A stretch of 64,000 bases of DNA, from NCBI RefSeq assembly GCF_018310535.1, contig NZ_CP074103.1, positions 124,001-188,000 of the forward strand, read 5' to 3'. The DNA is from Streptomyces mirabilis. GTDB lineage: Bacteria; Actinomycetota; Actinomycetes; Streptomycetales; Streptomycetaceae. The position numbers and the translations under genes were made by a program. Each line of letters opens with the position of its first letter. Position 1 is the stretch's first letter. Of the stretch, positions 1 to 64,000 are shown piece after piece. The notes under the pieces were generated by a model. That model searched no databases. It was not told the origin of the DNA and saw only the letters and a list, made by a program, of their open reading frames with translations.

Positions 1-1
1 C

Positions 2-136
2 CCGGCCTGGGTGGACCTGCAGAAGACGCTCACAAACCCCGATCTCGGAGTGCCGTCCACCTGGTTCGGGCTGCTGATGGCGGCAGACCGGGAATTCGCC
101 CTGGGGCCGGGGCAGCCGGGCTGTGCGAGCCGCTGA
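2..136 (+). CDS. C-terminal end of an unidentified protein (cut by window edge)
   Basis: Reading frame 2 is open from the window edge to a TGA at 134-136 and gives 44 residues ending in PGQPGCASR. I recognise no domain, and the start lies outside the window. Composition is ordinary for a high-GC actinomycete gene. No function can be assigned. Confidence 0.55.
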   Translation, partial: PAWVDLQKTLTNPDLGVPSTWFGLLMAADREFALGPGQPGCASR

Positions 137-588
137 CGGATCAGAGGGCCGAGTTGAAGGGAGGAAGTGCCGGGAAGCAAGCGCAAGAACGTGCCGGGGC
201 GACCCCAGGCACCCATCTGGCGAGCGGTGATACGTCGCTGGACGCCGACGTTCGTACCGTGGCCCTTCGACCGGGCGTCATCTCTCGGGTGCAACCCAGC
301 TGACAGCAGCAGATCTTCTTCTCGGTCACAGAGTTCCGCGTCACCACCTGCAACAGGCTGATGCGGAACCTGGTGGACCAGACCAAGGTGACCTCGGTGA
401 CGCAGTCCCGGAGCACGCCGGGCCGGTCAATTTCGGCCGGGTTGCCGGGGATGCCCCTGTGAACGCGGTGAGCCCTGTGGACCTCGTGCCTCCGTCGCCG
501 GCGCCGGGAGCGGCCCTCGTTGTGGTCACCCATACCCCCCACATCCTGAATTCGCCCCAGCGTGACGGGCGAAGGAGAGAGAGTTTCC
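137..588. other. Intergenic stretch with no convincing gene
   Basis: About 450 bases lie between the partial first gene and the DUF1996 gene. Short open frames exist on both strands, but they lack ribosome-binding sites and have Arg/Pro-rich translations typical of shadow frames. A GGAG-type ribosome-binding site just before 589 belongs to the next gene. I see nothing else I can support. Confidence 0.5.
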
Positions 589-1782
589 ATGCGTAATCGA
601 CGACCCCGCGACCGCCGCCGCCGGATGAGCAAGCCGCGTCTCGCCATGTTCACGGCGCTCGCCGTGATCGGCGGGGGCGGCCTGTTCGGTCTGGTGGGCC
701 AGAGTGCCTTCGCGCACCAGACCGGACAGCAGCGCGGAACCGGCGCCCAACAAGGGAGCCACGTCCTCCGCGGCCCCGGTGGTGTCCAGAGGGGAGGCCA
801 GGGCGGCAACAACCGGCACCGCGGCAACCAGAACAACGGCAACAACGGCCAGGCCACAGCGTCACCGTCACCATCGGCCACGTCGACCGTCATCGGTCCT
901 CTGGCCAGTGACTTCGTCGACATCACGAAGGTCGCCCCGAACGTCCGGAACAACGCTCCGAGGAAGGGGGCGAATGCCTCTTCCGGTACCTTCAGCTCCC
1001 GCTGCGGTGTCAATGCGGAGGGCCAGCACAACCCGGACAACGTGATCGTGGCCCCGGGCGTCGCGGACGGCGCCCAGCACACCCACGACTACGTCGGCAA
1101 CGTCAAGGTGGACAACACCTCGAGCAACGGCACGCTGGCCGCGCAGGGCACCTCCTGCACCAACGGCGACCAGTCCGCGTACTACTGGCCGGTCCTGCGC
1201 GACCAGACGAAGCAGGGCGCGGACGCCAATCAGAAGGGCGGCGGCGCCGAGGGCAACATAGGTTCCGTCCTCACCCCGGCCTCAATCCAGATCACTTTCA
1301 AGGGCAACCCCACCAGCAAGGTGACCGCGATGCCGCGCTTCCTGCGGGTCATCACCGGTGACGCCAAGGCGTTCACCAACGGCACCAAGAACGCCAACGC
1401 CTCCTGGTCCTGCACCGGTTTCGAGAACAAGGTCCAGCTCAAGGACAAGTACCCGATCTGCCCGGCCGGCAGCAAGGTGGTCCGCAGCTTCGCGTTCTCC
1501 AGCTGCTGGGACGGCAGGAACATCGACAGCGCCGACCACCGCTCCCACATCGTCGGCGCCGACCCGAACACCGGAGCCTGCCCGCAGGGCTTCAAAGCTG
1601 TGCCGCAGCTGACCGAGCGGCTGACCTTCACGGAGCCGAACCGGACCAGGTTCGCGGTCGACTCCTTCCCCGGCCAGCAGCACGCCCCGGTCACCGACCA
1701 CGCCGACTTCATCAACGTCATGAGTGACCAGCTCATGCGGCAGGCGGTGAACTGCATCAACTCCGGTCGGCGTTGCGGCTGA
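589..1782 (+). CDS. Secreted DUF1996 domain protein
   Basis: 397 residues. An Arg-rich N-terminus is followed by a hydrophobic segment and an Ala-x-Ala-like cleavage region (SAFAHQ), so export is likely. A low-complexity Gln/Gly/Asn linker follows, then a DUF1996 domain with the characteristic HPDNV-like and H-x-H-D-Y-x-G motifs (NPDNVIVAPG and HTHDYVGN are visible) and several Cys that could form disulfides. DUF1996 proteins are secreted and of unknown biochemical role. Start 589 was chosen over an upstream in-frame start at 562 because a GGAG-rich ribosome-binding site lies about ten bases before it. A strong hairpin terminator follows the gene. Confidence 0.85.
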   Translation: MRNRRPRDRRRRMSKPRLAMFTALAVIGGGGLFGLVGQSAFAHQTGQQRGTGAQQGSHVLRGPGGVQRGGQGGNNRHRGNQNNGNNGQATASPSPSATSTVIGPLASDFVDITKVAPNVRNNAPRKGANASSGTFSSRCGVNAEGQHNPDNVIVAPGVADGAQHTHDYVGNVKVDNTSSNGTLAAQGTSCTNGDQSAYYWPVLRDQTKQGADANQKGGGAEGNIGSVLTPASIQITFKGNPTSKVTAMPRFLRVITGDAKAFTNGTKNANASWSCTGFENKVQLKDKYPICPAGSKVVRSFAFSSCWDGRNIDSADHRSHIVGADPNTGACPQGFKAVPQLTERLTFTEPNRTRFAVDSFPGQQHAPVTDHADFINVMSDQLMRQAVNCINSGRRCG

Positions 1783-1850
1783 CCGGACGTCCTCCACACC
1801 GCTGTCCCGGCCTGCCACACCAACCGGTGGGCCGGGGCACCAGCCTGGGA

Positions 1851-1882
1851 AACCGCCGACGCTGCCGTTCGCGTCGGCGGTT
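1851..1882. terminator. Intrinsic terminator hairpin after the DUF1996 gene
   Basis: A perfect 12-bp inverted repeat (arms 1851-1862 and 1871-1882, loop of 8 bases) lies about 70 bases after the DUF1996 stop codon. It has no strong T-run, as is usual in Streptomyces. Confidence 0.75.
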
Positions 1883-1981
1883 GAGCGAGCGGACTGCGAG
1901 CACAGCTGAGGCCTGTGCCTGCCCGGTGCCGGATGCCCTGGCGCCATTCCTCGGACCTGCTCAGCTCGCACATTCAGTCTC

Positions 1982-1994
1982 CTACACTGCTTAG
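1982..1994. promoter_or_regulatory. Candidate CTAAG-N3-CTTAG operator
   Basis: The sequence CTACACTGCTTAG matches the recurring 13-bp element of this window: the right half is perfect and the left half keeps CTA. It lies 117 bases before the BNR-repeat protein gene at 2111, at the usual distance for these sites. AT-rich words like this are rare in such a GC-rich region. Confidence 0.45.
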
Positions 1995-2110
1995 GCGTCT
2001 GAGGGTGTACCCGGCGCAGGCCGTGTGCCTGTCTGCCGGTCGGCGGGAAAGCCGTCCCTGTCCCGGCCCGCTGACCCATCACTTTCCGTTGAAGAAAAGG
2101 ACCACCGCGC

Positions 2111-3088
2111 ATGACCCCCACAGCCGGTTCTTCGCGCAACACCAAGCAGGGTGGCGCCACGGCCGCCGCCATGCGCCGTGCGGCGGTGAAGGAGCGGGCC
2201 GAAGCGGAACGACGCGCCGAGCGACGCAAGCGCCAGGTCGCCTGGTCCGGCGCGGCACTGGCCGTTCTCGTGGTCGCCGGTGGCGGGATCTACCTGGCCG
2301 CACGGGACGGTGGTTCTTCCGGCACTTCGGCCGGTTCGGGGTCGGCGCCCGTGGTGGGCGGCGATCTGCACACCGTCACCGTGATCGGCAACCGGCTGTT
2401 CGTGGGCGGCCACGCGGCGGTGGCGGTGTCCCGTGACGGTGGCAAGCAGTGGAAGGATGTCTCCTCGCTGCAGGGCGCGGACGCGATGGGCTGGGCGCAG
2501 ACGCCGGACGCGGTCCTGGTGGGCGGGCATCCGGGGCTGTTCCGCTCGACCGACGGCGGGGCGACCTTCACCAAGGTCACCGGGGCGGGTGCGGTGGCCG
2601 ATGCGCACGCGCTCGGCGGCAGTGGCAAGACCCTGTACGTCGGCTCCCCGGAGTCCGGGCTGATCGCCTCGACCGACGGCGGACGCAGCTGGAAGGTGCG
2701 CAACGCCCAGGCCGGGCGCTCGATGATGGGCAGCATCCTGGTCGACCCCGCCGATCCCGCCAAGCTGATCGCCCCCGACATGTCCAAAGGGATGGTGCGC
2801 AGCAGCGACGGCGGACGCACCTGGAAGTCCCTCGGCGGGCCGATGGGAGCGATGGCCGCCGCCTGGAACCCCAAGGACACCCAACAGATCATCGCCGTCG
2901 GCATGAATGGCGCCGAGCTGAGCACCGACGGCGGCGCCACCTGGAAGGTGGCCGCCCTGCCGCAGGGCGCCAGCGCCGTCGCCTACGCCCCGGACGGAAA
3001 GACCCTCTACGCGGGCGTGCTCGACGGCCAGAACGCCCGCGTCTACCGCAGCACCGACGGGGGCACCACCTGGAAGGCGACAGCGTGA
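2111..3088 (+). CDS. Membrane-anchored BNR/Asp-box beta-propeller protein (F510_1955-type)
   Basis: 325 residues. A basic N-terminus with an Arg/Glu-rich helix is followed by one transmembrane segment (about residues 43-62) and a Gly/Ser linker. Five or six sialidase-type Asp-box repeats follow; S-T-D-G-G-x-[ST]-[WF] is visible many times (SRDGGKQW, STDGGATF, STDGGRSW, SSDGGRTW, STDGGATW, STDGGTTW). The repeats predict an extracytoplasmic beta-propeller. NCBI calls relatives F510_1955 family glycosylhydrolases, but no catalytic activity can be inferred from repeats alone. The next gene overlaps its stop codon, so the two are probably translationally coupled. A candidate metal-regulon operator lies upstream at 1982. 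Confidence 0.8.
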   Translation: MTPTAGSSRNTKQGGATAAAMRRAAVKERAEAERRAERRKRQVAWSGAALAVLVVAGGGIYLAARDGGSSGTSAGSGSAPVVGGDLHTVTVIGNRLFVGGHAAVAVSRDGGKQWKDVSSLQGADAMGWAQTPDAVLVGGHPGLFRSTDGGATFTKVTGAGAVADAHALGGSGKTLYVGSPESGLIASTDGGRSWKVRNAQAGRSMMGSILVDPADPAKLIAPDMSKGMVRSSDGGRTWKSLGGPMGAMAAAWNPKDTQQIIAVGMNGAELSTDGGATWKVAALPQGASAVAYAPDGKTLYAGVLDGQNARVYRSTDGGTTWKATA

Positions 3089-3624
3089 CGGACCCGCGGC
3101 CCGCCGCCCCCGAACGCCCCGCCACCGGTGATCTCCCGGAGTCTCCCGTCAGCGGAGACACCCCGACGCCCCGCCGGATCCCCGGGCTGCCGCTGCTGAT
3201 CGCCACCGTGGTGGCGACGCTCGCGCTGGGCACCATCGGCGTACTGCGGGCGAGCGGGCCGGACGACCGGCGCGGATCGGCGACCACATCGACCACCGCC
3301 GGCACCCCGACGCCCGCGTCCACCCCACCGGCCGTCGACGTGCGGCGCATGCACAACGCGCTGCACGACATCGACGCCCGATGCCGTACGGCGGCCAGCG
3401 GCAAGGCCCGCACGGAGCTTGAGGGCGACGCCGACACAGTCACCGCCTTTGCCCGGCGCTACCCCGACGCCAGCTTCCGCGTCGACGACGAGACCGGGAC
3501 CACCCTCTCCCTGCTCCTGGTCGCCCGCCAGAGCCTGCGCGACTGCGCGCCCACCGCCGCAGCACGCGTCAACCGCGCTCTCCCCCCGGAGTACCGCGGC
3601 CAGCCGTCGGCCGCGCCCTCCTGA
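3085..3624 (+). CDS. Single-pass membrane protein of unknown function
   Basis: 179 residues from a GTG that overlaps the TGA of the preceding propeller gene (GTGA). A Pro-rich cytoplasmic head is followed by one hydrophobic segment (about residues 33-52), a Thr/Pro-rich linker and an extracellular domain with two Cys (in DARCRT and LRDCAP). No family was recognised. Coupling to the propeller gene suggests that the two proteins act together at the cell surface. Confidence 0.7.
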   Translation: MTDPRPAAPERPATGDLPESPVSGDTPTPRRIPGLPLLIATVVATLALGTIGVLRASGPDDRRGSATTSTTAGTPTPASTPPAVDVRRMHNALHDIDARCRTAASGKARTELEGDADTVTAFARRYPDASFRVDDETGTTLSLLLVARQSLRDCAPTAAARVNRALPPEYRGQPSAAPS

Positions 3625-3950
3625 TTGGCGGCGCCACGGCCTTGGGAGCTGCTCACCGCGTTCCGGCGATCGACGAGCGACTGAAGGCGTGCAGCGGATC
3701 ACTTAGGTGTCGGCGGCGGCCGTTGCGCCGTCGTCGAGAAGCAATGCGAATGCTCCGGCCGCATCCGGTCGGAGCCTTCTACCTCTCTCTGAGAACCTGG
3801 CTGATGCTGTCGGTACGTGGCGCCAGAAGTCTGACGCGGATCGGGTGTGGGCCTGCCGGGGGTCGAACATGGGGTCCGCGCGCTCCCTCGTCCGCCTTTG
3901 CCTGTCCCTCCCGTTACCTCCCCATTCCACCAAATCCGGTGTCAGAATGC
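3625..3950. other. Intergenic stretch without a gene
   Basis: 326 bases. It holds only a weak half-site (ACTTAG near 3701) of the recurring 13-bp element. Open frames here are extensions of neighbouring frames and carry no ribosome-binding sites. Confidence 0.4.
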
Positions 3951-5276
3951 ATGGTTGTGACTCTCTCCGTGCCTGCCTCCGTGCCTTCCGGCGTGCTCAA
4001 CCTCGATCACGAAGCCGTCGGCGCGCTCATCCGCAGGTGGCGGGAGGACTCCGGCGGTACGTATCGCTCGTGGTTCCTGTGGGAGGAGAGGACCAAGAAC
4101 TTCCGGTCCATCCGGCGTGGCATCGAGCAGGTCGTGCGCGAGATGGAGGCGGACACCTTCGGAGTGGCGTACAAGGGATCGTCGCTCGAGACCGTCGTGG
4201 GGTCGATCGCCGAGCAGCGGCAGATGTTCAAGGGTGCGGACCACGCCTTCTTGTGGAAGCCGAAGCTGCGGATCCCCGACATCTACGAGGACCGGGACAA
4301 CCAGCTTGCTTTCGCCCGCATGCTGGAGACGTGCCGCTGCTGCACCACGGAGGATCAGGTCCTGACCGCGATACGGGCCCTGGCCGCTCGCGGCATCAAG
4401 GGACTGGGGCCGGCGGCCGCGAACCTTCTCTACTTCCTGCACCCGACCATCGCCTCGCCGTTCAACACGGCGATCGTCAACGGCTACAACGCCCTGACCG
4501 GCGCGAAGGTCAAGCTGGGCAAGTGGGACCAGTACCTGGCCATGCGGGAGGGGATCCTGGCGCTCAACAGCGCCCACCGCGGCCTGTTGTCGAACGACCT
4601 GGGCGCGGTCGCAGGGCTCCTGTTCGACCTCGGAACCGGCCGCTACGCTCCGCCGCCTCTCAGCACCGAGGCGACCGCGGAGGCCCGAGCGGCGTGGGAG
4701 GCCGATCTGGCGCAGGTGCGCGCCGACGCCAAGGCCGAGAAGGCGCGGGCGCAGGCCGAGCGCGAGGACGTCACGCACACCGAGGTCCAGGGCTGGCTGC
4801 GTGACCTGGGCCGGGCGCTGGGATTCCAGGTCTGGATCGCGGCCAACGACCGCAACCGCCAGTACCAGGGCGCGAGGTTGGCCGACGGCTGCCTGATCAA
4901 GCTGCCACCTGCGCTCGCCGAAACGTCGGCGGCAGAGGCGATCGGTCTGATCGACGTTCTGTGGCTGGAGCCCGGGGGTAGGGTGGCCGCGGCCTTCGAG
5001 GTGGAGCACACGACCTCGATCTACTCCGGCATCGTGCGCATGCTCGACCTCGCGCTGAGCGGCGACCCCGAGGCCGCGCACGGCATGTATCTGGTCGCGC
5101 CCGATGCCCGGGAGGACGAGGTCCGCGCCCAGATCCGGCGGCCCGCTTTCAGCCGGGTCGCGGACCTGCGGGTGCGCTACCTGCCGTACGGCGAACTCCG
5201 CGCCAACCGGGAGGCCATCATGCGCTTCGGCCAGGGGCTGCACCCCGTTGAAGCCCTTGCGCGCGACCTGGGCTGA
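3951..5276 (+). CDS. Solitary restriction-endonuclease-like protein (putative PD-(D/E)XK fold)
   Basis: 441 residues from ATG 3951; the open frame continues upstream to 3642, but that part is Arg/Pro-rich and unlikely to be coding. The N-terminal half is helical and includes a helix-hairpin-helix-like stretch (RGIKGLGPAAANLLYF). A charged Ala/Glu/Lys helix (about residues 230-270) links to a C-terminal domain with a D...E-x-E arrangement (IDVLWL, then AFEVEHTTSI), which resembles type II restriction endonuclease folds but has Thr where Lys is usual. There is no adjacent methyltransferase, so it is either a solitary nuclease, a methyl-dependent enzyme or an orphan. The assignment rests on motif shape only. 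Confidence 0.6.
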   Translation: MVVTLSVPASVPSGVLNLDHEAVGALIRRWREDSGGTYRSWFLWEERTKNFRSIRRGIEQVVREMEADTFGVAYKGSSLETVVGSIAEQRQMFKGADHAFLWKPKLRIPDIYEDRDNQLAFARMLETCRCCTTEDQVLTAIRALAARGIKGLGPAAANLLYFLHPTIASPFNTAIVNGYNALTGAKVKLGKWDQYLAMREGILALNSAHRGLLSNDLGAVAGLLFDLGTGRYAPPPLSTEATAEARAAWEADLAQVRADAKAEKARAQAEREDVTHTEVQGWLRDLGRALGFQVWIAANDRNRQYQGARLADGCLIKLPPALAETSAAEAIGLIDVLWLEPGGRVAAAFEVEHTTSIYSGIVRMLDLALSGDPEAAHGMYLVAPDAREDEVRAQIRRPAFSRVADLRVRYLPYGELRANREAIMRFGQGLHPVEALARDLG

Positions 5277-5844
5277 GGAGCTGTGAGGGCGAGGAGTTGA
5301 GACGAGTACGGATCGGCTCCTGGCGGCCCTTCGCGCTATCAGGATTAGCGATTGCGGGCGAGGGCGGAGCGTCGGCTCTGGCGGCCAGCCCTCTCTTCAC
5401 GGCGCCTGACGGACGACGCCTGTGCCTGTCCCATGCCCAGTCGCGGAGTGTCGGTGCTCTGTTCTCTGTGTGGCGTCGTGCGGGTCACGCACGTTGCGCG
5501 CCGCCTTCGCGCGCCGAATCCCCTTGGCCGCGTGGCTGTTTGCGGCTGTTGACCGTAGTGCCCGCTCTGTTCTGTGTCCGCTAAGGAGGTTGGCGGCTTC
5601 TTTGCATGGTGGGCATGACAAAAACTTGAAAGTGGTCCTACGCTAACTCCAGTTCGATTCCCTCGAGTCGACCAGAGCCCCGTCGGCATGCCCGCCTCAC
5701 ACGGGTGTTTGGCATGCCGTCTCACCTGCACGGTCAGTCACCACCGCACCATCGCAAGGTAGTTCGCGATCTTGGCTGCGCCGTCGACGAAGGGGCGCAC
5801 CCGGGATCGCGTGTGGCTTCCCACCCCATCAGAGGAGATCCCTC
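5277..5844. other. Long intergenic region with two 13-bp operator-like elements
   Basis: 568 bases. Two matches to the recurring CTAAG-N3-CTTAG element occur: CTATCAGGATTAG at 5336-5348 and CTAAGGAGGTTGG at 5581-5593. No gene starts closely after either; the metalloprotease starts at 5845. A short AT-richer stretch around 5610-5645 may be a promoter for the metalloprotease. The open frames here look like shadows. A gene may have been lost downstream of the first element. Confidence 0.4.
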
Positions 5845-6609
5845 GTGCGCCTGAAGCTGCTCGCCGCTGCCGTGACCGCGGCCGCCGCCACACTGAGTCT
5901 CGCCACATCCGCCCAGGCCAGCCACTCGTGGGGCGGCTACCACTGGGCCCGCACGTCCAACCCCTTCACCCTCAAGCTCGGCGACAACCTCAGCTCCGGT
6001 TGGAAGACCTACCTGAGCACCGCGTCGAGCGACTGGTCCTCGTCCGCGGTGCTCGACACCACCGTCGTGACCGGGCAGTCGAACAGCGCTTGCCGGGCCA
6101 CCAGCGGGCGCGTCGAGGTGTGCAACAGCACGTACGGCAACAACGGCTGGCTGGGCCTCGCCTCGATATCGCTGTCCAGCAGCACCCACATCAGCTCGGG
6201 CACGGTCAAGGTCAACGACACGTACTTCAACACCTCGACGTACAACACGCCGTCCTGGAGAACCATGGTGATGTGCCAGGAGGTCGGGCACACCTTCGGC
6301 CTGGACCACCAGGACACGAACCAGACCAACGCCAACCTGGGCACGTGCATGGACTACACCAACAGCCCCGACGGGCCGCCCAGCAACCTCCACCCCAACT
6401 CCCACGACTACAGCGAGCTCTCGACCATCTACTCCCACACCGACTCGTCCAGCACAGTCGGCCTGGCCGCAGCCGTACCGGCGGTCGGCAACAGCAAGAA
6501 GAGCTGGGGCAAGCGCGTGGAGCACTCCGCCTCGACGGGCGTCGACACGTACGTCCGTGACTTCGGCAAGGGCAACGCCGTGATCACCTACGTGTTCTGG
6601 GCGAGCTGA
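5845..6609 (+). CDS. Secreted matrixin-like metalloprotease homologue
   Basis: 254 residues from GTG 5845 (an AGGAG lies 8-12 bases upstream). A classical signal peptide ends near AQA-SHS (residues 1-28). The mature part has a zinc-protease-like motif, QEVGHTFGLDH, matching HExxHxxGxxH except that the first His ligand is Gln. The catalytic Glu and the other two His are present, followed by CMDYTN in place of the Met-turn. The length fits small secreted metzincins. It may be an active enzyme of a variant subfamily or a non-catalytic binder. A bidirectional terminator follows. Confidence 0.75.
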   Translation: MRLKLLAAAVTAAAATLSLATSAQASHSWGGYHWARTSNPFTLKLGDNLSSGWKTYLSTASSDWSSSAVLDTTVVTGQSNSACRATSGRVEVCNSTYGNNGWLGLASISLSSSTHISSGTVKVNDTYFNTSTYNTPSWRTMVMCQEVGHTFGLDHQDTNQTNANLGTCMDYTNSPDGPPSNLHPNSHDYSELSTIYSHTDSSSTVGLAAAVPAVGNSKKSWGKRVEHSASTGVDTYVRDFGKGNAVITYVFWAS

Positions 6610-6627
6610 CGCCCAACCGGCGGTGCG

Positions 6628-6653
6628 AGACGGCCGGAGTGATCCGGCCGTCT
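6628..6653. terminator. Bidirectional terminator between convergent genes
   Basis: Perfect 11-bp stem (6628-6638 with 6643-6653) and a 4-base GTGA loop, placed between the metalloprotease stop and the stop of the convergent MerR gene. Confidence 0.8.
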
Positions 6654-6666
6654 TCCGCCCCCGGTC

Positions 6667-7098
6667 TCATACCGGGACCTGGACAGCCGCGCCGATGCCG
6701 ATGCGGTCGGCGACCATCTGCCGGAAGTGGGAGCACTGCGTGAAGTCCTCGTGGCCGCAGTCCAGGGCGCATTCGATGAGTTCGAGCGAGGCCCTTGCGG
6801 CGGCGATGCGGAAGCGCAGAGCCGCGGCCTCCTGCCGCAGGATGTCCCGGCGTACGGCGGGTTCGGCGGTGGCGGCCACGGACCGGATGGTGTCCAGCGA
6901 CAGGCCGGCCTCCTTGGCGCGGAGAATGACCGCCACGCGAGTGAGGTCGGCGGTGCGGTAGCGGCGCCGGCCGGCGGTATCGCGCACGGGAGTCAGCAGA
7001 CCCATCGTCTCCCAGTGGCGCAGGACATGGGTGGCCAGACCGAAACGCTCCGCGACGGCGCCGATGCTCAAGGTCTCGTCCTCGCCGCTTGACTTCAT
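6667..7098 (-). CDS. MerR family transcriptional regulator
   Basis: 143 residues from ATG 7098; an alternative ATG lies at 7128. The N-terminal MerR winged helix-turn-helix is clear (LSIGAVAERFGLATHVLRHW, then GLLTPVRDTAGRRRYRTADL). A long coiled dimerisation helix follows, and then a tail with Cys and His (CALDCGHEDFTQCSHF) that could bind a ligand or a metal. It is divergent from a SAM methyltransferase gene, with start codons only about 28 bases apart. It probably regulates that gene and itself from the shared promoter, as MerR proteins usually do. Confidence 0.88.
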   Translation of the reverse strand: MKSSGEDETLSIGAVAERFGLATHVLRHWETMGLLTPVRDTAGRRRYRTADLTRVAVILRAKEAGLSLDTIRSVAATAEPAVRRDILRQEAAALRFRIAAARASLELIECALDCGHEDFTQCSHFRQMVADRIGIGAAVQVPV

Positions 7099-7126
7099 GC
7101 CGACATTAAGCCGCAGCCTGGCAGTC

Positions 7127-7894
7127 ATGTCCAAGGAGCAGGAAACGGAACACGCGGCGGATGAACTCATCGCACTGCTCGATGCGGCCGACCGGCTGCC
7201 TGGCGTGGCAGAACTACGGGGCCGCTCGTATGGGTTGCTCGGCATCGCACCCGGGACCCTGGTCGTCGACGTGGGCTGCGGCGCGGGGCGCGCCGTTGCC
7301 GAGCTGGCGGAAGAAGGCGCGAAGGCCGTCGGAGTGGATCCGGACGAGCGGATGATCGCGGCGGCCAGAGAGCGGTGGCCCGACGCGGAGTTCCGGGTCG
7401 CGGGAGCGTACGAGCTGCCGTTCGCGGACGCCACGATGGACGGCTATCGGGCAGACAAGGTCTTCCATGAACTGGGCGAGCCTGAGCGGGCGTTGGCGGA
7501 GGCGCAGCGGATCCTGGTCCCGGGCGGGCGGATCGTGCTGGTCAGGCAGGACTGGGACACCTTCGTCATCGACTCCGACCATCCGGCCCTCACCCGCACC
7601 ATCGTCCACGCCCGCGCCGATCTCGTGCCGGGCCCGCGGGCGTCGCGGCGCTACCGAAACCTGCTGCTGGCGGCGGGCTTCGAGGAGGTGACGGTCGAGA
7701 TCCACACCGGAGTGTTCACCGGTCCGGCGATGACGCCGGTGCTGGTCGGACTGGCCGAAGGGGCCCGCTCGGCCGGGGCGGTGAGTCGTGGTCAGGCGGA
7801 CGTGTGGATCGCCGAACAGCGCGATCGCGCCGAGGCCGACCGGATGTTCCTGGCGTTGCCGATGTTCGTGGCCGCTGCGACCGCTCAGCCGTGA
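7127..7894 (+). CDS. Class I SAM-dependent methyltransferase
   Basis: 255 residues from ATG 7127. Motif I is visible as VVDVGCGAGRAV, the acidic residue of motif II in VGVDPDE, then YELPFADATMDG and the post-motif RILVPGGRIVLV, so this is a Rossmann-fold methyltransferase of the UbiE/COQ5-like type. The substrate is unknown. The gene is divergent from the MerR regulator and the start codons nearly overlap, so MerR control is likely. Confidence 0.85.
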   Translation: MSKEQETEHAADELIALLDAADRLPGVAELRGRSYGLLGIAPGTLVVDVGCGAGRAVAELAEEGAKAVGVDPDERMIAAARERWPDAEFRVAGAYELPFADATMDGYRADKVFHELGEPERALAEAQRILVPGGRIVLVRQDWDTFVIDSDHPALTRTIVHARADLVPGPRASRRYRNLLLAAGFEEVTVEIHTGVFTGPAMTPVLVGLAEGARSAGAVSRGQADVWIAEQRDRAEADRMFLALPMFVAAATAQP

Positions 7895-7948
7895 GATCGG
7901 AGGGCCCCTACGGTACCGAGGGCCGATGGGTCCAACTCGACCCGGTCG

Positions 7949-8133
7949 TCAGTCCGCCGGCATGAAGCGCGCCATGCCGAAGGACTCGGGTGCTGTGTCG
8001 GTGAAACCGAACTTCCGGTAGAGGGGCCGGAGTTGAACTGGCTGCGCGCCCGCTCAAGCGGCTCGGCCGGCGTCAACTCACCGGGGACCTGGTACTTCTC
8101 TGTTCCTGCCTTCGCCGTGGCCTTCGGGGACAT
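7949..8133 (-). pseudogene. Remnant of a GNAT acetyltransferase C-terminus with a frameshifted leader
   Basis: On the minus strand a fragment ending in RPLYRKFGFTDTAPESFGMA and a short tail resembles the last beta-strand and helix of GNAT N-acetyltransferases; its stop codon is at 7949-7951. The rest of the domain is missing. Upstream, in another frame, a short peptide starts at ATG 8133 (MSPKATAKAGTEKYQVPGEL), preceded by a GGAGGGA-like ribosome-binding site. The two parts are in different frames, so I read this as a broken gene. Confidence 0.5.
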
Positions 8134-8496
8134 GCGTCCCTCCCTTCCGGCGGCGGCCACGCAGATCTGCGGTGCGATGCGATGAGGGCCGGTCCCGTCG
8201 TGGGGGAATGCGTGGACCCGTCCCCGGTGGTTCGCCCGCCCCCTGACCTGCGCCGCGGCCTGCCACCTCCGGCACTGCCGGGTGTACCCGATTTTTCAGG
8301 TCTCCTTGGAATACGTCCGCCTTGCCGGATTGCCAAGGCGGATATCCGGCCAAACGCGTCACCTCGGCCGGAGGGGAGGGCGGCTGGTGCCCCGTGTTCA
8401 TTCAATCTGGTCTGCGGCCGAGAATGCCCAGCTCGAATGGGGAGGGGCCGACGCACCGCGGTCGGCCCCGCATAGGCCCGGGAGCTGTCTGACTGG
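8134..8496. other. Gene-poor stretch with one terminator-like hairpin
   Basis: About 360 bases contain no supported gene. A perfect 9-bp stem (8316-8324 with 8334-8342, 9-base loop) could be a terminator, probably for transcription leaving the TetR gene on the minus strand. Confidence 0.5.
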
Positions 8497-9204
8497 TCAT
8501 GAATCGGTCGACTCGTGACCACGCGCCGAGTGGCGCCATGGGACATGCGGTGGCTCGACCGGGGAAGAACCGGAGGTTCCGCTGGAGCGGCGGGGGCGCT
8601 TTCGGGCTCCGACGGAATCGGGAGGAGTCTCATCGGGGCGCATCCCGGCCAGGGTGACCGTGACGAGTCGGTGGACCGCGGCCTTGGAGGGCAGGTTGCC
8701 GGCTGCGGTGAGGGCGTGGAGGCAGTAGGTCGCAAGCTCGCCAGGGACGATGTCGTCCCGGAGGTGGCCCGCCCGTACGTCCTCGGTCACCAAGTCCAGG
8801 ATCATGCCGTGGAGTTGCTGCTCCGCCTCGGTGACGTGCTGATCCCGGTGGAGGAACCCCGCGAGTTCGGTGTCGCGGTGCCCGCGGGACTCGTGGGAGA
8901 TGAGGGCGAACGCCTCCAGTACGGCTTCGAGTTGCTCGCCGGCGGCCCCGGCCCGGTCCCGGACTTCGGCCAGGTGGCTCAGGTGGTCGCTGATCTGCCG
9001 TTCGTGCCAGGCGAGCAGGATCGCTTCGACGTCCGGAAAGTACTTGTACAGCGTCGCCCGGCCGATGCCGGACTCCTTGGCGATCTGCGACATCGTCACC
9101 GACGTCAGTCCGTGCTCGGCGACGAGCGCCGCGGTGGTGTCCATGACCGCGGTACGCACCGCTGCCCGGTGCGCGTCGATCGTCTCGTTCCACAGCTTCG
9201 GCAC
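8497..9204 (-). CDS. TetR/AcrR family transcriptional regulator
   Basis: 235 residues from GTG 9204, chosen because the extension up to 9351 is not TetR-like. The DNA-binding domain is plain: VRTAVMDTTAALVAEHGLTS, then VTMSQIAKESGIGRATLYKY. The helical ligand domain follows and the last 40 residues are a low-complexity Pro/Ser/Arg tail. It is divergent from a SAM methyltransferase gene at 9325. The 120-base gap is AT-richer (around 9235-9275) and is the likely site of autoregulation and control of the methyltransferase. Confidence 0.88.
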   Translation of the reverse strand: MPKLWNETIDAHRAAVRTAVMDTTAALVAEHGLTSVTMSQIAKESGIGRATLYKYFPDVEAILLAWHERQISDHLSHLAEVRDRAGAAGEQLEAVLEAFALISHESRGHRDTELAGFLHRDQHVTEAEQQLHGMILDLVTEDVRAGHLRDDIVPGELATYCLHALTAAGNLPSKAAVHRLVTVTLAGMRPDETPPDSVGARKRPRRSSGTSGSSPVEPPHVPWRHSARGHESTDS

Positions 9205-9324
9205 CGCTCCAGTGTACGACTCGCCGATGTGAAGACATCTTGGATTGACATCGACAACCTGTATTGATAAATCTGGAGTCGTCACGGGGACCCGGACAAT
9301 CACGGCTACGGGAAGGACGCGAGC

Positions 9325-9948
9325 ATGCCTGGCTCGACCCCCCACCCCCACTACGATCCCGAGACCTCACGGAAGCCCGAGGACCTGTACATCAGCCGGC
9401 CGCCGTGGGACATCGGCCGACCTCAACCGGCGTTTCTGGACCTTGCCCACGCTGGTGCCATCAAGGGCCGGGTGCTTGACCTGGGCTGCGGAACCGGCGA
9501 GCACGCGCTCATGGCGGCCGGTCTCGGCCTGGACGCGACAGGTATCGACCTCGCCTCCAATGCCCTGCACGCGGCCGAGAACAAGGCGCGCGAACGAGGC
9601 CGCAGGGCCCGCTTCCGCCGCCATGACGCCCGTCAACTGGCCGATCTGGGCGAGCAGTTCGACACCGTGCTCGACTGCGGGCTCTTCCACATCTTCGACG
9701 GCGACGACCGCGCGGCCTACGCCGACAGCCTGCGCTCGGTGGTGCCGGTGGGTGGCCGCTACTTCATGCTCGGCTTCAGCGACCGGGAGCCGACCGAGTG
9801 GGGACGCGTGCACAAACTGACGCGGGAGGAGGTCGAGGCTGCGTTCGCCGACGGGTGGCGGATCGACTCGATCGAACCGGCCACGATCGACATCACCACC
9901 ACTCCGGACGGCATCCAGGCCTGGCTGGTCGCCCTCACCCGGATCTGA
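9325..9948 (+). CDS. Class I SAM-dependent methyltransferase (thiopurine/tellurite-resistance-like)
   Basis: 207 residues. Motifs: PPWDIGRPQPAFLDL near the N-terminus, VLDLGCGTGEHAL (SAM motif I), TGIDLA (motif II), FDTVLDCGLFHIF and RYFMLGFSDREP. The PPWDIGxPQ signature and the compact size fit the family containing thiopurine and TehB-like methyltransferases. The substrate cannot be read from sequence. It is divergent from the TetR gene, so it is probably the regulated target. The DUF2218 gene follows about 115 bases later. Confidence 0.85.
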   Translation: MPGSTPHPHYDPETSRKPEDLYISRPPWDIGRPQPAFLDLAHAGAIKGRVLDLGCGTGEHALMAAGLGLDATGIDLASNALHAAENKARERGRRARFRRHDARQLADLGEQFDTVLDCGLFHIFDGDDRAAYADSLRSVVPVGGRYFMLGFSDREPTEWGRVHKLTREEVEAAFADGWRIDSIEPATIDITTTPDGIQAWLVALTRI

Positions 9949-10062
9949 ACCTCCGCAGGGCGGGCACCTTGCTACCCGCGAGAGCCCGTCGATGCCCGTA
10001 CCGGCAGAACCCGTGCACCCGAGTGCGTCCGCCCTGCGGAGTCGCACAGCGAAAGGATCCCC

Positions 10063-10704
10063 ATGCGCACTGCCGAAGCCCGCGTCGAGACCGAGCGCCC
10101 GAGCCGGTATCTCGTGCAACTCTGCAAGCACTTCGACAACAAGGGGCGGCAGCTGGGCCACAGGCCGCGTGCCCACAACGGCGGTGACGCGCAGGCGCTG
10201 CGCGAGATGCAGGCGGTGGCAGCCCAGGCCCAGGTCGAATGGTCCGAGACCCGGGGGACGGTCAGTCTTCCCTGGGGCCGATGCGCGCTGCAGGCCGACC
10301 CGGGCGCGCTCACGGTGCACGTCGAAGCCGTCGACGAGGAGAACCTGGGGCGGCTCCAGGACCTCGTCTCGGGGCACATCGAGAGGTTCGGCAGGCGCGA
10401 GCAGCTGGAGGTGACCTGGCTCGAAGCCGTCGCGGAATCTCCTGGCCAAGCCATCAGCGCCGCTCCCGTGCCCTCAGGGGGAGTGGCACGACGCCGATCG
10501 CGCGGCAGGACGACCGCTCTCGCAACGGTCGGCGTACTGGCCGTTGCCGTACATCTCGGACTGGGCGGCGTCCTGCTCGCGAACTGGCGGTGGACCGGCT
10601 GGGCCGTGGGCGCCCTCCTGGCGGTCGTGCTGGTGAAGGTCACTGTGCTCACCGGCCTGGGCCGCTTCGTCGTACGCCGTGGCAAAGCCCCGAAGGCGCA
10701 CTGA
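10063..10704 (+). CDS. DUF2218 domain protein with C-terminal membrane segments
   Basis: 213 residues. Residues 1-100 match DUF2218 (VETERPSRYLVQLCKHF and the GxCxLxAxPxxLxxxVEA-like strand GRCALQADPGALTVHVEA). DUF2218 proteins are small, of unknown function, and often found near metal-uptake genes. Here the domain is followed by an Arg-rich linker and two transmembrane helices (about residues 150-170 and 178-198), so it is probably anchored with the domain in the cytoplasm. Confidence 0.78.
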   Translation: MRTAEARVETERPSRYLVQLCKHFDNKGRQLGHRPRAHNGGDAQALREMQAVAAQAQVEWSETRGTVSLPWGRCALQADPGALTVHVEAVDEENLGRLQDLVSGHIERFGRREQLEVTWLEAVAESPGQAISAAPVPSGGVARRRSRGRTTALATVGVLAVAVHLGLGGVLLANWRWTGWAVGALLAVVLVKVTVLTGLGRFVVRRGKAPKAH

Positions 10705-10718
10705 TGTCTGCGCCGGCT

Positions 10719-11525
10719 TCAGCCCGGTCCGCGACCGAGGCCACCCACGTGGTGTGCGTCAGTGATGACCATGTTCATGAAGGCGAGGACATCGGTCCGA
10801 CGGGCGATCGGGCCGCGGTAGAGCGACGGACTCTGCGTCCCGAGACGGATGCGCAGGCACTCGTCGATGATGCGGCGCCAGCGCGTGTCGAAGGCCGTAC
10901 GCGCGTACTCGCCGGCGCCCCGTTTGGACGTGATCTGGCCGGCGACTACGGTGTCTCGGCTGACACCGAGCACACCCCACGCCGCGCCCCATGAACCGAG
11001 ACAGACCAGGCCGGGCTTGCTGAACAGGCGGCTGCTGCGCTGCCACCACGAGCGCCAGTACCCGTCCAGGTTGCCCAGGCACCACTCGGCGAGCGCCTGC
11101 CGGTCCGTGGCGACGGTGAGTTCGCTCGGGTGCGGTCCGCGGATCGCCACGCCGTGTTGGGCCAGCGTGTGCCAGGTGACGGGGTGCCGCTGGTGCGTGC
11201 AGAAGCGGTGCAGGGTGGTGCCGTGGATGTGCGGTCCCGGAGCCGCCAGGTCAGGGGCGTTCATGAGATCGCTCCAGGTGGCGTAGATGCCGTCGAGGAC
11301 CGGCCGGCGCGGCTGCCCGTGTACGCGTGCGAGGGCGGCGACCTGGCCGGCGTCCGGCTCACCGGACGTGACGGCGACGAAGTCGATGTCGCTGCTGCCG
11401 GGGTGGAAATCGTCCAGGGCCACCGAGCCGAGCAGGTAGAAGCCCTCCACGAGGCCCGGAACTTCGCCGTCGACGGCCGCCAGGTAGGCGTCGGCCACGG
11501 TGCGGACGAGGACGGGAACGGTCAT
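10719..11525 (-). CDS. Nucleotidyltransferase of the aminoglycoside adenylyltransferase type
   Basis: 268 residues from ATG 11525; the longer open frame from 11642 is not conserved-looking. The N-terminal pol-beta nucleotidyltransferase motif is present (LLGSVALDDFHPGSSDIDFV: GS...D-x-D). The C-terminal half is the helical DUF4111-like domain of AadA-type enzymes. The family adenylylates aminoglycosides or unknown hydroxyl substrates, and resistance cannot be inferred here. The gene is convergent with the DUF2218 gene. Confidence 0.75.
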   Translation of the reverse strand: MTVPVLVRTVADAYLAAVDGEVPGLVEGFYLLGSVALDDFHPGSSDIDFVAVTSGEPDAGQVAALARVHGQPRRPVLDGIYATWSDLMNAPDLAAPGPHIHGTTLHRFCTHQRHPVTWHTLAQHGVAIRGPHPSELTVATDRQALAEWCLGNLDGYWRSWWQRSSRLFSKPGLVCLGSWGAAWGVLGVSRDTVVAGQITSKRGAGEYARTAFDTRWRRIIDECLRIRLGTQSPSLYRGPIARRTDVLAFMNMVITDAHHVGGLGRGPG

Positions 11526-11610
11526 GTCAGATGATCCTGCCAGGGACCACGCCGAGCCCCGCCGAGCGAGGAAGCGATCTTCGTAGGTTCCGATCGCCGA
11601 CTGGGCCGCG

Positions 11611-12738
11611 TCAGACGGAGGCGGGATCCGGTTCCGCGTCAACCGTCGTACGGTGCGCGGGATACCGTTCGTCGAAGCGGCGCAGCTTCCACAACGTGAC
11701 GGCGCCGACCCAGGTCACCAGGAAGGTGACCACGATGACGATGCCGATCGTGTTGAGGTCGACGGCGGCCAGCCACGACCACGGGGCCCGGTTGGCCGCA
11801 CCCAGGCGCTCCGCGAGCAGGGAGACCAGCTCGACCGTGCCCACCACGAAGGCCACGAAGATCGAGAGGCCGGTCATGGTGAGGTTGTAGTAGATCTTGC
11901 GCACCGGGTTCGAGAACGACCACTCGTACGCCTTCGCCATGAACACGCCGTCGGTCGTGTCCATCAGGCTCATGCCCGCGGCGAAGATCAGCGGCAGCGC
12001 GATGATGGCGAGCGGCGGCAAGTGGCCGTCCGCGGCGGAACCCGCCGCCAGGCCCAGCGCGCCGACCTGGGTGGCGGTGTCGAAGCCGAGGCCGAAGAGC
12101 AGCCCCACGAAGTACAGCTGCCAGCTGTGCTCGATGAACCTGTTGTAGCGGCCCTTGAAGACCCGGTTCATCAGCCCCCGGTCGGCGAGCAGCTGCTCCA
12201 GTTCCTCCGGCTCATGACGGCCCGCCTTCGCCTCGCGCCAGGTTCGGAAGATGCCACGCAGCACGGCGAAGTTCAGCGCGGCGATGGCGTACAGGAAAAC
12301 GCCGGAGACCAGCGTGCCGACGACGCCGCCGATGTCGGCGAAGCCGGCCTGGAAACGGTTCGCGGCCTGCGCGGCGAAGGCGATGCCCACGGAGAGGCCG
12401 AAGACGACGGACGAGTGCCCGAGCGAGAAGGCCAGGCCCAGACCGAGCGGGCGCTTGCCCTTCTGCAGCAGATAACGGGTGGTGTCATCGATCGCCGAGA
12501 TGTGGTCGGCGTCGAAGGCGTGCCGCATCCCCAGCGTGTACGCCAGCCCGGCCGCCCCCGCGTACAGCAGCTCGCCCTGGCTGTCGGCGAGGCCGTGGTA
12601 GTGGGCGTTGTAGTACGCGAACAGGCCGAAGCCCGCGATGTGCAGCGCCGCGACGAAGCCGTACATCGCGACCAGTCGGCGTATCTCGCCTCGGTCGAAC
12701 CGGCGGCTTCGCCGAACGGACGCGGCATGCGTACTCAT
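11611..12738 (-). CDS. NiCoT family nickel/cobalt permease
   Basis: 375 residues with eight or so hydrophobic segments. The NiCoT signature is clear: RHAFDADHISAIDDTTR in helix 2, and LGHSSVVF and LGFDTATQ (LGFDTxTE-type motif) further on. Such permeases import Ni2+ or Co2+ with high affinity for urease, hydrogenase, Ni-SOD or cobalamin. A candidate Ni-responsive operator lies upstream at 12794. The cobalamin-controlled cbtBA genes in the same window also fit a cobalt or nickel theme. Confidence 0.92.
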   Translation of the reverse strand: MSTHAASVRRSRRFDRGEIRRLVAMYGFVAALHIAGFGLFAYYNAHYHGLADSQGELLYAGAAGLAYTLGMRHAFDADHISAIDDTTRYLLQKGKRPLGLGLAFSLGHSSVVFGLSVGIAFAAQAANRFQAGFADIGGVVGTLVSGVFLYAIAALNFAVLRGIFRTWREAKAGRHEPEELEQLLADRGLMNRVFKGRYNRFIEHSWQLYFVGLLFGLGFDTATQVGALGLAAGSAADGHLPPLAIIALPLIFAAGMSLMDTTDGVFMAKAYEWSFSNPVRKIYYNLTMTGLSIFVAFVVGTVELVSLLAERLGAANRAPWSWLAAVDLNTIGIVIVVTFLVTWVGAVTLWKLRRFDERYPAHRTTVDAEPDPASV

Positions 12739-12793
12739 GGGCTGCTTCCCTCGGGGCGATCTCGGCCATGTCCTACTGCGCTGAGGAGTTACA

Positions 12794-12808
12794 TGCGAAG
12801 CATATGCA
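12794..12808. promoter_or_regulatory. Candidate nickel-responsive (Nur-like) operator
   Basis: TGC-N9-GCA occurs about 56 bases upstream of the permease start, within a small dyad (ATGC-GAA-GCAT at 12793-12803) and flanked by TACTGC (12774-12779) and GCAGTA (12806-12811). The Streptomyces nickel regulator Nur (Fur family) is described as recognising TTGCAA-type half-sites with this spacing; the match here is partial. The assignment is an inference. Confidence 0.4.
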
Positions 12809-12930
12809 GTAAGGCTTGGCGGCTGTCAGCCCGGGGTTCGGAGCGGCGGCGGTGTCCGGCTGGTGCCGGCCGGGACCAGCCACGCCGGCCCCGACACCGC
12901 CGCACGCTCGGCGTGGCCCTCGTGCCCGGT

Positions 12931-13005
12931 TCAGTGCCCACCGCTCGACTCGACGGTGAGGCGCTCGGTGACGGTCTTGCCGCCGTCCTTCGGGAGTGGG
13001 AGGGC
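12931..13005 (-). pseudogene. Short C-terminal gene remnant
   Basis: On the minus strand a frame ends at a stop codon at 12931-12933 with the protein-like tail LPKDGGKTVTERLTVESSGG and a His. It is cut off by the hairpin at 13006. It may be the last part of a secreted copper-chaperone-type protein, but it is too short to name. Confidence 0.3.
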
Positions 13006-13051
13006 GACCGCCCGGGCTCCCCGGCGTGTAGTCCGCGGAGCCCGGGCGGTC
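13006..13051. terminator. Strong terminator hairpin after the DUF305 gene
   Basis: Perfect 15-bp stem (13006-13020 with 13037-13051) and a 16-base loop, about 40 bases after the DUF305 stop codon on the minus strand. Confidence 0.8.
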
Positions 13052-13092
13052 AGTGCGCGACGCGTACCGAACGGCGGGCGCGTCGACGAGGC

Positions 13093-13737
13093 TCAGAGCC
13101 GGTCAAGAATGCTCTGGAGCTGCTTGACCTCGGCGGACTGGCCGGTGACGATGTCGTCGGCCATCTTCTTGGCGTCGGCGTTCTGGCCGCTCTTCTGCTC
13201 GGTCTTGGCCATGCTGATCGCCCCGTTGTGGTGGTCGATCATCATCTGGGCGAACATCTTGTCGAACTCCGTGCCCTTCATGGCCTTGAGCGACTTCATG
13301 TCCTTGTCGGACATCATGCCGTCGCCCATGCTCATCCCGGGCATGTCGCCCATGGCAGTCGGCTTGCCCCAGGACTGGAGCCAGCCCGTCATGGTCTTGA
13401 TCTCGGGGTCCTGGGCCTTCTCGATCTTCGCGGCCAGGTCCTTGATCTCCGAGTCGGAGGCGCGGCCGTCGGCCAGCTGGGCCATCTCCACGGCCTGCTT
13501 GTGGTGCGGGATCATGCTCTGAGCGAAGGTGACGTCTTTTTCGTTGAAGTCCGCGGCCTTGGCGGTCGCCGTCGCTGTGGCCGAGCTCTTGCTGCTGCCG
13601 TGGTCCATGCCACTCATGCCGCTCATGCCGTCGCTGCTGCTACAGGCGGAGAGCACCAGGGCTCCCGCGGCTACGACGCAGACGGCCGCGATGCGGCGGG
13701 TGGGCTTGCGGCGGAGGGCGCGCGTGAAGGCAGTCAT
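13093..13737 (-). CDS. DUF305 lipoprotein, probable copper-binding ferritin-like protein
   Basis: 214 residues. The N-terminal signal ends in a lipobox (LVLSACSSS), so the protein is lipid-anchored outside the membrane. A Met/His-rich linker (MSGMSGMDHG) precedes two DUF305 halves, marked by FAQSMIPHHKQAVEMA and FAQMMIDHHNGAISMA, where HH and Met residues recur. DUF305 proteins form helical bundles and are repeatedly found with copper genes. Met-rich segments such as MGDMPGMSMGDGMM support Cu(I) binding. A strong terminator follows; no operator of the two main types lies upstream. Confidence 0.88.
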   Translation of the reverse strand: MTAFTRALRRKPTRRIAAVCVVAAGALVLSACSSSDGMSGMSGMDHGSSKSSATATATAKAADFNEKDVTFAQSMIPHHKQAVEMAQLADGRASDSEIKDLAAKIEKAQDPEIKTMTGWLQSWGKPTAMGDMPGMSMGDGMMSDKDMKSLKAMKGTEFDKMFAQMMIDHHNGAISMAKTEQKSGQNADAKKMADDIVTGQSAEVKQLQSILDRL

Positions 13738-13832
13738 CGTGAATTCACCTCGTGTGTTGGTTCTCTGGCTGTTTTGGCGTACGCGTCGTCGCGGGACCGC
13801 GCGTGAACACGCGTCCGCGAGGGCGGTTCGGC

Positions 13833-14279
13833 TTACAGCCGCAGGACCGACAACTGGGTGAGATCGGGGCCGCGGGGTGGGGGATTCGGCCGCAGCATGA
13901 CGGGCGCCTCGGCGAGGAACTTCGCCAGCCAGTCAGGATGGCGGGCGAGCGCCATTCGCAGGAGCGCGGCGAGCGCCCACGCGCTGAACATCACCGCCAT
14001 GCACAGCGAGAGCATGTCCATCGCCATGGCGGGCTTGTCCCTGGATGACGCGTGAGTGGAGTGCGTCGCGTGGCTCTGCTCCAGGGATGCCGGAGCCCCA
14101 ATGGGGTCGTGGGCTGCTGCGGGCGTGTGCGCCGTCGATGCGTGGGCCGCGACGCTCATGTTGGGCCCGGACGACGTATCGGGGTGCCCCACGGTGTGCA
14201 TGACGAAGACGCCCAGCGCGAGCACGACGACGAGCAGCAGGTGCCCCAGGGCGCCTCCTGTGCGTACGGATCGGCTCAC
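13833..14279 (-). CDS. DUF6153 family membrane protein
   Basis: 148 residues from GTG 14279, preceded by GGAG at a 5-base spacing. One helix at residues 10-30 (HLLLVVVLALGVFVMHTVGH) is followed by a His/Ser-rich extracytoplasmic loop, a second helix containing MDMLSLCMAVM, and a Pro-rich tail. DUF6153 is an uncharacterised actinobacterial family that often occurs with copper genes. His and Met residues in the loop could bind metal. It is divergent from the BlaI-containing operon starting at 14425. Confidence 0.72.
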   Translation of the reverse strand: MSRSVRTGGALGHLLLVVVLALGVFVMHTVGHPDTSSGPNMSVAAHASTAHTPAAAHDPIGAPASLEQSHATHSTHASSRDKPAMAMDMLSLCMAVMFSAWALAALLRMALARHPDWLAKFLAEAPVMLRPNPPPRGPDLTQLSVLRL

Positions 14280-14381
14280 ATGCACTCCGGGATCTCCGCT
14301 TCGGTCTCTCCGGATCTCTCCGTCCGACAGTACCCAAGCGGAGCCGTGGACACTGTGACGGGTCAGGCTTCGGCTGTTCTA

Positions 14382-14394
14382 CTAAGCTGTTTGG
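14382..14394. promoter_or_regulatory. Candidate CTAAG-N3-CTTAG operator of the BlaI operon
   Basis: CTAAGCTGTTTGG has a perfect left half and a degenerate right half. It lies 31 bases before the operon encoding the BlaI/CopY regulator, which is consistent with autoregulation, and it is between divergent genes. Confidence 0.45.
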
Positions 14395-14424
14395 CATTGA
14401 TGGTTACGGCAGAGAGGCGGGCCC

Positions 14425-14982
14425 ATGCGTACATGGATGCCACGGCAGTGGGCGGCGGCGGTGGCCGTCGCCCTCGCCGCCGGTGTCGCGATCGGCGTGC
14501 CGACCGGGGTTGTCCCCACGTCCTTCTACACCCGGATGACCCCGGTACTGTGGTGGAACTATCCGGTCTGGGCGGTCTCGTCGCTGCTCATGGGCCTGCT
14601 GGCGGCGACCTACCTGGGACAGCCGCCGGCCGTGCGGAGCGAAGGCCCTCGCGGGCGCCGCGCACTGTTCGCGGGGGTACTGTCCGCGTTCGCCGTCGGC
14701 TGTCCGATCTGCAACAAGCTCGTGGTCCTCGCACTCGGGGTCAGTGGAGCCCTCTCGTACTGGGCCCCCGCGCAGCCGGTGCTGGCCGTCGCCTCGCTGG
14801 CCCTGCTCGTGCATGCCCTGGTGCGACGCCTGCGCACGGCGGAGGCGTGCCCGGTGCCGAGTGTCCCCGCTCCTCATGACTCAGCAGGGCGCGAAGGCGC
14901 CGCGGACTACGATGAACGTCCACTGGTGCCGGAGGGCTCGCACTCCGGGGGCGAAGGGAGCGGTCGTGCGTCAGCTGGGTGA
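14425..14982 (+). CDS. Four-helix membrane protein with a CPIC motif
   Basis: 185 residues. Hydrophobic helices lie near residues 8-28, 45-65, 78-112 and 116-132. The third contains VGCPICNKLVVL, a CxxC motif that suggests thiol chemistry or metal handling in the membrane. The C-terminal 45 residues are polar. It is the first gene of an operon with a BlaI/CopY regulator (17-base overlap) and an M56 peptidase. I do not recognise a named family. A role in copper or thiol homeostasis is inferred from the motif and context. Confidence 0.7.
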   Translation: MRTWMPRQWAAAVAVALAAGVAIGVPTGVVPTSFYTRMTPVLWWNYPVWAVSSLLMGLLAATYLGQPPAVRSEGPRGRRALFAGVLSAFAVGCPICNKLVVLALGVSGALSYWAPAQPVLAVASLALLVHALVRRLRTAEACPVPSVPAPHDSAGREGAADYDERPLVPEGSHSGGEGSGRASAG

Positions 14983-15334
14983 GCTCGAGGCGGAGATCAT
15001 GTACCGCCTGTGGGCCTGGGGGCGGCCGACGACCGCGCGCGACGTTCTGACGGACATCAACAAGCAGCGGCCCATCGCCTACAGCACGGTCAAGACCGTG
15101 GCCGACATCCTGCACCGCAAGGGCATGCTCAAGCGGCACAAAGAGGGACGGGCCTGGCTGTACACACCCACCTGCACCCGTCAGCAGTACACGGCGTCGC
15201 TGATGCAGGATGCGCTGGGCGGCAACCCGGATCCGGCGGGAACCCTGGCCAGTTTCCTGGAACAGATCACGCCTGAGGAAGCGGACGCACTACGCTCGGC
15301 TCTCCGAGCAGTCAAGAGGCGGAGCGAGGCATGA
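14966..15334 (+). CDS. BlaI/MecI/CopY family transcriptional repressor
   Basis: 122 residues from GTG 14966, with a GAAGGGAG ribosome-binding site. The winged helix is typical: LGELEAEIMYRLWAWGRPTT, then RPIAYSTVKTVADILHRKGM and GRAWLYTPT. In BlaI/MecI systems the repressor is cleaved or released when a membrane M56 peptidase is activated; CopY homologues respond to copper directly. The next gene is an M56 peptidase overlapping by ATGA. No obvious CxC copper motif is visible, so a peptidase-linked signal is more likely. It is the best candidate to bind the recurring 13-bp element of this window. Confidence 0.88.
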   Translation: MRQLGELEAEIMYRLWAWGRPTTARDVLTDINKQRPIAYSTVKTVADILHRKGMLKRHKEGRAWLYTPTCTRQQYTASLMQDALGGNPDPAGTLASFLEQITPEEADALRSALRAVKRRSEA

Positions 15335-16239
15335 TCACAGCCGTGGCGCTGGCCGCATATGCGGTCCTGGTGGGCGTCGCGGTGCCTTCCCTGCTGACCC
15401 GGGCGACGTGGCCCCATCGCGCGCCGGTTCTCGCGGTCCTCGCGTGGCAGGGCCTCATGGTGACGTTCGTCGTCGCCACCGCTCTCTCGGTGTACCACCT
15501 GGCCCTCACCGAACAGCATGTGCACGACGGCCTCATCGGGCTGCTCAGCGCCTGCGGTCTGGCCGCCGACGCCCCGGCGGGCGAGTCCTCGCCGACTCTT
15601 GGTGACGTCCTGGTGCTCGCCGCTCCCGTCGTGATCGTGCTGCTGCCTCTCGGCTGGCTTGTGCGCAATTCCTGGCGAGCACGCCGAGCACGGCAGCGTC
15701 ACCTCGACATGCTCACCCTCGTCGGCGAACCGGCGCCCGAATACGGCGCCACCGTCGTGGACCACGAAGTCCCGGCCGTCTACTGCCTGCCCGGCCGCTG
15801 TCGTCGCATCGTCATCACCCGGGGTGCCCTGGACGTCCTGTCCGAGGTGCAGTTGCGGGCCGTGCTGGAGCACGAGCGGGCGCATCTCCAGGGCCGGCAT
15901 CACTTGCTCCATGTCCAGGTGGACGCGTTTTCGCGCGCCTTCCGCGGTCTGCCGCTCGCCCGGCACGCCAAGGAGCAGACCGGTCTGCTGGTGGAGATGA
16001 TCGCGGATGACCGCGCCCTGCGGTTCCATCCCCGTGAGGCGCTGGCCACCGCGATGTGCGAGGTGGCGGCCGGCCAGACACCCCAGGCGGCCCTCGGCGC
16101 GGGTGGATCGGGCGCCCTCATCAGACTGCGCCGCGTGCTTACTCCGCAGCCGCGGCCGCACCGTGCGACGTGGCTGGGCGTAGTGGCGGCGACCATCGCG
16201 GCTCCGCTGCTGCCGCTGCTGGTGGCGTGCGGGCCCTGA
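15331..16239 (+). CDS. M56 family membrane metallopeptidase (BlaR1/MecR1-like, no sensor domain)
   Basis: 302 residues. Transmembrane helices are at the N-terminus (about residues 3-22, 33-58, 90-112) and at the very C-terminus. The zinc motif HExxH is present as EHERAHLQGRHH, with a downstream LVEMIADDRA helix providing the third ligand. There is no penicillin-binding sensor domain, so the signal is unlikely to be a beta-lactam. The start codon overlaps the BlaI stop codon. The pair probably transduces a cell-envelope or metal signal to BlaI. Confidence 0.87.
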   Translation: MITAVALAAYAVLVGVAVPSLLTRATWPHRAPVLAVLAWQGLMVTFVVATALSVYHLALTEQHVHDGLIGLLSACGLAADAPAGESSPTLGDVLVLAAPVVIVLLPLGWLVRNSWRARRARQRHLDMLTLVGEPAPEYGATVVDHEVPAVYCLPGRCRRIVITRGALDVLSEVQLRAVLEHERAHLQGRHHLLHVQVDAFSRAFRGLPLARHAKEQTGLLVEMIADDRALRFHPREALATAMCEVAAGQTPQAALGAGGSGALIRLRRVLTPQPRPHRATWLGVVAATIAAPLLPLLVACGP

Positions 16240-16258
16240 TCTCGCGTTCAGGGCCCGC
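16229..16258 (+). terminator. Terminator of the BlaI-M56 operon
   Basis: Perfect 11-bp stem (16229-16239 with 16248-16258) overlapping the M56 stop codon, with an 8-base loop. Confidence 0.75.
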
Positions 16259-16387
16259 CGCGTGATCCCCAGTTGCGCAATTAACCGGAGGCACCTCCCA
16301 GGAATTCCGACCCGTCTTCCTGTTCGCGCCCGGGGGCGCCACACGAGCCGGGGCTCCTGGTTGGCGAGGTGCCGTAGAAGCATACTG

Positions 16388-16400
16388 CTAACGTGATTAG
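16388..16400. promoter_or_regulatory. Candidate CTAAG-N3-CTTAG operator
   Basis: CTAACGTGATTAG is a near-palindrome with a 3-base centre, flanked by TACTG and TAGG. It lies 139 bases upstream of the lipoprotein gene at 16527. Confidence 0.5.
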
Positions 16401-16526
16401 TAGGCCAGTAGGAAGGGCCGGACGTCGAAGTGGCCGCGCCAATGCCCGTCGCCGTGTGACGCTCTCCCCTTTGGCCCGCATCTGTGAGGTACGGAACCAC
16501 CTACTCGGCCCGGGCGTCGAAAGGGC

Positions 16527-16907
16527 ATGACGAAGAGAGCTGGACGGATCACCTTCGCCCTCGCGCTGGCTGTCACGGTGCTCGCCGGCTGCACCAAGAC
16601 CCACGAAGACACAAAGCCCGTCCGGGCGACTCCGTCCAGCGGGACCCCGTCCGTCCGCACGATTCCCTTCGATCTCTATACGCATTGCGGCATCGACGAG
16701 GCTCGCATCGGCTCGACGTACTTCGAAGCGGATCCCCCGCTCTCCGATAACTCGGGCAACCCGCCCGAAGGGTGGGACAACCCCATCCAGCACGGCACGA
16801 TGACCTTGAAATCCAAGACCGAGACCGTCTTCACCGACAACGCGGGACATGAGGTGAAGTTCCGTGCGCGGCCAGGCGCGACCGCCTTCAAACGCCTCTG
16901 CAGTTAG
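16527..16907 (+). CDS. Small lipoprotein of unknown function
   Basis: 126 residues with a lipoprotein signal ending in LAGC (Cys at about residue 21). The mature part contains FDLYTHCGIDEARIGSTYFE and a basic C-terminus with a final Cys. The two mature Cys may form a disulfide. Similar short lipoproteins are common in Streptomyces but uncharacterised. A candidate operator of the 13-bp type lies upstream. Confidence 0.72.
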   Translation: MTKRAGRITFALALAVTVLAGCTKTHEDTKPVRATPSSGTPSVRTIPFDLYTHCGIDEARIGSTYFEADPPLSDNSGNPPEGWDNPIQHGTMTLKSKTETVFTDNAGHEVKFRARPGATAFKRLCS

Positions 16908-17157
16908 TACTCCAGCAGTGTGCGGCGCAAGCGAGGCCAGCTCAGTTCGTGACCGGGAGGCCGCCGGCGGCACGCAGCACGACATCGGGCGCGGCGGTGC
17001 CGGTCCACCTGAAGTGCCGCGGAAGTCGGCGCAGTCTTCCCGGTGCCGCGAGCGCAAGGCTTGTCGAACTGGGCGCACCGCGGGACGAGGCAGCCGCCCA
17101 AGGAGATGCAGAGCGGGCGGTATGCGGCAGGCAGCGAACTCTATTGATGGGCTGATC

Positions 17158-17640
17158 ATGCAGCGTGCAACCGCGCTGCGAAGCCTTGCCGGGGGATCTC
17201 CCGGACGCCGCACGGGAATCCGAGCCGCCGCGCTGGCTGCCGCGGGGGCCATGGCCCTGGCGGCCTGCAGCAGTGCGGCGGGCTCGGACGGCACGAGCGC
17301 GGGTGGTGACGACGGCAAGGGAACTTCCGGGCCGGCGAAGATAGCGATCACGCCCGCGTCCGACACCTCGGCCGTGCTGGTGGAGCAGGACGGTGACCGT
17401 GCGGGTCGGCAGCGGCAAGCTCACGTCCGTGAAGGTGATCGCCCCCGGGCCGGGCACGCTCGATGGATCGTTCTCCAAGAACAAGGGTTCCTGGACCTCC
17501 GGTGCCGAGCTGGCTCCCGGCGTGACGTACGCGGTGGAGGCCAGCGCGACGGGATCCGACGGCAAGAAGACCTTCGAGACCTGGAACGGCACGATGGTGG
17601 TGCTGAGCAAGGTCCCCACCATCCGGATGGACTCCTCGAC
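17158..17640 (+). pseudogene. Truncated, frameshifted N-terminus of an L,D-transpeptidase-type lipoprotein
   Basis: ATG 17158 begins a lipoprotein signal (AAGAMALAACSSAAGSDGTS) followed by the start of an Ig-like domain (PAKIAITPASDTSA). The frame then breaks near 17388 and continues in another frame as TVRVGSGKLTSVKVIAPGPG and TFETWNGTMVVLSKV. This is the usual N-terminal layout of actinobacterial L,D-transpeptidases (lipobox plus Ig-like domains). The catalytic YkuD domain is missing because the sequence joins an unrelated fragment at about 17640. Confidence 0.65.
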
Positions 17641-17836
17641 CGTCCCCTGGAGGTCGTGGTCATCGAGAAGACCGGCCACATGCCGATGCTGGAGCGCCCG
17701 GATGCTTTCAATGCCGAGGTGAGCCGTTTTGTGGACACGCTCGGCGACCGAGGGAGCCAGACGTGGTGGAACGCCGGGGCCCGGGCGGGAGACCGGGCCC
17801 CGGCGTTCCGGGATGCTGCGTCTGAGTCCCTAAGTC

Positions 17837-17844
<8 letters not shown>
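17641..17844 (+). pseudogene. C-terminal remnant of an alpha/beta hydrolase
   Basis: From about 17641 the frame reads LEVVVIEKTGHMPMLERPDA and ends a recognisable hydrolase C-terminus near VSRFVDTLGD. GHMPMLERP carries the catalytic His of alpha/beta hydrolases, and everything before it is absent. It abuts the broken L,D-transpeptidase fragment, so a deletion joined two genes. The frame then runs through a terminator to a stop inside the convergent copA gene. Confidence 0.65.
17769..17808. terminator. Bidirectional terminator after copA
   Basis: Perfect 16-bp stem (17769-17784 with 17793-17808) and an 8-base loop, 29 bases beyond the copA stop codon. Confidence 0.85.
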
Positions 17845-20113
<2,269 letters not shown>

Positions 20114-20228
20114 GGGCGTATCTCCAGGGGGAGGCCGGGACGTACGGCGTCCGTATCAGCGGGGCGGTACGTCCCGGCGCGGGGAGGGAATGCGCGTGAT
20201 GCCGGGGTGGGAAGCCCCGGAGAGGCCG

Positions 20229-20522
20229 TCAGGCCTGGCCGACGAGCTCGTAGCCGGCCTCGTCGACGGCGGCCCGGACGGCCTCCTCGTCGAGCGGCGC
20301 GGCGGAGGTGACGGTCACCTCACCGGTCTTGGCGACGGCCTGGACCGCGGTGACGCCGGTCAGAGCGGAGATCTCCTTCGAGACCGAGCTCTCGCAGTGG
20401 CCGCAGGTCATGCCGGAGACCTTGTAGACGGTGGTGACGCCGATGCCCTGGACGTCGGCGGTCGTGCCGGAGCCGCAGGAACCGCCGCCGCAGCAGGAGC
20501 CGGAGGTCTTCTGGTCGGTCAT
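20229..20522 (-). CDS. copZ: Copper chaperone CopZ (heavy-metal-associated domain)
   Basis: 97 residues from ATG 20522. A Cys-rich leader (GSCCGGGSCGSG) precedes an HMA domain with the metal site GMTCGHCESSVS (CxxC at residues 40 and 43) and the usual betaalphabetabetaalphabeta pattern to the end. It carries Cu+ in the cytoplasm to CopA, which is encoded next. The additional N-terminal Cys cluster may bind further copper. A CsoR-like box lies about 85-100 bases upstream. Confidence 0.92.
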   Translation of the reverse strand: MTDQKTSGSCCGGGSCGSGTTADVQGIGVTTVYKVSGMTCGHCESSVSKEISALTGVTAVQAVAKTGEVTVTSAAPLDEEAVRAAVDEAGYELVGQA

Positions 20523-20604
20523 GGCTTCTTCCTCAGGGTGTCGATGCGCGTGGGTCTCAAGGGGAGGGGCGCGATTCCCGGCTCCTCCCACCGATAGGAA
20601 CACT

Positions 20605-20621
20605 ATACCCCCCCAGGGTAT
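20605..20621. promoter_or_regulatory. CsoR-type operator before copZ-copA
   Basis: ATACCCCCCCAGGGTAT: inverted ATACCC/GGGTAT arms, as in actinobacterial CsoR boxes. It lies upstream of copZ on the minus strand. Confidence 0.75.
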
Positions 20622-20676
20622 TACGCCATCCCTGTGGTGCCGCACCCATGGGCCTGGTCACCCCTGCCCATTGTCG

Positions 20677-20689
20677 CTAAGTCCCTTAA
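20677..20689. promoter_or_regulatory. Candidate CTAAG-N3-CTTAG operator
   Basis: CTAAGTCCCTTAA has a perfect left half and a 4/5 right half, 34 bases before a start codon with a strong ribosome-binding site at 20723. Confidence 0.55.
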
Positions 20690-20722
20690 TGGTGGGGCGC
20701 ATGTACCCCACGAGGAGGCTTC

Positions 20723-20969
20723 ATGAGTGCTCCCGCAGTCCCCGGACCCCGACCTGCCGAAGGGCTGGTCGTCCGCCCTCTGCGGGACGGACTCATCGCT
20801 GCCGCGGTGGTTCGGAAACGACCTTCCCCGCCGCGCCCGCTGCCTGACGCCCGTCAACGGTGCCGCTTCGGCCGACGCCCGCGCACGTGCGCGGCCGAAG
20901 CCTTTGAGGGCGCCCGCATGTCTTGGGGCCGGCCTGCGATCAGTGGGGTCCGGGCTGACCCGGCCGCCG
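20723..20969 (+). pseudogene. Possible truncated gene behind an operator and a strong ribosome-binding site
   Basis: ATG 20723 is preceded by GAGGAGG at good spacing and by a 13-bp operator-like element. The frame begins MSAPAVPGPRPAEGLVVRPL and then turns into an Arg/Pro/Cys-rich translation antisense to the DUF5134 gene. I suspect that only the promoter and the first 30 or so codons remain. It resembles no family I know. Confidence 0.3.
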
Positions 20970-21848
20970 TCAGGAGGCCATCATCAGCAGCATCGTGGAC
21001 ATGGTCCCGCCCATGCCGATGTGGGCCGCCAGAGCCGCGTCCGGTGCGGCGCCGAGTTTGCGACGGCGGCCGCGACAGGCCGTCCGCTCGGCCGCCCGGG
21101 TCTTGTCCCATACAGAGATCGTCAGCGAGGCCAGGAAGACGAGCACCGTGTCCGGCATGGCGAGCAGCCAGCGCCCCCAGCTGCGCCGTCGGCCACCCGC
21201 GCGGCCCGCGGTGAGGCCGCTCTTGCCGGTGCCCCGAACCCGTGCCCATACAGATGCGGCGATCGACAGAAGGAAGTACACGGCGATTGCCGCGATCGCG
21301 AGGCGCCACACGGAATTCCAACCCGCTGACGTCCCAGCGCCGGCAGCGGCGGTGGTCATGCCCGGCATGTTCATCCCGGGCATCGACTCCATCCCCTCCA
21401 CGGAGCCCATACCCGCCATGTCCCCCGTGCTCGCCATGCTCTCCATCCCCGGCATGTTCGCCATGGAGGAGCCGAGGGCGAGTGCAGGACCGGACGACGT
21501 ACTCGTCATCGCCAGTGTCATGATCACCATGCCGACGCCGGCGACGATGAGGTGCACCCAGTGGCGGCCGTGCTTCCAGCCATGAGTACGCGTGTGCTTG
21601 ACCGCCAGCGCCACGCCGCCGAGCGTGAGCAGGGCGAACCCCACCGCCCACCACATGCCGTAGCCCGCGTACCAGACGGCCGTCGCGGGCAGGGCCATGA
21701 CGGCCATACACAGGCCCATCAGCAGATCGCCGCCCGCCGCGAACCGCGTCTCACCGCTGGTGGTCACTACCCGGACCGCGCTGACAGCCGCCACCAGAGC
21801 GGCGACCGCCGCCACGGACCAGCTGAGAGCAAGGCTTCCCATCTTCAC
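20970..21848 (-). CDS. DUF5134 family polytopic membrane protein
   Basis: 292 residues. Helices lie near residues 8-26, 38-60, 62-82, 95-115, 182-202 and 225-245. Between the fourth and fifth lies a strongly Met-rich loop (MANMPGMESMASTGDMAGMG and MPGMNMPGM) typical of extracytoplasmic Cu(I)-binding segments. DUF5134 is common in actinobacteria and uncharacterised; copper binding is inferred from the loop and from its neighbours. A 13-bp operator-like element lies 96 bases upstream at 21944. Confidence 0.78.
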   Translation of the reverse strand: MKMGSLALSWSVAAVAALVAAVSAVRVVTTSGETRFAAGGDLLMGLCMAVMALPATAVWYAGYGMWWAVGFALLTLGGVALAVKHTRTHGWKHGRHWVHLIVAGVGMVIMTLAMTSTSSGPALALGSSMANMPGMESMASTGDMAGMGSVEGMESMPGMNMPGMTTAAAGAGTSAGWNSVWRLAIAAIAVYFLLSIAASVWARVRGTGKSGLTAGRAGGRRRSWGRWLLAMPDTVLVFLASLTISVWDKTRAAERTACRGRRRKLGAAPDAALAAHIGMGGTMSTMLLMMAS

Positions 21849-21943
21849 CTTCCCGTACGTCCGGGCGCGGCGGGCCGCTGCGGTCGGAAGGACGCGGGCT
21901 CGCCGCGCAGGGCGCCTCGCGGCGCCATGCGGGCTGTTTACTG

Positions 21944-21956
21944 CTATTGCCCTTAG
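21944..21956. promoter_or_regulatory. Candidate CTAAG-N3-CTTAG operator of the DUF5134 gene
   Basis: CTATTGCCCTTAG has a perfect right half. Flanks TACTG and TACG resemble those of the site at 16388. Confidence 0.5.
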
Positions 21957-22034
21957 TACGTTTCGGTTTCGGAGAGTGTTCAGGGGCTGGTGGGACTTTG
22001 CGTCTCCGTCTACCTGGCAGTCGGCTCCGCCCGG

Positions 22035-23468
22035 TCAGCTCTGCGGCTGGGACTGTGCGGCGCGGCGGGTGCGGCCGGACCGGGCGACGGCGGCGAGGAT
22101 CGCGACGGCCATTCCGTACAGCACCACGGTGGCGGTGGTCCGGCCCGCTCCGTACGTCTGCGTCGGCGGCAGGTACACGGGACGCGTCTCGGTGACGTTC
22201 CGTCCCGAGCCCTGCTGGACGGCGACCCAGCTTTCCGCGGTCCGGTTCCGGGAGTCCTTGAAGGTCGCGTACAGGAACCAGCGGCCCTCGGCGTGCAGTT
22301 GGATCCTGCCGCGCTCGGCGCCGTCGGAGACAGGCATGAGCTGCCCGGTGACCTTTTCCCCGGCGCGGCGGGCTATCAGCCCCGTGGGCCTGAGCGCCGG
22401 GTCGTCTGTCGTGAGCGTGACTTCGACTACGTGTTCCTGGACGAACGCCTTCCACTGCGCCTGGCCCGCGTCGGTGCCCTGTCCCGGGTCGTGGGCGAAG
22501 GCGCGCGTTGCGGTGAGCAGGGGGACGGCGAGCAGGACGGCCGAGGCGACCGTCGCGGCCTGCACTCCCCGGTGCCAGGCGCGCGAAACCCCCTCGGACA
22601 CCAGAACCACCAGGGCGGAGCCTGCGACAGCCAGCAGCAGCGAGGGTGCGATCTGGTCGGCGGAGACCTCCGTGCCGTGCGGCATCACCGGCAGCAGCGG
22701 CAGGTAGGCCGCGTGGACGGCGGCCGGGACGACTAGCGCCAGCCACCAGGGGGAGGGGCGCCACGAGTGGACCAGATCGGCAGCGATCGCGACGAGGAAC
22801 ACCGGCGGGATGATCGGCGTGGAGTGGCCGAGCGCCGCCAGGACGGCGACCGTGAGGAGCCGAGCGACGGTGACCAGCAGCGCGGCGCGGCCGGCAGCTC
22901 CCGGCTGCGGGTCGAGCCGGCGTACCAGCAGGACGGCCAGGGTCACCCCGACGCTGACCACCGGCAGGTACCAGAGGGCCGAGAACTGCGGGACGTCGGA
23001 GTCGTACTCCATGACCGGCACCAGGGCGGCGCCCAGGACCAGGGCTTCGGCCGCCGTGACCGCCAGGCCGCTGCCACCTTGCCGTACAACGGCCCGCAGC
23101 AGTGCCACGGTCAGGGCGATGGTGGCGACGATGGCCAGAAGATGCGGCGGGCTCCACAGAACGGCGTCCTGGCCGAACGCAGTGTGCCAGACCGCGTCCG
23201 CCGGCGCGGCGATGCCCACGGCGACCCCGGAGACGACGGCCCACCGCAGAACCGGCTCCCGCACGATTCCGGCGACGCCTTCCCGGCGGACCTGAGGCCA
23301 TGCCCACAGGGCGAGCGCGCCGAGAGTGACCAGGATCGATCCGTAGAGCAGCACGTGCGGTGCGCTCCAGAAGGTGTCCCGGCCCACGTCGGTGTGCAGC
23401 GAGTCGTCCCAGTAGGTGCTGAACAGCGCGAGCGCGCCGCTCGTCACCGCTGTCAGTAGCCAGCCCAT
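22035..23468 (-). CDS. Large polytopic membrane protein with a C-terminal extracytoplasmic domain, CsoR-box controlled
   Basis: 477 residues from ATG 23468; the open frame extends to 23549 but would cover the operator. About ten helices span residues 1-325, with conserved-looking loops (TYWDDSLHTDVGRDTFWSAP and PADAVWHTAFGQDAVLWSPP) rich in Trp, His and Asp. A soluble domain follows (about residues 335-440, with EHVVEVTLTTDDPALRPTGL), then a last helix. The layout recalls CopD-type and CopC-fused membrane proteins without matching either clearly. The perfect CsoR-like box at 23515 implies copper-responsive expression, so a role in copper traffic is inferred. Confidence 0.72.
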   Translation of the reverse strand: MGWLLTAVTSGALALFSTYWDDSLHTDVGRDTFWSAPHVLLYGSILVTLGALALWAWPQVRREGVAGIVREPVLRWAVVSGVAVGIAAPADAVWHTAFGQDAVLWSPPHLLAIVATIALTVALLRAVVRQGGSGLAVTAAEALVLGAALVPVMEYDSDVPQFSALWYLPVVSVGVTLAVLLVRRLDPQPGAAGRAALLVTVARLLTVAVLAALGHSTPIIPPVFLVAIAADLVHSWRPSPWWLALVVPAAVHAAYLPLLPVMPHGTEVSADQIAPSLLLAVAGSALVVLVSEGVSRAWHRGVQAATVASAVLLAVPLLTATRAFAHDPGQGTDAGQAQWKAFVQEHVVEVTLTTDDPALRPTGLIARRAGEKVTGQLMPVSDGAERGRIQLHAEGRWFLYATFKDSRNRTAESWVAVQQGSGRNVTETRPVYLPPTQTYGAGRTTATVVLYGMAVAILAAVARSGRTRRAAQSQPQS

Positions 23469-23514
23469 GCCTCTGCCCCTCTTCGCCGAGAAGTGCCGTA
23501 ACCTCTCGAGGCAT

Positions 23515-23531
23515 ATACCCCTAGGGGGTAT
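23515..23531. promoter_or_regulatory. CsoR-type operator
   Basis: ATACCCC-TAG-GGGGTAT is a perfect 7-bp inverted repeat, 47 bases upstream of the start of the polytopic protein gene. It also sits just after the stop of the gene at 23561. Confidence 0.8.
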
Positions 23532-23560
23532 ATGCCTATCTGATGGCACAGAGATTCACC

Positions 23561-24298
23561 TCAGCCGAAGTCGTTGGTCTCGTCGTTCGTCTGGGGGCGA
23601 GTGGCCTGCCACTGCTCGGTCCACAAGGGCCGCGTCTGCTCGGCTATCCAGTGCAGGGTGGCGACGGCGCCCTCGTCGAGGCTTGCCCCGCTGTAACCGA
23701 CGTAGGCCACGAGACCTGGTTCCGGCTCCCAGGCCAGCACGCCGTTGGCGCCGAGTGCGGACGTGACCACCGCAGGCCTGCCGTGCACGGTCCCGGACGC
23801 CTGAGCGTCCGCGGCGTACAGCCGATCCTCGATCCCGCCACAACGGGCCACGCCTGTGTATGTCAGGCCGAGGGAGAGTTCGTCGGCCTCTCCGACCTCG
23901 TCCGAGCCGTAGCGCGCTTCGCGTAGGTAGCGGGGACGTGAGGTGCCCGTGCTCGTCACGGAGAGTCCGGACGGCGGATCGACGTGGGGCCGACCCGAGA
24001 CGACCGTGGTCGCGGCGGCGATCCCCACCAGCTCGGTCCGCGGCAGATCCCCTCGGACGCGTGCGTAGGCGTCCCCGATCGGCCATGCGATCTCGCCGTC
24101 ACCCACTCTGCCTGTGACACCGCCGACCTGGACCGGTCGCCCCAACTGCGGCGCGGGGGCAGGGAACGTCACCACCGCGCCGTTCCGCCCCAGCGAGCCG
24201 TCGCCCCGCCGGACGGTCACCGTCCACGGGCCGGTGTCCGCCGTGCGGTCACGCCGGTTCAACGTGAAGACCTCGGGCGAGCGTGCTCCCGCGATCAC
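23561..24298 (-). CDS. Protein of unknown function, possibly lacking its N-terminus
   Basis: 245 residues from GTG 24298. The frame stays open upstream into the preceding cupredoxin gene, so the true start is uncertain, and no good ribosome-binding site is seen. The sequence is predicted to be beta-rich (TGPWTVTVRRGDGSLG, RPVQVGGVTGRVGDGEIAWP, GANGVLAWEPEPGLVAYVGY) with no signal peptide or helix in the visible part. No family was recognised. Because its stop lies close to the CsoR box of the next gene, it is probably the last gene of the cupredoxin transcript. Confidence 0.55.
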   Translation of the reverse strand: MIAGARSPEVFTLNRRDRTADTGPWTVTVRRGDGSLGRNGAVVTFPAPAPQLGRPVQVGGVTGRVGDGEIAWPIGDAYARVRGDLPRTELVGIAAATTVVSGRPHVDPPSGLSVTSTGTSRPRYLREARYGSDEVGEADELSLGLTYTGVARCGGIEDRLYAADAQASGTVHGRPAVVTSALGANGVLAWEPEPGLVAYVGYSGASLDEGAVATLHWIAEQTRPLWTEQWQATRPQTNDETNDFG

Positions 24299-24329
24299 CA
24301 GGCCGGGCGTCTGTCCCGAGCGAGGTGCC

Positions 24330-24743
24330 TCAGCGCACGGTTAGAGTGCCCTTCATGTTCGAATGGAAGGTGCAAACGAAGGGGTAACTGCCGGCCTTGG
24401 ACGGGGCGGTGAAGGTTCCGGACTTGCCGCCGGAGATGCTCCCGGTGTCGAACGCCTTGCCCTCCGTGGCGGTCACCGTGTGCGCGGCGGAGTCCTCGTT
24501 CACCACCGTGATCTTCTCGCCTGCCTTCACCGTCAGCGTGGACGGGCTGAAGGCGAAGTTCTTCATCGTGATGCGTACCGCGCCAGTGCTCGCCGACGGT
24601 GATGCGGGGCTGGAGGACGCGGGGCTGGATGTGGCCGAAGGGGAGTTGTCTTTCCCGCTGGAGCAGGCCGGGACCAGCAGAAGAGTCGCGGCCGCCGCGA
24701 GCAGCAGGGATGCGGTGCGTCGGCGGTGGGATGAAGGCGACAT
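24330..24743 (-). CDS. Cupredoxin (plastocyanin-like) copper-binding lipoprotein
   Basis: 137 residues from ATG 24743. A lipoprotein signal ends at LLLVPAC, followed by a Ser/Pro/Ala linker and a plastocyanin/azurin-type domain. The type 1 copper ligands are visible: His in EDSAAHTVTA, then Cys, His and Met in VCTFHSNM. The protein should bind copper outside the membrane as an electron carrier or copper store. Longer upstream starts (up to 24908) would read through a non-homologous segment. It probably shares a transcript with the unknown gene downstream. Confidence 0.85.
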   Translation of the reverse strand: MSPSSHRRRTASLLLAAAATLLLVPACSSGKDNSPSATSSPASSSPASPSASTGAVRITMKNFAFSPSTLTVKAGEKITVVNEDSAAHTVTATEGKAFDTGSISGGKSGTFTAPSKAGSYPFVCTFHSNMKGTLTVR

Positions 24744-24939
24744 CGGAGCGGCCCTTCGGAGGTCGGAGTACGGAGGGGCGTAAGGCGGCCCGGCGGGCGA
24801 CCTCGCCGGTGTTGAGGATGGCGGCTCCCATGGAGTGGGTGTGGGAGCCGTGCCGGGCATGCAGTCCTTTGAGGGACAGGGAGTTGACAGCGACCCATAC
24901 CTCGACAATGACGGCTATGAGGGTTAGCAGCAATACCAT
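24744..24939 (-). other. Possible membrane-peptide fragment upstream of the cupredoxin gene
   Basis: From ATG 24939 a frame reads a hydrophobic segment (LLLTLIAVIVEVWVAVNSLS) followed by LKGLHARHGSHTHSMG, rich in His. After this it merges into a shadow frame of the cupredoxin gene. A similar translation (ILVWVNLRNLRLKG) occurs near 26100. It may be a truncated His-rich small membrane protein. Confidence 0.3.
24915..24927. promoter_or_regulatory. Candidate CTAAG-N3-CTTAG element
   Basis: CTATGAGGGTTAG matches the element (CTA left, TTAG right) 172 bases upstream of the cupredoxin start at 24743. It overlaps the possible fragment starting at 24939, so only one of the two may be real. Confidence 0.35.
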
Positions 24940-25052
24940 GGTGGATGTCGTGGCGGCTTTGCGTCACGCGGAAGTCAGCGCGAGGTCCGGGCGGGGAGGT
25001 GGCGAGGGACTTCGGGTAGCTGTAGGACGTGATGCTTCGCTTCCGACTGCTG

Positions 25053-25065
25053 CTAAGACGCTTAC
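25053..25065. promoter_or_regulatory. Candidate CTAAG-N3-CTTAG operator
   Basis: CTAAGACGCTTAC is perfect on the left and 4/5 on the right. It is 114 bases upstream of the minus-strand start at 24939 and about 310 bases upstream of the cupredoxin start. Confidence 0.5.
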
Positions 25066-25239
25066 GGCCACAGCCGCAGCCGAGTTCACGACCGGTCCCG
25101 CCGCGATCAACGAGCGCGCCGGCCTCCAAGACGGCCGATGCGGGCCGCTGCTGAGGACGTCGGTCATGCGCTGAGTACACCGCTGACCGCCGTCCGGTTC
25201 CCATCGCAAGGGGATGCGGTGTCAGCGCGCGAGCCTCCC

Positions 25240-25945
25240 GTCCCGGGCGTCTTCCCGTTCCGCCCCGCGGACACGGCCGGAGCGATCCAGCGGGTAGTAG
25301 AACAGCGACGCCACGGTGTTGATCGCGGCCACGACCGCCCGCCAGGCGTAGCCGCCACACTGAACGCCTCCAGCTTTCCCAGGAAGACTGCGGTCGGCGG
25401 GGTCCCCACCAGGCCGAGCAGACACACGACCAGGGCGTCGGCGAGGGCCGGTCGCTGACGCGCCAGCCCCCGGTAATCGTCGATGTTGTGGAGCCCGGGG
25501 AGAGCGCAGACCACGGCGAAGGCGCCGAGATTCGTCAGCGCGTACCCGGCCAGATAGAACAGCGGCGCCTGCTGGGCGAGATCCGCGCGCCTGGCCACGG
25601 CCACCGGCATCAGCAGGTATCCGACCTGGCTGATCGTCGAGTATGCGAGGAGGCGCTTCACGTCCTGCTGGAAGAAGGCCGCGAGGTTGCTCAGGGTCAT
25701 GGACGCGGCGGAGAGCACGGCCACCAGAGCCGCCCACGGCAACGTCCGTACCGGACAGCGCCTCGGTCCCAAGACGGTACAGGGCGGCGAAGGCACCGAT
25801 CTTGGGGAGGGTGGTGAGGAACGCCGCGACCGGGGGAGCACTGCCCTGGACCGCGTCCGGCACCCAGAAGTGGCCCGGCACGCCGCCGGCCTTGAAGGAT
25901 GCTCCGCCCACGATGAGCGCGGCGATGCGGCCCTGCTGGTCGATC
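25240..25945 (-). pseudogene. nuoN-like pseudogene (NADH-quinone oxidoreductase subunit N)
   Basis: Three consecutive pieces in different frames spell a proton-translocating NuoN/MrpD-type subunit: SFKAGGVPGHFWVPDAVQGS, then NLAAFFQQDVKRLLAYSTIS and GYALTNLGAFAVVCALPG, and finally AVVAAINTVASLFYY. The ends are missing, and at least two frameshifts lie between the pieces (near 25780 and 25345). The gene is therefore dead. No other nuo genes are nearby, so this is a stray fragment. A 12-base direct repeat (GTCGATCACCTG twice, about 25938-25962) lies at its 5' edge. Confidence 0.8.
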
Positions 25946-26020
25946 ACCTGGTCGATCACCGCGGTCTCGGGACGGTGAGGGTGGGGGCCTCCGCAGCGGC
26001 TTGGCCCGCCAACCTTACGG

Positions 26021-26033
26021 CTAAGAGCCTTAA
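26021..26033. promoter_or_regulatory. Candidate CTAAG-N3-CTTAG operator of the cyclodipeptide operon
   Basis: CTAAGAGCCTTAA is perfect on the left and 4/5 on the right. It lies 109 bases before the first gene (26130) of the block that continues into the cysteine-synthase-like, MFS and cyclodipeptide synthase genes. Confidence 0.55.
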
Positions 26034-26129
26034 CGTTGAGCCCTGGTCCCTTGAGTCTGAGGTTGCGCAAGTTCACCCATACGAGGATGAGTACTGGCAT
26101 ATAGTGATGTTCCGCTTACGATCAGTAGC

Positions 26130-26591
26130 ATGCCGCAGGAATCGGCCGACTGCGCGGGGGCGCGCAAACCGGCCCTCGCTCTCCTCGTGGGCCTGGTGCT
26201 GATGCTCATGGCCCACGCTGTCGCGTGCGCCGTGCACCCGGCCGAGAGCCACGTTCATGCTGCGGCGGCCGTGTCCTTGGAGCAGGCGGAATCCGGTTCG
26301 GACGTCCCGCTGCTCGTTTCGGACGCATTGACCTGTTCGGCGTCCCACGGAGCGGACGAGCACCCGGGGCATGGCGTCGCGTGCTGTGACCCCGCCGACT
26401 GGCCCGCCGACCTGCGGGTGCCGGCCGGGGCGCTGCTCCTGGCCCTCCTGCTGCTCGGTCTGCTGCCGTTGCGCCACCGCACGGAGGATCCCGCGACGTC
26501 CGGCGCGCCGCCGGGACGAGGCGATACCGCCGGAGCGCCCTGCCTCACCGGACTCCACCTGCTGCGCCTCGTCTGCGTCAGCCGTACCTGA
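26130..26591 (+). CDS. Small Cys/His-rich membrane protein
   Basis: 153 residues. Helix 1 (about residues 14-34, [20 protein letters not shown]) is followed by an extracytoplasmic loop with [10 protein letters not shown] and [20 protein letters not shown], and helix 2 (about residues 101-116, [16 protein letters not shown]). The Cys and His clusters suggest metal or thiol binding. Family unknown; the arrangement is similar to that of DUF6153 proteins in this window but the sequence differs. It begins 109 bases after an operator-like element and about 100 bases before the cysteine-synthase-like gene, so it probably leads that operon. Confidence 0.68.
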
Positions 26592-26688
26592 CGGTGCCCC
26601 GCCTGGCACGCATTGCCGGGCGTCCCGACACCCCCCACCCGTACGGCACAGACACGCGGCCTCATCGTGGGCCGCGAGAGGACTCCAC

Positions 26689-27828
26689 ATGAGCACGGCC
26701 CTGCGCAGCATCCCCTCGCGCGACATCACCTCATTCCTCGCAGCACACGAACTCCCCGACCCTGCGGGCGCACCGCGCCGGTCACCCGCCGGCATGGTCG
26801 GCAACACCCCCGTTCTATGGATCGGCGAACCCTTCAACCTCTCCGGACGCGGCTTCTGGGCCAAGCTCGAAGGCGCCAACCCCGGCGGCATCAAGGACCG
26901 CCCCGCACTCCACATGGTCGCCGCCGCCCGAAAGCGGGGCGACCTCGCACCGGGTGCTCCGGTCATCGAGTCCACCAGCGGCACCCTCGGCCTGGGCCTC
27001 GCGCTGGCCGGGATCACCTACGGCCACCCGGTCACCCTGGTCACCGACCCCGGGATGGAGCCGCTGATGGTGCACCAGCTCCGTGCTCTCGGCGCGCACG
27101 TGGACGTCGTATCAGAGCCTCACCCGGTCGGAGGCTGGCAGGAGGCGCGCAGGCAGCGCGTGCGCGAACTGCTCGCCCGTACACCCTCGGCGTGGTGCCC
27201 CGACCAGTACAACAACCCCGACAACGTCGCCGCGTACGCGCCGCTCGCCCTCGAACTCATCGTCCAGCTCGGCCGGATCGACGTCCTGGTGGCGGCGGTC
27301 GGCACCGGCGGGCACTCGGCCGGCATCGCCCGCACCCTGCGCACCTTCAACCCGGAGTTGAAGCTCGTCGGCGTCGACTCGGTGAACTCCACCGTCTTCG
27401 GCCAGCCCGCGGGCCCGCGCCTGATGCGAGGCCTCGGCAGCAGCATCCACCCGGGCAACGTCGACCACGCGGCCTTCGACGAGGTCCATTGGGTGGCTCC
27501 CGGAGAAGCGGTGTGGACCTGCCGCCAGCTGGCCCGCGGTCACTACGCCAGCGGCGGTTGGAGCGTGGGCGCGGTCGCGCTCGTGGCGAACTGGCTGGCT
27601 CGAACGGAATCCGAACGCACCCGCATCGCAGTGATCTTCCCCGACGGCGTCCACCGCTACTGGAACACCGTCTACAGCGACGGCTACTGCCGTACCCACG
27701 GGCTTCTGCGCCGCTTCCCCGCGGACCAGCCGGACGAGATCGCGCACCCTGGCGAGTACGCGGTCGAACGCTGGACCCGCTGCACCAACATCACCGCGCC
27801 CGTCGTGGCGGAGGGGACGGCGCGATGA
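26689..27828 (+). CDS. PLP-dependent cysteine-synthase-like enzyme
   Basis: 379 residues from ATG 26689 (AGAGGA ribosome-binding site). The fold-type II PLP signature is intact: [16 protein letters not shown] with the Schiff-base Lys at residue 69, the substrate loop STSGTLGLG (residues 95-102), the DQYNNPDN stretch and the phosphate-binding VGTGGHSAG. The C-terminal 130 residues include [20 protein letters not shown]. It catalyses beta-replacement on serine, O-acetylserine or a similar amino acid. Its coupling (ATGA) to an MFS transporter and a cyclodipeptide synthase suggests that it makes a special amino acid or thiol for that product rather than housekeeping cysteine. A decayed paralogue lies at 36328. 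Confidence 0.88.
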
Positions 27829-29105
27829 ACTCCCTTGCCGCGCAGTTCCGTTCGTTCAACGGATGCATCCGGCTGCTGATGGTCCAGCAGTTCACCATCA
27901 ACACCGCCTTCTACATGCTCATGCCCTACCTGGCCGTGCATCTGGCCAACGGGCTGGGCATGGCCGCCTGGGCGGTCGGCCTGGTGCTGGGGGTACGCAA
28001 CTTCACCCAGCAGGGCATGTTCCTCGTCGGCGGCACGCTCGCCGACCGGCTCGGCTACAAGCCCTTGATCATGGCCGGGTGCGTGCTGCGTACCATCGGC
28101 TTCGGTCTGCTCGGTTTCGTCGATTCGCTGCCCGCGCTCGTCGTGGCGTCGGCGGCCACCGGCTTCGCGGGGGCTCTGTTCAATCCGGCGGTACGGGCCT
28201 ATCTCGCGCAGGAAGCGGGGGCGCGGCGAGTGGAGGCCTTCGCGACCTTCAACGTCTTCTATCAGGCAGGGATGTTCGTCGGGCCGCTGGTCGGACTCGC
28301 CCTGCTGACAGCCGACTTCGGGCTGGTCTGCTCCGTGGCTGCGGTCCTGTTCCTGGCCCTGACGGTCATCCAGTTCCGCATGCTGCCCGATCGTGAGGGC
28401 ACTCCGTCGGCCGAACCCGGTGGCGTGCTGGCCGACTGGCGCACCGTCGTTCACAACCGGCCGTTCCTGCTCTTCTCCGCCGCCATGATCGGCTCGTACG
28501 TCCTGTCGTTCCAGGTCTACCTCGCGCTTCCCTTGCAGGCGCATCGGGTGGCCCGGGACAGCGGCGACGCGGTGACCACCGCCCTGTTCGCACTCTCCGC
28601 CGCGGTGGCTGTGGTGGGGCAGCTGAAGATCACGGCGTGGGCCCGGGCGCGGTGGACCTCGCAGCGCGCCATCGTCTACGGCATCGCGGTCATGGGTGTC
28701 GCCTTCGTGCCGTTGCTGGTCGGGCCTGGAACGGTGGCGGGAGGTTCCAGCGTTATGGGCTGGGGCATGGCGCTGGCGCCCCTGTTCGCGGCGGTCGCCC
28801 TGCTCGGACTGGGGACGGCCGTGGTCTACCCGTTCGAGATGGACACGGTCGTATCGCTCGCGGGCGGACGGCTGGTCGCCACGCACTACGGGCTGTACAA
28901 CACCGTCTCCGGACTCGGCATCACTCTGGGGAACCTGGCCACCGGGGCTGTCTGGGACGCCGCCGAACGTATGGGGCACCCGGAGCTGACGTGGTGGGCG
29001 CTCGCGGCGACGGGCGCCCTCTGCGCCGGATGTGTCGGCCTGCTGGCGCGGTCCGGCCGTCTGACCGCCCGGTCCGAGCCGGAACTCGCGGTGGTGACCT
29101 CATGA
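27825..29105 (+). CDS. MFS transporter, probable exporter of the operon product
   Basis: 426 residues from ATG 27825, which overlaps the preceding TGA. Twelve helices are expected. The family A-motif region reads [18 protein letters not shown], and [19 protein letters not shown] and [20 protein letters not shown] are strongly conserved in the second copy at 35092. Drug:H+ antiporter-type MFS proteins fit this layout. Its position between the PLP enzyme and the cyclodipeptide synthase makes product export or self-protection the likeliest role; uptake of a precursor is possible. Confidence 0.87.
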
Positions 29106-29905
29106 AGGCGGGCGCGACGCACACAACGGGCCCTTCGGCAGCCGGACTTGTCGCGACTCCGCTGAGCACTGCGTGTGCCGCCGTACTGTCGCGTGCTGAG
29201 CACGCGTGCATCGGCGTCAGCCCTTTCAACAGCTACTTCTCGGTCGCACGGATCCGGCAGGTGGCCGTTTGGGCTTGTCAGCGGTTCTCACGCGTCGACT
29301 TCTTCGTGCCGGACGGTCCGAGCGCGTACACGCTGGAGGCACTGGGCTACTCGCCGGCAAAAGCGGAGTGGAAGGCGCGTCGGCAGGGCCAGTACACCCG
29401 GAACAAGATCCGAGTGGCCCTGCGGGGCGTGGATGAGGGCGCGAGCCGGACCCGGGTCCTCGGGTGGGCGGAGCTGCAGGGGGTGGCGGCCTTCAGCCGA
29501 CTGCACGCGGAGGGACATGCTCTCTATACGCGGGACGAAGGGTTCCGAGCCGCCTGCCGGGAAGCAAGCGGCTGGGTCCTTGCCGGAAGGCTCCCGGAGG
29601 GGCGCGAGCCGGACGAGGCTCAAATGGCCTGTGCGGTGCGCTACTTGCTCGCCGAGCTGCCGCTGTTCCTCGACACCCCGGCCATCGTGGAGGCCGAGTC
29701 ATCGGTGTTCTGCTACCACCGGCCGCCGGCGTTCCTGCACCGCCTCTACGCACGCGAACTCGTACGGCATCCCGGGCCGGGCCAGGGATTCGCTGTGATC
29801 ACGCCGACCGACGTGGACGGCACCGAGTCACAGGGGGTGTTGGTACCCGCTGCCCCACCCCTGCACAGCGCTGATCATCTGACTCCACAACCCGCTGGCC
29901 TGTAG
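29102..29905 (+). CDS. tRNA-dependent cyclodipeptide synthase (NYH type)
   Basis: 267 residues from ATG 29102, overlapping the MFS stop codon. The CDPS fold is recognisable from EHACIGVSPFNSYFSVARI, where Ser40 is the expected acyl-accepting nucleophile and Asn43 marks the NYH subfamily. The basic tRNA-binding helix follows (YTRNKIRVALRG), then YLLAELPLFLDTP (Tyr181, Glu185) and VFCYHRPPAFLHRLY (Tyr205, His206). All residues needed for catalysis in AlbC-type enzymes are present. CDPSs condense two aminoacyl-tRNAs into a diketopiperazine. The C-terminal 40 residues are an extra disordered tail. The amino acids used cannot be predicted by eye. A terminator follows. Confidence 0.9.
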   Translation: MKAGATHTTGPSAAGLVATPLSTACAAVLSRAEHACIGVSPFNSYFSVARIRQVAVWACQRFSRVDFFVPDGPSAYTLEALGYSPAKAEWKARRQGQYTRNKIRVALRGVDEGASRTRVLGWAELQGVAAFSRLHAEGHALYTRDEGFRAACREASGWVLAGRLPEGREPDEAQMACAVRYLLAELPLFLDTPAIVEAESSVFCYHRPPAFLHRLYARELVRHPGPGQGFAVITPTDVDGTESQGVLVPAAPPLHSADHLTPQPAGL

Positions 29906-29922
29906 CACGCCGACGAGCACAC

Positions 29923-29951
29923 GTAGCGCCGTCCGTAGTGGGCGGCGCTAC
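29923..29951 (+). terminator. Terminator of the cyclodipeptide synthase operon
   Basis: 12-bp stem with one G-T pair (29923-29934 with 29940-29951) and a 5-base loop, 18 bases after the stop codon. Confidence 0.75.
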
Positions 29952-29987
29952 GCACAACAGGTCGACACGACCGTGTCTCCTATATAG

Positions 29988-30000
29988 CTTAGTGGATTAA
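29988..30000. promoter_or_regulatory. Candidate 13-bp operator (degenerate)
   Basis: CTTAGTGGATTAA keeps the TAG-N3-TTA core of the element in an AT-rich promoter-like stretch (TATATAG before it), 72 bases before the small membrane protein gene at 30072. Confidence 0.4.
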
Positions 30001-30071
30001 TGGGGTCGTTACGGGTGTGCCGCTTGGACGGGTCGGTGGTCCGGTCATATCGGCGGGCGAGGAGCAATTTC

Positions 30072-30302
30072 ATGAGTGATGTGCTGTATCTGCTTCCGGT
30101 GCTGGCCTGCCCTCTCGGCATGGGCGCCGTGATGTGGTTCATGATGCGGTCGGGCCGCAAGGGCTCCGCCCCGAAGGAGTCTCCTGCCCCCGGGCGGACC
30201 GAGACGGACCTCGCTGAACTGCGCGTGGAAGTCGAGGCGCTGCAGGCCCGGACCCGCGTCCCTGCCCAGCCGTCGGCGTCGTCCCGCGAGAGCGTTCAGT
30301 GA
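30072..30302 (+). CDS. Small single-pass membrane protein with a Cys-Pro/Met-rich helix
   Basis: 76 residues from ATG 30072 (GAGGAGC ribosome-binding site). One helix (VLYLLPVLACPLGMGAVMWF) contains Cys-Pro and several Met, followed by MMRSGRKG and a coiled tail (DLAELRVEVEALQART). Such proteins are frequent next to copper genes. The Met/Cys side chains in the helix may pass or sense Cu(I); this is inference. The next gene overlaps its stop codon. Confidence 0.7.
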   Translation: MSDVLYLLPVLACPLGMGAVMWFMMRSGRKGSAPKESPAPGRTETDLAELRVEVEALQARTRVPAQPSASSRESVQ

Positions 30303-30565
30303 GCGCGTACGGTCCGCTACTGGTCCCGGTCGCGATCGTGCTCGTCTACCTGTGCTTCATCCGGCCCTTGGGCCGTCACGGTTCCCGCCACGCGCCCGGA
30401 GACCAGTTGCGCGGCGGAGACGAGGTCCGTTCGCCCGAGGATGTCGCACACCCGAGGACCGAGGCGGATAAACATCCACCGTCTGCCGGGCTCGGCGGAG
30501 ATGCTCGCCGAGTCGAAGGCAGTGCCCGGCGTGCGGCCCCCACTCATCCGGATGGGTGTGCCTAG
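30299..30565 (+). CDS. Small single-pass membrane protein, tail possibly degenerate
   Basis: 88 residues from a GTG overlapping the previous TGA. A convincing helix (LLVPVAIVLVYLCFIRPL) is followed by a His/Arg-rich tail. Beyond about residue 45 the translation loses protein-like character, and its end overlaps the broken galU remnant by four bases, so the C-terminus may result from a fusion to deleted sequence. Confidence 0.5.
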   Translation: MSAYGPLLVPVAIVLVYLCFIRPLGRHGSRHAPGDQLRGGDEVRSPEDVAHPRTEADKHPPSAGLGGDARRVEGSARRAAPTHPDGCA

Positions 30566-31195
30566 GTGCGGGCGTCGAGGTCGTACGCGAGTCGGCGCAG
30601 TGCGGACCCGTACTCGCGGTGGGTGAGAGCGTGGGCGAACTGTGCTTCGAGGTAGGTCTGCGGGGAGCCGGTGTCGTACCAGGTGCCGGCGATGACCTGC
30701 CCGTAGAGCGGGTTGGCGATGGCGTGGGCGTGCAGGGCGTCGGAGAGATAGATCTCTCCTTCCGGCTTCTGGTACCAGCGGCGGGTCTGCTCCTCCAGTT
30801 CGGCGACGACGCCGGGAGTGATCACGTATCCGCCGATCGCGGCGTAGGGCGAGGGGGCGTCCTGCGGCTCCGGCTTTTCGACCAGACCGGAGACGCGCAG
30901 GCATCCGCCGCCGAGATCTTCTTTGACGATCGGCACGCCGTAGCGGAAGGAGTCGGCCGGATCCATGGGCATCAGGGCCAGGACAGGGGCGCCAGTGGCC
31001 TCGTACGCCGTCTTGAGCTGCTGCGCGCGGGGGACGTCGGCGACGAACACGTCATCCGCCCAGAGAACCATGAAGGGTTCGTCCCCGATGAGCCGGGCCG
31101 CGTTGAGGACGGGCGTGCCGTTGCCGTAGGGCCCGTTCTGGTGGATGAAGCTGATGTGCGCGGCCAGATCAGAGAGTTCACGCACACTGTCGGCG
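30562..31195 (-). pseudogene. galU: galU remnant (UTP-glucose-1-phosphate uridylyltransferase, C-terminal two thirds)
   Basis: The frame SFIHQNGPYGNGTPVLNAAR, then EPFMVLWADDVFVADVPRAQ and a C-terminal GTWYDTGSPQTYLEAQFAHA is unmistakable GalU/nucleotidyltransferase sequence. The N-terminal third with the nucleotide-binding GxGTR motif and the catalytic Lys is absent. At about 31195 it joins the truncated SulP gene. It has no start codon of its own, and the fused product could not be active. Confidence 0.85.
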
Positions 31196-31834
31196 AGGGA
31201 AGATCGCCTTCGGCAGCTTCTTCCACAGCACCAGGACCGCGATGGTTCCCGCTCCGAGGCTGAGAGCGGCTCGCGCGCCGGGTGCGCCCACCGCGTCGGC
31301 GAGCATCCCTGGCAGCCCGGCAATCTTGGCGAGTCCCTCGGCCGACGCTTTTGTCCCGGCCATGGAGTACAGCTGGCCCGCGATCAGCACCAGCCCGATC
31401 CCGGCCAGCATGCCCTCGACGACAGCCACCGAGATGGCCCGGAAGTACCGGCCCAACTTCAGGGCGCCCATGAGGAGCTGGAGCACACCGGTGGCGAGCA
31501 CGACGACCCCGAGGACGGGCAGGCCGTACTCGCGTACGGCTTCGAAGACCAGCACGGTCAGACCCGCGGCTGGCCCCGAGACCTGGAGGCTGCTGCCGGG
31601 CAGGAAGCCGGTGACGAGACCGCCGACGATGCCGGTGACCAGACCGAGTTCGGCCGGCACACCGGAGGCGACGGCCACGCCCACGCACAGCGGCAGCGCG
31701 ACGAGGAAGACGACGAGCGAGGCGGCGAAGTCCTGCCGGAAAGTCGAGCCGGACGTATCGGAGTTCTTGCGGCGGTGGCCGTGCCTTCGCCGATTCGTGG
31801 GTGTCCCGCCGGTGGCCCTCCTGTGCGCGCTCAC
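31178..31834 (-). pseudogene. SulP anion transporter, N-terminal part only
   Basis: From GTG 31834, overlapping the carbonic anhydrase stop codon, the frame gives a cytoplasmic leader and then the first SulP helices (RQDFAASLVVFLVALPLCVG, GLVTGIVGGLVTGFLPGSSL, VSGPAAGLTVLV). It stops after 218 residues with KLPKAIFPRRQCA, whereas SulP proteins run to about 500 residues or more. The end is a deletion joint with galU. Before the deletion this was a carbonic anhydrase plus SulP pair, as in bicarbonate uptake systems. Confidence 0.85.
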
Positions 31835-32427
31835 AGCGCGACGAAGGTGTCGGCGTGCGACCGGTGGGCCAGCACGGTGCCGGTGTGGACCTCGTAGAAC
31901 CAGGCGTGCAGACGCAGACGGTCCGCGTCGAGCCGCCGCGCGACGCACGGGTACGAGCGCAGCCTGAGGATCTGCGCCAGCACGTGGGACTGCACCGCGC
32001 CCGCGATCGCGGGGTCGTCCTGGACCGTCGCTTCGCCCGGCTGGGGCGCGGCATGGGCGAGCCAGTCACGGACGGCGGGTACGGCGCTCAGGTCCTCGCC
32101 GCGCACCAGCGCGCCGACGGCGCCGCAGTGCGAGTGGCCGCAGACGACCACGTCGGTGACACCGAGGACCTCCACCGCGTACTCGATGGTGGCCGCCTCG
32201 CTGGTCGGCCGCCCGGGGGCGTACGGGGGAACGATGTTGCCCGCCGTGCGCAACTCGAAGAGCTCGCCCGGGCGGGCCCCGGTGATCAGGGCCGGGACGA
32301 CCCGCGAGTCGGAGCAGGTGATGAACAGGGCCTGCGGGGCCTGGCCGTCGGCGAGCCGGGCGAACTCCTCGGGCCGTGCCGCGGTCCGCTGCCGGAACGA
32401 CCGGGCGTGTTCGATGAAGGGCTGCAT
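31831..32427 (-). CDS. Beta-carbonic anhydrase
   Basis: 198 residues. The zinc ligands and catalytic dyad are present: CSDSRVVP (Cys and Asp-Arg) and CGHSHCGAVGAL (His and Cys). RTAGNIVPPYAP is the usual substrate loop. It interconverts CO2 and bicarbonate in the cytoplasm. It was coupled (GTGA) to a SulP-type transporter gene that is now truncated. No metal-type operator is seen directly upstream. Confidence 0.92.
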   Translation of the reverse strand: MQPFIEHARSFRQRTAARPEEFARLADGQAPQALFITCSDSRVVPALITGARPGELFELRTAGNIVPPYAPGRPTSEAATIEYAVEVLGVTDVVVCGHSHCGAVGALVRGEDLSAVPAVRDWLAHAAPQPGEATVQDDPAIAGAVQSHVLAQILRLRSYPCVARRLDADRLRLHAWFYEVHTGTVLAHRSHADTFVAL

Positions 32428-32597
32428 GTGGAATGCCTCCTGGGCGCGCCGCAGGGCGCGTCGGTCCTTCAGGTGGGGAAATGGCCACTGAGGCAGGCAA
32501 GGGGCAGCGCTCCGCGCGCAGTGGGAGCGCGCGCGAGCGCGGGGCGGCTGGGAGAAGTGCCTCGGCCGTCCAGAAGGGTGCTTGCCTGTGGGTTCGG

Positions 32598-32963
32598 TCA
32601 GCAGCGGAAGATCTGAAGTCCCGCAGGAGAGAGCCCTGTTGCCGGTCTTGGCTGACGGTACGTGTGCCCGGCCGTCGAGGGCATCGACGACGCCGCGGCC
32701 ACGTGGGCGCCCACGGTCTGGGCGCCACTTGAAGCGCCGACCGAGGCGTTCTCGTCGGATCGCTGGCGATCGCGGGTCAGGAAGTGTTGGGACGTCTCTT
32801 CGGGGCCGTGGGCGTCGTCACAGACCAACGCCTCGCCCTGGGACGTCGTGGCCTCCCGCTCGTGGGCGAAGGCCATGGGAGCGGTGTGCGTGAAGAGCTG
32901 AAGGGCCAGCAACGCGGCAGCGAGGGCCGCGAACAGGGCCCAGACCGGCTTGCCTCGTGACAC
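32598..32963 (-). CDS. Small secreted or anchored His-rich protein of unknown function
   Basis: 121 residues from GTG 32963, chosen for an AGGAG eight bases upstream; the open frame extends to 33041. A hydrophobic segment (residues 6-24, WALFAALAAALLALQLF) is followed by an exported region with THTAPMAFAHE, two well separated Cys (one the last residue) and several His. There is no known domain. A palindromic operator-like element lies 69 bases upstream, so it probably belongs to the same metal regulon as the BlaI operon. Confidence 0.6.
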   Translation of the reverse strand: MSRGKPVWALFAALAAALLALQLFTHTAPMAFAHEREATTSQGEALVCDDAHGPEETSQHFLTRDRQRSDENASVGASSGAQTVGAHVAAASSMPSTAGHTYRQPRPATGLSPAGLQIFRC

Positions 32964-33031
32964 GCGTTCAGCTCCTGGTCGTACGTGGTTCCGTGCAGCC
33001 TGGGGACTGTGCCGCGAAGACGATCCATCCG

Positions 33032-33044
33032 CTAATTCCATTAG
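33032..33044. promoter_or_regulatory. Candidate CTAAG-N3-CTTAG operator (perfect dyad)
   Basis: CTAATTCCATTAG is a perfect 5-bp inverted repeat around TCC. A second overlapping half-site pair (ATTAGTACATTAA, 33040-33052) follows. It is 69 bases upstream of the minus-strand gene at 32963. Confidence 0.6.
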
Positions 33045-33073
33045 TACATTAACTGTAGGGGGTGCTTTGATGG

Positions 33074-33319
33074 TTACGGCGGGGCTTCACCCTCACGGGG
33101 GGGAGTTTCGGAAGGCGGTGCGACTGACGCTTCCCGCCTCCGCTGCCGCCTGTCTCTCCATGCCAGCTCGGCGATCAGGGCTACGACCAGGGCGATGATC
33201 AGCACCGTTACCACGATGTAGAAGGTGGAGATCCCCGACAGGAGCCCGCTCTGGTCGTCCTTGATGTCTGACGCGATCCGAGAGGCGTGGGTCATGTTGC
33301 TCGCGGTGTTAGACGTCAC
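33074..33319 (-). CDS. Small single-pass membrane protein
   Basis: 81 residues. A polar N-terminus with MTHASRIASDIKDDQ is followed by one helix (ISTFYIVVTVLIIALVVALI) and a basic, Pro/Glu-rich cytoplasmic tail. No family was recognised. The best palindromic copy of the 13-bp element (33390-33402) lies 71 bases upstream, which supports a real, regulated gene. Confidence 0.65.
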   Translation of the reverse strand: MTSNTASNMTHASRIASDIKDDQSGLLSGISTFYIVVTVLIIALVVALIAELAWRDRRQRRREASVAPPSETPPREGEAPP

Positions 33320-33389
33320 CGTGTTCCGTCATGCCCCCCTCCGGACCCCCTTTGTGGGGGTGTGCGACACCCATGTTACCCCACGGACT

Positions 33390-33402
33390 CTAAGTGTCTT
33401 AG
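33390..33402. promoter_or_regulatory. Best copy of the CTAAG-N3-CTTAG operator
   Basis: CTAAGTGTCTTAG is a perfect inverted repeat with a 3-base centre, 71 bases upstream of the small membrane protein gene. Confidence 0.65.
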
Positions 33403-33769
33403 TAGACGATGCCATGTCCGGTCATGGACTTCAGTGGCTGTACCCGCTCAGCAGCGCCCGTTCTCCGGCGGAGAAGAGATGTGTGGCTGAGCAGAGTTCA
33501 CCGCCTGTCCGAGGCAGCGCTCGCTCCGGGAGTCCGCGTGCGTGTGGTCGGCGGCCTGCCAGGTGGCGAGTACAAGTGCCGCGACCTGATGGGTCGGTAG
33601 GAGTCGTCGGCTTCATCCCAGACGGAGATTCCACCTGCCGGTCCGGCCGGTGGGTCCGGGAGCCGGGGTGAGCAGGGTCAGCCGGATCGTCATGGGGCGC
33701 ACGCTATCCCTGTGCCGGTGGTGCGGCCTGGGCCGGAGCGGGGGTGAGACAGGCCATCTTGGCTGGTAG
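33403..33769. other. Mostly non-coding stretch holding one gene remnant
   Basis: About 370 bases between the operator and the riboswitch. Apart from the histidine phosphatase remnant at 33613-33693 I see no supportable gene; the plus-strand frames here lack ribosome-binding sites. Confidence 0.4.
33613..33693 (-). pseudogene. N-terminal remnant of a histidine phosphatase family gene
   Basis: ATG 33693 gives MTIRLTLLTPAPGPTGRTGR and stops after 26 residues. This resembles the first beta-strand and loop of the histidine-phosphatase-type proteins often encoded beside cobalt transporter genes in actinobacteria. The catalytic RHG motif and the rest are missing. Confidence 0.4.
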
Positions 33770-33915
33770 GCGCGGGACCGGTACCGTCTGGCGTATTAGG
33801 ACGACGGCGCGAACGGAAGTCCGGTGCAATTCCGGCACGGTCGCGCCACTGTGAGCTGTGCAACTCTTCGCGCTGAGTGGGGAGTTGCCGGTGAGTCAGA
33901 CCCGGCGCCGTCGTC
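33770..33915 (+). promoter_or_regulatory. Cobalamin riboswitch upstream of cbtBA
   Basis: The B12-box core is visible: GGAAGTCCGGTGCAATTCCG (33814-33833), then CGCCACTGTGAG (33843-33854) and a GGTGAGTCAGACC segment (33890-33902). These match the conserved cobalamin riboswitch segments in order and spacing. It ends about 45 bases before the cbtB start, so translational control by adenosylcobalamin is likely. Exact ends are approximate. Confidence 0.88.
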
Positions 33916-33960
33916 GCGTGCTCCAACGAGCGGGACGCGTGTTCCCGAGGAGGTACCGCC

Positions 33961-34182
33961 GTGGCTCACACTGCAGCTGCCCCTGCCCCCCTGTCCTCGC
34001 CGGTCGTGGCGAAACTGCCGATCCGGGCGATTCTGCCCTGGGCGGTGTTCTTCGGCCTGCTGATGCTGGTCCTGCTGTACTTCGTCGGCGCCGATCAGGG
34101 CGCCACCTCCGTCTTCTCCGGCGAGGGCGTCCACGAGTGGGTCCACGACGGCCGGCACCTGCTCGGCTTCCCCTGCCACTGA
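33961..34182 (+). CDS. cbtB: Cobalt transporter subunit CbtB
   Basis: 73 residues from GTG 33961 with a GAGGAGG ribosome-binding site. One helix (ILPWAVFFGLLMLVLLYFVG) is followed by the signature C-terminus EWVHDGRHLLGFPCH, whose His residues and Cys presumably bind Co2+. CbtB works with CbtA, encoded next, as a B12-regulated cobalt importer. The cobalamin riboswitch just upstream supports this directly. Confidence 0.92.
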   Translation: MAHTAAAPAPLSSPVVAKLPIRAILPWAVFFGLLMLVLLYFVGADQGATSVFSGEGVHEWVHDGRHLLGFPCH

Positions 34183-34201
34183 GTCGCGAGAGGACAGCCG
34201 T

Positions 34202-34963
34202 ATGAACTCCGTCACCGTCCGCGCGCTGCTGGTACGCGGAATGCTCGCGGGCCTGGCCGCGGGGCTGTTGGCCTTCGGGCTCGCCTATCTGATCGGCGAG
34301 CCCGGCGTGAACGCGGGCATCGCCTACGAGGACGCCCACACCCACGATCACGGCATGGAACTGGTCAGCCGGGCCGCGCAGTCCACCACCGGCCTGGCCA
34401 CCGGGGTGCTGGTCCTCGGCACGGCGGTGGGCGGGATCGCCGCGTTGGCGTTCTGCTTCGCCCTGGGGCGAGTCGGCCGATTCGGCGCGCGGGCGACCAC
34501 CTTGCTGGTCGCCGGCGGCGCCTTCGTCACCGTCTACCTGGTGCCGTTCCTGAAGTACCCGGCCAACCCGCCGGGGTCCAGCGACCCTGACACCATCGGA
34601 AAGCGGACCACGCTGTACGTCGGGATGATCGCCCTGACCGTGCTGGTCGCCCTCGGCGCGGTGATCCTCGGCCGCCGCCTGGCCGGGCGGATCGGCAACT
34701 GGAACGCCGCTGTCGCCGCGACCACCGCCTTCATCGGGGTCATCGCCGTGGCCATGGCGTTCCTGCCGGCGGTCAACGAGACGCCCAAGGACTTCCCGGC
34801 CACCGTGCTGTGGCAGTTCCGCCTCGCCTCACTCGGCATCCAGGCGCTGCTGTGGGCCTCGTTCGGCGTGGTCTTCGGTTTCCTCGCAGAACGGGTCCTG
34901 TCGCCGCACCCCGCGCGCCCGGCCCAGGCGGCTGCGGCCCCTGGGGTGGCGTCGGCCGCCTGA
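34202..34963 (+). CDS. cbtA: Cobalt transporter subunit CbtA
   Basis: 253 residues, about six helices. After helix 1 the extracytoplasmic loop has YEDAHTHDHGMELVSRAAQS, whose His/Asp cluster fits metal capture and is typical of CbtA. Later conserved segments are YPANPPGSSDPDTIGKRT and the helix with FLPAVNETPKDFPATVLWQF. It forms the transporter with CbtB, 19 bases upstream. A strong terminator follows. Confidence 0.92.
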   Translation: MNSVTVRALLVRGMLAGLAAGLLAFGLAYLIGEPGVNAGIAYEDAHTHDHGMELVSRAAQSTTGLATGVLVLGTAVGGIAALAFCFALGRVGRFGARATTLLVAGGAFVTVYLVPFLKYPANPPGSSDPDTIGKRTTLYVGMIALTVLVALGAVILGRRLAGRIGNWNAAVAATTAFIGVIAVAMAFLPAVNETPKDFPATVLWQFRLASLGIQALLWASFGVVFGFLAERVLSPHPARPAQAAAAPGVASAA

Positions 34964-34978
34964 TCGGCTCAGGTAGAG

Positions 34979-35012
34979 GGGCCTGTGCCGGGGGCGCGAC
35001 CGGCACAGGCCC
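34979..35012 (+). terminator. Terminator of cbtBA
   Basis: Perfect 13-bp stem (34979-34991 with 35000-35012), 8-base loop, followed by TTT. Confidence 0.85.
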
Positions 35013-35091
35013 TTTGCGCGTGGTGGTGGTGGCGCACGGATGCCGTCCTTGCTTCGCAGGAGGTGCCCGTCCTGGACCGCGGCTCGCCCGC

Positions 35092-36331
35092 TCATACGGT
35101 GACGGGCTGCGGCCGACGTACGGTGAGTCGGCCGCTGTGTGCCAGCGCCGCGATCGATGTCGCGCAGGCGAGCCCGGTGGCGGGCAGTCCTGCCCAGGTC
35201 AGCCAGAGTGCGTTGTGCCGCGCGGCGAAGTCCCAGAGGGGCGCACGTGGCGAGGTTGCCGAGGCCGGAGACGGTGTTGCAGAAGCCGTAGTGCGTGGCG
35301 ACCGGGCGGTCGCCGGACAGGGTCACGACGGTGTCCATCTCGAACGGGTAGACCACTGCGCTGCCCGCCGCGAGCAGGACGACGGCCGCGACCAGGGCCA
35401 CGAGTACCGCCACCGACGAGCCGCGCGGAGCGAAGGCCAGTGGCAGGAAGGCCACCCCCATCGCTGCCAGCCCCCGCACCAGCGCCTCGCTGGGACTCCA
35501 GCGGCGTTTGGCCAGGCCGGTGAGGTGCACCTGTCCGACGACGGCGACCGCGGCCGAGACGACGAACAGCCCGCTCGTGACCGCCGTGCCGTTCGCTCCC
35601 AGCGCGTCGGACGCGGCGAGGGGGAGCGCCAGATACACCTGGAAGGTCAGGACGTACGAGCCGATCATCGCGGCGGAGAAGAGCAGGAAGGGCCGGTTGG
35701 CCACGACTGTGCGCCACTGGGCCAGCACGCCCTCGCCGCCGGTGCCGGCCGTGTGGCCGCGGCGCGCGGGCAGCGACCGCCACTGCAGCAGCGTCAGCAC
35801 GGCGAAGATGGCGGCGGCCACGGTGCACACGAGGCGGAAGTCGGCTGCCAGCAGGGCGAGTCCGACGAGCGAGCCGAGGAGCATGCCGGCCTGGTAGTAG
35901 ACGTTGAAGGTGGCGAAGGCATCCACGCGCCGCTCGCCCGCCTCGGCGGCCAGGTAGGCGCGTACGGCCGGGTTGAACAGCGCGCCCGCGAAGCCCGTGG
36001 CGGCGGAGGCGGCGATCAGGGCGGGCAGGTTGTCGACCCAGCCGAGCAGGCCGAAGCCGACGGCGCGCAGGAGGCAGCCGGTCATGATCGGGGCCTTGTA
36101 GCCGAAGCGGTCGGCGAGGGTGCCGCCGATCAGGAACATGCCCTGCTGGGAGAAGTTCCGTACGCCCAGCACGAGCCCGACCGCCCACGCGGCGAGGCCG
36201 AGTTGACCGGACAGGTGGGCGGCGAGGTAGGGCATGAGCATGTAGAAGGCGAGGTTGATGGCGAACCGGTTGGCCATCAACAGCCGTACGGGGGGCGGGA
36301 AGGAGCGGGTCTGGCGCCACAGGTGCTTCAT
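35092..36331 (-). pseudogene. MFS transporter, decayed second copy
   Basis: From ATG 36331 the protein closely follows the intact copy at 27825 ([60 protein letters not shown]). Near 35240 an extra base shifts the frame inside NLAT-CAPL; the remaining helix continues in another frame (WDFAARHNALWLTWAGLPAT) to a stop at 35092-35094. A short stretch (ITLG) before NLAT is also missing. Only the last helix is affected, so a partly functional protein or a sequencing error cannot be excluded. Confidence 0.85.
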
Positions 36332-37473
36332 CGGGCGGCCTCCACGAGCGCGGGTTCGCCGACGGCGCCAGCATCGCGAGCGGGTCGATCACCTGGGTGC
36401 AGCGTGTCCAGCGGGACACGACCCGTTCGCAGGGGTGGCCGATCTCGTCCGGATCGTCGGCGGGCAGGTGACCGAGCAGGCCGTGGTCCCGGCAATACGT
36501 GTCGTCGAAGACGGTGCCGACGTACCGCTGCGGGCCGTCGGGGAAGATCGCGACAATCCGCTCCTCTGCGGGCACGGTGCGGGGCCAGCCAGCGGGCCAC
36601 GAGAGGGACGGCGCCGACGCTCCAGCCGCCGGTGGCGTAGTGGTGGCGTGCGAGGGTGCGGGCGGCCCAGACGGCTTCGGGGGCGGCGACCCCAGTGGAC
36701 CTCGTCGAAGAGGTCGTAGGCGACGTTGCGGGGGTAGATGCTGCTGCCCAGCCCGCGCATCAGTGGGGGGTGCGGCGGGCTGGCCGAAAATGGTCGACCC
36801 GGTGGTGTCCACGCCGACGACCCGCAGGCGGCGAAAGAAGCCGCGCAGGACGGAGGCGATGCCGGCGGAGTGGCCGCCGGTGCCGACGGCGACGACGAGG
36901 GTGTCGATCCGGCCGAGCTACGAGTTCGTGGGCGAGCGGGGCGTAGGCGGCGACGTTGTCGGGGTTGTTGTACTGGTCGGGGCACCAGGCGTCCGGGTGG
37001 ACGGCCAGGAGTTCCTCGACGCGGTCGCAGCGGGCCTGCTGCCAGCCGCCGGTGGGATGCGGGGTGGTGACCACGTCGACCCCGGCGCCGTACGCAGTGA
37101 GCAGGCCCGTCATCAGGGGTTCCATGCCGGGGTCGGTGACGACAGTGACCGGGTGGCCGTAGGCGGAGCCGGCCAGGGCCAGGCCGAGGCCGAGGGTCCC
37201 GGACGTCGACTCGACGATCCGGGCGCCGGGCAGCAGCTGCCCGCGCTCGCGGGCGGCCCGGACCATGTAGAGGGCGCTGCGGTCCTTGATGCCGCCGGGG
37301 TTGTGGCCTTCGAGTTTGGCCCAGAAGCCGCGGCCGGCGGCGGTGAAGGGCTCCCCGAGCCACAGGACCGGGGTGTCGCCGACCAGTCCGGCGGGCGTGT
37401 GGGTCGGGCGCTTGGCCTCGGCCAGCAACTGTGCCGGAAAGGCAGGGACGGTGAGGGTGTCGAGGTGGTTCAT
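36328..37473 (-). pseudogene. Cysteine-synthase-like enzyme, decayed second copy
   Basis: From ATG 37473 the N-terminal half matches the copy at 26689, including [16 protein letters not shown] and [14 protein letters not shown]. The frame breaks near 36920, 36775, 36690, 36570 and 36380, but each piece still spells homologous sequence ([76 protein letters not shown]). The stop codon overlaps the MFS start (ATGA) exactly as in the intact operon. No cyclodipeptide synthase gene follows this copy. Confidence 0.9.
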
Positions 37474-37708
37474 GGCGTGCTTCTCCCGCGGTCGGCGGCC
37501 TGAACGGTCGCCGGCCGTCATGAGGTCGGAGGGGGGCGGGACTGATCGGCGGCCGCCTGCGGGGCGGGCGAGTTGGCCGTTACATGGTGGACGTGGTGAT
37601 GCCGCAGCGCTGAGGAGAGCAGCGTCCCTCTGGCCTTCGGCCCGCCAGAGCGGGGATCCGGATCGGCGGCCGCTCCGCTCGCGGGGTGGCGCTTCGGGTG
37701 CCGCGAGG

Positions 37709-38827
37709 TTACGCGCGTGGCGGGCCGGACGGGCGGGGCGGCAACACGAGGGCGAAGCAGGCCCCCTTCCCTCGTCCCGGCGACGACGCGGTGACGTCGC
37801 CGCCGTGCCCACGTGCGATGCCCCGCGCGATCGTCAGGCCCACCCCCGACCCGGCGGACCGGCGGGGACGGCCGGGCACACGGTAGAAACGCTCGAAGAC
37901 GCGCTCGATGTCCTGCTCGGCCAGACCCGCTCCGGTGTCGGTCACGACGACCTCGCCACGGCCGCCGACGTCATGCGCGGTGATCGTGACGGTGCCACCG
38001 GCGGGCGTGGCCAGCAGGGCGTTGCCGAGCAGGTTGGTCAGCACCTGGGTGATCCGGTCGGGGTCGGCATGTACCGGCACCACCCTGTCCGTGTCGGTGA
38101 CCAGCGCGACGTGCGCGTCCTCGAACTGGGACGAGAGCCGCACGGCCGCGCGGCGGGCGATATCGGCCAGGTCCGCGTCCACCAAGTGCAGGTCCAGCCG
38201 CTGCTCCTCGGCGCGGGACACGCTGGACAGGTCGTCGGCGAGCCGGTGCAGTCGGCGCAGTTCCTCGCTGAGCGAGGCCAGCGTGTCCGGGCTCGCGGTG
38301 AACACACCGTCGATCAGCCCCTCGACGTAGCCGTCGAGCGCGGTCAGCGGGGTCCGCATCTCGTGCGCGGCCTCACCGAGCAGCCTGCTGCGCCGCGTCT
38401 CGGTGTCGGCCAGGGCCCGGGCGAGGGTGTTGACGTCGGTTGCCAGCGCCGCCAGTTCCGGCTCCGAGGGCAGCGCGACGTGGCTCTGGTAGTTGCCGGC
38501 CGCGATCCGCCGGGTCGCGCTGCGCACGGCGTCGAGCGGGCGCAGCAGACGGCGGGTGACCGCCGCGGCAACGATCCCGGCGGCGGCGACGCTGGCCCCG
38601 ACGCCGACGAGGAGGGCGGTATCGAGCGAGGTCAGGAAGGCGGCGTGCACCCGTGTCATCGTGGCTGCCATGCCCATTCCGTGGTCTTCGTCCAGCATTC
38701 CCATCCGCTGGTCGAACAGGGACGGGGCGAGCAGCCGGACCGTCAGGAACGCGACGACGGCGCCGACCACGGCCACGGCGGCGTGGGAGACGAACAGTCT
38801 CAGCGGCAGGCGCATCCTCACCTTCAT
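37709..38827 (-). CDS. Membrane sensor histidine kinase
   Basis: 372 residues. Two helices (about residues 10-32 and 67-90) enclose a short extracytoplasmic loop with [20 protein letters not shown], rich in Met and His and so a plausible Cu(I)/Ag(I) sensor. HAMP follows ([19 protein letters not shown]), then the phosphoacceptor [15 protein letters not shown], the N-box [11 protein letters not shown], the G1 box [12 protein letters not shown] and [12 protein letters not shown]. Its start overlaps the response regulator stop (ATGA), so the pair is one operon with the regulator first. The small secreted Met/His protein at 39928, encoded just upstream on the same strand, may be part of the pathway. 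Confidence 0.92.
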
Positions 38828-39516
38828 CAGCTCCTTTGGCCCACGAACTTGTAGCCCACGCCGCGCACCGTGGCGATCAGGTGCGGATCGCCCGCGTCGT
38901 CACCCAGTCGCGCCCGCAGGCTGCGGATGTGCACGTCGACGACGCGCTCGTCGCCGTAGAAGTCGTAGCCCCACACCCGTTCCAGCAGCTGTGCCCGGGA
39001 GTACACCCGCCCGGGTGCGTCGGCGAGCGCGGCGAGCAGGTCGAACTCCAGGCTCGACAGTGCCACCGGTGTCCCGTTCACTGCGACCTCGCGGCCGACG
39101 AGGTCGACGGTCAGCGTGTCGAAGCGCAGCACGGTGTCCTCGCCGGCACGCCCCGCCCGGCCGCGGCGCAGGACCGCCTTCACCCGGGCCGTGACCTCCC
39201 GCGGGCTGAACGGCTTGGTCACATAGTCGTCCGCGCCCACGCCGAGCCCGACGAGCTTGTCGACCTCCTCCGCCTTCGCCGTCACGAGGATCACGTACGT
39301 GTCACTGAAGCCGCGCAGCTTCCGCAGGACCTCCAGCCCGTCGATGCCCGGCAGCATCACATCCAGGAGCACCAGATCGGGCGGGTCGCCGCGCAGCGCG
39401 GCAAGAGCGGCCTCCCCGTCGCCGGCCTCCGCCACCGCGAAGCCGTCCGCCTCCAGATAGCCGCGCAGGACTCTCCGGATGTGCGGCTCATCATCGACCA
39501 CCAGTACCCGCCGCAT
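38827..39516 (-). CDS. OmpR/PhoB family response regulator
   Basis: 229 residues. The receiver domain has the acidic pair (VVDDEP), the phosphoacceptor Asp in LVLLDVMLPGIDGLEVL and the conserved Lys in ADDYVTKPFSPRE. The C-terminal winged helix is of OmpR type (LSSLEFDLLAALADAPGRVY, YDFYGDERVVDVHIRSLRAR). It is phosphorylated by the kinase encoded next and probably activates envelope or metal-stress genes. Confidence 0.93.
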   Translation of the reverse strand: MRRVLVVDDEPHIRRVLRGYLEADGFAVAEAGDGEAALAALRGDPPDLVLLDVMLPGIDGLEVLRKLRGFSDTYVILVTAKAEEVDKLVGLGVGADDYVTKPFSPREVTARVKAVLRRGRAGRAGEDTVLRFDTLTVDLVGREVAVNGTPVALSSLEFDLLAALADAPGRVYSRAQLLERVWGYDFYGDERVVDVHIRSLRARLGDDAGDPHLIATVRGVGYKFVGQRS

Positions 39517-39889
39517 GACTCACCCCTGCACGAGACTAACGACCGGGCAGCGCCGAATGGCCGCCAACACCGACGGACAAGCGTCCGCGCCCGGCTGCCA
39601 TCCGGGACGCGAGTCCGCCCCTCATGCCCGCCGCGCCCGCGCGCCGGGCGGAATCTGAAGGGCCTGAGGCTTTTGTGCCTGCGGGCCGGAGGCGACGTTC
39701 AGCGGGCTACCAGCCGGTCCTCGGCCCCGCGTGCGTACGAAAGCAAGGTGGATCACTGCGGTCAGGGAGGTGACCACGGGTCCCCCCGCGAAGAGCACCC
39801 ATCAGCCGCTCCCGTCAGTCGTAAGCCAGCTGAGGCCCCCTTCGTTCCTCCCGTGCCTTTCGCCGAGCTCGTCCCCCGCTTTCCGGCGG
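39517..39889. other. Non-coding stretch upstream of the response regulator
   Basis: About 370 bases without a supported gene. It should contain the promoter of the two-component operon, but no clear operator was recognised. Confidence 0.4.
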
Positions 39890-39918
39890 TGCCGGGCGCG
39901 TGTCCATGCCGCCCGGCA
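39890..39918 (-). terminator. Terminator after the small secreted protein gene
   Basis: Perfect 9-bp stem (39890-39898 with 39910-39918) and an 11-base loop, 10 bases beyond the stop codon of the minus-strand gene at 39928. Confidence 0.7.
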
Positions 39919-39927
39919 CCGCAGGGG

Positions 39928-40416
39928 CTACCGCCCCATCCCGTGTCCCATGCCGCCCATGCCCGTGCCGGACGGGTGGGTCATGGTCACCATCGTGTCG
40001 ATGTGCTCCTTGGCCTGCGCGAGGATCTCGGTCTTCCGCGCGGCCGTCAGCGTGGTGTTGTCGTCGAGGTTGCTCTTGACGGCCGCGACCATGGCGTCCT
40101 TGAGCCCGGACACCGACTTGTCCTGGGCCTTGGCCACGTCCGCGAGTGACTTGCCCGAGTGCATCTGCGTCCGCAGACCGGTCTGGCTCAGGCCGAGGTA
40201 GTCGGCCGCAGCGGTCATGAGGGAGTTCTCACCGAACGCCATGCCGTGCATTCCGCCCCCGTGGCAGCCGTCGTTGTCATGCGGCGCGGTGGACGAGGCC
40301 GGGGCCGTGCTCGACGTGCCGGTCGTCGCCTGCGCGATGCCGACGCCACCGCCGACCACCGTGACAACCGCGAGCGCCGCCGCTCCGAGCGTCACACCCT
40401 TCCGGTTCCGCTTCAT
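39928..40416 (-). CDS. Secreted helical protein with Met/His-rich ends
   Basis: 162 residues from ATG 40416 (AGGAG upstream). A signal peptide (GAAALAVVTVVGGGVGIAQA) is followed by a Thr/Ser linker, CHGGGMHGMAFGE, a two-part helical region (AAADYLGLSQTGLRTQMHSG, then SLADVAKAQDKSVSGLKDAM) and a C-terminal GTGMGGMGHGMGR. The central region resembles small secreted stress proteins encoded beside two-component systems. The Met/His-rich ends suggest copper or silver binding, which fits the Met-rich sensor kinase nearby. Confidence 0.75.
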   Translation of the reverse strand: MKRNRKGVTLGAAALAVVTVVGGGVGIAQATTGTSSTAPASSTAPHDNDGCHGGGMHGMAFGENSLMTAAADYLGLSQTGLRTQMHSGKSLADVAKAQDKSVSGLKDAMVAAVKSNLDDNTTLTAARKTEILAQAKEHIDTMVTMTHPSGTGMGGMGHGMGR

Positions 40417-41079
40417 CTCCTGGCTCCTTAGCATCCCGGGCACCTGCCGACCGGCCCGTGCCGGCCGCCTCGCCCCGACGTGTGCTGTCGGCCGGGTCTG
40501 GATGCCTTCACCTCTGAGCATGCGGACCGGCTGTGAAGCAACGACCGGCGCTCGTATGAAGCCCTCATGAAAGGCACCGTCCGAAGGCCCGCCATCGGCA
40601 ACTGCGCCCTCAAACGCGCCGCCGTGCCCCTGCCGGACGAGGTCTCCGCCACGGTGCGATCCACCCCACGGCCCCGCGGCAGGACATGTGGCGCTTCCCG
40701 ATCCGAACGAGGGACCGGTCCGGGCGCGAATCCCTGGGAGGCGACGGGCAGCGGCGGACCGGCCCTGCTGCGGGCGGCAGGGCGCGCCGGGCGGAGACTC
40801 GCGCGAGGTCGGCTGTGCCGTTTCGTCCATGCGAGCGCGTCCGGTGGGGTCGCGGACCCGTCGGGAGAGTCTCAGGCAGACGGGGCTCAGGTCGTGTCCG
40901 GAGGGAGTCGGAGTGTCTCGGTTCCGGAGCGGAATGCCGACCCGATCGAGTTTGCCGCCATAGTCCGGAGCTGGTCCGTCGGCGCTCTCGGGGGAAGTTT
41001 ATGCGCTGCGGCGCACCACGAGGGTGTTTGTGCCGTTGCGTCAACAGGCGGCGATCGCACCCCTGTTTCTCAGACGTAA
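40417..41079. other. Gene-poor stretch before the ABC importer operon
   Basis: About 660 bases. Open frames occur on both strands (for example from 40567 and 40686 on the plus strand), but their translations are Arg/Gly/Ser-rich with no domain, and no frame stands out by ribosome-binding site. I cannot support a gene here. The promoter of the small secreted protein must lie just after 40416. Confidence 0.4.
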
Positions 41080-41096
41080 ATACCCCCACGGGGTAC
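41080..41096. promoter_or_regulatory. CsoR/CstR-type operator before the ABC importer operon
   Basis: ATACCCC-CAC-GGGGTAC: a 6-bp perfect inverted repeat with one outer mismatch, matching the boxes at 20605 and 23515. It lies 164 bases before the importer operon. Confidence 0.55.
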
Positions 41097-41105
41097 TTGA
41101 CGCCT

Positions 41106-41152
41106 CGATGGGTAAGGCGCACTCTGCCAGTGCGCCCCTAACCCTCCCATCG
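41106..41152 (+). promoter_or_regulatory. Structured leader element (nested hairpins)
   Basis: An inner perfect 8-bp stem (41116-41123 with 41129-41136) is enclosed by an outer 7-bp stem (41106-41112 with 41146-41152). It ends 108 bases before the GTG start of the substrate-binding protein. It may be an attenuator or RNA regulatory element, or the remains of a terminator. I recognise no known riboswitch consensus. Confidence 0.45.
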
Positions 41153-41259
41153 GCCGCAGCCCCCTCCCGTACGCGATCCGCCCGTCACCGAAGACGAGGC
41201 GCGTCCCCCCATGCCACCGCGTAGGGCCACAACTGCTGCGCACAGGAAGGACCGCGATT

Positions 41260-42099
41260 GTGTCCACCACCCTGACCTCCTCCCGATGTAGTCGGCTCGC
41301 GGCACTGCTCGTCTCCGGTGCGGTGCTGACCGCCGGCTGCACGGTCGGCTCCTCCGCCAACACCCTCGACAGCGCACGTTCCAAGGGCACCCTGAGGGTC
41401 GCCCTCACCGAAGCGAACCCGCCGTGGAATTTCCTCGACAACGACAAGCCCACCGGCTACGACGTCGATGTAGCCCGGGAGCTGGCGAAACGGCTCGGCA
41501 TAGGCAAGGTCGAGTTCATCGGTTCGGACTTCGGCAGCTTCATCGAAGGCGTGCGGGCCAATCGGTTCGACATCGTCATCTCGGGCCAGACGATCACCGA
41601 AGAGCGCCAGAAGCAGGTCGACTTCTCCCGTCCCTACGAGGTCAACGGCGTCTCCATATTCGTCGGCAAGTCCAACACCTCCCTCACCGGCCTTCCCGCC
41701 CTACGAGGCAAGACCATCGCGGTGACCGAAGGCACCACCCAGGCCGAGTACGCCCGCACGAAGATCCCCGGCGCGCAGATCAAGACGTACAAGAACGCCA
41801 CGCTCGCGCTCATGGACCTCGGGCAGGGGCGGGCCGACGCCGCACTCGTCTCGAAGTTCCAGGGCGCCTACCTCGCCGACAAGAACAACCTGCGCGTCAA
41901 AGCCGCAGGGGCGCTGCTGGAGACGGAAGTCAACGGCATGACGTTCCGCAAAGGCCAGAAGGACTTCAAGGAGAACCTCGACAAGGCCCTGGGCGACATG
42001 ATCGACGACGGCACCCTGTCGACCATCTCGCGACGCTGGCTCGGCGGCCTCGACATGGCCGCAGAGCTCCGCGACCTGCCCGCGAACCAAGCCGGCTGA
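41260..42099 (+). CDS. Amino-acid ABC transporter substrate-binding lipoprotein
   Basis: 279 residues from GTG 41260 (AGGAAGG ribosome-binding site). Lipobox LTAGC, then a family 3 solute-binding domain: [56 protein letters not shown] and [18 protein letters not shown]. It delivers a polar amino acid or a related compound to the permease encoded next. The first gene of a four-gene operon. Confidence 0.92.
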
Positions 42100-42119
42100 C
42101 ACGGAGGAGGAAACCGACC

Positions 42120-42767
42120 ATGGACCTCGTCATCCAGGACTTGCCGGAACTCCTCAAGGCCATGGGTGTCACTCTCACGCTCGGCGTGGTGTCGTTCGTC
42201 CTCGGAAGCGCCCTCGGCATGCTCGTGGGCCTGGCCAGGATCTCCCGGTTCCGGCTGCTGAAGGCGCTCGCCATCGCGTACGTGTCGGTGTTCCGCGGAA
42301 CACCGCTGCTGATCCAGATCATGCTGGTCTACTACGGCCTCCCTCAGATCGGCATCCTGATCGAGCCGATCCCGTCGGCCGTCCTCGCACTCACGGTCTA
42401 TGCCGCGGCGTACCTCAGCGAGAACTTCCGCGCCGGCATCATCGCCGTAGACCGTGGCCAGTGGGAGGCGGCCCACTCGATGGGCATGCCGTACTGGAGG
42501 ATGCTCCGGCGGATCGTCGCCCCGCAGGCGGTCCGGGTCGCCCTGCCTCCGATCGGCAGCCGGTTCATCGCGCTGATGAAGGACACCTCGCTGGCCTCCG
42601 CGGTGACCGTCGTCGAGCTCACCAGGGCCGCGGAGAGCATCGGCAGCTCGACGTTCCGCTATATGGAGGCGTTTCTCGTGGCGGGCGCCGCCTACTGGCT
42701 GATCAACACCCTGCTTTCGGTCGGCCAGGGCGCTCTGGAGCGCCGATTGGGGAAGGCGTACGCATGA
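42120..42767 (+). CDS. Amino-acid ABC transporter permease
   Basis: 215 residues from ATG 42120 with GGAGGAGG upstream. A HisM/GlnP-type permease: [34 protein letters not shown] and the cytoplasmic EAA loop ([21 protein letters not shown]) with [15 protein letters not shown] later. It forms the transmembrane channel, probably as a homodimer since no second permease is encoded. Confidence 0.93.
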
Positions 42768-43600
42768 ACCAGACGGACCAGATAGACATACGCGGCCTGC
42801 ACAAGCGGTTCGGAGCCCTGCAAGTACTGAAGGGCGTCGATCTCACCGTGGCCCGCGGGGAGGTGGTCGTGATCATGGGGCCTTCGGGCTCCGGGAAGAC
42901 CACGCTCATCCGCTGCATGAACCTGCTGGAGGAACCGGACGCCGGCACGGTGGCCATCTGCGGCTGCTCAGTGCGGTGCGGTGGGGCGGTGCGCAGGCGG
43001 GAGCGCGCCCGGCAGGTGCGTACGATCCGGCACCGAACGGCCATGGTGTTCCAACAGTTCAACCTGTTCCCTCACCTGACCACTCTGGGCAATGTCGTCG
43101 AAGGACCGCTCTCGGTGCGGCGCATGCCCAAGGACGCTGCCGTGGCGCTGGGCAGGGAATTACTCGACCGGGTCGGCCTCGCCGACAAAGCCGCCGAGTA
43201 CCCCGCACGGCTCTCCGGCGGCCAGAAGCAGCGGGTCGCCATCGCCCGGGCGCTGGCCATGGAGCCGGAGGTCGTCCTCTTCGACGAGCCGACCTCGGCA
43301 CTCGACCCCGAGCTGCACGCCGAGGTCCTCGCAGTGATGCGCGAACTCGCCCGCGACGGCATGACCATGGTCGTCGTCACACACGAAGTGGAGTTCGCCC
43401 GGGAGGCGGCCGACCGGGTGGTCTTCATGGACGGCGGCGTCGTCCTCGAATCCGGGCCGCCGCAGGACTTCCTGAACCATCCGGTCCATCCGCGCGCCAA
43501 GTCGTTCCTGCGCCTGGTCACCCACGACAGGCCCGGCCCGGCGGACGGATCCGGTGAGGACGGTCCGCAGAACCCGAAGCGATGGGGGCGTGCGAGTTGA
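42764..43600 (+). CDS. Amino-acid ABC transporter ATP-binding protein
   Basis: 278 residues, start overlapping the permease stop codon (ATGA). Walker [11 protein letters not shown]-loop [11 protein letters not shown], signature LSGGQKQRV, Walker [13 protein letters not shown] and the H-loop VVVTHE are all present. An insertion with CGCSVRCGG (residues 66-74) is unusual for GlnQ-type ATPases. The C-terminal 20 residues are a polar extension overlapping the next gene. Confidence 0.94.
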
Positions 43601-44820
43601 CGGCGACACGAAATGTGCGGGAGTCGGCAGCGGGCCGGGACTACTCGCCCAAGGACATCGCCCGGGCCCGTGCCGACACCCCGGGGTGCGCGAAGGTGAC
43701 GCACTTCAACAACGCGGGCGCCGCACTGATGCCTCGTCAGGTGGTCGAAGCGGTCACACGCCACCTGCATCTGGAGGCGGACATGGGCGGCTACGAGGCA
43801 GCCGCTCACGCAGCCGAGAGCATTGAGGCCGTGTACGACTCCGCGGCACGGCTCCTCGGCTGCCACCGTGACGAGATCGCCCTGGTCGACAACGCCACCC
43901 GTGCCTGGGACATGGCCTTCTACGGCATACCGTTTCGACCTGGGGACCGCGTGCTGACCAGCATGGCCGAGTACGGCAGCAACTTCATCGCGTATCTGCA
44001 GGTCGCCGAGCGGTACGGGGTCAAAGTCGACGTCATCCCCAACGACGAGCACGGGCAGATCTCGGTCGACGCCCTGCGCACGGCGATGGACGAGCGGGTA
44101 CGGGTCATCTCGCTCACCCACGTCCCCACCAACGGCGGCCTGGTGAACCCCGCGGCCGAAGTCGGCAAGATCGCTCGGGAGACGGGCGCGCTGTATCTCC
44201 TCGACGCCTGCCAGTCGGCGGGCCAGCTCGCCGTCGATGTGGCGGAGATCGGCTGTGACCTGCTCTCCACCACCGGCCGCAAGTATCTGCGCGGTCCGCG
44301 CGGGACAGGACTGCTCTACGTGCGACGGGCGGCACTCGACCAGCTTGTCCCGCCCGTTCTCGATCTGCACGCCGCCACCTGGACGGCGCGCGACCGGTAC
44401 GAGATGCGTCCCGACGCACGCCGGTTCGAGACCTGGGAGGCCAACTACGCCGCACAGCTCGGCCTCGGCGCCGCCATCGACTACGCCCTCGAGTGGGGGC
44501 TGCCCAGGATCCAGACGCGCGTCACCGCGCTCGCGGAGACACTCCGGCGACGGCTCGCCGAGATCCCCGGAGTCCGGGTCAGGGATCTCGGCGTCCAGCG
44601 TTGCGGCATCACCACGTTCACCGTGGACGGAGCCGGAGCGGACCAACTGAAGGCGTCCCTGGCCGAGCAGGGGATCAACATCAGTGTGTCCCGGACGCCC
44701 TCCACCCGGCTGGACATGGACGACCGCGGCCTCGGTGAGGTCCTCAGGGCATCGGTCCACTACTACAACACGGACGAGGAGATCACCGACCTCGTCCAGG
44801 CCGTGCGCACCCACGCCTGA
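43582..44820 (+). CDS. Class V PLP aminotransferase / cysteine-desulfurase-like enzyme
   Basis: 412 residues from ATG 43582, overlapping the ATPase gene by 19 bases. Fold-type I, class [18 protein letters not shown] near the N-terminus, [42 protein letters not shown] and the PLP Lys in [17 protein letters not shown]. This group includes cysteine desulfurases, isopenicillin-N-epimerase-like proteins and EgtE-type C-S lyases. Its fusion into an amino-acid import operon suggests that it processes the imported substrate, possibly a sulfur amino acid. Confidence 0.85.
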
Positions 44821-45029
44821 TCAACGCCGCCTCCAGGTGCACAAGAAGCAGGCCCGGACCGTGCGCGGAACCGGCCCTGGGTCGCGACCAGCACGCCGCG
44901 GTGCTGGCGATGGTCGGCCGCGCGCGGCCGTCGGCGCCGGGGTGCCGTACGAAGCCGCGGCCCCGGTTGGCGAACCGCTGTCGAAAGTCCAATGTCCTGA
45001 GCATCTACCCCTGATCTTGGCCAGTGCTC
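44821..45029. other. Intergenic stretch before the insertion sequence
   Basis: About 210 bases with no supported gene and no clear terminator for the importer operon. Confidence 0.35.
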
Positions 45030-45103
45030 CGCCCTTCAGGGGGTGAAGGCCATCTCAGAACTGCTCTGACCCGCGCCGTATGCACGGGTCCGCAGTGTTG
45101 TCC

Positions 45104-45535
45104 TCAGCCGGTGGGGCGCTGCTGGTTTTCGATGTACTGCTTGACGACAGTCAGTGGTGCCCCGCCGCAGCTTCCGGCGAAGTAGGAGCCGGACCAGAAG
45201 TGACCGCCCCACAGGTAGCGGCGGACATGTGCGCTGTACTCCTGGCGGAGCCTGCGGGAGGACACGCCCTTGAGGGAGTTGACCAGCTTGGAGAGCTGGA
45301 CCTTGGGCGGGTAGTGCACCAGGAGGTGCACGTGATCCTGCTCGCCGTTGAACTGCTTGAGCTCGGCCTCGAAGTCGGCGCAGACCTCGCGCATGATCTC
45401 CTCGGTGCGGGTCAGCATGGCGTCGGTGAATGCCTTGCGCCGGTACTTGGTGACGAATACCAAATGGACGTGCAGGTTGTAGACGACATGACGGCCGGTG
45501 CGTACGTCGGGGTTGGGGTTCCATCGTGGTGACAT
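45104..45535 (-). CDS. tnpA: IS200/IS605 family transposase TnpA (HUH, Y1)
   Basis: 143 residues, normal length. It has the HUH motif DHVHLLVHY (His68 and His70) and the catalytic Tyr134 in VVKQYIENQ. YNLHVHLVFVTKYRRKAFTD and SSRRLRQEY are typical. It performs single-strand peel-and-paste transposition. All catalytic residues are intact, so it could be active. Confidence 0.93.
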   Translation of the reverse strand: MSPRWNPNPDVRTGRHVVYNLHVHLVFVTKYRRKAFTDAMLTRTEEIMREVCADFEAELKQFNGEQDHVHLLVHYPPKVQLSKLVNSLKGVSSRRLRQEYSAHVRRYLWGGHFWSGSYFAGSCGGAPLTVVKQYIENQQRPTG

Positions 45536-45552
45536 AAGCCAACTGCCGTAGG

Positions 45553-46881
45553 GTGATTGGCGTGAGTGAACGCTGGCTGGAGAGGCGGCAGTTCGGGCAT
45601 CGTGCCCGACTGGCTCTGACTCCTGCCCAGGTCCGGCTCATGGACGATCAGGCTCATGCGGCGCGGGCGATGTGGAATCAGCTCCACAATCTGTGGCAGA
45701 TGACACCGAAGTGTCAGAGGTCGCTTTCCCGCATGGACCAGACGTTGCGTCAGGCCCGTAAGGAGATCGACTGGTACGCGGTCCTTCCCGCTCAGGCCGC
45801 GCAAGCAGTCCTCAAGACGTACATGCAGGCGTGGAAGAACTGCTGGGACGGTCGTGCCGAGGAACCTACCTTCAAGGCCCGCATCCGCAGTGTGATGTCC
45901 GTGGACATCCCCCAGGGCCGCGATCTGCAGATCAAGCGGGTGCACCGCCGGTGGGGCATGGCCAACATTCCCAAGGTCGGCCGCGTCCGGTTCCGCTGGA
46001 CCAGGGACCTGCCCGTCGGCAAGGCCGCGGACAAGGAGAACCGGATCACCGGGGCCCGGCTCGTCAAAGACGCGCTCGGCTGGCACATTGCCTTCCGCGT
46101 CCAGACCCTGGAACTCAAGCCCGAGCCTCACACCGGCCTCGAGGTCGGCATCGATGCCGGGGTGAATCTGCCCCTCGCCCTGTCCGACAGCAACCACCAG
46201 GACCACGGGCGCGCGCCCCGACTCCCGGACGGCACCGCCGACCGGGACAAGCTGCTGAACCCGGACGAGAAGGCAAAGCTGCTCCGCCTGGAGCAGCGCG
46301 CCGCACACCGCAAGAGTTTCCGCAAGCCCCGCGAACGCAACGCGAACCGGCTGCGCACCACCTACGACCAGATCAAGCAGCTCCGCGCAAGAGCCACGCG
46401 CCGCGCCGTTGACTGGCAGCACCAGACCACCACCAGCCTCGCCCGTACGTACGGCACGGTTGTGGTGGAAGCACTCACCATCACGAACATGGTCAAGTCC
46501 GCCAGGGGAACCGTTGAGGAGCCGGGGAAGAACGTCCGCGCCAAGTCCGGTCTGAACCGCGCCATCAGCCAGGAGGCATGGGGCCGCACCGTGACGATGC
46601 TGACGTACAAGACCGCCCGCTTTGGCGGCACCCTCCACAAGGTTCCCGCCCCGAACACCTCCCGGCGCTGCTCCGCCTGCGGGTTAATCGCCCCCGGCAG
46701 CCGGGAGGACCAGGCCACGTTCGTATGCAAGAACCCGGACTGCGGATGGGAAGGCAACGCCGACCACAACGCAGCCCGGAACATCTTGCACCTGTACCGG
46801 ATGGGCCACGCGCTCATCCCGGCTGCCGGAAGGGCAGTCGCAAGGCGCACTCGCGGCGTCAAGCCCACCACCGCAAGGTAG
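45553..46881 (+). CDS. tnpB: TnpB RNA-guided nuclease (IS605 OrfB family)
   Basis: 442 residues from GTG 45553 (another GTG at 45562). The split RuvC site is visible: Asp in VGIDAGVNLPLALS, Glu in GTVVVEALTITNM and Asp in GNADHNAARNIL. The zinc ribbon has RRCSACGLIAPG and VCKNPDCGWEG. An N-terminal helical domain contains ARAMWNQLHNLWQ. TnpB proteins are RNA-guided DNA endonucleases that use a guide RNA made from the element's right end. All three acidic residues are present, so it is probably active. Confidence 0.93.
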   Translation: MIGVSERWLERRQFGHRARLALTPAQVRLMDDQAHAARAMWNQLHNLWQMTPKCQRSLSRMDQTLRQARKEIDWYAVLPAQAAQAVLKTYMQAWKNCWDGRAEEPTFKARIRSVMSVDIPQGRDLQIKRVHRRWGMANIPKVGRVRFRWTRDLPVGKAADKENRITGARLVKDALGWHIAFRVQTLELKPEPHTGLEVGIDAGVNLPLALSDSNHQDHGRAPRLPDGTADRDKLLNPDEKAKLLRLEQRAAHRKSFRKPRERNANRLRTTYDQIKQLRARATRRAVDWQHQTTTSLARTYGTVVVEALTITNMVKSARGTVEEPGKNVRAKSGLNRAISQEAWGRTVTMLTYKTARFGGTLHKVPAPNTSRRCSACGLIAPGSREDQATFVCKNPDCGWEGNADHNAARNILHLYRMGHALIPAAGRAVARRTRGVKPTTAR

Positions 46882-46925
46882 GTAGGAATCTCCCTCCTGA
46901 GCTTGCGAAGAGGGGAGAGCACTTC
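46835..46925 (+). ncRNA. Probable omega (reRNA) guide RNA of TnpB
   Basis: By analogy with known TnpB systems, the guide RNA overlaps the 3' end of tnpB and runs to the right end of the element. The region contains a hairpin with arms near 46889-46894 and 46914-46920. Boundaries are inferred, not seen. Confidence 0.4.
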
Positions 46926-47341
46926 ATTAGATGGCGTGGCCGGGAGCTCCGGGCGAGCGAGCTGTGTACTTGTGCCACCGCATCCGTGATGCGCGGCGAG
47001 GCGAACCACGTCCAGCACACGAACCGCAGCACCGGCCCAAGGGCCGCGGCTGCGGGGAGACCCGTGAAGTGCAGGCCGGGCACGGACGGGCCCAGCCCCC
47101 TGTCCAGGCGGGGATATCCACCGGTGCGGGCGAGTGCGGGCGGCGGCGTGTCACCACCGCGGCGATCGTCACCCGACGCGGGTGCCGAGTGTGTCCGCGT
47201 ACGGCAGCGGCGAGAAGTGCTCGGCGGGGAACCTCCAGCCGAGCGCCTGTCCAAACTGATCGCGGCCTGATCAACCGACCACGTGGTGCAACGACCCCTG
47301 GAATCCGACGGGGAGCAGTGACCCTTCGGCGCCACGGCTCA
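46926..47341. other. Gene-poor stretch after the insertion sequence
   Basis: About 415 bases. The last plus-strand frame ends at 47270 with a protein-like tail (EVLGGEPPAERLSKLIAA), possibly the final codons of a gene whose front was lost when the element inserted or by deletion. Nothing else can be supported. Confidence 0.35.
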
Positions 47342-48151
47342 TCAGAGCACGCGGACCGCGCCGGTCGGCGGGCTCCAGGACAACGGCTTCTCGACGATGC
47401 CGGTGGAGGGGTTCTCCGCGCCGACGAACTTGCCGTCGCCGACATAGAGGGCCACGTGGTACGCGCCGCTGCCCGCGCTGCCCCAGTACAGGATGTCGCC
47501 CGGCTGCAGGTTGCTCAGCGAGACCGGCGTGCCCGCCGTCGACTGGTCCTGCGAGACGCGCGGCAGGCTGATGCCGGCCTGCTTGAAGGCGGCCTGGAGG
47601 AGGCTGGAGCAGTCCCAGGAGTTGGGGCCGGAGGCACCCAGGACGTAGGAGTCACCGATCTGCGCCTTCGCGAAGGCGATGACCGCCGCGGCCGAACCGG
47701 TGGCCGTCGACGAGCTCGTCGAGGCGCTGCTCGTCGTGGAGGCGGCGAGGGTGGTCCGCTCGGCGCTGCGCGAGGCGGCCTGCTCGGCGGCGGCCTTACG
47801 GGCGGCCTCGGCCTTCTTCTTGGCCTCCGCCTTCTTCTTCGCCTCCGCGAGGTCCGCCTTGGCCTGCTTCGCGGCCTTCGCGGCGGCCGCGTCCCGCTCG
47901 GCCTGCAGCTCGTAGTTCGCGGCGGCCTGCTGCGTGGCATCCGCGGACTGGGCGACCTGGGCAGCCAGATCAGCCGTCAGGGTGGGCAGTTCGAGGGTCT
48001 GCGTCACCGGCTCGGCCGCGTTCGCCGCGCCGGACGCCCCGGCGACTGCCAGGGTGCTGAGGACGCCGCCGGCAACTCCGGCCCGCATCGCGATGGTCGA
48101 CGCGCTGCGGCGGGGCTTCCGGTGGCTGCGTATAAGAGCGGTGTGGGACAT
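47342..48151 (-). CDS. NlpC/P60 family cell-wall endopeptidase
   Basis: 269 residues from ATG 48151. A signal region (residues 14-43, ending AANAAEP) is followed by a long Ala/Lys/Glu coiled coil (about residues 70-130), a Ser/Thr linker and a C-terminal NlpC/P60 domain. Catalytic Cys is in NSWDCSSLLQAAF, His in GAYHVALYVGDGKF. It hydrolyses gamma-D-Glu-diaminopimelate bonds in peptidoglycan. It could also start at an in-frame ATG at 48178. A long-range inverted repeat occurs in its leader. Confidence 0.9.
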   Translation of the reverse strand: MSHTALIRSHRKPRRSASTIAMRAGVAGGVLSTLAVAGASGAANAAEPVTQTLELPTLTADLAAQVAQSADATQQAAANYELQAERDAAAAKAAKQAKADLAEAKKKAEAKKKAEAARKAAAEQAASRSAERTTLAASTTSSASTSSSTATGSAAAVIAFAKAQIGDSYVLGASGPNSWDCSSLLQAAFKQAGISLPRVSQDQSTAGTPVSLSNLQPGDILYWGSAGSGAYHVALYVGDGKFVGAENPSTGIVEKPLSWSPPTGAVRVL

Positions 48152-48153
48152 GA

Positions 48154-48216
48154 GAACAACTGGTATCAGGGACTCCTCCATACCTTCAAGAAACGTGTGG
48201 TGCGCCACAGTTGTTC
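48154..48216. repeat. Inverted repeat enclosing the leader of the NlpC/P60 gene
   Basis: Perfect 9-bp arms GAACAACTG (48154-48162) and CAGTTGTTC (48208-48216) flank 45 bases that include a GGAGGAG ribosome-binding-site-like sequence, directly upstream of ATG 48151. In RNA it would place that sequence in a loop beside the start codon. Confidence 0.5.
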
Positions 48217-48529
48217 AATCCGCGGCCGAATCCCGGGCGTGTCACTCTTTATTGACGCCGTAACGGACATTATGGACGCGGCCGGCCAGGCCCGTGGTCA
48301 CGGTCTTTCGTCATTACGCCCGAATCGCCCTCCACTTACCATTTGGTGGGACGGGTGGCCAAGCCCGCTTCTCAGACGCCTCTCATGGATGTGGCGCAGG
48401 TCACGGAACGGTTACCGCGGTGCTCGCGTCTCGCGCGTGGACCGCGTCCGGCGGAGCTCGTGCACGCGTCCACATCCGTACACATCCTGCGACCGCGTCC
48501 GCGCCGAAGAGGGGAACGCACGGCGCCTG
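48217..48529. other. Non-coding stretch between the NlpC/P60 and cytochrome b genes
   Basis: About 310 bases. It should contain the promoter of the NlpC/P60 gene. It has an AT-richer patch (48250-48350). No gene was seen. Confidence 0.4.
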
Positions 48530-49501
48530 TCATACGGGCCACAGAGGCGCGGCTACGGCGAGGGTGAGCAGCAGTACCACGGCGGCTGCGGTGGCGAGGG
48601 GGCGCCCGCGCCATCTGCGTTTGGGGCTGCGGTCGAGGAAGGGGACGAGGAAGATCAGCCCGAACACGGCGGCGATGACGACGGCGATGGAGGCGATCCC
48701 GAACCACTGTTCCATGGGGAAGAACCACCAGAACATCCACAGCGGGCGGGTGATCTCGATGCCCGCGACCGGGGTGGGGCCGAGTACGGGGGGCAGCAGC
48801 ACGGCCAGGAGGGACAGCAGGCCGAGCAGGACGAGGCCGAAGGCGGCGACGCGCTCCAGGCGGGCGGTGAACGGTTCGGGGGTTTCCGTCTCGGGTGCGG
48901 GGATGTCGGGGTGGGGGGAGATCTTGTGGCGTTTGACGAGCAGGGCGTGCCAGACGAACAGCAGCAGGATCAGGCCGGGGATGAACACGGCGTGTGCGGT
49001 GTACAGGCGCAGCACGATCGGGACGTGTTTGCTGAGGTTGGGGGTGAACCAGAAGCCCGCGCCTCCGAGGACCTTGGCGACGTCGAGGTTGTGGGCGAGG
49101 GCTTCGTAGCCTTCCTGGTCGACGGTTCCGGTGAAGACGGCGAGGAAGGTGAGCAGGAACATGGCGGTGCCGACGATCCAGTTGCCTTCGCGGGGCTTTT
49201 TGTAGGAGGCGTGGAAGAACACCCGCAGCAGGTGCAGCAGGGCCAGGACGAACATCGCTTGGGCGGTCCAGTAGTGCAGGGCGCGGGCGAAGTTGCCGAG
49301 CCATACGTGGGTGACCAGGTCTCGGACCGACTGGTTGGCCAGTTCGGGGACAGGGTTGTAGAGCTGGGCGAGGTAGATGCCGCTGACGAGCAGGGTCACG
49401 AAGCAGACGGTGGTCAGGCCGCCCAGGCTCCAGGTGAGGTTGTTGGCGTGCTCGGGGACCGGGTAGGCCAGCGCCTTGATGCCCATGCGCTCGTCGATCA
49501 C
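48530..49501 (-). CDS. Cytochrome b subunit (bc1/b6f type), N-terminus probably frameshifted
   Basis: 323 residues from GTG 49501. Eight helices with the haem-ligating pairs: His in ALHYWTAQAMFVLALLHLLR, and in YTAHAVFIPGLILLLFVWHA. PEW-like and QEGYEALAHN loops are present. It resembles the cytochrome b of menaquinol:cytochrome c reductases. The protein continues upstream in the same frame without a start, while the plausible ATG at 49592 (MSADQPPPPATA) is one base out of frame. The shift lies in a short tandem GGTGGCGGG repeat (49551-49578). The upstream gene overlaps by ATGA. Confidence 0.82.
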   Translation of the reverse strand: MIDERMGIKALAYPVPEHANNLTWSLGGLTTVCFVTLLVSGIYLAQLYNPVPELANQSVRDLVTHVWLGNFARALHYWTAQAMFVLALLHLLRVFFHASYKKPREGNWIVGTAMFLLTFLAVFTGTVDQEGYEALAHNLDVAKVLGGAGFWFTPNLSKHVPIVLRLYTAHAVFIPGLILLLFVWHALLVKRHKISPHPDIPAPETETPEPFTARLERVAAFGLVLLGLLSLLAVLLPPVLGPTPVAGIEITRPLWMFWWFFPMEQWFGIASIAVVIAAVFGLIFLVPFLDRSPKRRWRGRPLATAAAVVLLLTLAVAAPLWPV

Positions 49502-49588
49502 GTCGACGGCGCGGCGGAGTCTGCCGGGCCGGGGCGCCGAAGGTGCCGCGGTGGCGGGCGGTGGCGGGCGGTGGCGGCTGGTCGGCGC

Positions 49589-50075
49589 TCATCGGTCCCT
49601 GCCTTCCTCGGGCTGTTGCAGGGTGGTGCGGTGCTTGAGGTCGTGGAGGGTGTGCGGCGGGCGAAGGCGCCGGGCCAGCCACAGCCCGATGGCGGTCGCA
49701 GTTGCCGAGCGCGTCCAGCAGCAGCGCGCGGGCCTGCCGGGTGGTGTCCGCGCTGTGCTCTGGCCGGTCGATCAGGTCGCGGGCCCGGCGGACCTTGCCC
49801 AGGTCGACGCCTTGGGTCTGCGGCGCGCTCAGGGCGTCGGTGATCTGTTCGGTGACGCGTGTATCGCTTGCGTCGTTGGCGATCAGGGCGATGGCCTGCT
49901 CGACCAGCACCGCCGCCTTGGGGCTCATCGGCTCATGCGCCCGGGCCGTGCCGGAGAACGCGACGGCCGGCAGCCCGACCACGACGGCCACGACCAGGGC
50001 TACCGCCCGGTGCGGCCGGGGAGCGTGCCGGGTCGGTGTGGCCTGTCTGCGGGTTGGTGGAGGGTGCTCGGCCAT
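49589..50075 (-). pseudogene. Small secreted, C-terminally anchored protein with a frameshift
   Basis: ATG 50075 starts a signal peptide (AVALVVAVVVGLPAVAFSGT, then ARAHE) and a helical domain with LVEQAIALIANDASDTRVTE and RARDLIDRPEHSADTTRQAR. After DALGN the frame breaks (about 49695-49710), and the next frame gives a membrane anchor and tail (TAIGLWLARRLRPPHTLHDL) ending at a TGA overlapping the cytochrome b ATG at 49592. A single base change would restore one protein of about 160 residues. It is probably a partner of the cytochrome b. Confidence 0.7.
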
Positions 50076-50187
50076 GCTGGCCTCCCGTGGCGTCTTGAGT
50101 GAGTGGGGGGCCGCGTGCCGCGCGATCGCCTCGTCAGACGCGATGGCGGGGTGCGGCGCGACGGGGGCGGTCTGCGCGCGCAAGACT

Positions 50188-52572
50188 TCAGCGGTGCCAG
50201 GTCCAGTCGGCGACTTCGGGCAGGTCGGTGCCGTGTTCGCGGATCCACCCGTGGTGGCGGAAGCGGACGTCGGCCATCGCCTGCCGTACGGCGGCGGCGC
50301 GAACGGCGAGGCCGGGGACGCGGTCGATGACGTCCATCACGAGCCGGTAGCGGTCGAGGTCGTTGCGGACCACCATGTCAAACGGCGTGGTGGTGGTGCC
50401 TTCCTCCTTGTAGCCACGGACGTGCAGGTGGGGGTGGACGGTGCGGCGGTAGGCGAGGCGGTGGATCAGCCACGGGTAGCCGTGGTAGGCGAAGATCACC
50501 GGCTTGTCGCGGGTGAACAGCGCGTCGAACTCCGCGTCCGGCATGCCGTGCGGGTGCTCCCGCTCCGGCATCAGCCGCGTCATGTCCACCACGTTGATCA
50601 CCCGGACCGCGAGATCGGGCAGGTGGTCGCGCAGCAGCGACGCGGCGGCGAGTACTTCCTGGGTGGGCACATCGCCGGCACAGGCCAGCACCACGTCGGG
50701 CTCCCGGCCGGTGGTCTCGGTGCCCGCCCACTCCCAGATGCCCGCGCCGCGCGCGCAGTGCGCTTGGGCCTGGTCCAGGGTGAGCCAGTCGAAGCAGGGC
50801 TGCTTGCCAGCGACCACGACGTTGACGTAGTCGCGGCTGCGCAGCATGTGGTCGGCAACGGCGAGCAGGGTGTTGGCGTCCGGCGGCAGGTAGACCCGCA
50901 CCACCTGAGGGGACTTGTTCAGGACGTGGTCGACGAAGCCGGGGTCCTGGTGGGAGAAGCCGTTGTGGTCTTGGCGCCACACGTGCGAGGTCAGCAGGTA
51001 GTTCAGCGAGGCGATGGGGGCGCGCCAGGGCAGGGCGCGGGAGGTCTTGAGCCATTTGACGTGCTGGCCCGCCATCGAGTCGACGATGTGGACGAACGCC
51101 TCGTAGCAGGAGAACAGGCCGTGCCGGCCTGTGAGCAGGTAGCCCTCCAGCCAGCCCTGGCAGGTGTGTTCGGACAGGATCTCCATCACCCTGCCGCCGC
51201 GGGTCAGATGCTCGTCGGTGGGCAGGATCTCGGACTGCCATGCCTTGCCGGTGGCGCCGTAGACGGCCTGCAGCCGGTTGGAGGCGGTCTCGTCCGGGCC
51301 GACGATGCGGAAGTCGCGCCGGTGGGCGGTGTCGACCATCACCTGTTCGAGCAGGTGGCCGAGGAGCGCGGTGGGTTCGTGCAGGCTGCCGCCGGGAACC
51401 TCAACCGGCACCGCGTACTCCTGGAGCGGCGGGATGGGCAGGTCGCGCAGGAGCAGGCCGCCGTTGGCGTGCGGGGTGGCGCCGAGCCGCCGGGCCCCGT
51501 CGGGGATGTGGGCGAGCACCTGCTCGCGGGGGCGGCCGTCTTCGTCGAACAGCTCTCCGGGCCGGTAGGAGCGCAGCCATGCCTCCAGCAGGCGCAGGTG
51601 GTCGGGATTGGTGCGGACCTGGTCGAGCGGGACCTGGTGGGCGCGCCAGGTGCCCTCCACCAGGACGCCGTCGACCTCGTGCGGCCCGGTCCAGCCCTTG
51701 GGGGTGCGCAGTACGATCATCGGCCAGCGCGGCCGTTGGGTGACTCCTTCGGCGCGGGCCGTGTGCTGGATGAGGGTGATGTGATCGAGCGCGGTATCCA
51801 GTGCCTCGGCCATGGCGCGGTGCACCGTGAGCGGGTCGTCACCGGTGACATGGAGGGGGTGGTGCCCCAAGCCGCGCAGCAGGTCGTCCAGTTGGGCCTC
51901 GGGCAGGCGGGCGAGGACCGTCGGGTTGGCGATCTTGTAGCCGTTGAGGTGGAGGATGGGCAGCACCGCGCCGTCGTGGACCGGGTCCAGGAACGTGGTG
52001 GAGTGCCAGGCGGCGGCCAGCGGCCCGGTCTCGGCCTCCCCGTCACCGATGACGCAGGCCACCAGCAGGCCGGGGTTGTCCAGGGCGGCCCCGTAGGCGT
52101 GGGCAAGGGAGTAGCCCAGTTCCCCGCCTTCGTGGATGGAGCCGGGGGTCTCGGGCGCGACATGGCTGGGAATCCCGCCGGGGAAGGAGAACTGGCGGAA
52201 GAGACGGGCCATGCCCGCCGCGTCGCGTGTGACGTCCGGGTAGGTTTCGGTGTACGACCCGTCCAGCCACGAGTTGGCCACCACCGCCGGTCCCCCGTGG
52301 CCCGGTCCCCACACGCACAGCGCGTCCAGGCCGCGTGCCTTGATCACCCGGTTGATGTGGGTGTAGACCAGGTTGAGCCCGGGTGAGGTGCCCCAGTGGC
52401 CGAGCAGCCGGGGCTTGACGTGCTCCGGGCGCAGCGGCTCGGCCAGCAGGGGATTGTCCATCAGGTAGATCTGCCCGGCCGCCAGATAGTTCGCCGCCCG
52501 CCAGTGGGCGTGAAGCGCCTCAAGCTCCTCCTCGGTCGCAGTGCCGGGCCGCTGCGGTGGGGCCTCATGCAT
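50188..52572 (-). CDS. xfp: Phosphoketolase (xylulose-5-phosphate/fructose-6-phosphate)
   Basis: 794 residues, the full family length. Landmarks: [60 protein letters not shown], the ThDP motif [19 protein letters not shown], and [20 protein letters not shown]. The enzyme splits xylulose-5-P (and often fructose-6-P) with phosphate to acetyl phosphate, ATP-yielding through acetate kinase. In dormancy-type clusters it serves low-oxygen or storage-carbon metabolism. No frameshift was seen. Confidence 0.95.
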
Positions 52573-52840
52573 GGCGTCCTCCGATACATCACATTCTGGG
52601 CAGGTACCCCCGCTGGTCTAACAACCTGGACGCCGGCCGAGCCACGGGCCGGGCCGGGCGGAGCGCCACCGCAAGCCGTTCGGCCCACTGGCGATACGGC
52701 ACGGGGCGGCACGGCAGGACCCCCGTAACCAGCCGTCAGGTAGCGGCCTGGCCTGCGGTGCCGGAGGTCGCGGTGAAAGAGCGCCCTGTGGCGGGGGTGC
52801 CTGTCGGCGGGAGTCCGGGGAGCACTCGGCCCCGCATCCG
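52573..52840. other. Intergenic stretch between csoR and the phosphoketolase gene
   Basis: 268 bases that should hold the phosphoketolase promoter. An isolated TACCCC half-site occurs near 52603, without a partner. No gene was seen. Confidence 0.35.
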
Positions 52841-53155
52841 TCACAGCCGCAGTGCCCGGCGCAGAGTGAGGGCGACTTCGTCGAGCTTCGCATCGCCCTC
52901 GGCCGGATCCGACAGCACCGCATCGCGCACGCAGTGCCGGACGTGGTCGTCGAGCAGACCGAGGGCGACCTCCTGCAGGGCGTGGGTGACGGCGCCGATC
53001 TGCGTGAGCACGTCGACGCAGTACCGGTCGTCGGCGACCATGCGGGTAATGCCGCGGACCTGGCCCTCGACCTTGTGCAGCCGGGACAGGTGGTCCGTCT
53101 TGTGGTCGGCGTATCCGTGCGGCGGGTTGGGGGCGCCGCTGGTGGTGTCGGTCAC
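52841..53155 (-). CDS. csoR: CsoR family copper-sensing repressor
   Basis: 104 residues. The DUF156/CsoR fold is clear: HLSRLHKVEGQVRGITRMVA, YCVDVLTQIGAVTHALQEVA and LLDDHVRHCVRDA. Copper ligands Cys46, His71 and Cys75 are all present, which favours Cu(I) sensing over the persulfide-sensing CstR branch (two Cys, no His). Its start overlaps the galT stop codon (ATGA). It is the likeliest regulator of the boxes at 20605 and 23515, though the genome probably holds other CsoR copies. Confidence 0.9.
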   Translation of the reverse strand: MTDTTSGAPNPPHGYADHKTDHLSRLHKVEGQVRGITRMVADDRYCVDVLTQIGAVTHALQEVALGLLDDHVRHCVRDAVLSDPAEGDAKLDEVALTLRRALRL

Positions 53156-54251
53156 CGCTCGCCTCCTGGGGATGTGGCGGCGGCCTGGGCTGCGCTGGTT
53201 GGGTGTGCGGCCGGGGCCGGTGATGGCTGTGGGTCGTGGTCGGTGGCCAGGGCGTGGCGTAGGCGCGCGGCGGCGTGTTCGGGCGTAAGGGGGTTGACGG
53301 CGATGCCGCTGCCGAGTTCGAAGCCGGCCGTGGCGGCCAGGCGCGGGGTGAGCTGGAGGTGCCAGGCGAAGTAGGCGGTGGTCTCTTCGCCGTTGGGGGC
53401 ACTGATCAGTGCGTAGTTGTAGGGGACGTCGCCGAGCACGTCACGCAGGGCGGCGAGCAGGCGGTGCAGGAGGGCGGCCGCCTCGGCTAGGACCTCGTCG
53501 CTGACGTCGGCGAAGGACGCCTGATGGCAGCGGGGGACAATCCATGTCTCGTACGGGGCGCGGGCGGCATACGGGGCCAGGGCCGCGATGTGCTCGGTGG
53601 CGGCCACCATGCGCTCGCCGTCGGCGAGTTCGGCGGCGGTCTCGTCGGTGTACAGGCAGCTGCCGTGGTCGTCGTAGTAGCCGCGGGCGACATCGAAGAG
53701 CTGGCGCAGCCGCAGGGGCACTATCGGGGTGGCCACGATCTGGGAGTGCGGGTGCGGCAGCGAGGTGCCGGCCGCGGGGCCGTGGTTGCGGAAGGGCAGG
53801 ACCAGCCCTGGGCGGCGCGTACGGAGGGCGAGGTGGCGGGCGCGGTAGGCGCGCAGGACATCGGCGACGGCCCTCTCGTCGCCGTCGGCGAGGTCCCAGT
53901 CATGGTGGGGGGATTCGATGACGACCTCGTGGCTGCCGACCCCGTCGCACACGGTGTGCAAACCGGTCGTGTGATGGTCGGCGGGCCGCTGTTCCCCTTC
54001 CAGGACGGGGTAGCGATGGGGCACCACGCGCACCGCCCAGTCGCTGCTGGTGGCGTCGGTGGGGGCGGGTTGGCGCCACAGCTCGCCGGGCGTCTCGCGT
54101 TCGTGGCCGGGGCAGAACGGGCAGGCGGGATCGGTGGCCTCCGCGCGCGGAGTCGGGGTGGGCGCGGCACCGGTGTGCTGAGGCCGGTCGTCTCGTTCGG
54201 GGGCGATGGCCACCCAGGCCCGGTGTAGGGGTCTCGGCGCAGCTCGGACAT
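53152..54251 (-). CDS. galT: Galactose-1-phosphate uridylyltransferase, frameshifted near the N-terminus
   Basis: The main frame (54213 down to 53152, 353 residues from GTG) has PACPFCPGHERETPGE (zinc site), VIESPHHDWDLAD, and the nucleophile motif SLPHPHSQIVATP. The natural N-terminus MSELRRDPYTG lies at 54251 in another frame and is one base out, around 54218-54226; YTG-x-WVAIAPERDD would be continuous if corrected. GalT transfers UMP between UDP-glucose and galactose-1-P. Here it sits with a glycosyltransferase and a phosphoketolase, so storage-sugar turnover is likely. Confidence 0.85.
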
Positions 54252-54267
54252 GGCCGCCTCCCTGCTC

Positions 54268-55715
54268 TCAGCCGCCGGCCTGGGCGCGGGTGAGGGCGCG
54301 CAGGAACAGGGCCGGGTCGGCAGCGAACTGGCGGGCGCAGGAGGCGGAGCAGAAGCGGAACCTGCGGCCGTCGTACTCCCTGTGGTGCTCGGCGGTCGCG
54401 TCGACGTGCATCCCGCAGACCGGGTCGCGGTCCTCGGCCGCGGTGCCCGCTGCGGCGGTCAGTGCGCTCGGGGCGGCCGGTTGCTGGCCCAGCAGGCTGG
54501 CGATCAGGCGCAGTTCGTCGCCGATCAGGCGGGGCAGCAGGAAGCGCCGGAGCACCAGGTCGCGGCCGGCGGCCGCGAGCCGATCGGCTTGGGCGGGGTC
54601 GGCGAGCAGGCCGAGGACGGCCTTCGCGCACTGCTCGGGGGTGTCGACGAGCCTCCGGCGCCGTCGGTCAGTTGCAGGGGGATACCGCCGGCCCGGCCGG
54701 CGACGACAGGGGTGCCTTTCCAGGTGGCTTCGGAGACCACGAGGCCGAAGCCCTCGCGCACCGATTTTTGGATCACGACGTCTGCGTGCCGCTGGAAGGC
54801 GTTGACCTCGATGTTGCCGACCCCGGTGAGGTTGGTGAACAGCGAGATGTCGGGGTCGTCGGCCGCGGCAGAACTGATCTGCTGGTAGACCTGCCAGCCC
54901 TGTGGGTCGTCCAGGGCCATCGAGCCGACCAGCGCCAACTGCACCGCGGGAACGTCGCGTTTGACCGCCTTGTAGGCGGCGATGACGCCGAGCGGGTCCT
55001 TCCACGGGTCGAAGCGGGAGACCTGGACCAGCAGCGGCCGGGCGGTGTCCACGCCGATCCAGTCCAGCACGCTGACGGCGAGGGCGCTGTCGATGGGCAT
55101 GTTCTTGGGGCTGAGCGGGTCGATCGCCTGCGGGATGATCTCCACCCGTGCCGTGGGCAGGTCAGGCGGGGCGAACGCGCCGAGGATGAAGACGGCCGCG
55201 TCGAAGTCGGCCAGCAGCGGCCGCAACCGGGCCCACACGCCTTTGTTGGGTTGGGAGGAATCGATGTGGCAGCGCCACACCCACACCGCGCCGGCTCGGC
55301 CGTGCAGGTGCGGCAGGGCGAGTGGCTGCGGGTCGTGCACGATGATGACGTCGTAGGACTCCTCCAGCTGGTCGGCCACCCGCGCCGAGCAGGTGTCGTA
55401 GCAGCGCCACTGGGCCTCAGTCACACCCTGCGGGTCGCCCTGCAGGGCGTTGTGGATGGCCTTGGTGACGGTGAAGAAGTCCTCGTCGGGGGTGATGGTC
55501 TTCCAGTCGGCCACGATGCCCAGGTCCCGTAGCAGCGGCACTTCGGAGCGCAGGATCTCCGCCACGCCGCCGCCGTAGGCGGTGGCGTTGACGTGCAGGA
55601 CGCGCACCCCCTGAAGCGGCGCGGCCAGTGCCCGCAGCTCCTCGATGACCGCGTCGCCCACCACCGAGCGGTAGGCGTCCAGGTGCCTGCGGCCCACGTC
55701 GACACTCTGCAGCAT
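54268..55715 (-). CDS. GT4 glycosyltransferase (trehalose-synthase TreT-like) fused to a YHS domain, one frameshift
   Basis: From ATG 55715 the first frame gives [52 protein letters not shown] and [20 protein letters not shown], as in TreT and other GT4 enzymes. At 54649-54653 one base is missing and the protein continues in another frame ([40 protein letters not shown]). A linker then leads to a YHS domain: [40 protein letters not shown] domains are metal-binding and usually occur in copper ATPases, so this fusion is unusual. The gene ends just before galT. Confidence 0.8.
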
Positions 55716-55722
55716 CTATATC

Positions 55723-58659
55723 TCACCCTTCCGCGTGCTCGCTGGTGCGGTGGCCGGCCGATGTCCCGGTGTGGGCCGGGCCGGTGATGCGGGCCTGGCG
55801 CAGGCGGCTGGCGTTGGTGACCACCGACAGGGAGGAGGCGGCCATCGCGGCGGCAGCGATCACCGGGGAGAGCACGATGCCGAAGAACGGGTAGAGCAGA
55901 CCGGCGGCGATCGGGATGCCGGTGGTGTTGTAGCCGAACGCCAACGCGAGGTTCTGCCGGATGTTGCGCATCGTCGCCCGCGAGAGCCGGATGGTGGTGG
56001 GGATGCCGGCCAGAGAGCCAGACATCAAGGTGACGTCGGCGGCTTCGATGGCCACGTCGGTGCCGGTGCCGATCGCCAAACCGACATCCGCCTGGGCCAG
56101 CGCCGGGGCGTCGTTGATGCCGTCACCGACCATGCCGACCTTGCGGCCCTCGCCTTGGAGCCGGGCGACCTCGGCGGCCTTGTCCTCGGGGCGTACCTCC
56201 GCCAGGACATGCTCGATGCCCACCTGGCGGGCGACGGCTTCCGCGGTCCGACGCGCATCCCCGGTGATCACGACCACATGCAGCCCGAGCTCGCGCAGGG
56301 CGGCCACCCCGGCGACGGAGTCCTCCTTGACCGGGTCGGCGACGCCGAGCAGTCCGGCGGGCAGCCCGTCGAGAGCCACCAGCATGGCGGTCTTGCCATC
56401 CGCGGCCAGGGATCCGGCACGGTCCGCCAGGCCGCTGGTGGCCACCCGGGCACCGGTAAGGAGACGGGCGTTGCCGATGAGCACCTCGTGACCGTCGACG
56501 GTGGCCCTCACGCCCTGGCCGGTGACCGACTCGAACCCCGATGCGGTGGGGACCTGTACGCCGCGGTCGCGGGCGCCAGTGACGATAGCCGCCGCGAGGG
56601 GGTGTTCGGAGTCGGCCTCGGCGGCTGCGGCGAGGCCGAGCAGGTCATCGCCGTCATAGCCGGGCAGGGGGATCACGTCGGTGAGGGCGGGGTGCCCGGC
56701 GGTGATGGTGCCGGTCTTGTCCAGCACGACGGTGTCGATCTGCCGGGAGGTCTCGATGGCCTCCGCGTTGCGGAACAGGATGCCGTTGGTGGCGCCCTTG
56801 CCGGTGCCGACCACGATGGCCAGCGGGGTGGCCAGGCCCAGCGCGCACGGGCAGGCGATGATCAGCACCGCCACGGCGGTGATCAACGCGTAGGTGAACA
56901 CCGGGGACGGCCCGGTGACGTACCACAGGGCGAACGCACCCAGCGCGATGAAGATCACGACGGGGACGAACACCGCCGAGACCTGGTCGACCAGGCGGGC
57001 GATGGCCGGCCGGGACGCCTGGGCCCGCCGCACCATCTCCACGATCTGGGCCAGCACACTGTCCGCGCCCACCCGGGTGGCCTTGATCCGCAGCGACCCG
57101 GTGCCGTTCACCGTGGCGCCGACCACCTCATCACCGGTGCTCTTCTCGACCGGGACCGGCTCACCGGTGATCATCGACTCGTCGACCGCCGAATGTCCGG
57201 CGACGACCTCGCCGTCGACCGGGACTTTCTCCCCGGGCCGGATCAGGACCACGTCGCCGGGCAGGACCTGGCCGATCGGCAGTTCGGACTCGACGCCGTC
57301 GCGCAGCACCCGGGCGGTACGGGCCCGCAGGCCCAGCAGGGAGCGGATGGCCTCTCCTGTGCCGGCCTTGGCCCGCACCTCGATCAGCCGGCCGAGCAGG
57401 ATCAGGGTCAGGATGAACCCGACCTCCTCGTAATACACGCCGCGTACGCTCACCGGCGCCAGGGACGGGGCGAGCGTGATCACCAGGCTGTAGCCGAAGG
57501 CTGCGACAGTGCCCAGGGTGATCAGCGAGTTCATGTCCGGGCTGCGGTGGGCCAGGCCCAGCCAGCCGGTGCGGTGGATCGGCCAGCCCGTGTAGAGCAT
57601 CACGGGAGCGATCAGCGCCAGTGAGAACCACGCGTTGGTCAGGATGCCGGGCAGCCAGCCGGGGTGGAAGAAGTCCTCGGCCATCACCCCGAACAGCACC
57701 GGCGCCGTGAGCACCGCCCCAACCCAGACCCGCCGCGCCAAGTCGGCGATCTCCGCCCGTCGCTCGGCAGCCTCAGCATCCTCGCCCTCCGGTGCGGCCA
57801 CGGGCGGCGCGGGTGTCGCACGGGACGCGGGCGCAGCAGGTGCGGCGTCCGGGGCTACGAGGCCGACAGCTGCGCCATCCGGCGTCGGCGGGGCCGCTTC
57901 GGGTTCCGGGCCCACGACGATCTGCCCGTGCAGCATGCCCATGCCGCAGCGAAACTCGTGCCGCCCGACCGGCGCGTCGGGCACGTCGATGACGGTGGTG
58001 GCGAACGGCGGCAGTGCGGCGTCGACGCCCAGGGTGGGCGCGATGAGGCGGGCGCTGCACGGGTTGTCCTCGTCCCGCGTGAACGCCAGCCGCAGCAGCA
58101 GCCCGGGCGTGGCCAGGACGCACGCCGGGTGGTAGCCGGAGCGGACCAGGACCTCGGCGCGCTGTACGCCGTCGTCGGCCACCGCCGCCACCAACTCCGG
58201 CCCGGGCTCCGCTGCGCCGACTTCGCCCGGCGATGGTGCGTGCCCGGCCGCGGGCGCGGGCCGCCCGTCGGGCTGAGACGACTGGTCGGGTTCGACAAGC
58301 AGGGTGCCGTGGATCATGTTCATGCCGCAGGTGAAGCCGAAGGACCCGGGCCGCTGGGGTGTCAGCTCCACCGTGGTCCGGGTGAAGGGGTGCAGGTCGG
58401 CGGAGATCCCGAAGTCGGGGAAGACCACCTTCGAAGAGCAGTCGCCGCTCTCCTGCCGGTCGAACGTCAGCCTCAGCGGGCGGCCGGCGCGCACCCGGAT
58501 CCGGTTCGGCGCGTACCCGCCGCGAACCGTCACCGTCACCGCTTGCACCTCCCCGGCCGCAGTGGCCTCCTCGGCCGGTTTGGGCCCGAAGAACCACCAG
58601 GCCAGCAGCCCCGCCAGGACCAGCACCACCGCGATGACGATCAGGTCCGCTCCGGTCAT
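55723..58659 (-). CDS. P1B-type metal ATPase with two N-terminal cupredoxin-like domains
   Basis: 978 residues from ATG 58659; an ATG at 58668 is also possible. An N-terminal helix ([20 protein letters not shown]) is followed by two repeated cupredoxin-like domains ending in [18 protein letters not shown] and [18 protein letters not shown], each with a CGMxM-x-H-G metal site. The ATPase core has [39 protein letters not shown] and the YN/MAxSS helices. It should export Cu+ or a similar ion; the cupredoxin domains probably pass or sense the metal. It heads a minus-strand run with the GT-YHS, galT and csoR genes. Confidence 0.9.
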
Positions 58660-58866
58660 CTCGACCATCTCCGTGTCCTGCTGCGGGCTCCCTGCCGGGC
58701 GTGCTGCTTCCACCCTTCCCTCGGCTACCCGCACCAGGTAGGGGTCTCTCGTCTCCCGGGCGGGGCCGTGTGGCCCCTGCGACCGCGGCCTGGGCAGGGG
58801 GAAAGTGGAGTCAAGACCCATGGTGGGCACCAGGCCCGCCGCATGCGAGCTGGGGAAGTGAGCGCG
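58660..58866. promoter_or_regulatory. Divergent promoter region with a GGGGCC-N4-GGCCCC dyad
   Basis: About 200 bases separate the ATPase gene from the plus-strand small-protein genes. A perfect 6-bp inverted repeat with a 4-base centre (58762-58777) lies in the middle and may bind the regulator of this cluster. No DosR-type GGGACT box was found. Confidence 0.35.
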
Positions 58867-59142
58867 ATGATGTTCTGGTACGACCACAACGTCAGCGGGT
58901 GGGGCTGGTTCACGATGTCGGTCGGCATGGTCCTGTTCTGGGCTGTGATCATCGGCGTCGGCGTCCTGCTCTACCGGGCTCTGAGCAACCCCCTGGGCCG
59001 CACCGACGTGCATGCCCCGCCCGGGCGCATACCCGAACAGCTTCTTGCCGAGCGGTTCGCCCGCGGCGAGATCGACGAGGACGAGTACCGGCAGCGCCTG
59101 GCCGCCCTGCACGAGGCCCCCTCTCCACCCAAGCGCGCATGA
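58867..59142 (+). CDS. Membrane protein with SHOCT domain
   Basis: 91 residues from ATG 58867 (GGGGAAG nine bases before). One helix ([20 protein letters not shown]) is followed by a short linker and a C-terminal SHOCT helix pair ([20 protein letters not shown]). SHOCT domains mediate oligomerisation. Such small proteins are common in copper and dormancy clusters. It opens a run of five or six plus-strand genes. Confidence 0.82.
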
Positions 59143-59193
59143 CACAGGTGCCATGACCACCGCACACCGCGATTTCGTCACGGAGGGATCCCC

Positions 59194-59463
59194 ATGACCA
59201 GCCACCACACCTCGCTGTCCACGCCCGCCTGGCGCACCGTGAACATCACCCCCGCCGAGCGCGTCGGCCGCATCGTCGTCGGACTCGCCGGGATCATCGC
59301 CGGTCTCGTCCTGCTCGCCGGTGCCGGTTCGGTGCTGGCCGTCGTCCTGGAAGTGCTGCTCATCGCGGCCGGGCTCGACTTGCTGGTCACCGGTGCGCTC
59401 GGGCACTGCCCGCTGTACGCCAAGCTCGGCCACGTCCCCAAGTCCCTGCGGAGCCCACGATGA
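59194..59463 (+). CDS. DUF2892 (YgaP-like) membrane protein
   Basis: 89 residues. After a polar N-terminus ([20 protein letters not shown]) two helices follow, then [15 protein letters not shown], whose GxCPxY motif is typical of DUF2892 proteins. The family is the membrane part of YgaP-type proteins and has no known enzymatic role. The next gene overlaps by ATGA. Confidence 0.8.
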
Positions 59464-59681
59464 GCACGCCAGACCCGTCCAATGGCCCCCAGCGGGGCGG
59501 CCGGGGCGGCCATGGCTGGATGATGATCGCCTGCTGCATCCCGATGATCATCATCGCCGTCGTCCTGGTCGCCACCGGCGTCGTCGGCGTCGGCTGGATC
59601 TTCGTGGCGTTCGCCTGCCTGATCATGATGGCCCTGATGATGCGGGGCATGAGCGGCGGCAACGGCGACGGGCACCACTAG
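59460..59681 (+). CDS. Small membrane protein with a Cys-Cys helix start
   Basis: 73 residues, start overlapping the previous stop codon. A Gly-rich head ([17 protein letters not shown]) leads into two hydrophobic helices and ends with [14 protein letters not shown]. The Met, Cys and His residues suggest metal binding. It resembles the DUF2933-like small proteins found near copper genes. Confidence 0.72.
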
Positions 59682-59694
59682 CGGGGAGACCGCG

Positions 59695-59937
59695 ATGACC
59701 TGGCTGATCGGCGCACTGCTCCTGGCCGGATGGGCCTGCTGGGCGGCGTGGCACCTGGCCGTCTTCTGCCGCCGCTGCCCGCCGCTGGCACGCCTCGCGG
59801 GCCAGCGGGCGGCCATCGCCGCCGCTGAGCGCCGCCTGGCCTATCGCCTTGAGACCCGGCAGATCGACCCGGCCGCCTACCGCCGCGCCATGGATGAGCT
59901 GGCAGGCCGGCGGCCGACCGCCACTGGGAGGACATGA
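59695..59937 (+). CDS. Small single-pass membrane protein with a SHOCT-like tail
   Basis: 80 residues. One helix (LIGALLLAGWACWAAWHLAVF) followed by CRRCPPL and a helical tail (ERRLAYRLETRQIDPAAYRR) resembling a SHOCT repeat. Its stop overlaps the ATG of the next gene. Confidence 0.72.
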   Translation: MTWLIGALLLAGWACWAAWHLAVFCRRCPPLARLAGQRAAIAAAERRLAYRLETRQIDPAAYRRAMDELAGRRPTATGRT

Positions 59938-60622
59938 TGGCCGACGCCGCGTATGGCCTGTGGCCGCTGGTGATCCTCAACACCGCCTTGTTCGCCCTGT
60001 TCGCGATCAGCTTCTTCCACCCGAAGAACAAGCGGGACTGGCGGGCGATGGGCGGCTTCACCGCGTTCCTGGTGGCGCTGTTCACCAGATGTACGGCACC
60101 CCGCTGACCATCTACCTGCTGGGCAGCTGGCTCGGTTCGCAGTTCCCGGCCCTGCGCGCCACGCACGCCGGCGGGCATCTGTGGAACGATCTGATCGGGT
60201 GGAAGGGCGATGCGCACCTGAGCCCCTTCCACCTGGCCAGCTACGTCGCGATCGGTGCCGGGTTCTGGCTGATCGCCGTGGCGTGGAGGGTGCTGCACGA
60301 GGCCGCCCAGCACCACCGGCTGGCCACCACCGGCCCGTACGCGCGGGTGCGCCACCCGCAGTACGACGGCCTGCTGCTGGTCATGATCGGGTTCCTGCTG
60401 CAGTGGCCGACCATCCCCACCCTGATCATGTTCCCGGTCCTGGTGTGGGTGTACACACGCCTGGCCCGCAGCGAGGAACGCGAGGTCGCCAAGGAGTTCG
60501 GCGCCGACTGGGACGCCTATGCCCAGCAAACGCCCGCCTTCTGGCCCCGGCGCCGACGGCCCTCCGCTCCCCGCAACGGCACGTCCGGCAAGCCCCGCTC
60601 GACCCCGTCGGCGCGGAGGTGA
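59934..60622 (+). CDS. Isoprenylcysteine carboxyl methyltransferase-like membrane protein, one frameshift
   Basis: ATG 59934 (overlapping the previous stop) starts a membrane protein (LWPLVILNTALFALFAISFF, GGFTAFLVALFT). One base is missing near 60084-60089, and the rest continues in another frame as MYGTPLTIYLLGSWLGS and then the ICMT/phospholipid methyltransferase core: RLATTGPYARVRHPQYDGLL and WVYTRLARSEEREVAKEFGA. The family methylates C-terminal cysteines, lipids or thiols. The substrate is unknown. Confidence 0.8.
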
Positions 60623-60628
60623 ACCCCG

Positions 60629-60982
60629 GTGGCAAGCGCCGTGCTCCCCCTCGCTTGGGCCTTGCTCGGCGTCCAGACCCTGGCCACCCTCGCCTGCGCC
60701 GTCCTGGTCCGGCGCCCCCGGCCCGAAGCCGCTGTGCTACCGCGCTACCTGCACCGCACCGCCGCCGGTCTCCTGATCGCCTATGTGCTGCCGCTGCCCG
60801 CACTCCTCGCGGCCACCGCACCCGTGGCGGCCTGGGCCGGGTGGGGCGCGCTGTTCATCGCCGCCGCCCTGGTCTACGCCGCAGGCGACACCTACCGGGA
60901 CACACCCGCGACGCGAACGGCACACCAGGAGGGACGGACATGGCCAAGCAAGCCCAACCACCGCCGCCGGGCGACAAGCTGA
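60629..60982 (+). CDS. Three-helix membrane protein of unknown function
   Basis: 117 residues from GTG 60629 with GGAGGTGA upstream. Helices lie near residues 5-25, 44-68 and 70-88, followed by a polar tail. No motif was recognised. It continues the plus-strand operon of small membrane proteins. Confidence 0.65.
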   Translation: MASAVLPLAWALLGVQTLATLACAVLVRRPRPEAAVLPRYLHRTAAGLLIAYVLPLPALLAATAPVAAWAGWGALFIAAALVYAAGDTYRDTPATRTAHQEGRTWPSKPNHRRRATS

Positions 60983-61080
60983 GGGGCCCGGAGATTCCGG
61001 ACAGGGATCTCCGGGGCGTGATGTCCCTGGGGACTCCTTGTCCTGACCCGCCGAGCTACAGGGGGTTCACCCCTATGAGC
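60940..61080 (+). other. Start of a possible further gene (end unresolved)
   Basis: ATG 60940 follows a strong AGGAGGGA and reads MAKQAQPPPPGDKLRGPEIP and DRDLRGVMSLGTP, which is protein-like. Beyond about 61080 the frame runs on antisense to the nitroreductase gene and looks like shadow sequence. The gene may be truncated or frameshifted. Confidence 0.35.
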
Positions 61081-61155
61081 TGTGGCAGCCGCTGCAGCCA
61101 ACAGAGATCGCGTCCTCTGCCTGGGCCAGCGGGACGGCGGTGTGGCGTGCGCGGT

Positions 61156-62136
61156 TCACTCGACGTCAAGCACGTCTTCCACAGGGCGGCGTGGCGTCTT
61201 GGGGGCTTCGGGGCCGTATCCGAGGCGCAGCACCATCTGCACGTGTCCCATGGCGGTCTGCGGGTCGCGCACGATCCAGCGCAGGTCGGGCCATTCGAGG
61301 GCGTGGGAGGTCAGCGAGGTGGACAGCCCGTTCACGGTGGCCAGGAGCAGGACGCGCTCCATCGCCTGGCCTGCGTGCAGCCAGTCGTCCGGCCCGTCGT
61401 CGGACGTGCCGAGCAGGACCAGATGAGGCGTGTGCTCGAAGGTGGCGGTTCCACGGTCTGCCACAGGGCTGCGGCCCGCGAAATCGCGCACCGGTGCCTT
61501 ACCGTCCCGCTTGCGGGGCCCGAAGGCGTACTCGGGGATTCCGTCGGTCGCCGTGTCTGCGCCGATGCGGGTCCAGCGGGCCAGTTCCTCGGCGCGTTCG
61601 GCGTCCACCGCATCGCGGCCCTCCGCATCGTGGACCAGCTCCAGCAGCGACTGCACATGCCACGCGCCGGGGAAGGCCAGCCGTGCTCCCTCCTGGCGGG
61701 CGGCGTCGCGGAGGGTGTCCTGCACAGCTGGGGGTATGTCGGTCTCCGCGAACGGATGGCGGCTGGTGTGCCGGCGAGGGATCGCGGGGTACAGGGCGGC
61801 GAGAGCGCCGCTGATGCGCGCCGGGTCGGTCAGCCGCACCGTTGCGAGCAGCTGCGGGTCGGCAGGGTCGGGCAGCAGCTCGGTGGCCGGCTCCCAGCCC
61901 GCGTGAGCGGCGGCGACGCGCAGGTTGAACAGGGCGGCGCCGCAGCCGAGGTGGAGGGCGCGGCCTGCCGGGTCGGCGTGCGGCATGGCCCGCCCGGGAT
62001 CCGCGCGCAGGTGGAAGGTGCTGGAGCCGTGGAAGAAGCGGAACCGCCACGGCTGCGCGTTGTGCATGGACGGAGCGGCCGTGGCGTCCTTGACCAGGGC
62101 CGTCACCGCCTTGGCGTCGAGCCGTTGCGACAGCAC
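61156..62136 (-). CDS. Acg-type nitroreductase family protein
   Basis: 326 residues. TAAPSMHNAQPWRFRF is the FMN-binding start shared by nitroreductases; LHLGCGAALFNLRVAAAHAG, ALYPAIPRRHTSRHPFAETD and the C-terminal GHVQMVLRLGYGPE match the Acg subfamily. In mycobacteria Acg proteins belong to the dormancy regulon and bind FMN tightly with little nitroreductase activity. This fits the nearby universal stress protein and phosphoketolase. Confidence 0.88.
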   Translation of the reverse strand: MLSQRLDAKAVTALVKDATAAPSMHNAQPWRFRFFHGSSTFHLRADPGRAMPHADPAGRALHLGCGAALFNLRVAAAHAGWEPATELLPDPADPQLLATVRLTDPARISGALAALYPAIPRRHTSRHPFAETDIPPAVQDTLRDAARQEGARLAFPGAWHVQSLLELVHDAEGRDAVDAERAEELARWTRIGADTATDGIPEYAFGPRKRDGKAPVRDFAGRSPVADRGTATFEHTPHLVLLGTSDDGPDDWLHAGQAMERVLLLATVNGLSTSLTSHALEWPDLRWIVRDPQTAMGHVQMVLRLGYGPEAPKTPRRPVEDVLDVE

Positions 62137-62383
62137 CGGGGCCTCCCTCCGGGAGCCGACGGGCCTGCGCGCGAGGACGGCCCGCCTCTCCCTCCACTAT
62201 TCCACTCGGGGCCAGGGCGAGAAGAGAGCCGAGGGCCAGCGGCACGGGCCTGGACAGCGCGGGGGAAAGGGGCAGCCAGCCGTTTGTGTCCCTCAGGAAT
62301 GCGGAGGGATTCCGGACGGTGGATGCTGGTCGGGCAGGGGGGTCGGCCAGGGCCCAGCCCTGGGTGACACGGAGGTACCGGCT

Positions 62384-63255
62384 ATGGAACCTGTCGTCAC
62401 CGTGGGCCTCGACGGTTCCCCGGAGAGTCTGTCCGCTGCGCACTGGGCGGCACGCGAGGCCGTGCTACGCGGGCTCCCGCTACGCCTGATCCATGCATGC
62501 ACGCCCACGCGGGACACGCGGGAGGACATCTGGGAAGCGGACGCGCACCGCGAAGGGGAGCAACGCCTCCTCCACGCTGCGGACAGCGAACTGCGCGCAC
62601 GCTACCGGGCCTTGCCCTGACCACGAGCCTGGTTGCGGAGGATGCCACCACCGCCCTGCTCACCGCCGCGCACGACGCCGAGATGCTGGTGCTGGGCTCG
62701 CGAGGCATCGGCCGGGTCGAGGGCTTCTTCCTCGGCGACATCGGTCTGCACGTGGTGGCACGAGCCGATCGGCCCGTCGTCCTGGTCCGCGCCGATGAGC
62801 AGCAGGACGATCAGGCAGCCTGTGCGGAGGATCCCGGCGTGGTCGTGGGACTGAGCCTGCGCCCGACGTGCGAGGAGGTGCTGGAGTTCGCGTTTGGTGC
62901 CGCTGCCCGTCGCGGCAGTGCGCTGCGTGCCGTCCACTGTATGAGCCTGCCGGTCCCGGCCTCCGCGTTCTGGTCCACGAGCTCCGAGGCCGCCGAAGCT
63001 GTCGCGAGGGCGGCGGGCCAGGAACTGCGCAGGACGCTCCGCCCGTGGCAGGAAAAGTTTCCCAGGGTGCGGGTCCTCGACGAAGTCATATTCGACAGCG
63101 CCAGCCGGGCCATGGCGCATGGGGCGTCAGGATCCGCCCTCCTGGTCGTCGGCCGGCGGCGCGACCGCCCTGCCCTGACACCGGGCCTCGGTCCGGTGGC
63201 CCACGCCGCCATTCACCACGCTCTGTGCCCGGTCGCTGTCATCGCTCACGACTGA
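62384..63255 (+). CDS. Universal stress protein with two USP domains, one frameshift
   Basis: ATG 62384 starts USP domain 1 (VVTVGLDGSPESLSAAHWAA). Around 62604-62608 one base is missing, and the rest continues in another frame: LVAEDATTALLTAAHDAEML, then the ATP-binding LVLGSRGIGRVEGFFLGDIG. Domain 2 follows (GVVVGLSLRPTCEEVLEFAF to LLVVGRRRDRPALTPGLGPV). Tandem USP proteins of about 290 residues bind ATP and accumulate in stress and hypoxia. With the base restored the gene would be normal. Confidence 0.85.
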
Positions 63256-63597
63256 CCCGGCTTGTGCCTTGACGGACGCATCCTGGCAAGCAGTGCCCAG
63301 CGGGTGGCTGCGCACGGCTGTGGCGGGCGGTTCAGTCGCGCCCGCTCCCGGGACGTGGACCATCACAGGGTCCGACCGGCCCCCATGTGCGGACCGCTGG
63401 TCTCTACCCTCACCGGGTATCGCAGGGCAAGGATGGTTGCCACGCCAGCCGACGGCCTGCGCCTACACCGTCCGCCGTGAAGGGCCCGATACACCAGGGT
63501 CGAGTTCGCGGCCCGGGCCACGGCGCCGGAGCCTGGAGGTATTCGCCGAAGATGGCGTGGCCTGGCTGATCGCTCATCCCCGTCGAGAGAAGCCGCT
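63256..63597. other. Non-coding stretch before the pspA gene
   Basis: About 340 bases. Several open frames run through it, but their translations look like shadows. It presumably holds the pspA promoter. No operator was recognised. Confidence 0.4.
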
Positions 63598-64000
63598 ATG
63601 AGCAGCATCGCTCACCGCATAGCCGCCCTGTTCCGGATCAAAGCGAACAAGGCCCTGGACAAGGCCGAGGACCCCCGCGAGGTGCTGGACTACTCCTACG
63701 AGCAGCAGCTGGAGATGCTGCAGAAGGTACGCCGCGGCGTGGCCGATGTGGCCACCAGCCGCAAACGCATCGAGCTGCAGATCAGCCAGCTGCAGCAATC
63801 CAGCGGCAAGCTGGAGGGACAGGCTCAGCAGGCGCTCGCCACCGGACGTGAGGACCTCGCCCGCGAGGCCCTGACCCGGCGTACCGCGGTGGCCTCGCAG
63901 ATCACGGATCTGGAGACGCAGCACGCCTCGCTGCAGGAGCAGGAGGAGAAACTCGCGCTGTCCACCCAGCGCCTGCAGGCGAAGGTCGACACCTTCCGTA
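63598..64000 (+). CDS. PspA/IM30 family protein, N-terminal part (cut by window edge)
   Basis: 134 residues visible from ATG 63598. The start is typical: IAALFRIKANKALDKAEDPR, EVLDYSYEQQLEMLQKVRRG, then a long coiled coil (IELQISQLQQSSGKLEGQAQ). PspA/IM30 proteins bind and stabilise the cytoplasmic membrane under envelope stress, in an ESCRT-III-like fold. The C-terminus lies outside the window. Confidence 0.92.
   Translation, partial: MSSIAHRIAALFRIKANKALDKAEDPREVLDYSYEQQLEMLQKVRRGVADVATSRKRIELQISQLQQSSGKLEGQAQQALATGREDLAREALTRRTAVASQITDLETQHASLQEQEEKLALSTQRLQAKVDTFR

What the first reader, a model, noticed from the sequence alone, without database searches (positions are those of the whole stretch)
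26021..29951. Candidate metal-linked cyclodipeptide pathway: PLP enzyme, exporter and CDPS in one operon
Seen: three genes joined by ATGA overlaps encode a cysteine-synthase-like enzyme with its PLP Lys, an MFS transporter and a CDPS with all catalytic residues (Ser40, Asn43, Tyr181, Glu185, Tyr205, His206). A Cys/His-rich membrane protein precedes them and a terminator follows. Known: CDPSs make diketopiperazines from aminoacyl-tRNAs, and cysteine-synthase-like enzymes make special amino acids in some metallophore pathways. Inferred: the operon makes and exports a cyclodipeptide-derived small molecule, possibly metal-binding, because it sits inside a copper/cobalt island behind an operator shared with metal genes. 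I know of no described pathway with this exact trio.
Basis: partly seen in the sequence, partly recalled or inferred. Interest (0 to 1): 0.85.

Follow-up and report, generated by a model that had tools for sequence, protein, structure and literature searches.

The report
Copper-linked cyclodipeptide synthase operon
In Streptomyces an enzyme that builds tiny ring-shaped dipeptides belongs to a group that usually sits at the head of copper-export operons; in this genome it has instead joined another metal-associated gene cassette, so these bacteria may make a small ring peptide as part of their response to metals.

Summary
The trio is real: SbnA/CysK-type PLP enzyme (26689-27828), MFS (27825-29105) and NYH-type CDPS (29102-29905), with ATGA overlaps and intact CDPS catalytic residues. 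It is not one conserved pathway but a hybrid of two modules that occur apart. (1) The CDPS clade is tied to copper export. In 21 of 21 distinct close loci (20 Streptomyces, one Nocardia) it adjoins a MerR gene and in 20 of 21 CopA lies within three genes. In 15 of 15 loci of one layout a CueR-type operator stands directly before CDPS-copA; this genome holds such a copy too. Four Streptomyces relatives at about 47-49% identity head BlaI-M56 operons. Controls: 16 P450-linked and 10 permease-linked CDPSs have no labelled metal gene within six genes. (2) PLP-MFS is a widespread pair (22 of 22 loci); a CDPS follows only in the window (1 of 21 readable). The 'Cys/His membrane protein' is a probable leader ORF with a conserved C-terminus (20 of 22 PLP loci). 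The window operon itself lacks the CueR operator, and copZ lies 5.6 kb away. I infer metal-responsive cyclodipeptide production; induction, product and copper binding are untested. No paper on this turned up in the open-access searches made.

The parts
26021..26037 (+). 17-nt element CTAAGAGCCTTAACGTT, second copy at 20677-20693 near copZ; candidate regulatory site
   Evidence: pattern framed after seeing both copies, so weak.
26114..26132 (+). Conserved GCTTACGATC..GCATG just before the leader start, a possible -10 region of a leaderless transcript
   Evidence: Single match in the window; similar stretches stand before leaders of L105-L107. Function inferred.
26130..26591 (+).
   Evidence: No Pfam match; conserved C-terminus across PLP loci. 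Start codon assumed.
26656..26681 (+). Hairpin GCGGCCT/GGGCCGC ending directly before Shine-Dalgarno GAGAGG of the PLP gene
   Evidence: helix of 7 against a shuffle mean of 4.7; 5.5% of shuffles as good. Suggestive only.
26689..27828 (+). SbnA/CysK-type PLP enzyme (PF00291)
   Evidence: below the cut-offs of the SbnA, CysK and CysM equivalog models.
27825..29105 (+). MFS transporter, nearest NCBIfam model MdtH (below cut-off)
29102..29905 (+). Cyclodipeptide synthase, NYH type, catalytic residues intact
29922..29952 (+). 13-bp hairpin after the CDPS without a T run
   Evidence: z -3.66; not listed by the terminator scan.
34829..37473 (-). Second, broken PLP-MFS pair (PLP copy frameshifted; MFS frame open), no CDPS
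   Evidence: Inverted repeats against 26785-28920; frames; PF07690 in the MFS frame.
17837..20522 (-). copA (17837-20113) and copZ (20229-20522) of the window
   Evidence: copA passes the Cu-ATPase model TIGR01511, 530 bits against 397; copZ labelled by heavy-metal-domain similarity to relatives.
20606..20620 (-). CsoR/RicR-type box TACCCCCCCAGGGTA before copZ
   Evidence: consensus recalled.

Best explanation
The CDPS is a working member of a copper-associated CDPS clade. In relatives a MerR-family sensor (nearest to CueR) activates a promoter that transcribes CDPS and then copA, so a cyclodipeptide would be made from aminoacyl-tRNAs whenever the Cu(I) efflux pump is induced. In this genome a sister form of that CDPS has been joined by a translationally coupled 4-nt overlap to a separate, metal-associated cassette: leader ORF, SbnA/CysK-like PLP enzyme, MFS. 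The operon would be controlled through the exported Cys/His-rich leader ORF, whose translation and conserved C-terminus gate the downstream genes, and the MFS exports a small molecule. Shown: gene families, operator and linkage in relatives, clade structure, purifying selection on relatives, C-terminal conservation of the leader. Inferred: metal induction, the leader mechanism, the cargo of the MFS. Unknown: the cyclodipeptide, and whether it binds copper, protects, signals or poisons rivals.
For: MerR adjoins the CDPS in 21 of 21 distinct loci and CopA lies within three genes in 20 of 21. CueR-type operator directly upstream in 15 of 15 layout-A loci; in 392 Streptomyces genomes it occurs in 7, five of them with an intact CDPS. 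Named plasmid records are annotated MerR - CDPS - heavy-metal ATPase. Six more distant CDPSs lie within three genes of BlaI and M56 genes, one next to CopC. Controls: 0 of 16 P450-linked, 0 of 10 permease-linked and 0 of 3 other CDPSs have a labelled metal gene within six genes. The window CDPS and five database proteins form a clade (100/99), sister to the 20 Streptomyces CopA-linked rows (92/96). dN/dS 0.15-0.39 in 11 pairs of relatives, none including the window gene. Leader C-terminus in 20 of 22 PLP genes, 14 of 16 TauE-like genes and 4 of 4 Streptomyces BlaI-linked CDPS genes; 0 of 108 genes in six control families.
Against: The window operon has no CueR-type operator or CsoR-type box upstream, and no labelled copper-gene family within six called genes. 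G302 has MerR-operator-copA without a CDPS and G177 an internally deleted CDPS, so copper export does not need it. The clade is sparse: 5 of 392 Streptomyces genomes. The MerR has Cys at the CueR Ser77 position and, in layout B, is nearest to CadR/PbrR, so the inducing metal is unsure. In Streptomyces only 3 of 22 PLP loci have a labelled metal gene within three genes, and the two ATPases among them score as Cd/Zn type, not copper. Linked loci share descent, so they are not independent. Nothing shows that the product has to do with copper.
Confidence: 0.5

Rival explanations
1. Passenger model: metal islands on large plasmids collect genes; the CDPS makes an ordinary cyclodipeptide and travels with copper genes without a role in metal physiology. 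In the window it was appended to PLP-MFS by chance.
For: The clade is sparse (5 of 392 genomes); it is missing or deleted in two operator-bearing operons; the trio was seen only in this genome (1 of 21 readable PLP loci).
Against: Three operon layouts put the CDPS beside metal regulators, 15 of 15 layout-A copies are the first gene behind the CueR-type operator, and relatives are under purifying selection.
Confidence: 0.25
2. Copper-ligand model: the cyclodipeptide or a derivative binds copper, and the PLP product and MFS belong to the same metallophore-like pathway.
For: Copper linkage of the CDPS clade; SbnA is the best NCBIfam and PDB sequence match of the PLP enzyme, and SbnA serves a siderophore pathway.
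Against: P1 pocket CGFPWLFF is nearest to Pro- and Leu-accepting motifs, not to a ligand-rich residue; PLP-MFS and CDPS are not linked elsewhere; no SbnB-like partner was labelled in the operon.
Confidence: 0.15
3. tRNA model: the CDPS matters by draining charged tRNA and slowing translation during metal stress, the cyclodipeptide being a by-product.
For: No tailoring enzyme or dedicated exporter was seen in the MerR-CDPS-copA layout; CDPSs consume aminoacyl-tRNA (established knowledge).
Against: Speculative; the conserved P1 pocket of the copper clade is equally well explained by a product role.
Confidence: 0.05

Closest known systems
Rv2275-type cyclodityrosine synthase with a neighbouring P450
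   Same: CDPS fold, NYH catalytic residues; 2x9q is the best PDB sequence match of the window CDPS
   Different: P1 CGFPWLFF instead of the cYY motif VG[VI]TMLFN; no P450 beside it; copper genes beside its relatives instead
CueR-copA operon
   Same: MerR divergent from copA and a CTTGACC-dyad operator in relatives; MerR nearest to CueR in the PDB
   Different: A CDPS is inserted as first gene; MerR has Cys where CueR has Ser77; the window operon lacks the operator
CruR and CutF copper-sensing leader ORFs (PMC9426467, PMC9973294)
   Same: Small exported-type ORF with metal-binding-type residues and a conserved C-terminus upstream of metal genes
   Different: No DUF2946 match, no CXXC and no RAPP or proline-rich end in the window leader; end is CVSRT
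SbnA and CysK-type enzymes; mycobacterial CysK2 (recalled)
   Same: SbnA is the best NCBIfam model and best PDB match
   Different: Below every equivalog cut-off tested; TSGTLG in place of SbnA's TSGNLG; no CysK2 sequence was available to compare

Membership tests
Cyclodipeptide synthase (CDPS), NYH subfamily | Family model and fold | tested here: met
   PF16715 240 bits, TIGR04539 268 bits; model matches solved CDPSs
Cyclodipeptide synthase (CDPS), NYH subfamily | Catalytic Ser and N-Y-H residues | tested here: met
   SNYEYH at the AlbC positions
Cyclodipeptide synthase (CDPS), NYH subfamily | Makes a cyclodipeptide from aminoacyl-tRNAs | not testable with these tools
   Needs expression and LC-MS
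cYY group (Rv2275-like) | P1 motif VG[VI]TMLFN | tested here: not met
   CGFPWLFF
cCX group | P1 motif like that of CDPS 102, VGYPSIFF | tested here: inconclusive
   4 of 8 positions match; the group consensus is a logo I could not read
SbnA (TIGR03945) | Score above the family cut-off | tested here: not met
   237 bits against 349.95
CysK2, O-phosphoserine-dependent S-sulfocysteine synthase | Sequence kinship and that activity | not tested
   No CysK2 sequence was at hand; the activity needs enzymology. Kinship is recalled from operon order.
CueR-regulated operon | CueR-type operator upstream of the window operon | tested here: not met
   0 matches in the window with up to 3 mismatches; met in 15 of 15 layout-A relatives
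CruR/CutF (DUF2946) leader ORFs | DUF2946 domain | tested here: not met
   No Pfam match at E 0.001 for the window leader; one relative, L113, weak and below cut-off, E 0.041
CruR/CutF (DUF2946) leader ORFs | CXXC (CutF: CxxxC) and a RAPP or proline-rich C-terminus | tested here: not met
   Window leader sequence has CC but no CXXC and ends CVSRT; features
Copper leader ORF (works like) | Translation of the ORF gates the downstream genes in response to copper | not testable with these tools
   Needs reporter fusions

The most novel reading that the evidence does not exclude
Actinobacteria make a cyclodipeptide as a dedicated part of the copper response: CDPS and CopA form one regulon, and the product is a copper ligand or copper-protective metabolite. 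The window shows a second route of metal control, a family of exported leader ORFs with C[VI]SRT, GVWRT or CVWRQ ends that sense metal during translation and head many metal operons from Streptomyces to Mycolicibacterium.
Probability: 0.2. Interest if true: 0.88.

Novelty: new variant of a known kind. Interest (0 to 1): 0.64.

Why it matters
The CDPS overview I read in part (PMC5816076) lists six CDPS-dependent pathways known at its date, none described there as part of metal defence. A CDPS as first gene of a CueR-type copA operon would give cyclodipeptides a physiological role and makes a direct test simple: add copper and look for the product. The leader-ORF pattern, if right, would extend copper sensing by nascent peptides (CruR, CutF) to actinobacteria with a different C-terminal code, and offers a testable reading of the small exported proteins in front of their metal operons, perhaps including the mycobacterial lpqS-cysK2 operon (recalled).

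Tried and rejected
Cyclo(Cys-Cys) as product, with the PLP enzyme feeding cysteine, was my first idea after reading that a cCC group exists. P1 matches the cCX member CDPS 102 at only 4 of 8 positions, so I dropped it as a prediction.

A conserved RNA fold of the leader is only weakly supported: RNAalifold gave an unfavourable covariation term (+1.69), and the helix next to the Shine-Dalgarno is longer than the shuffle mean in 26 of 30 leaders but beats its own shuffles at 5% in only 6 of 30.

'Second copper cassette' for PLP-MFS was softened to 'metal-associated' on re-checking: 3 of 22 PLP loci have a labelled metal gene within three genes, and the ATPases of L111 and L118 pass the Cd model but not the Cu model. 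I lowered the main confidence from 0.55 to 0.5 for this and for the lack of close copper genes in the window.

A CsoR/RicR-type box before the operon: none found in 25900-26135; one before copZ (consensus recalled).

Rows dropped before counts: L086 and L088 (same contigs as L007 and L004) and, in the tree only, L094 (short call). L012 and L013 have identical CDPS proteins and L006 and L015 come from one strain; both pairs were kept. In the leader count L116 is masked by N and L090 ends in CRWQI; both count as misses.
Full report
What is there. The genes were re-read and their coordinates fixed: leader ORF 26130-26591, PLP enzyme 26689-27828, MFS 27825-29105, CDPS 29102-29905, all on the plus strand. 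PF00291, PF07690 and PF16715 are all above Pfam cut-offs; the leader has no match. The CDPS aligns without gaps to AlbC residues 23-235, so AlbC positions plus 3 give window positions. All six catalytic positions are intact (SNYEYH) and a predicted model (mean pLDDT 88.8) falls among solved CDPSs. The window is G000:C2:124001-188000 on a 518-kb second contig, probably a large plasmid (inference).

The CDPS clade is tied to copper. A pattern scan of the genome-contig collection with the window CDPS returned 16 loci, 15 Streptomyces and one Nocardia; such a scan reaches close relatives only. All 16 have a CopA relative in the fetched stretch, and none a PLP or MFS relative by tblastn at 1e-8. 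Adding this genome's second CDPS copy (L027), two Streptomyces plasmids (L125, L126) and two genus genomes (L085, L087), and dropping the duplicates L086 and L088, gives 21 distinct loci. MerR adjoins the CDPS in 21 of 21 and CopA lies within three genes in 20 of 21; in L085 the next gene is an ORF with a HAD-hydrolase domain only, as a P-type ATPase fragment would have. Layout A (15 loci): MerR divergent from CDPS-copA. Layout B (6 loci, including Nocardia): CDPS and MerR convergent, then copZ-copA.

The operator. Upstream of CDPS in layout A stands CTTGACCTTGCCCTAAGGGCAAGGTTTTAGC with small changes, a long-spacer dyad promoter like that known for CueR (E. coli copA sequence recalled). The exact search pattern occurs in 15 of 15 distinct layout-A loci, once each. 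Layout B has related but divergent stretches; Nocardia has CTTGACCTTCCCCTTCAGTGGAAGG. In 392 Streptomyces genomes the pattern occurs in 7 and its reversed control in none of them. Five of the 7 have an intact CDPS downstream, G302 has none and G177 an internally deleted remnant. One layout-A MerR (L027) scores best with CueR (96 bits, cut-off 147), one layout-B MerR (L006) best with CadR/PbrR (113, cut-off 151); CueR is the best PDB match of the first. The MerRs have Cys at the position of CueR Ser77 (numbering recalled) and a Cys near residue 126. Two CopA proteins tested, L027's and the window's, pass the Cu-ATPase model. Copper is likely, but the inducing metal is not proven.

Wider relatives and controls. 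At about 47-49% identity four Streptomyces CDPSs stand directly before BlaI-type repressor and M56 genes (L090, L096, L097, L127), one with CopC in the same run; two from another family lie within three genes of BlaI and M56 (L145, L146). Ten CDPSs (9 in the tree) are linked to an NCS1 permease, a rhodanese and a thioredoxin, 16 to a cytochrome P450 (two tested, PF00067) and three to other genes; none of these 29 has a labelled metal gene within six genes. A tblastn of CopA against 19 short loci of other CDPSs, of 2.4-3.7 kb, found nothing. In the tree (61 rows) the P450 group stands apart (100/100). The window CDPS groups with five database proteins (100/99), sister to the 20 Streptomyces CopA-linked rows (92/96); deeper branches are open and the tool warns of long branches. 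Eleven CDPS pairs, none with the window gene, have dN/dS 0.15-0.39. In the genus sample 5 of 392 genomes, this one included, hold a CDPS at 59% or more identity to the window, so the clade is sparse.

Specificity. Pocket positions are those of PMC5816076 (abstract, sections 10-12 and passages read). P1 is CGFPWLFF in the window and in 20 of 21 MerR/CopA-linked loci (L009: CGFPWIFF), CGFPGLFF in the four Streptomyces BlaI-linked loci, and CGFPMLFF in seven of ten permease-linked ones; window P2 is AWVGRPA. As a check, P450-linked L104 reads VGVTMLFN, the paper's cYY motif, and L103 differs from it at one position. The closest published P1 motifs in the table I read are LGLPWLFF (proline) and LGFPWLVF (leucine), each 6 of 8, then CGHPWLLY (proline), 5 of 8. 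The product therefore stays open. The three contexts differ at AlbC position 119 (W, G, M) and may make different products.

The PLP-MFS pair. Of 392 Streptomyces genomes 234 have a PLP relative at 1e-60. I read 22 PLP loci: the window, L090 and 20 picked among the best hits. MFS follows in 22 of 22, with a 4-nt overlap in 21. The gene after MFS can be read in 21, and it is a CDPS only in the window. Relatives 83-90% identical (L105-L107) hold no CDPS in the fetched stretch. The metal context of the pair is uneven: in 3 of 22 loci a labelled metal gene lies within three genes (L111, L117, L118), and the L111 and L118 ATPases pass the cadmium-family model but not the copper one. In L112 a cation-efflux gene follows. 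On the plasmids I opened, copper or heavy-metal genes stand close by in Rhodococcus (multicopper oxidase, CopC), Mycolicibacterium gilvum (copper-binding protein), Gordonia (P-type ATPase) and Streptomyces sp. CdTB01 (ArsR, P-type ATPase), but not in M. aubagnense. The order small exported ORF, CysK-like enzyme, MFS recalls the RicR-controlled lpqS-cysK2-Rv0849 operon of mycobacteria (recalled; the papers I tried were not held; passages of PMC11361707 on CysK2 do not mention copper). A second, broken copy lies on the minus strand of the window.

The leader ORF. The body of the small ORF varies but its end is conserved: CVSRT in the window group, GVWRT and CVWRQ in others. A scan for an upstream ORF ending x[VIL]x[RQ][TQVSLIFC] within 260 nt gave 20 of 22 PLP genes, 14 of 16 TauE-like genes (DsbD_2 plus cupredoxin domains in the one tested), 4 of 59 CDPS genes (all four Streptomyces BlaI-linked ones, ending VIRT), 1 of 30 CopA, and 0 of 23 MFS, 13 BlaI, 12 M56, 33 MerR, 17 P450 and 10 permease genes; over all genes above 150 aa 64 of 997. 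The pattern was framed after seeing examples, and duplicated loci were not removed from this count. Further hits precede DUF305 and carbonic anhydrase genes, one of each in the window. Rhodococcus and Mycolicibacterium leaders end LCINRC, FCISRR and LCISRR; none was seen in Gordonia L171. CruR (abstract and passages of PMC9426467) and CutF (passages of PMC9973294) are precedents for copper-sensing leader ORFs, but this leader fails their defining motifs. A hairpin next to the Shine-Dalgarno is suggestive, not proven.

Against the reading. The window operon itself has no CueR-type operator or CsoR-type box upstream, and no labelled metal gene within six called genes; copZ starts 5.6 kb away. 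A cupredoxin-like gene (24330-24908) is closer.

Reading. The window operon is best seen as two metal-associated modules joined: leader-PLP-MFS, plus a CDPS whose relatives stand behind CueR-type operators with copA. I therefore expect metal-responsive cyclodipeptide production. What the product does is not known; binding copper is one possibility among several.

Print check. Searches for cyclodipeptide synthase with copper and P-type ATPase (0 papers), with cysteine synthase, gene cluster and Streptomyces (1, passages read), with copper (29 papers, 28 listed, listing read only), with MerR and heavy metal (2, listing), and diketopiperazine with CueR, copper and Streptomyces (3, listing) showed no report of this association in the open-access library; DUF6153 gave 0 papers. 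Subscription papers were not searchable.

Noticed in passing
window:13093-14279 (-), window:31831-33041 (-): DUF305 and carbonic anhydrase genes are each preceded by a small ORF with a conserved-looking end (LSVLRL, LQIFRC), like the leader of the PLP gene; DUF6153-type leader before DUF305.
   Followed up: partly
L003, L014, L015, L016, L027, L085, L087, L125, L126, L148: TauE-like (DsbD_2-cupredoxin) genes of copper islands follow small ORFs ending LCVSRT or LCVLRT.
   Followed up: partly
L028, L089, L091-L095, L098-L100: A further CDPS clade is linked to an NCS1 permease, a rhodanese, a thioredoxin, a subtilase and LysR genes; function unknown.
   Followed up: no
L149:7908-8183: In G177 the CDPS between the operator and copA is reduced to an in-frame remnant of its two ends; in G302 (L148) it is absent.
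   Followed up: partly
window:29102-29905: Three cysteines (C25, C36, C152) are invariant in 44 aligned CDPSs of this group; C36 lines pocket P1.
   Followed up: no
window:14966-16239 (+): A BlaI/CopY-type repressor and a peptidase gene stand side by side, the same pair that follows the CDPS in L090, L096, L097 and L127.
   Followed up: no
window:34829-37473 (-): A second PLP-MFS pair with a frameshifted PLP gene; this genome has four PLP matches, the three listed places all on contig C2.
   Followed up: partly
MerR genes beside CDPS or copA, L001-L016, L027, L085-L088, L125, L126, L148, L149: These CueR-like regulators carry Cys at the CueR Ser77 position and one near residue 126, an unusual sensor site.
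   Followed up: partly
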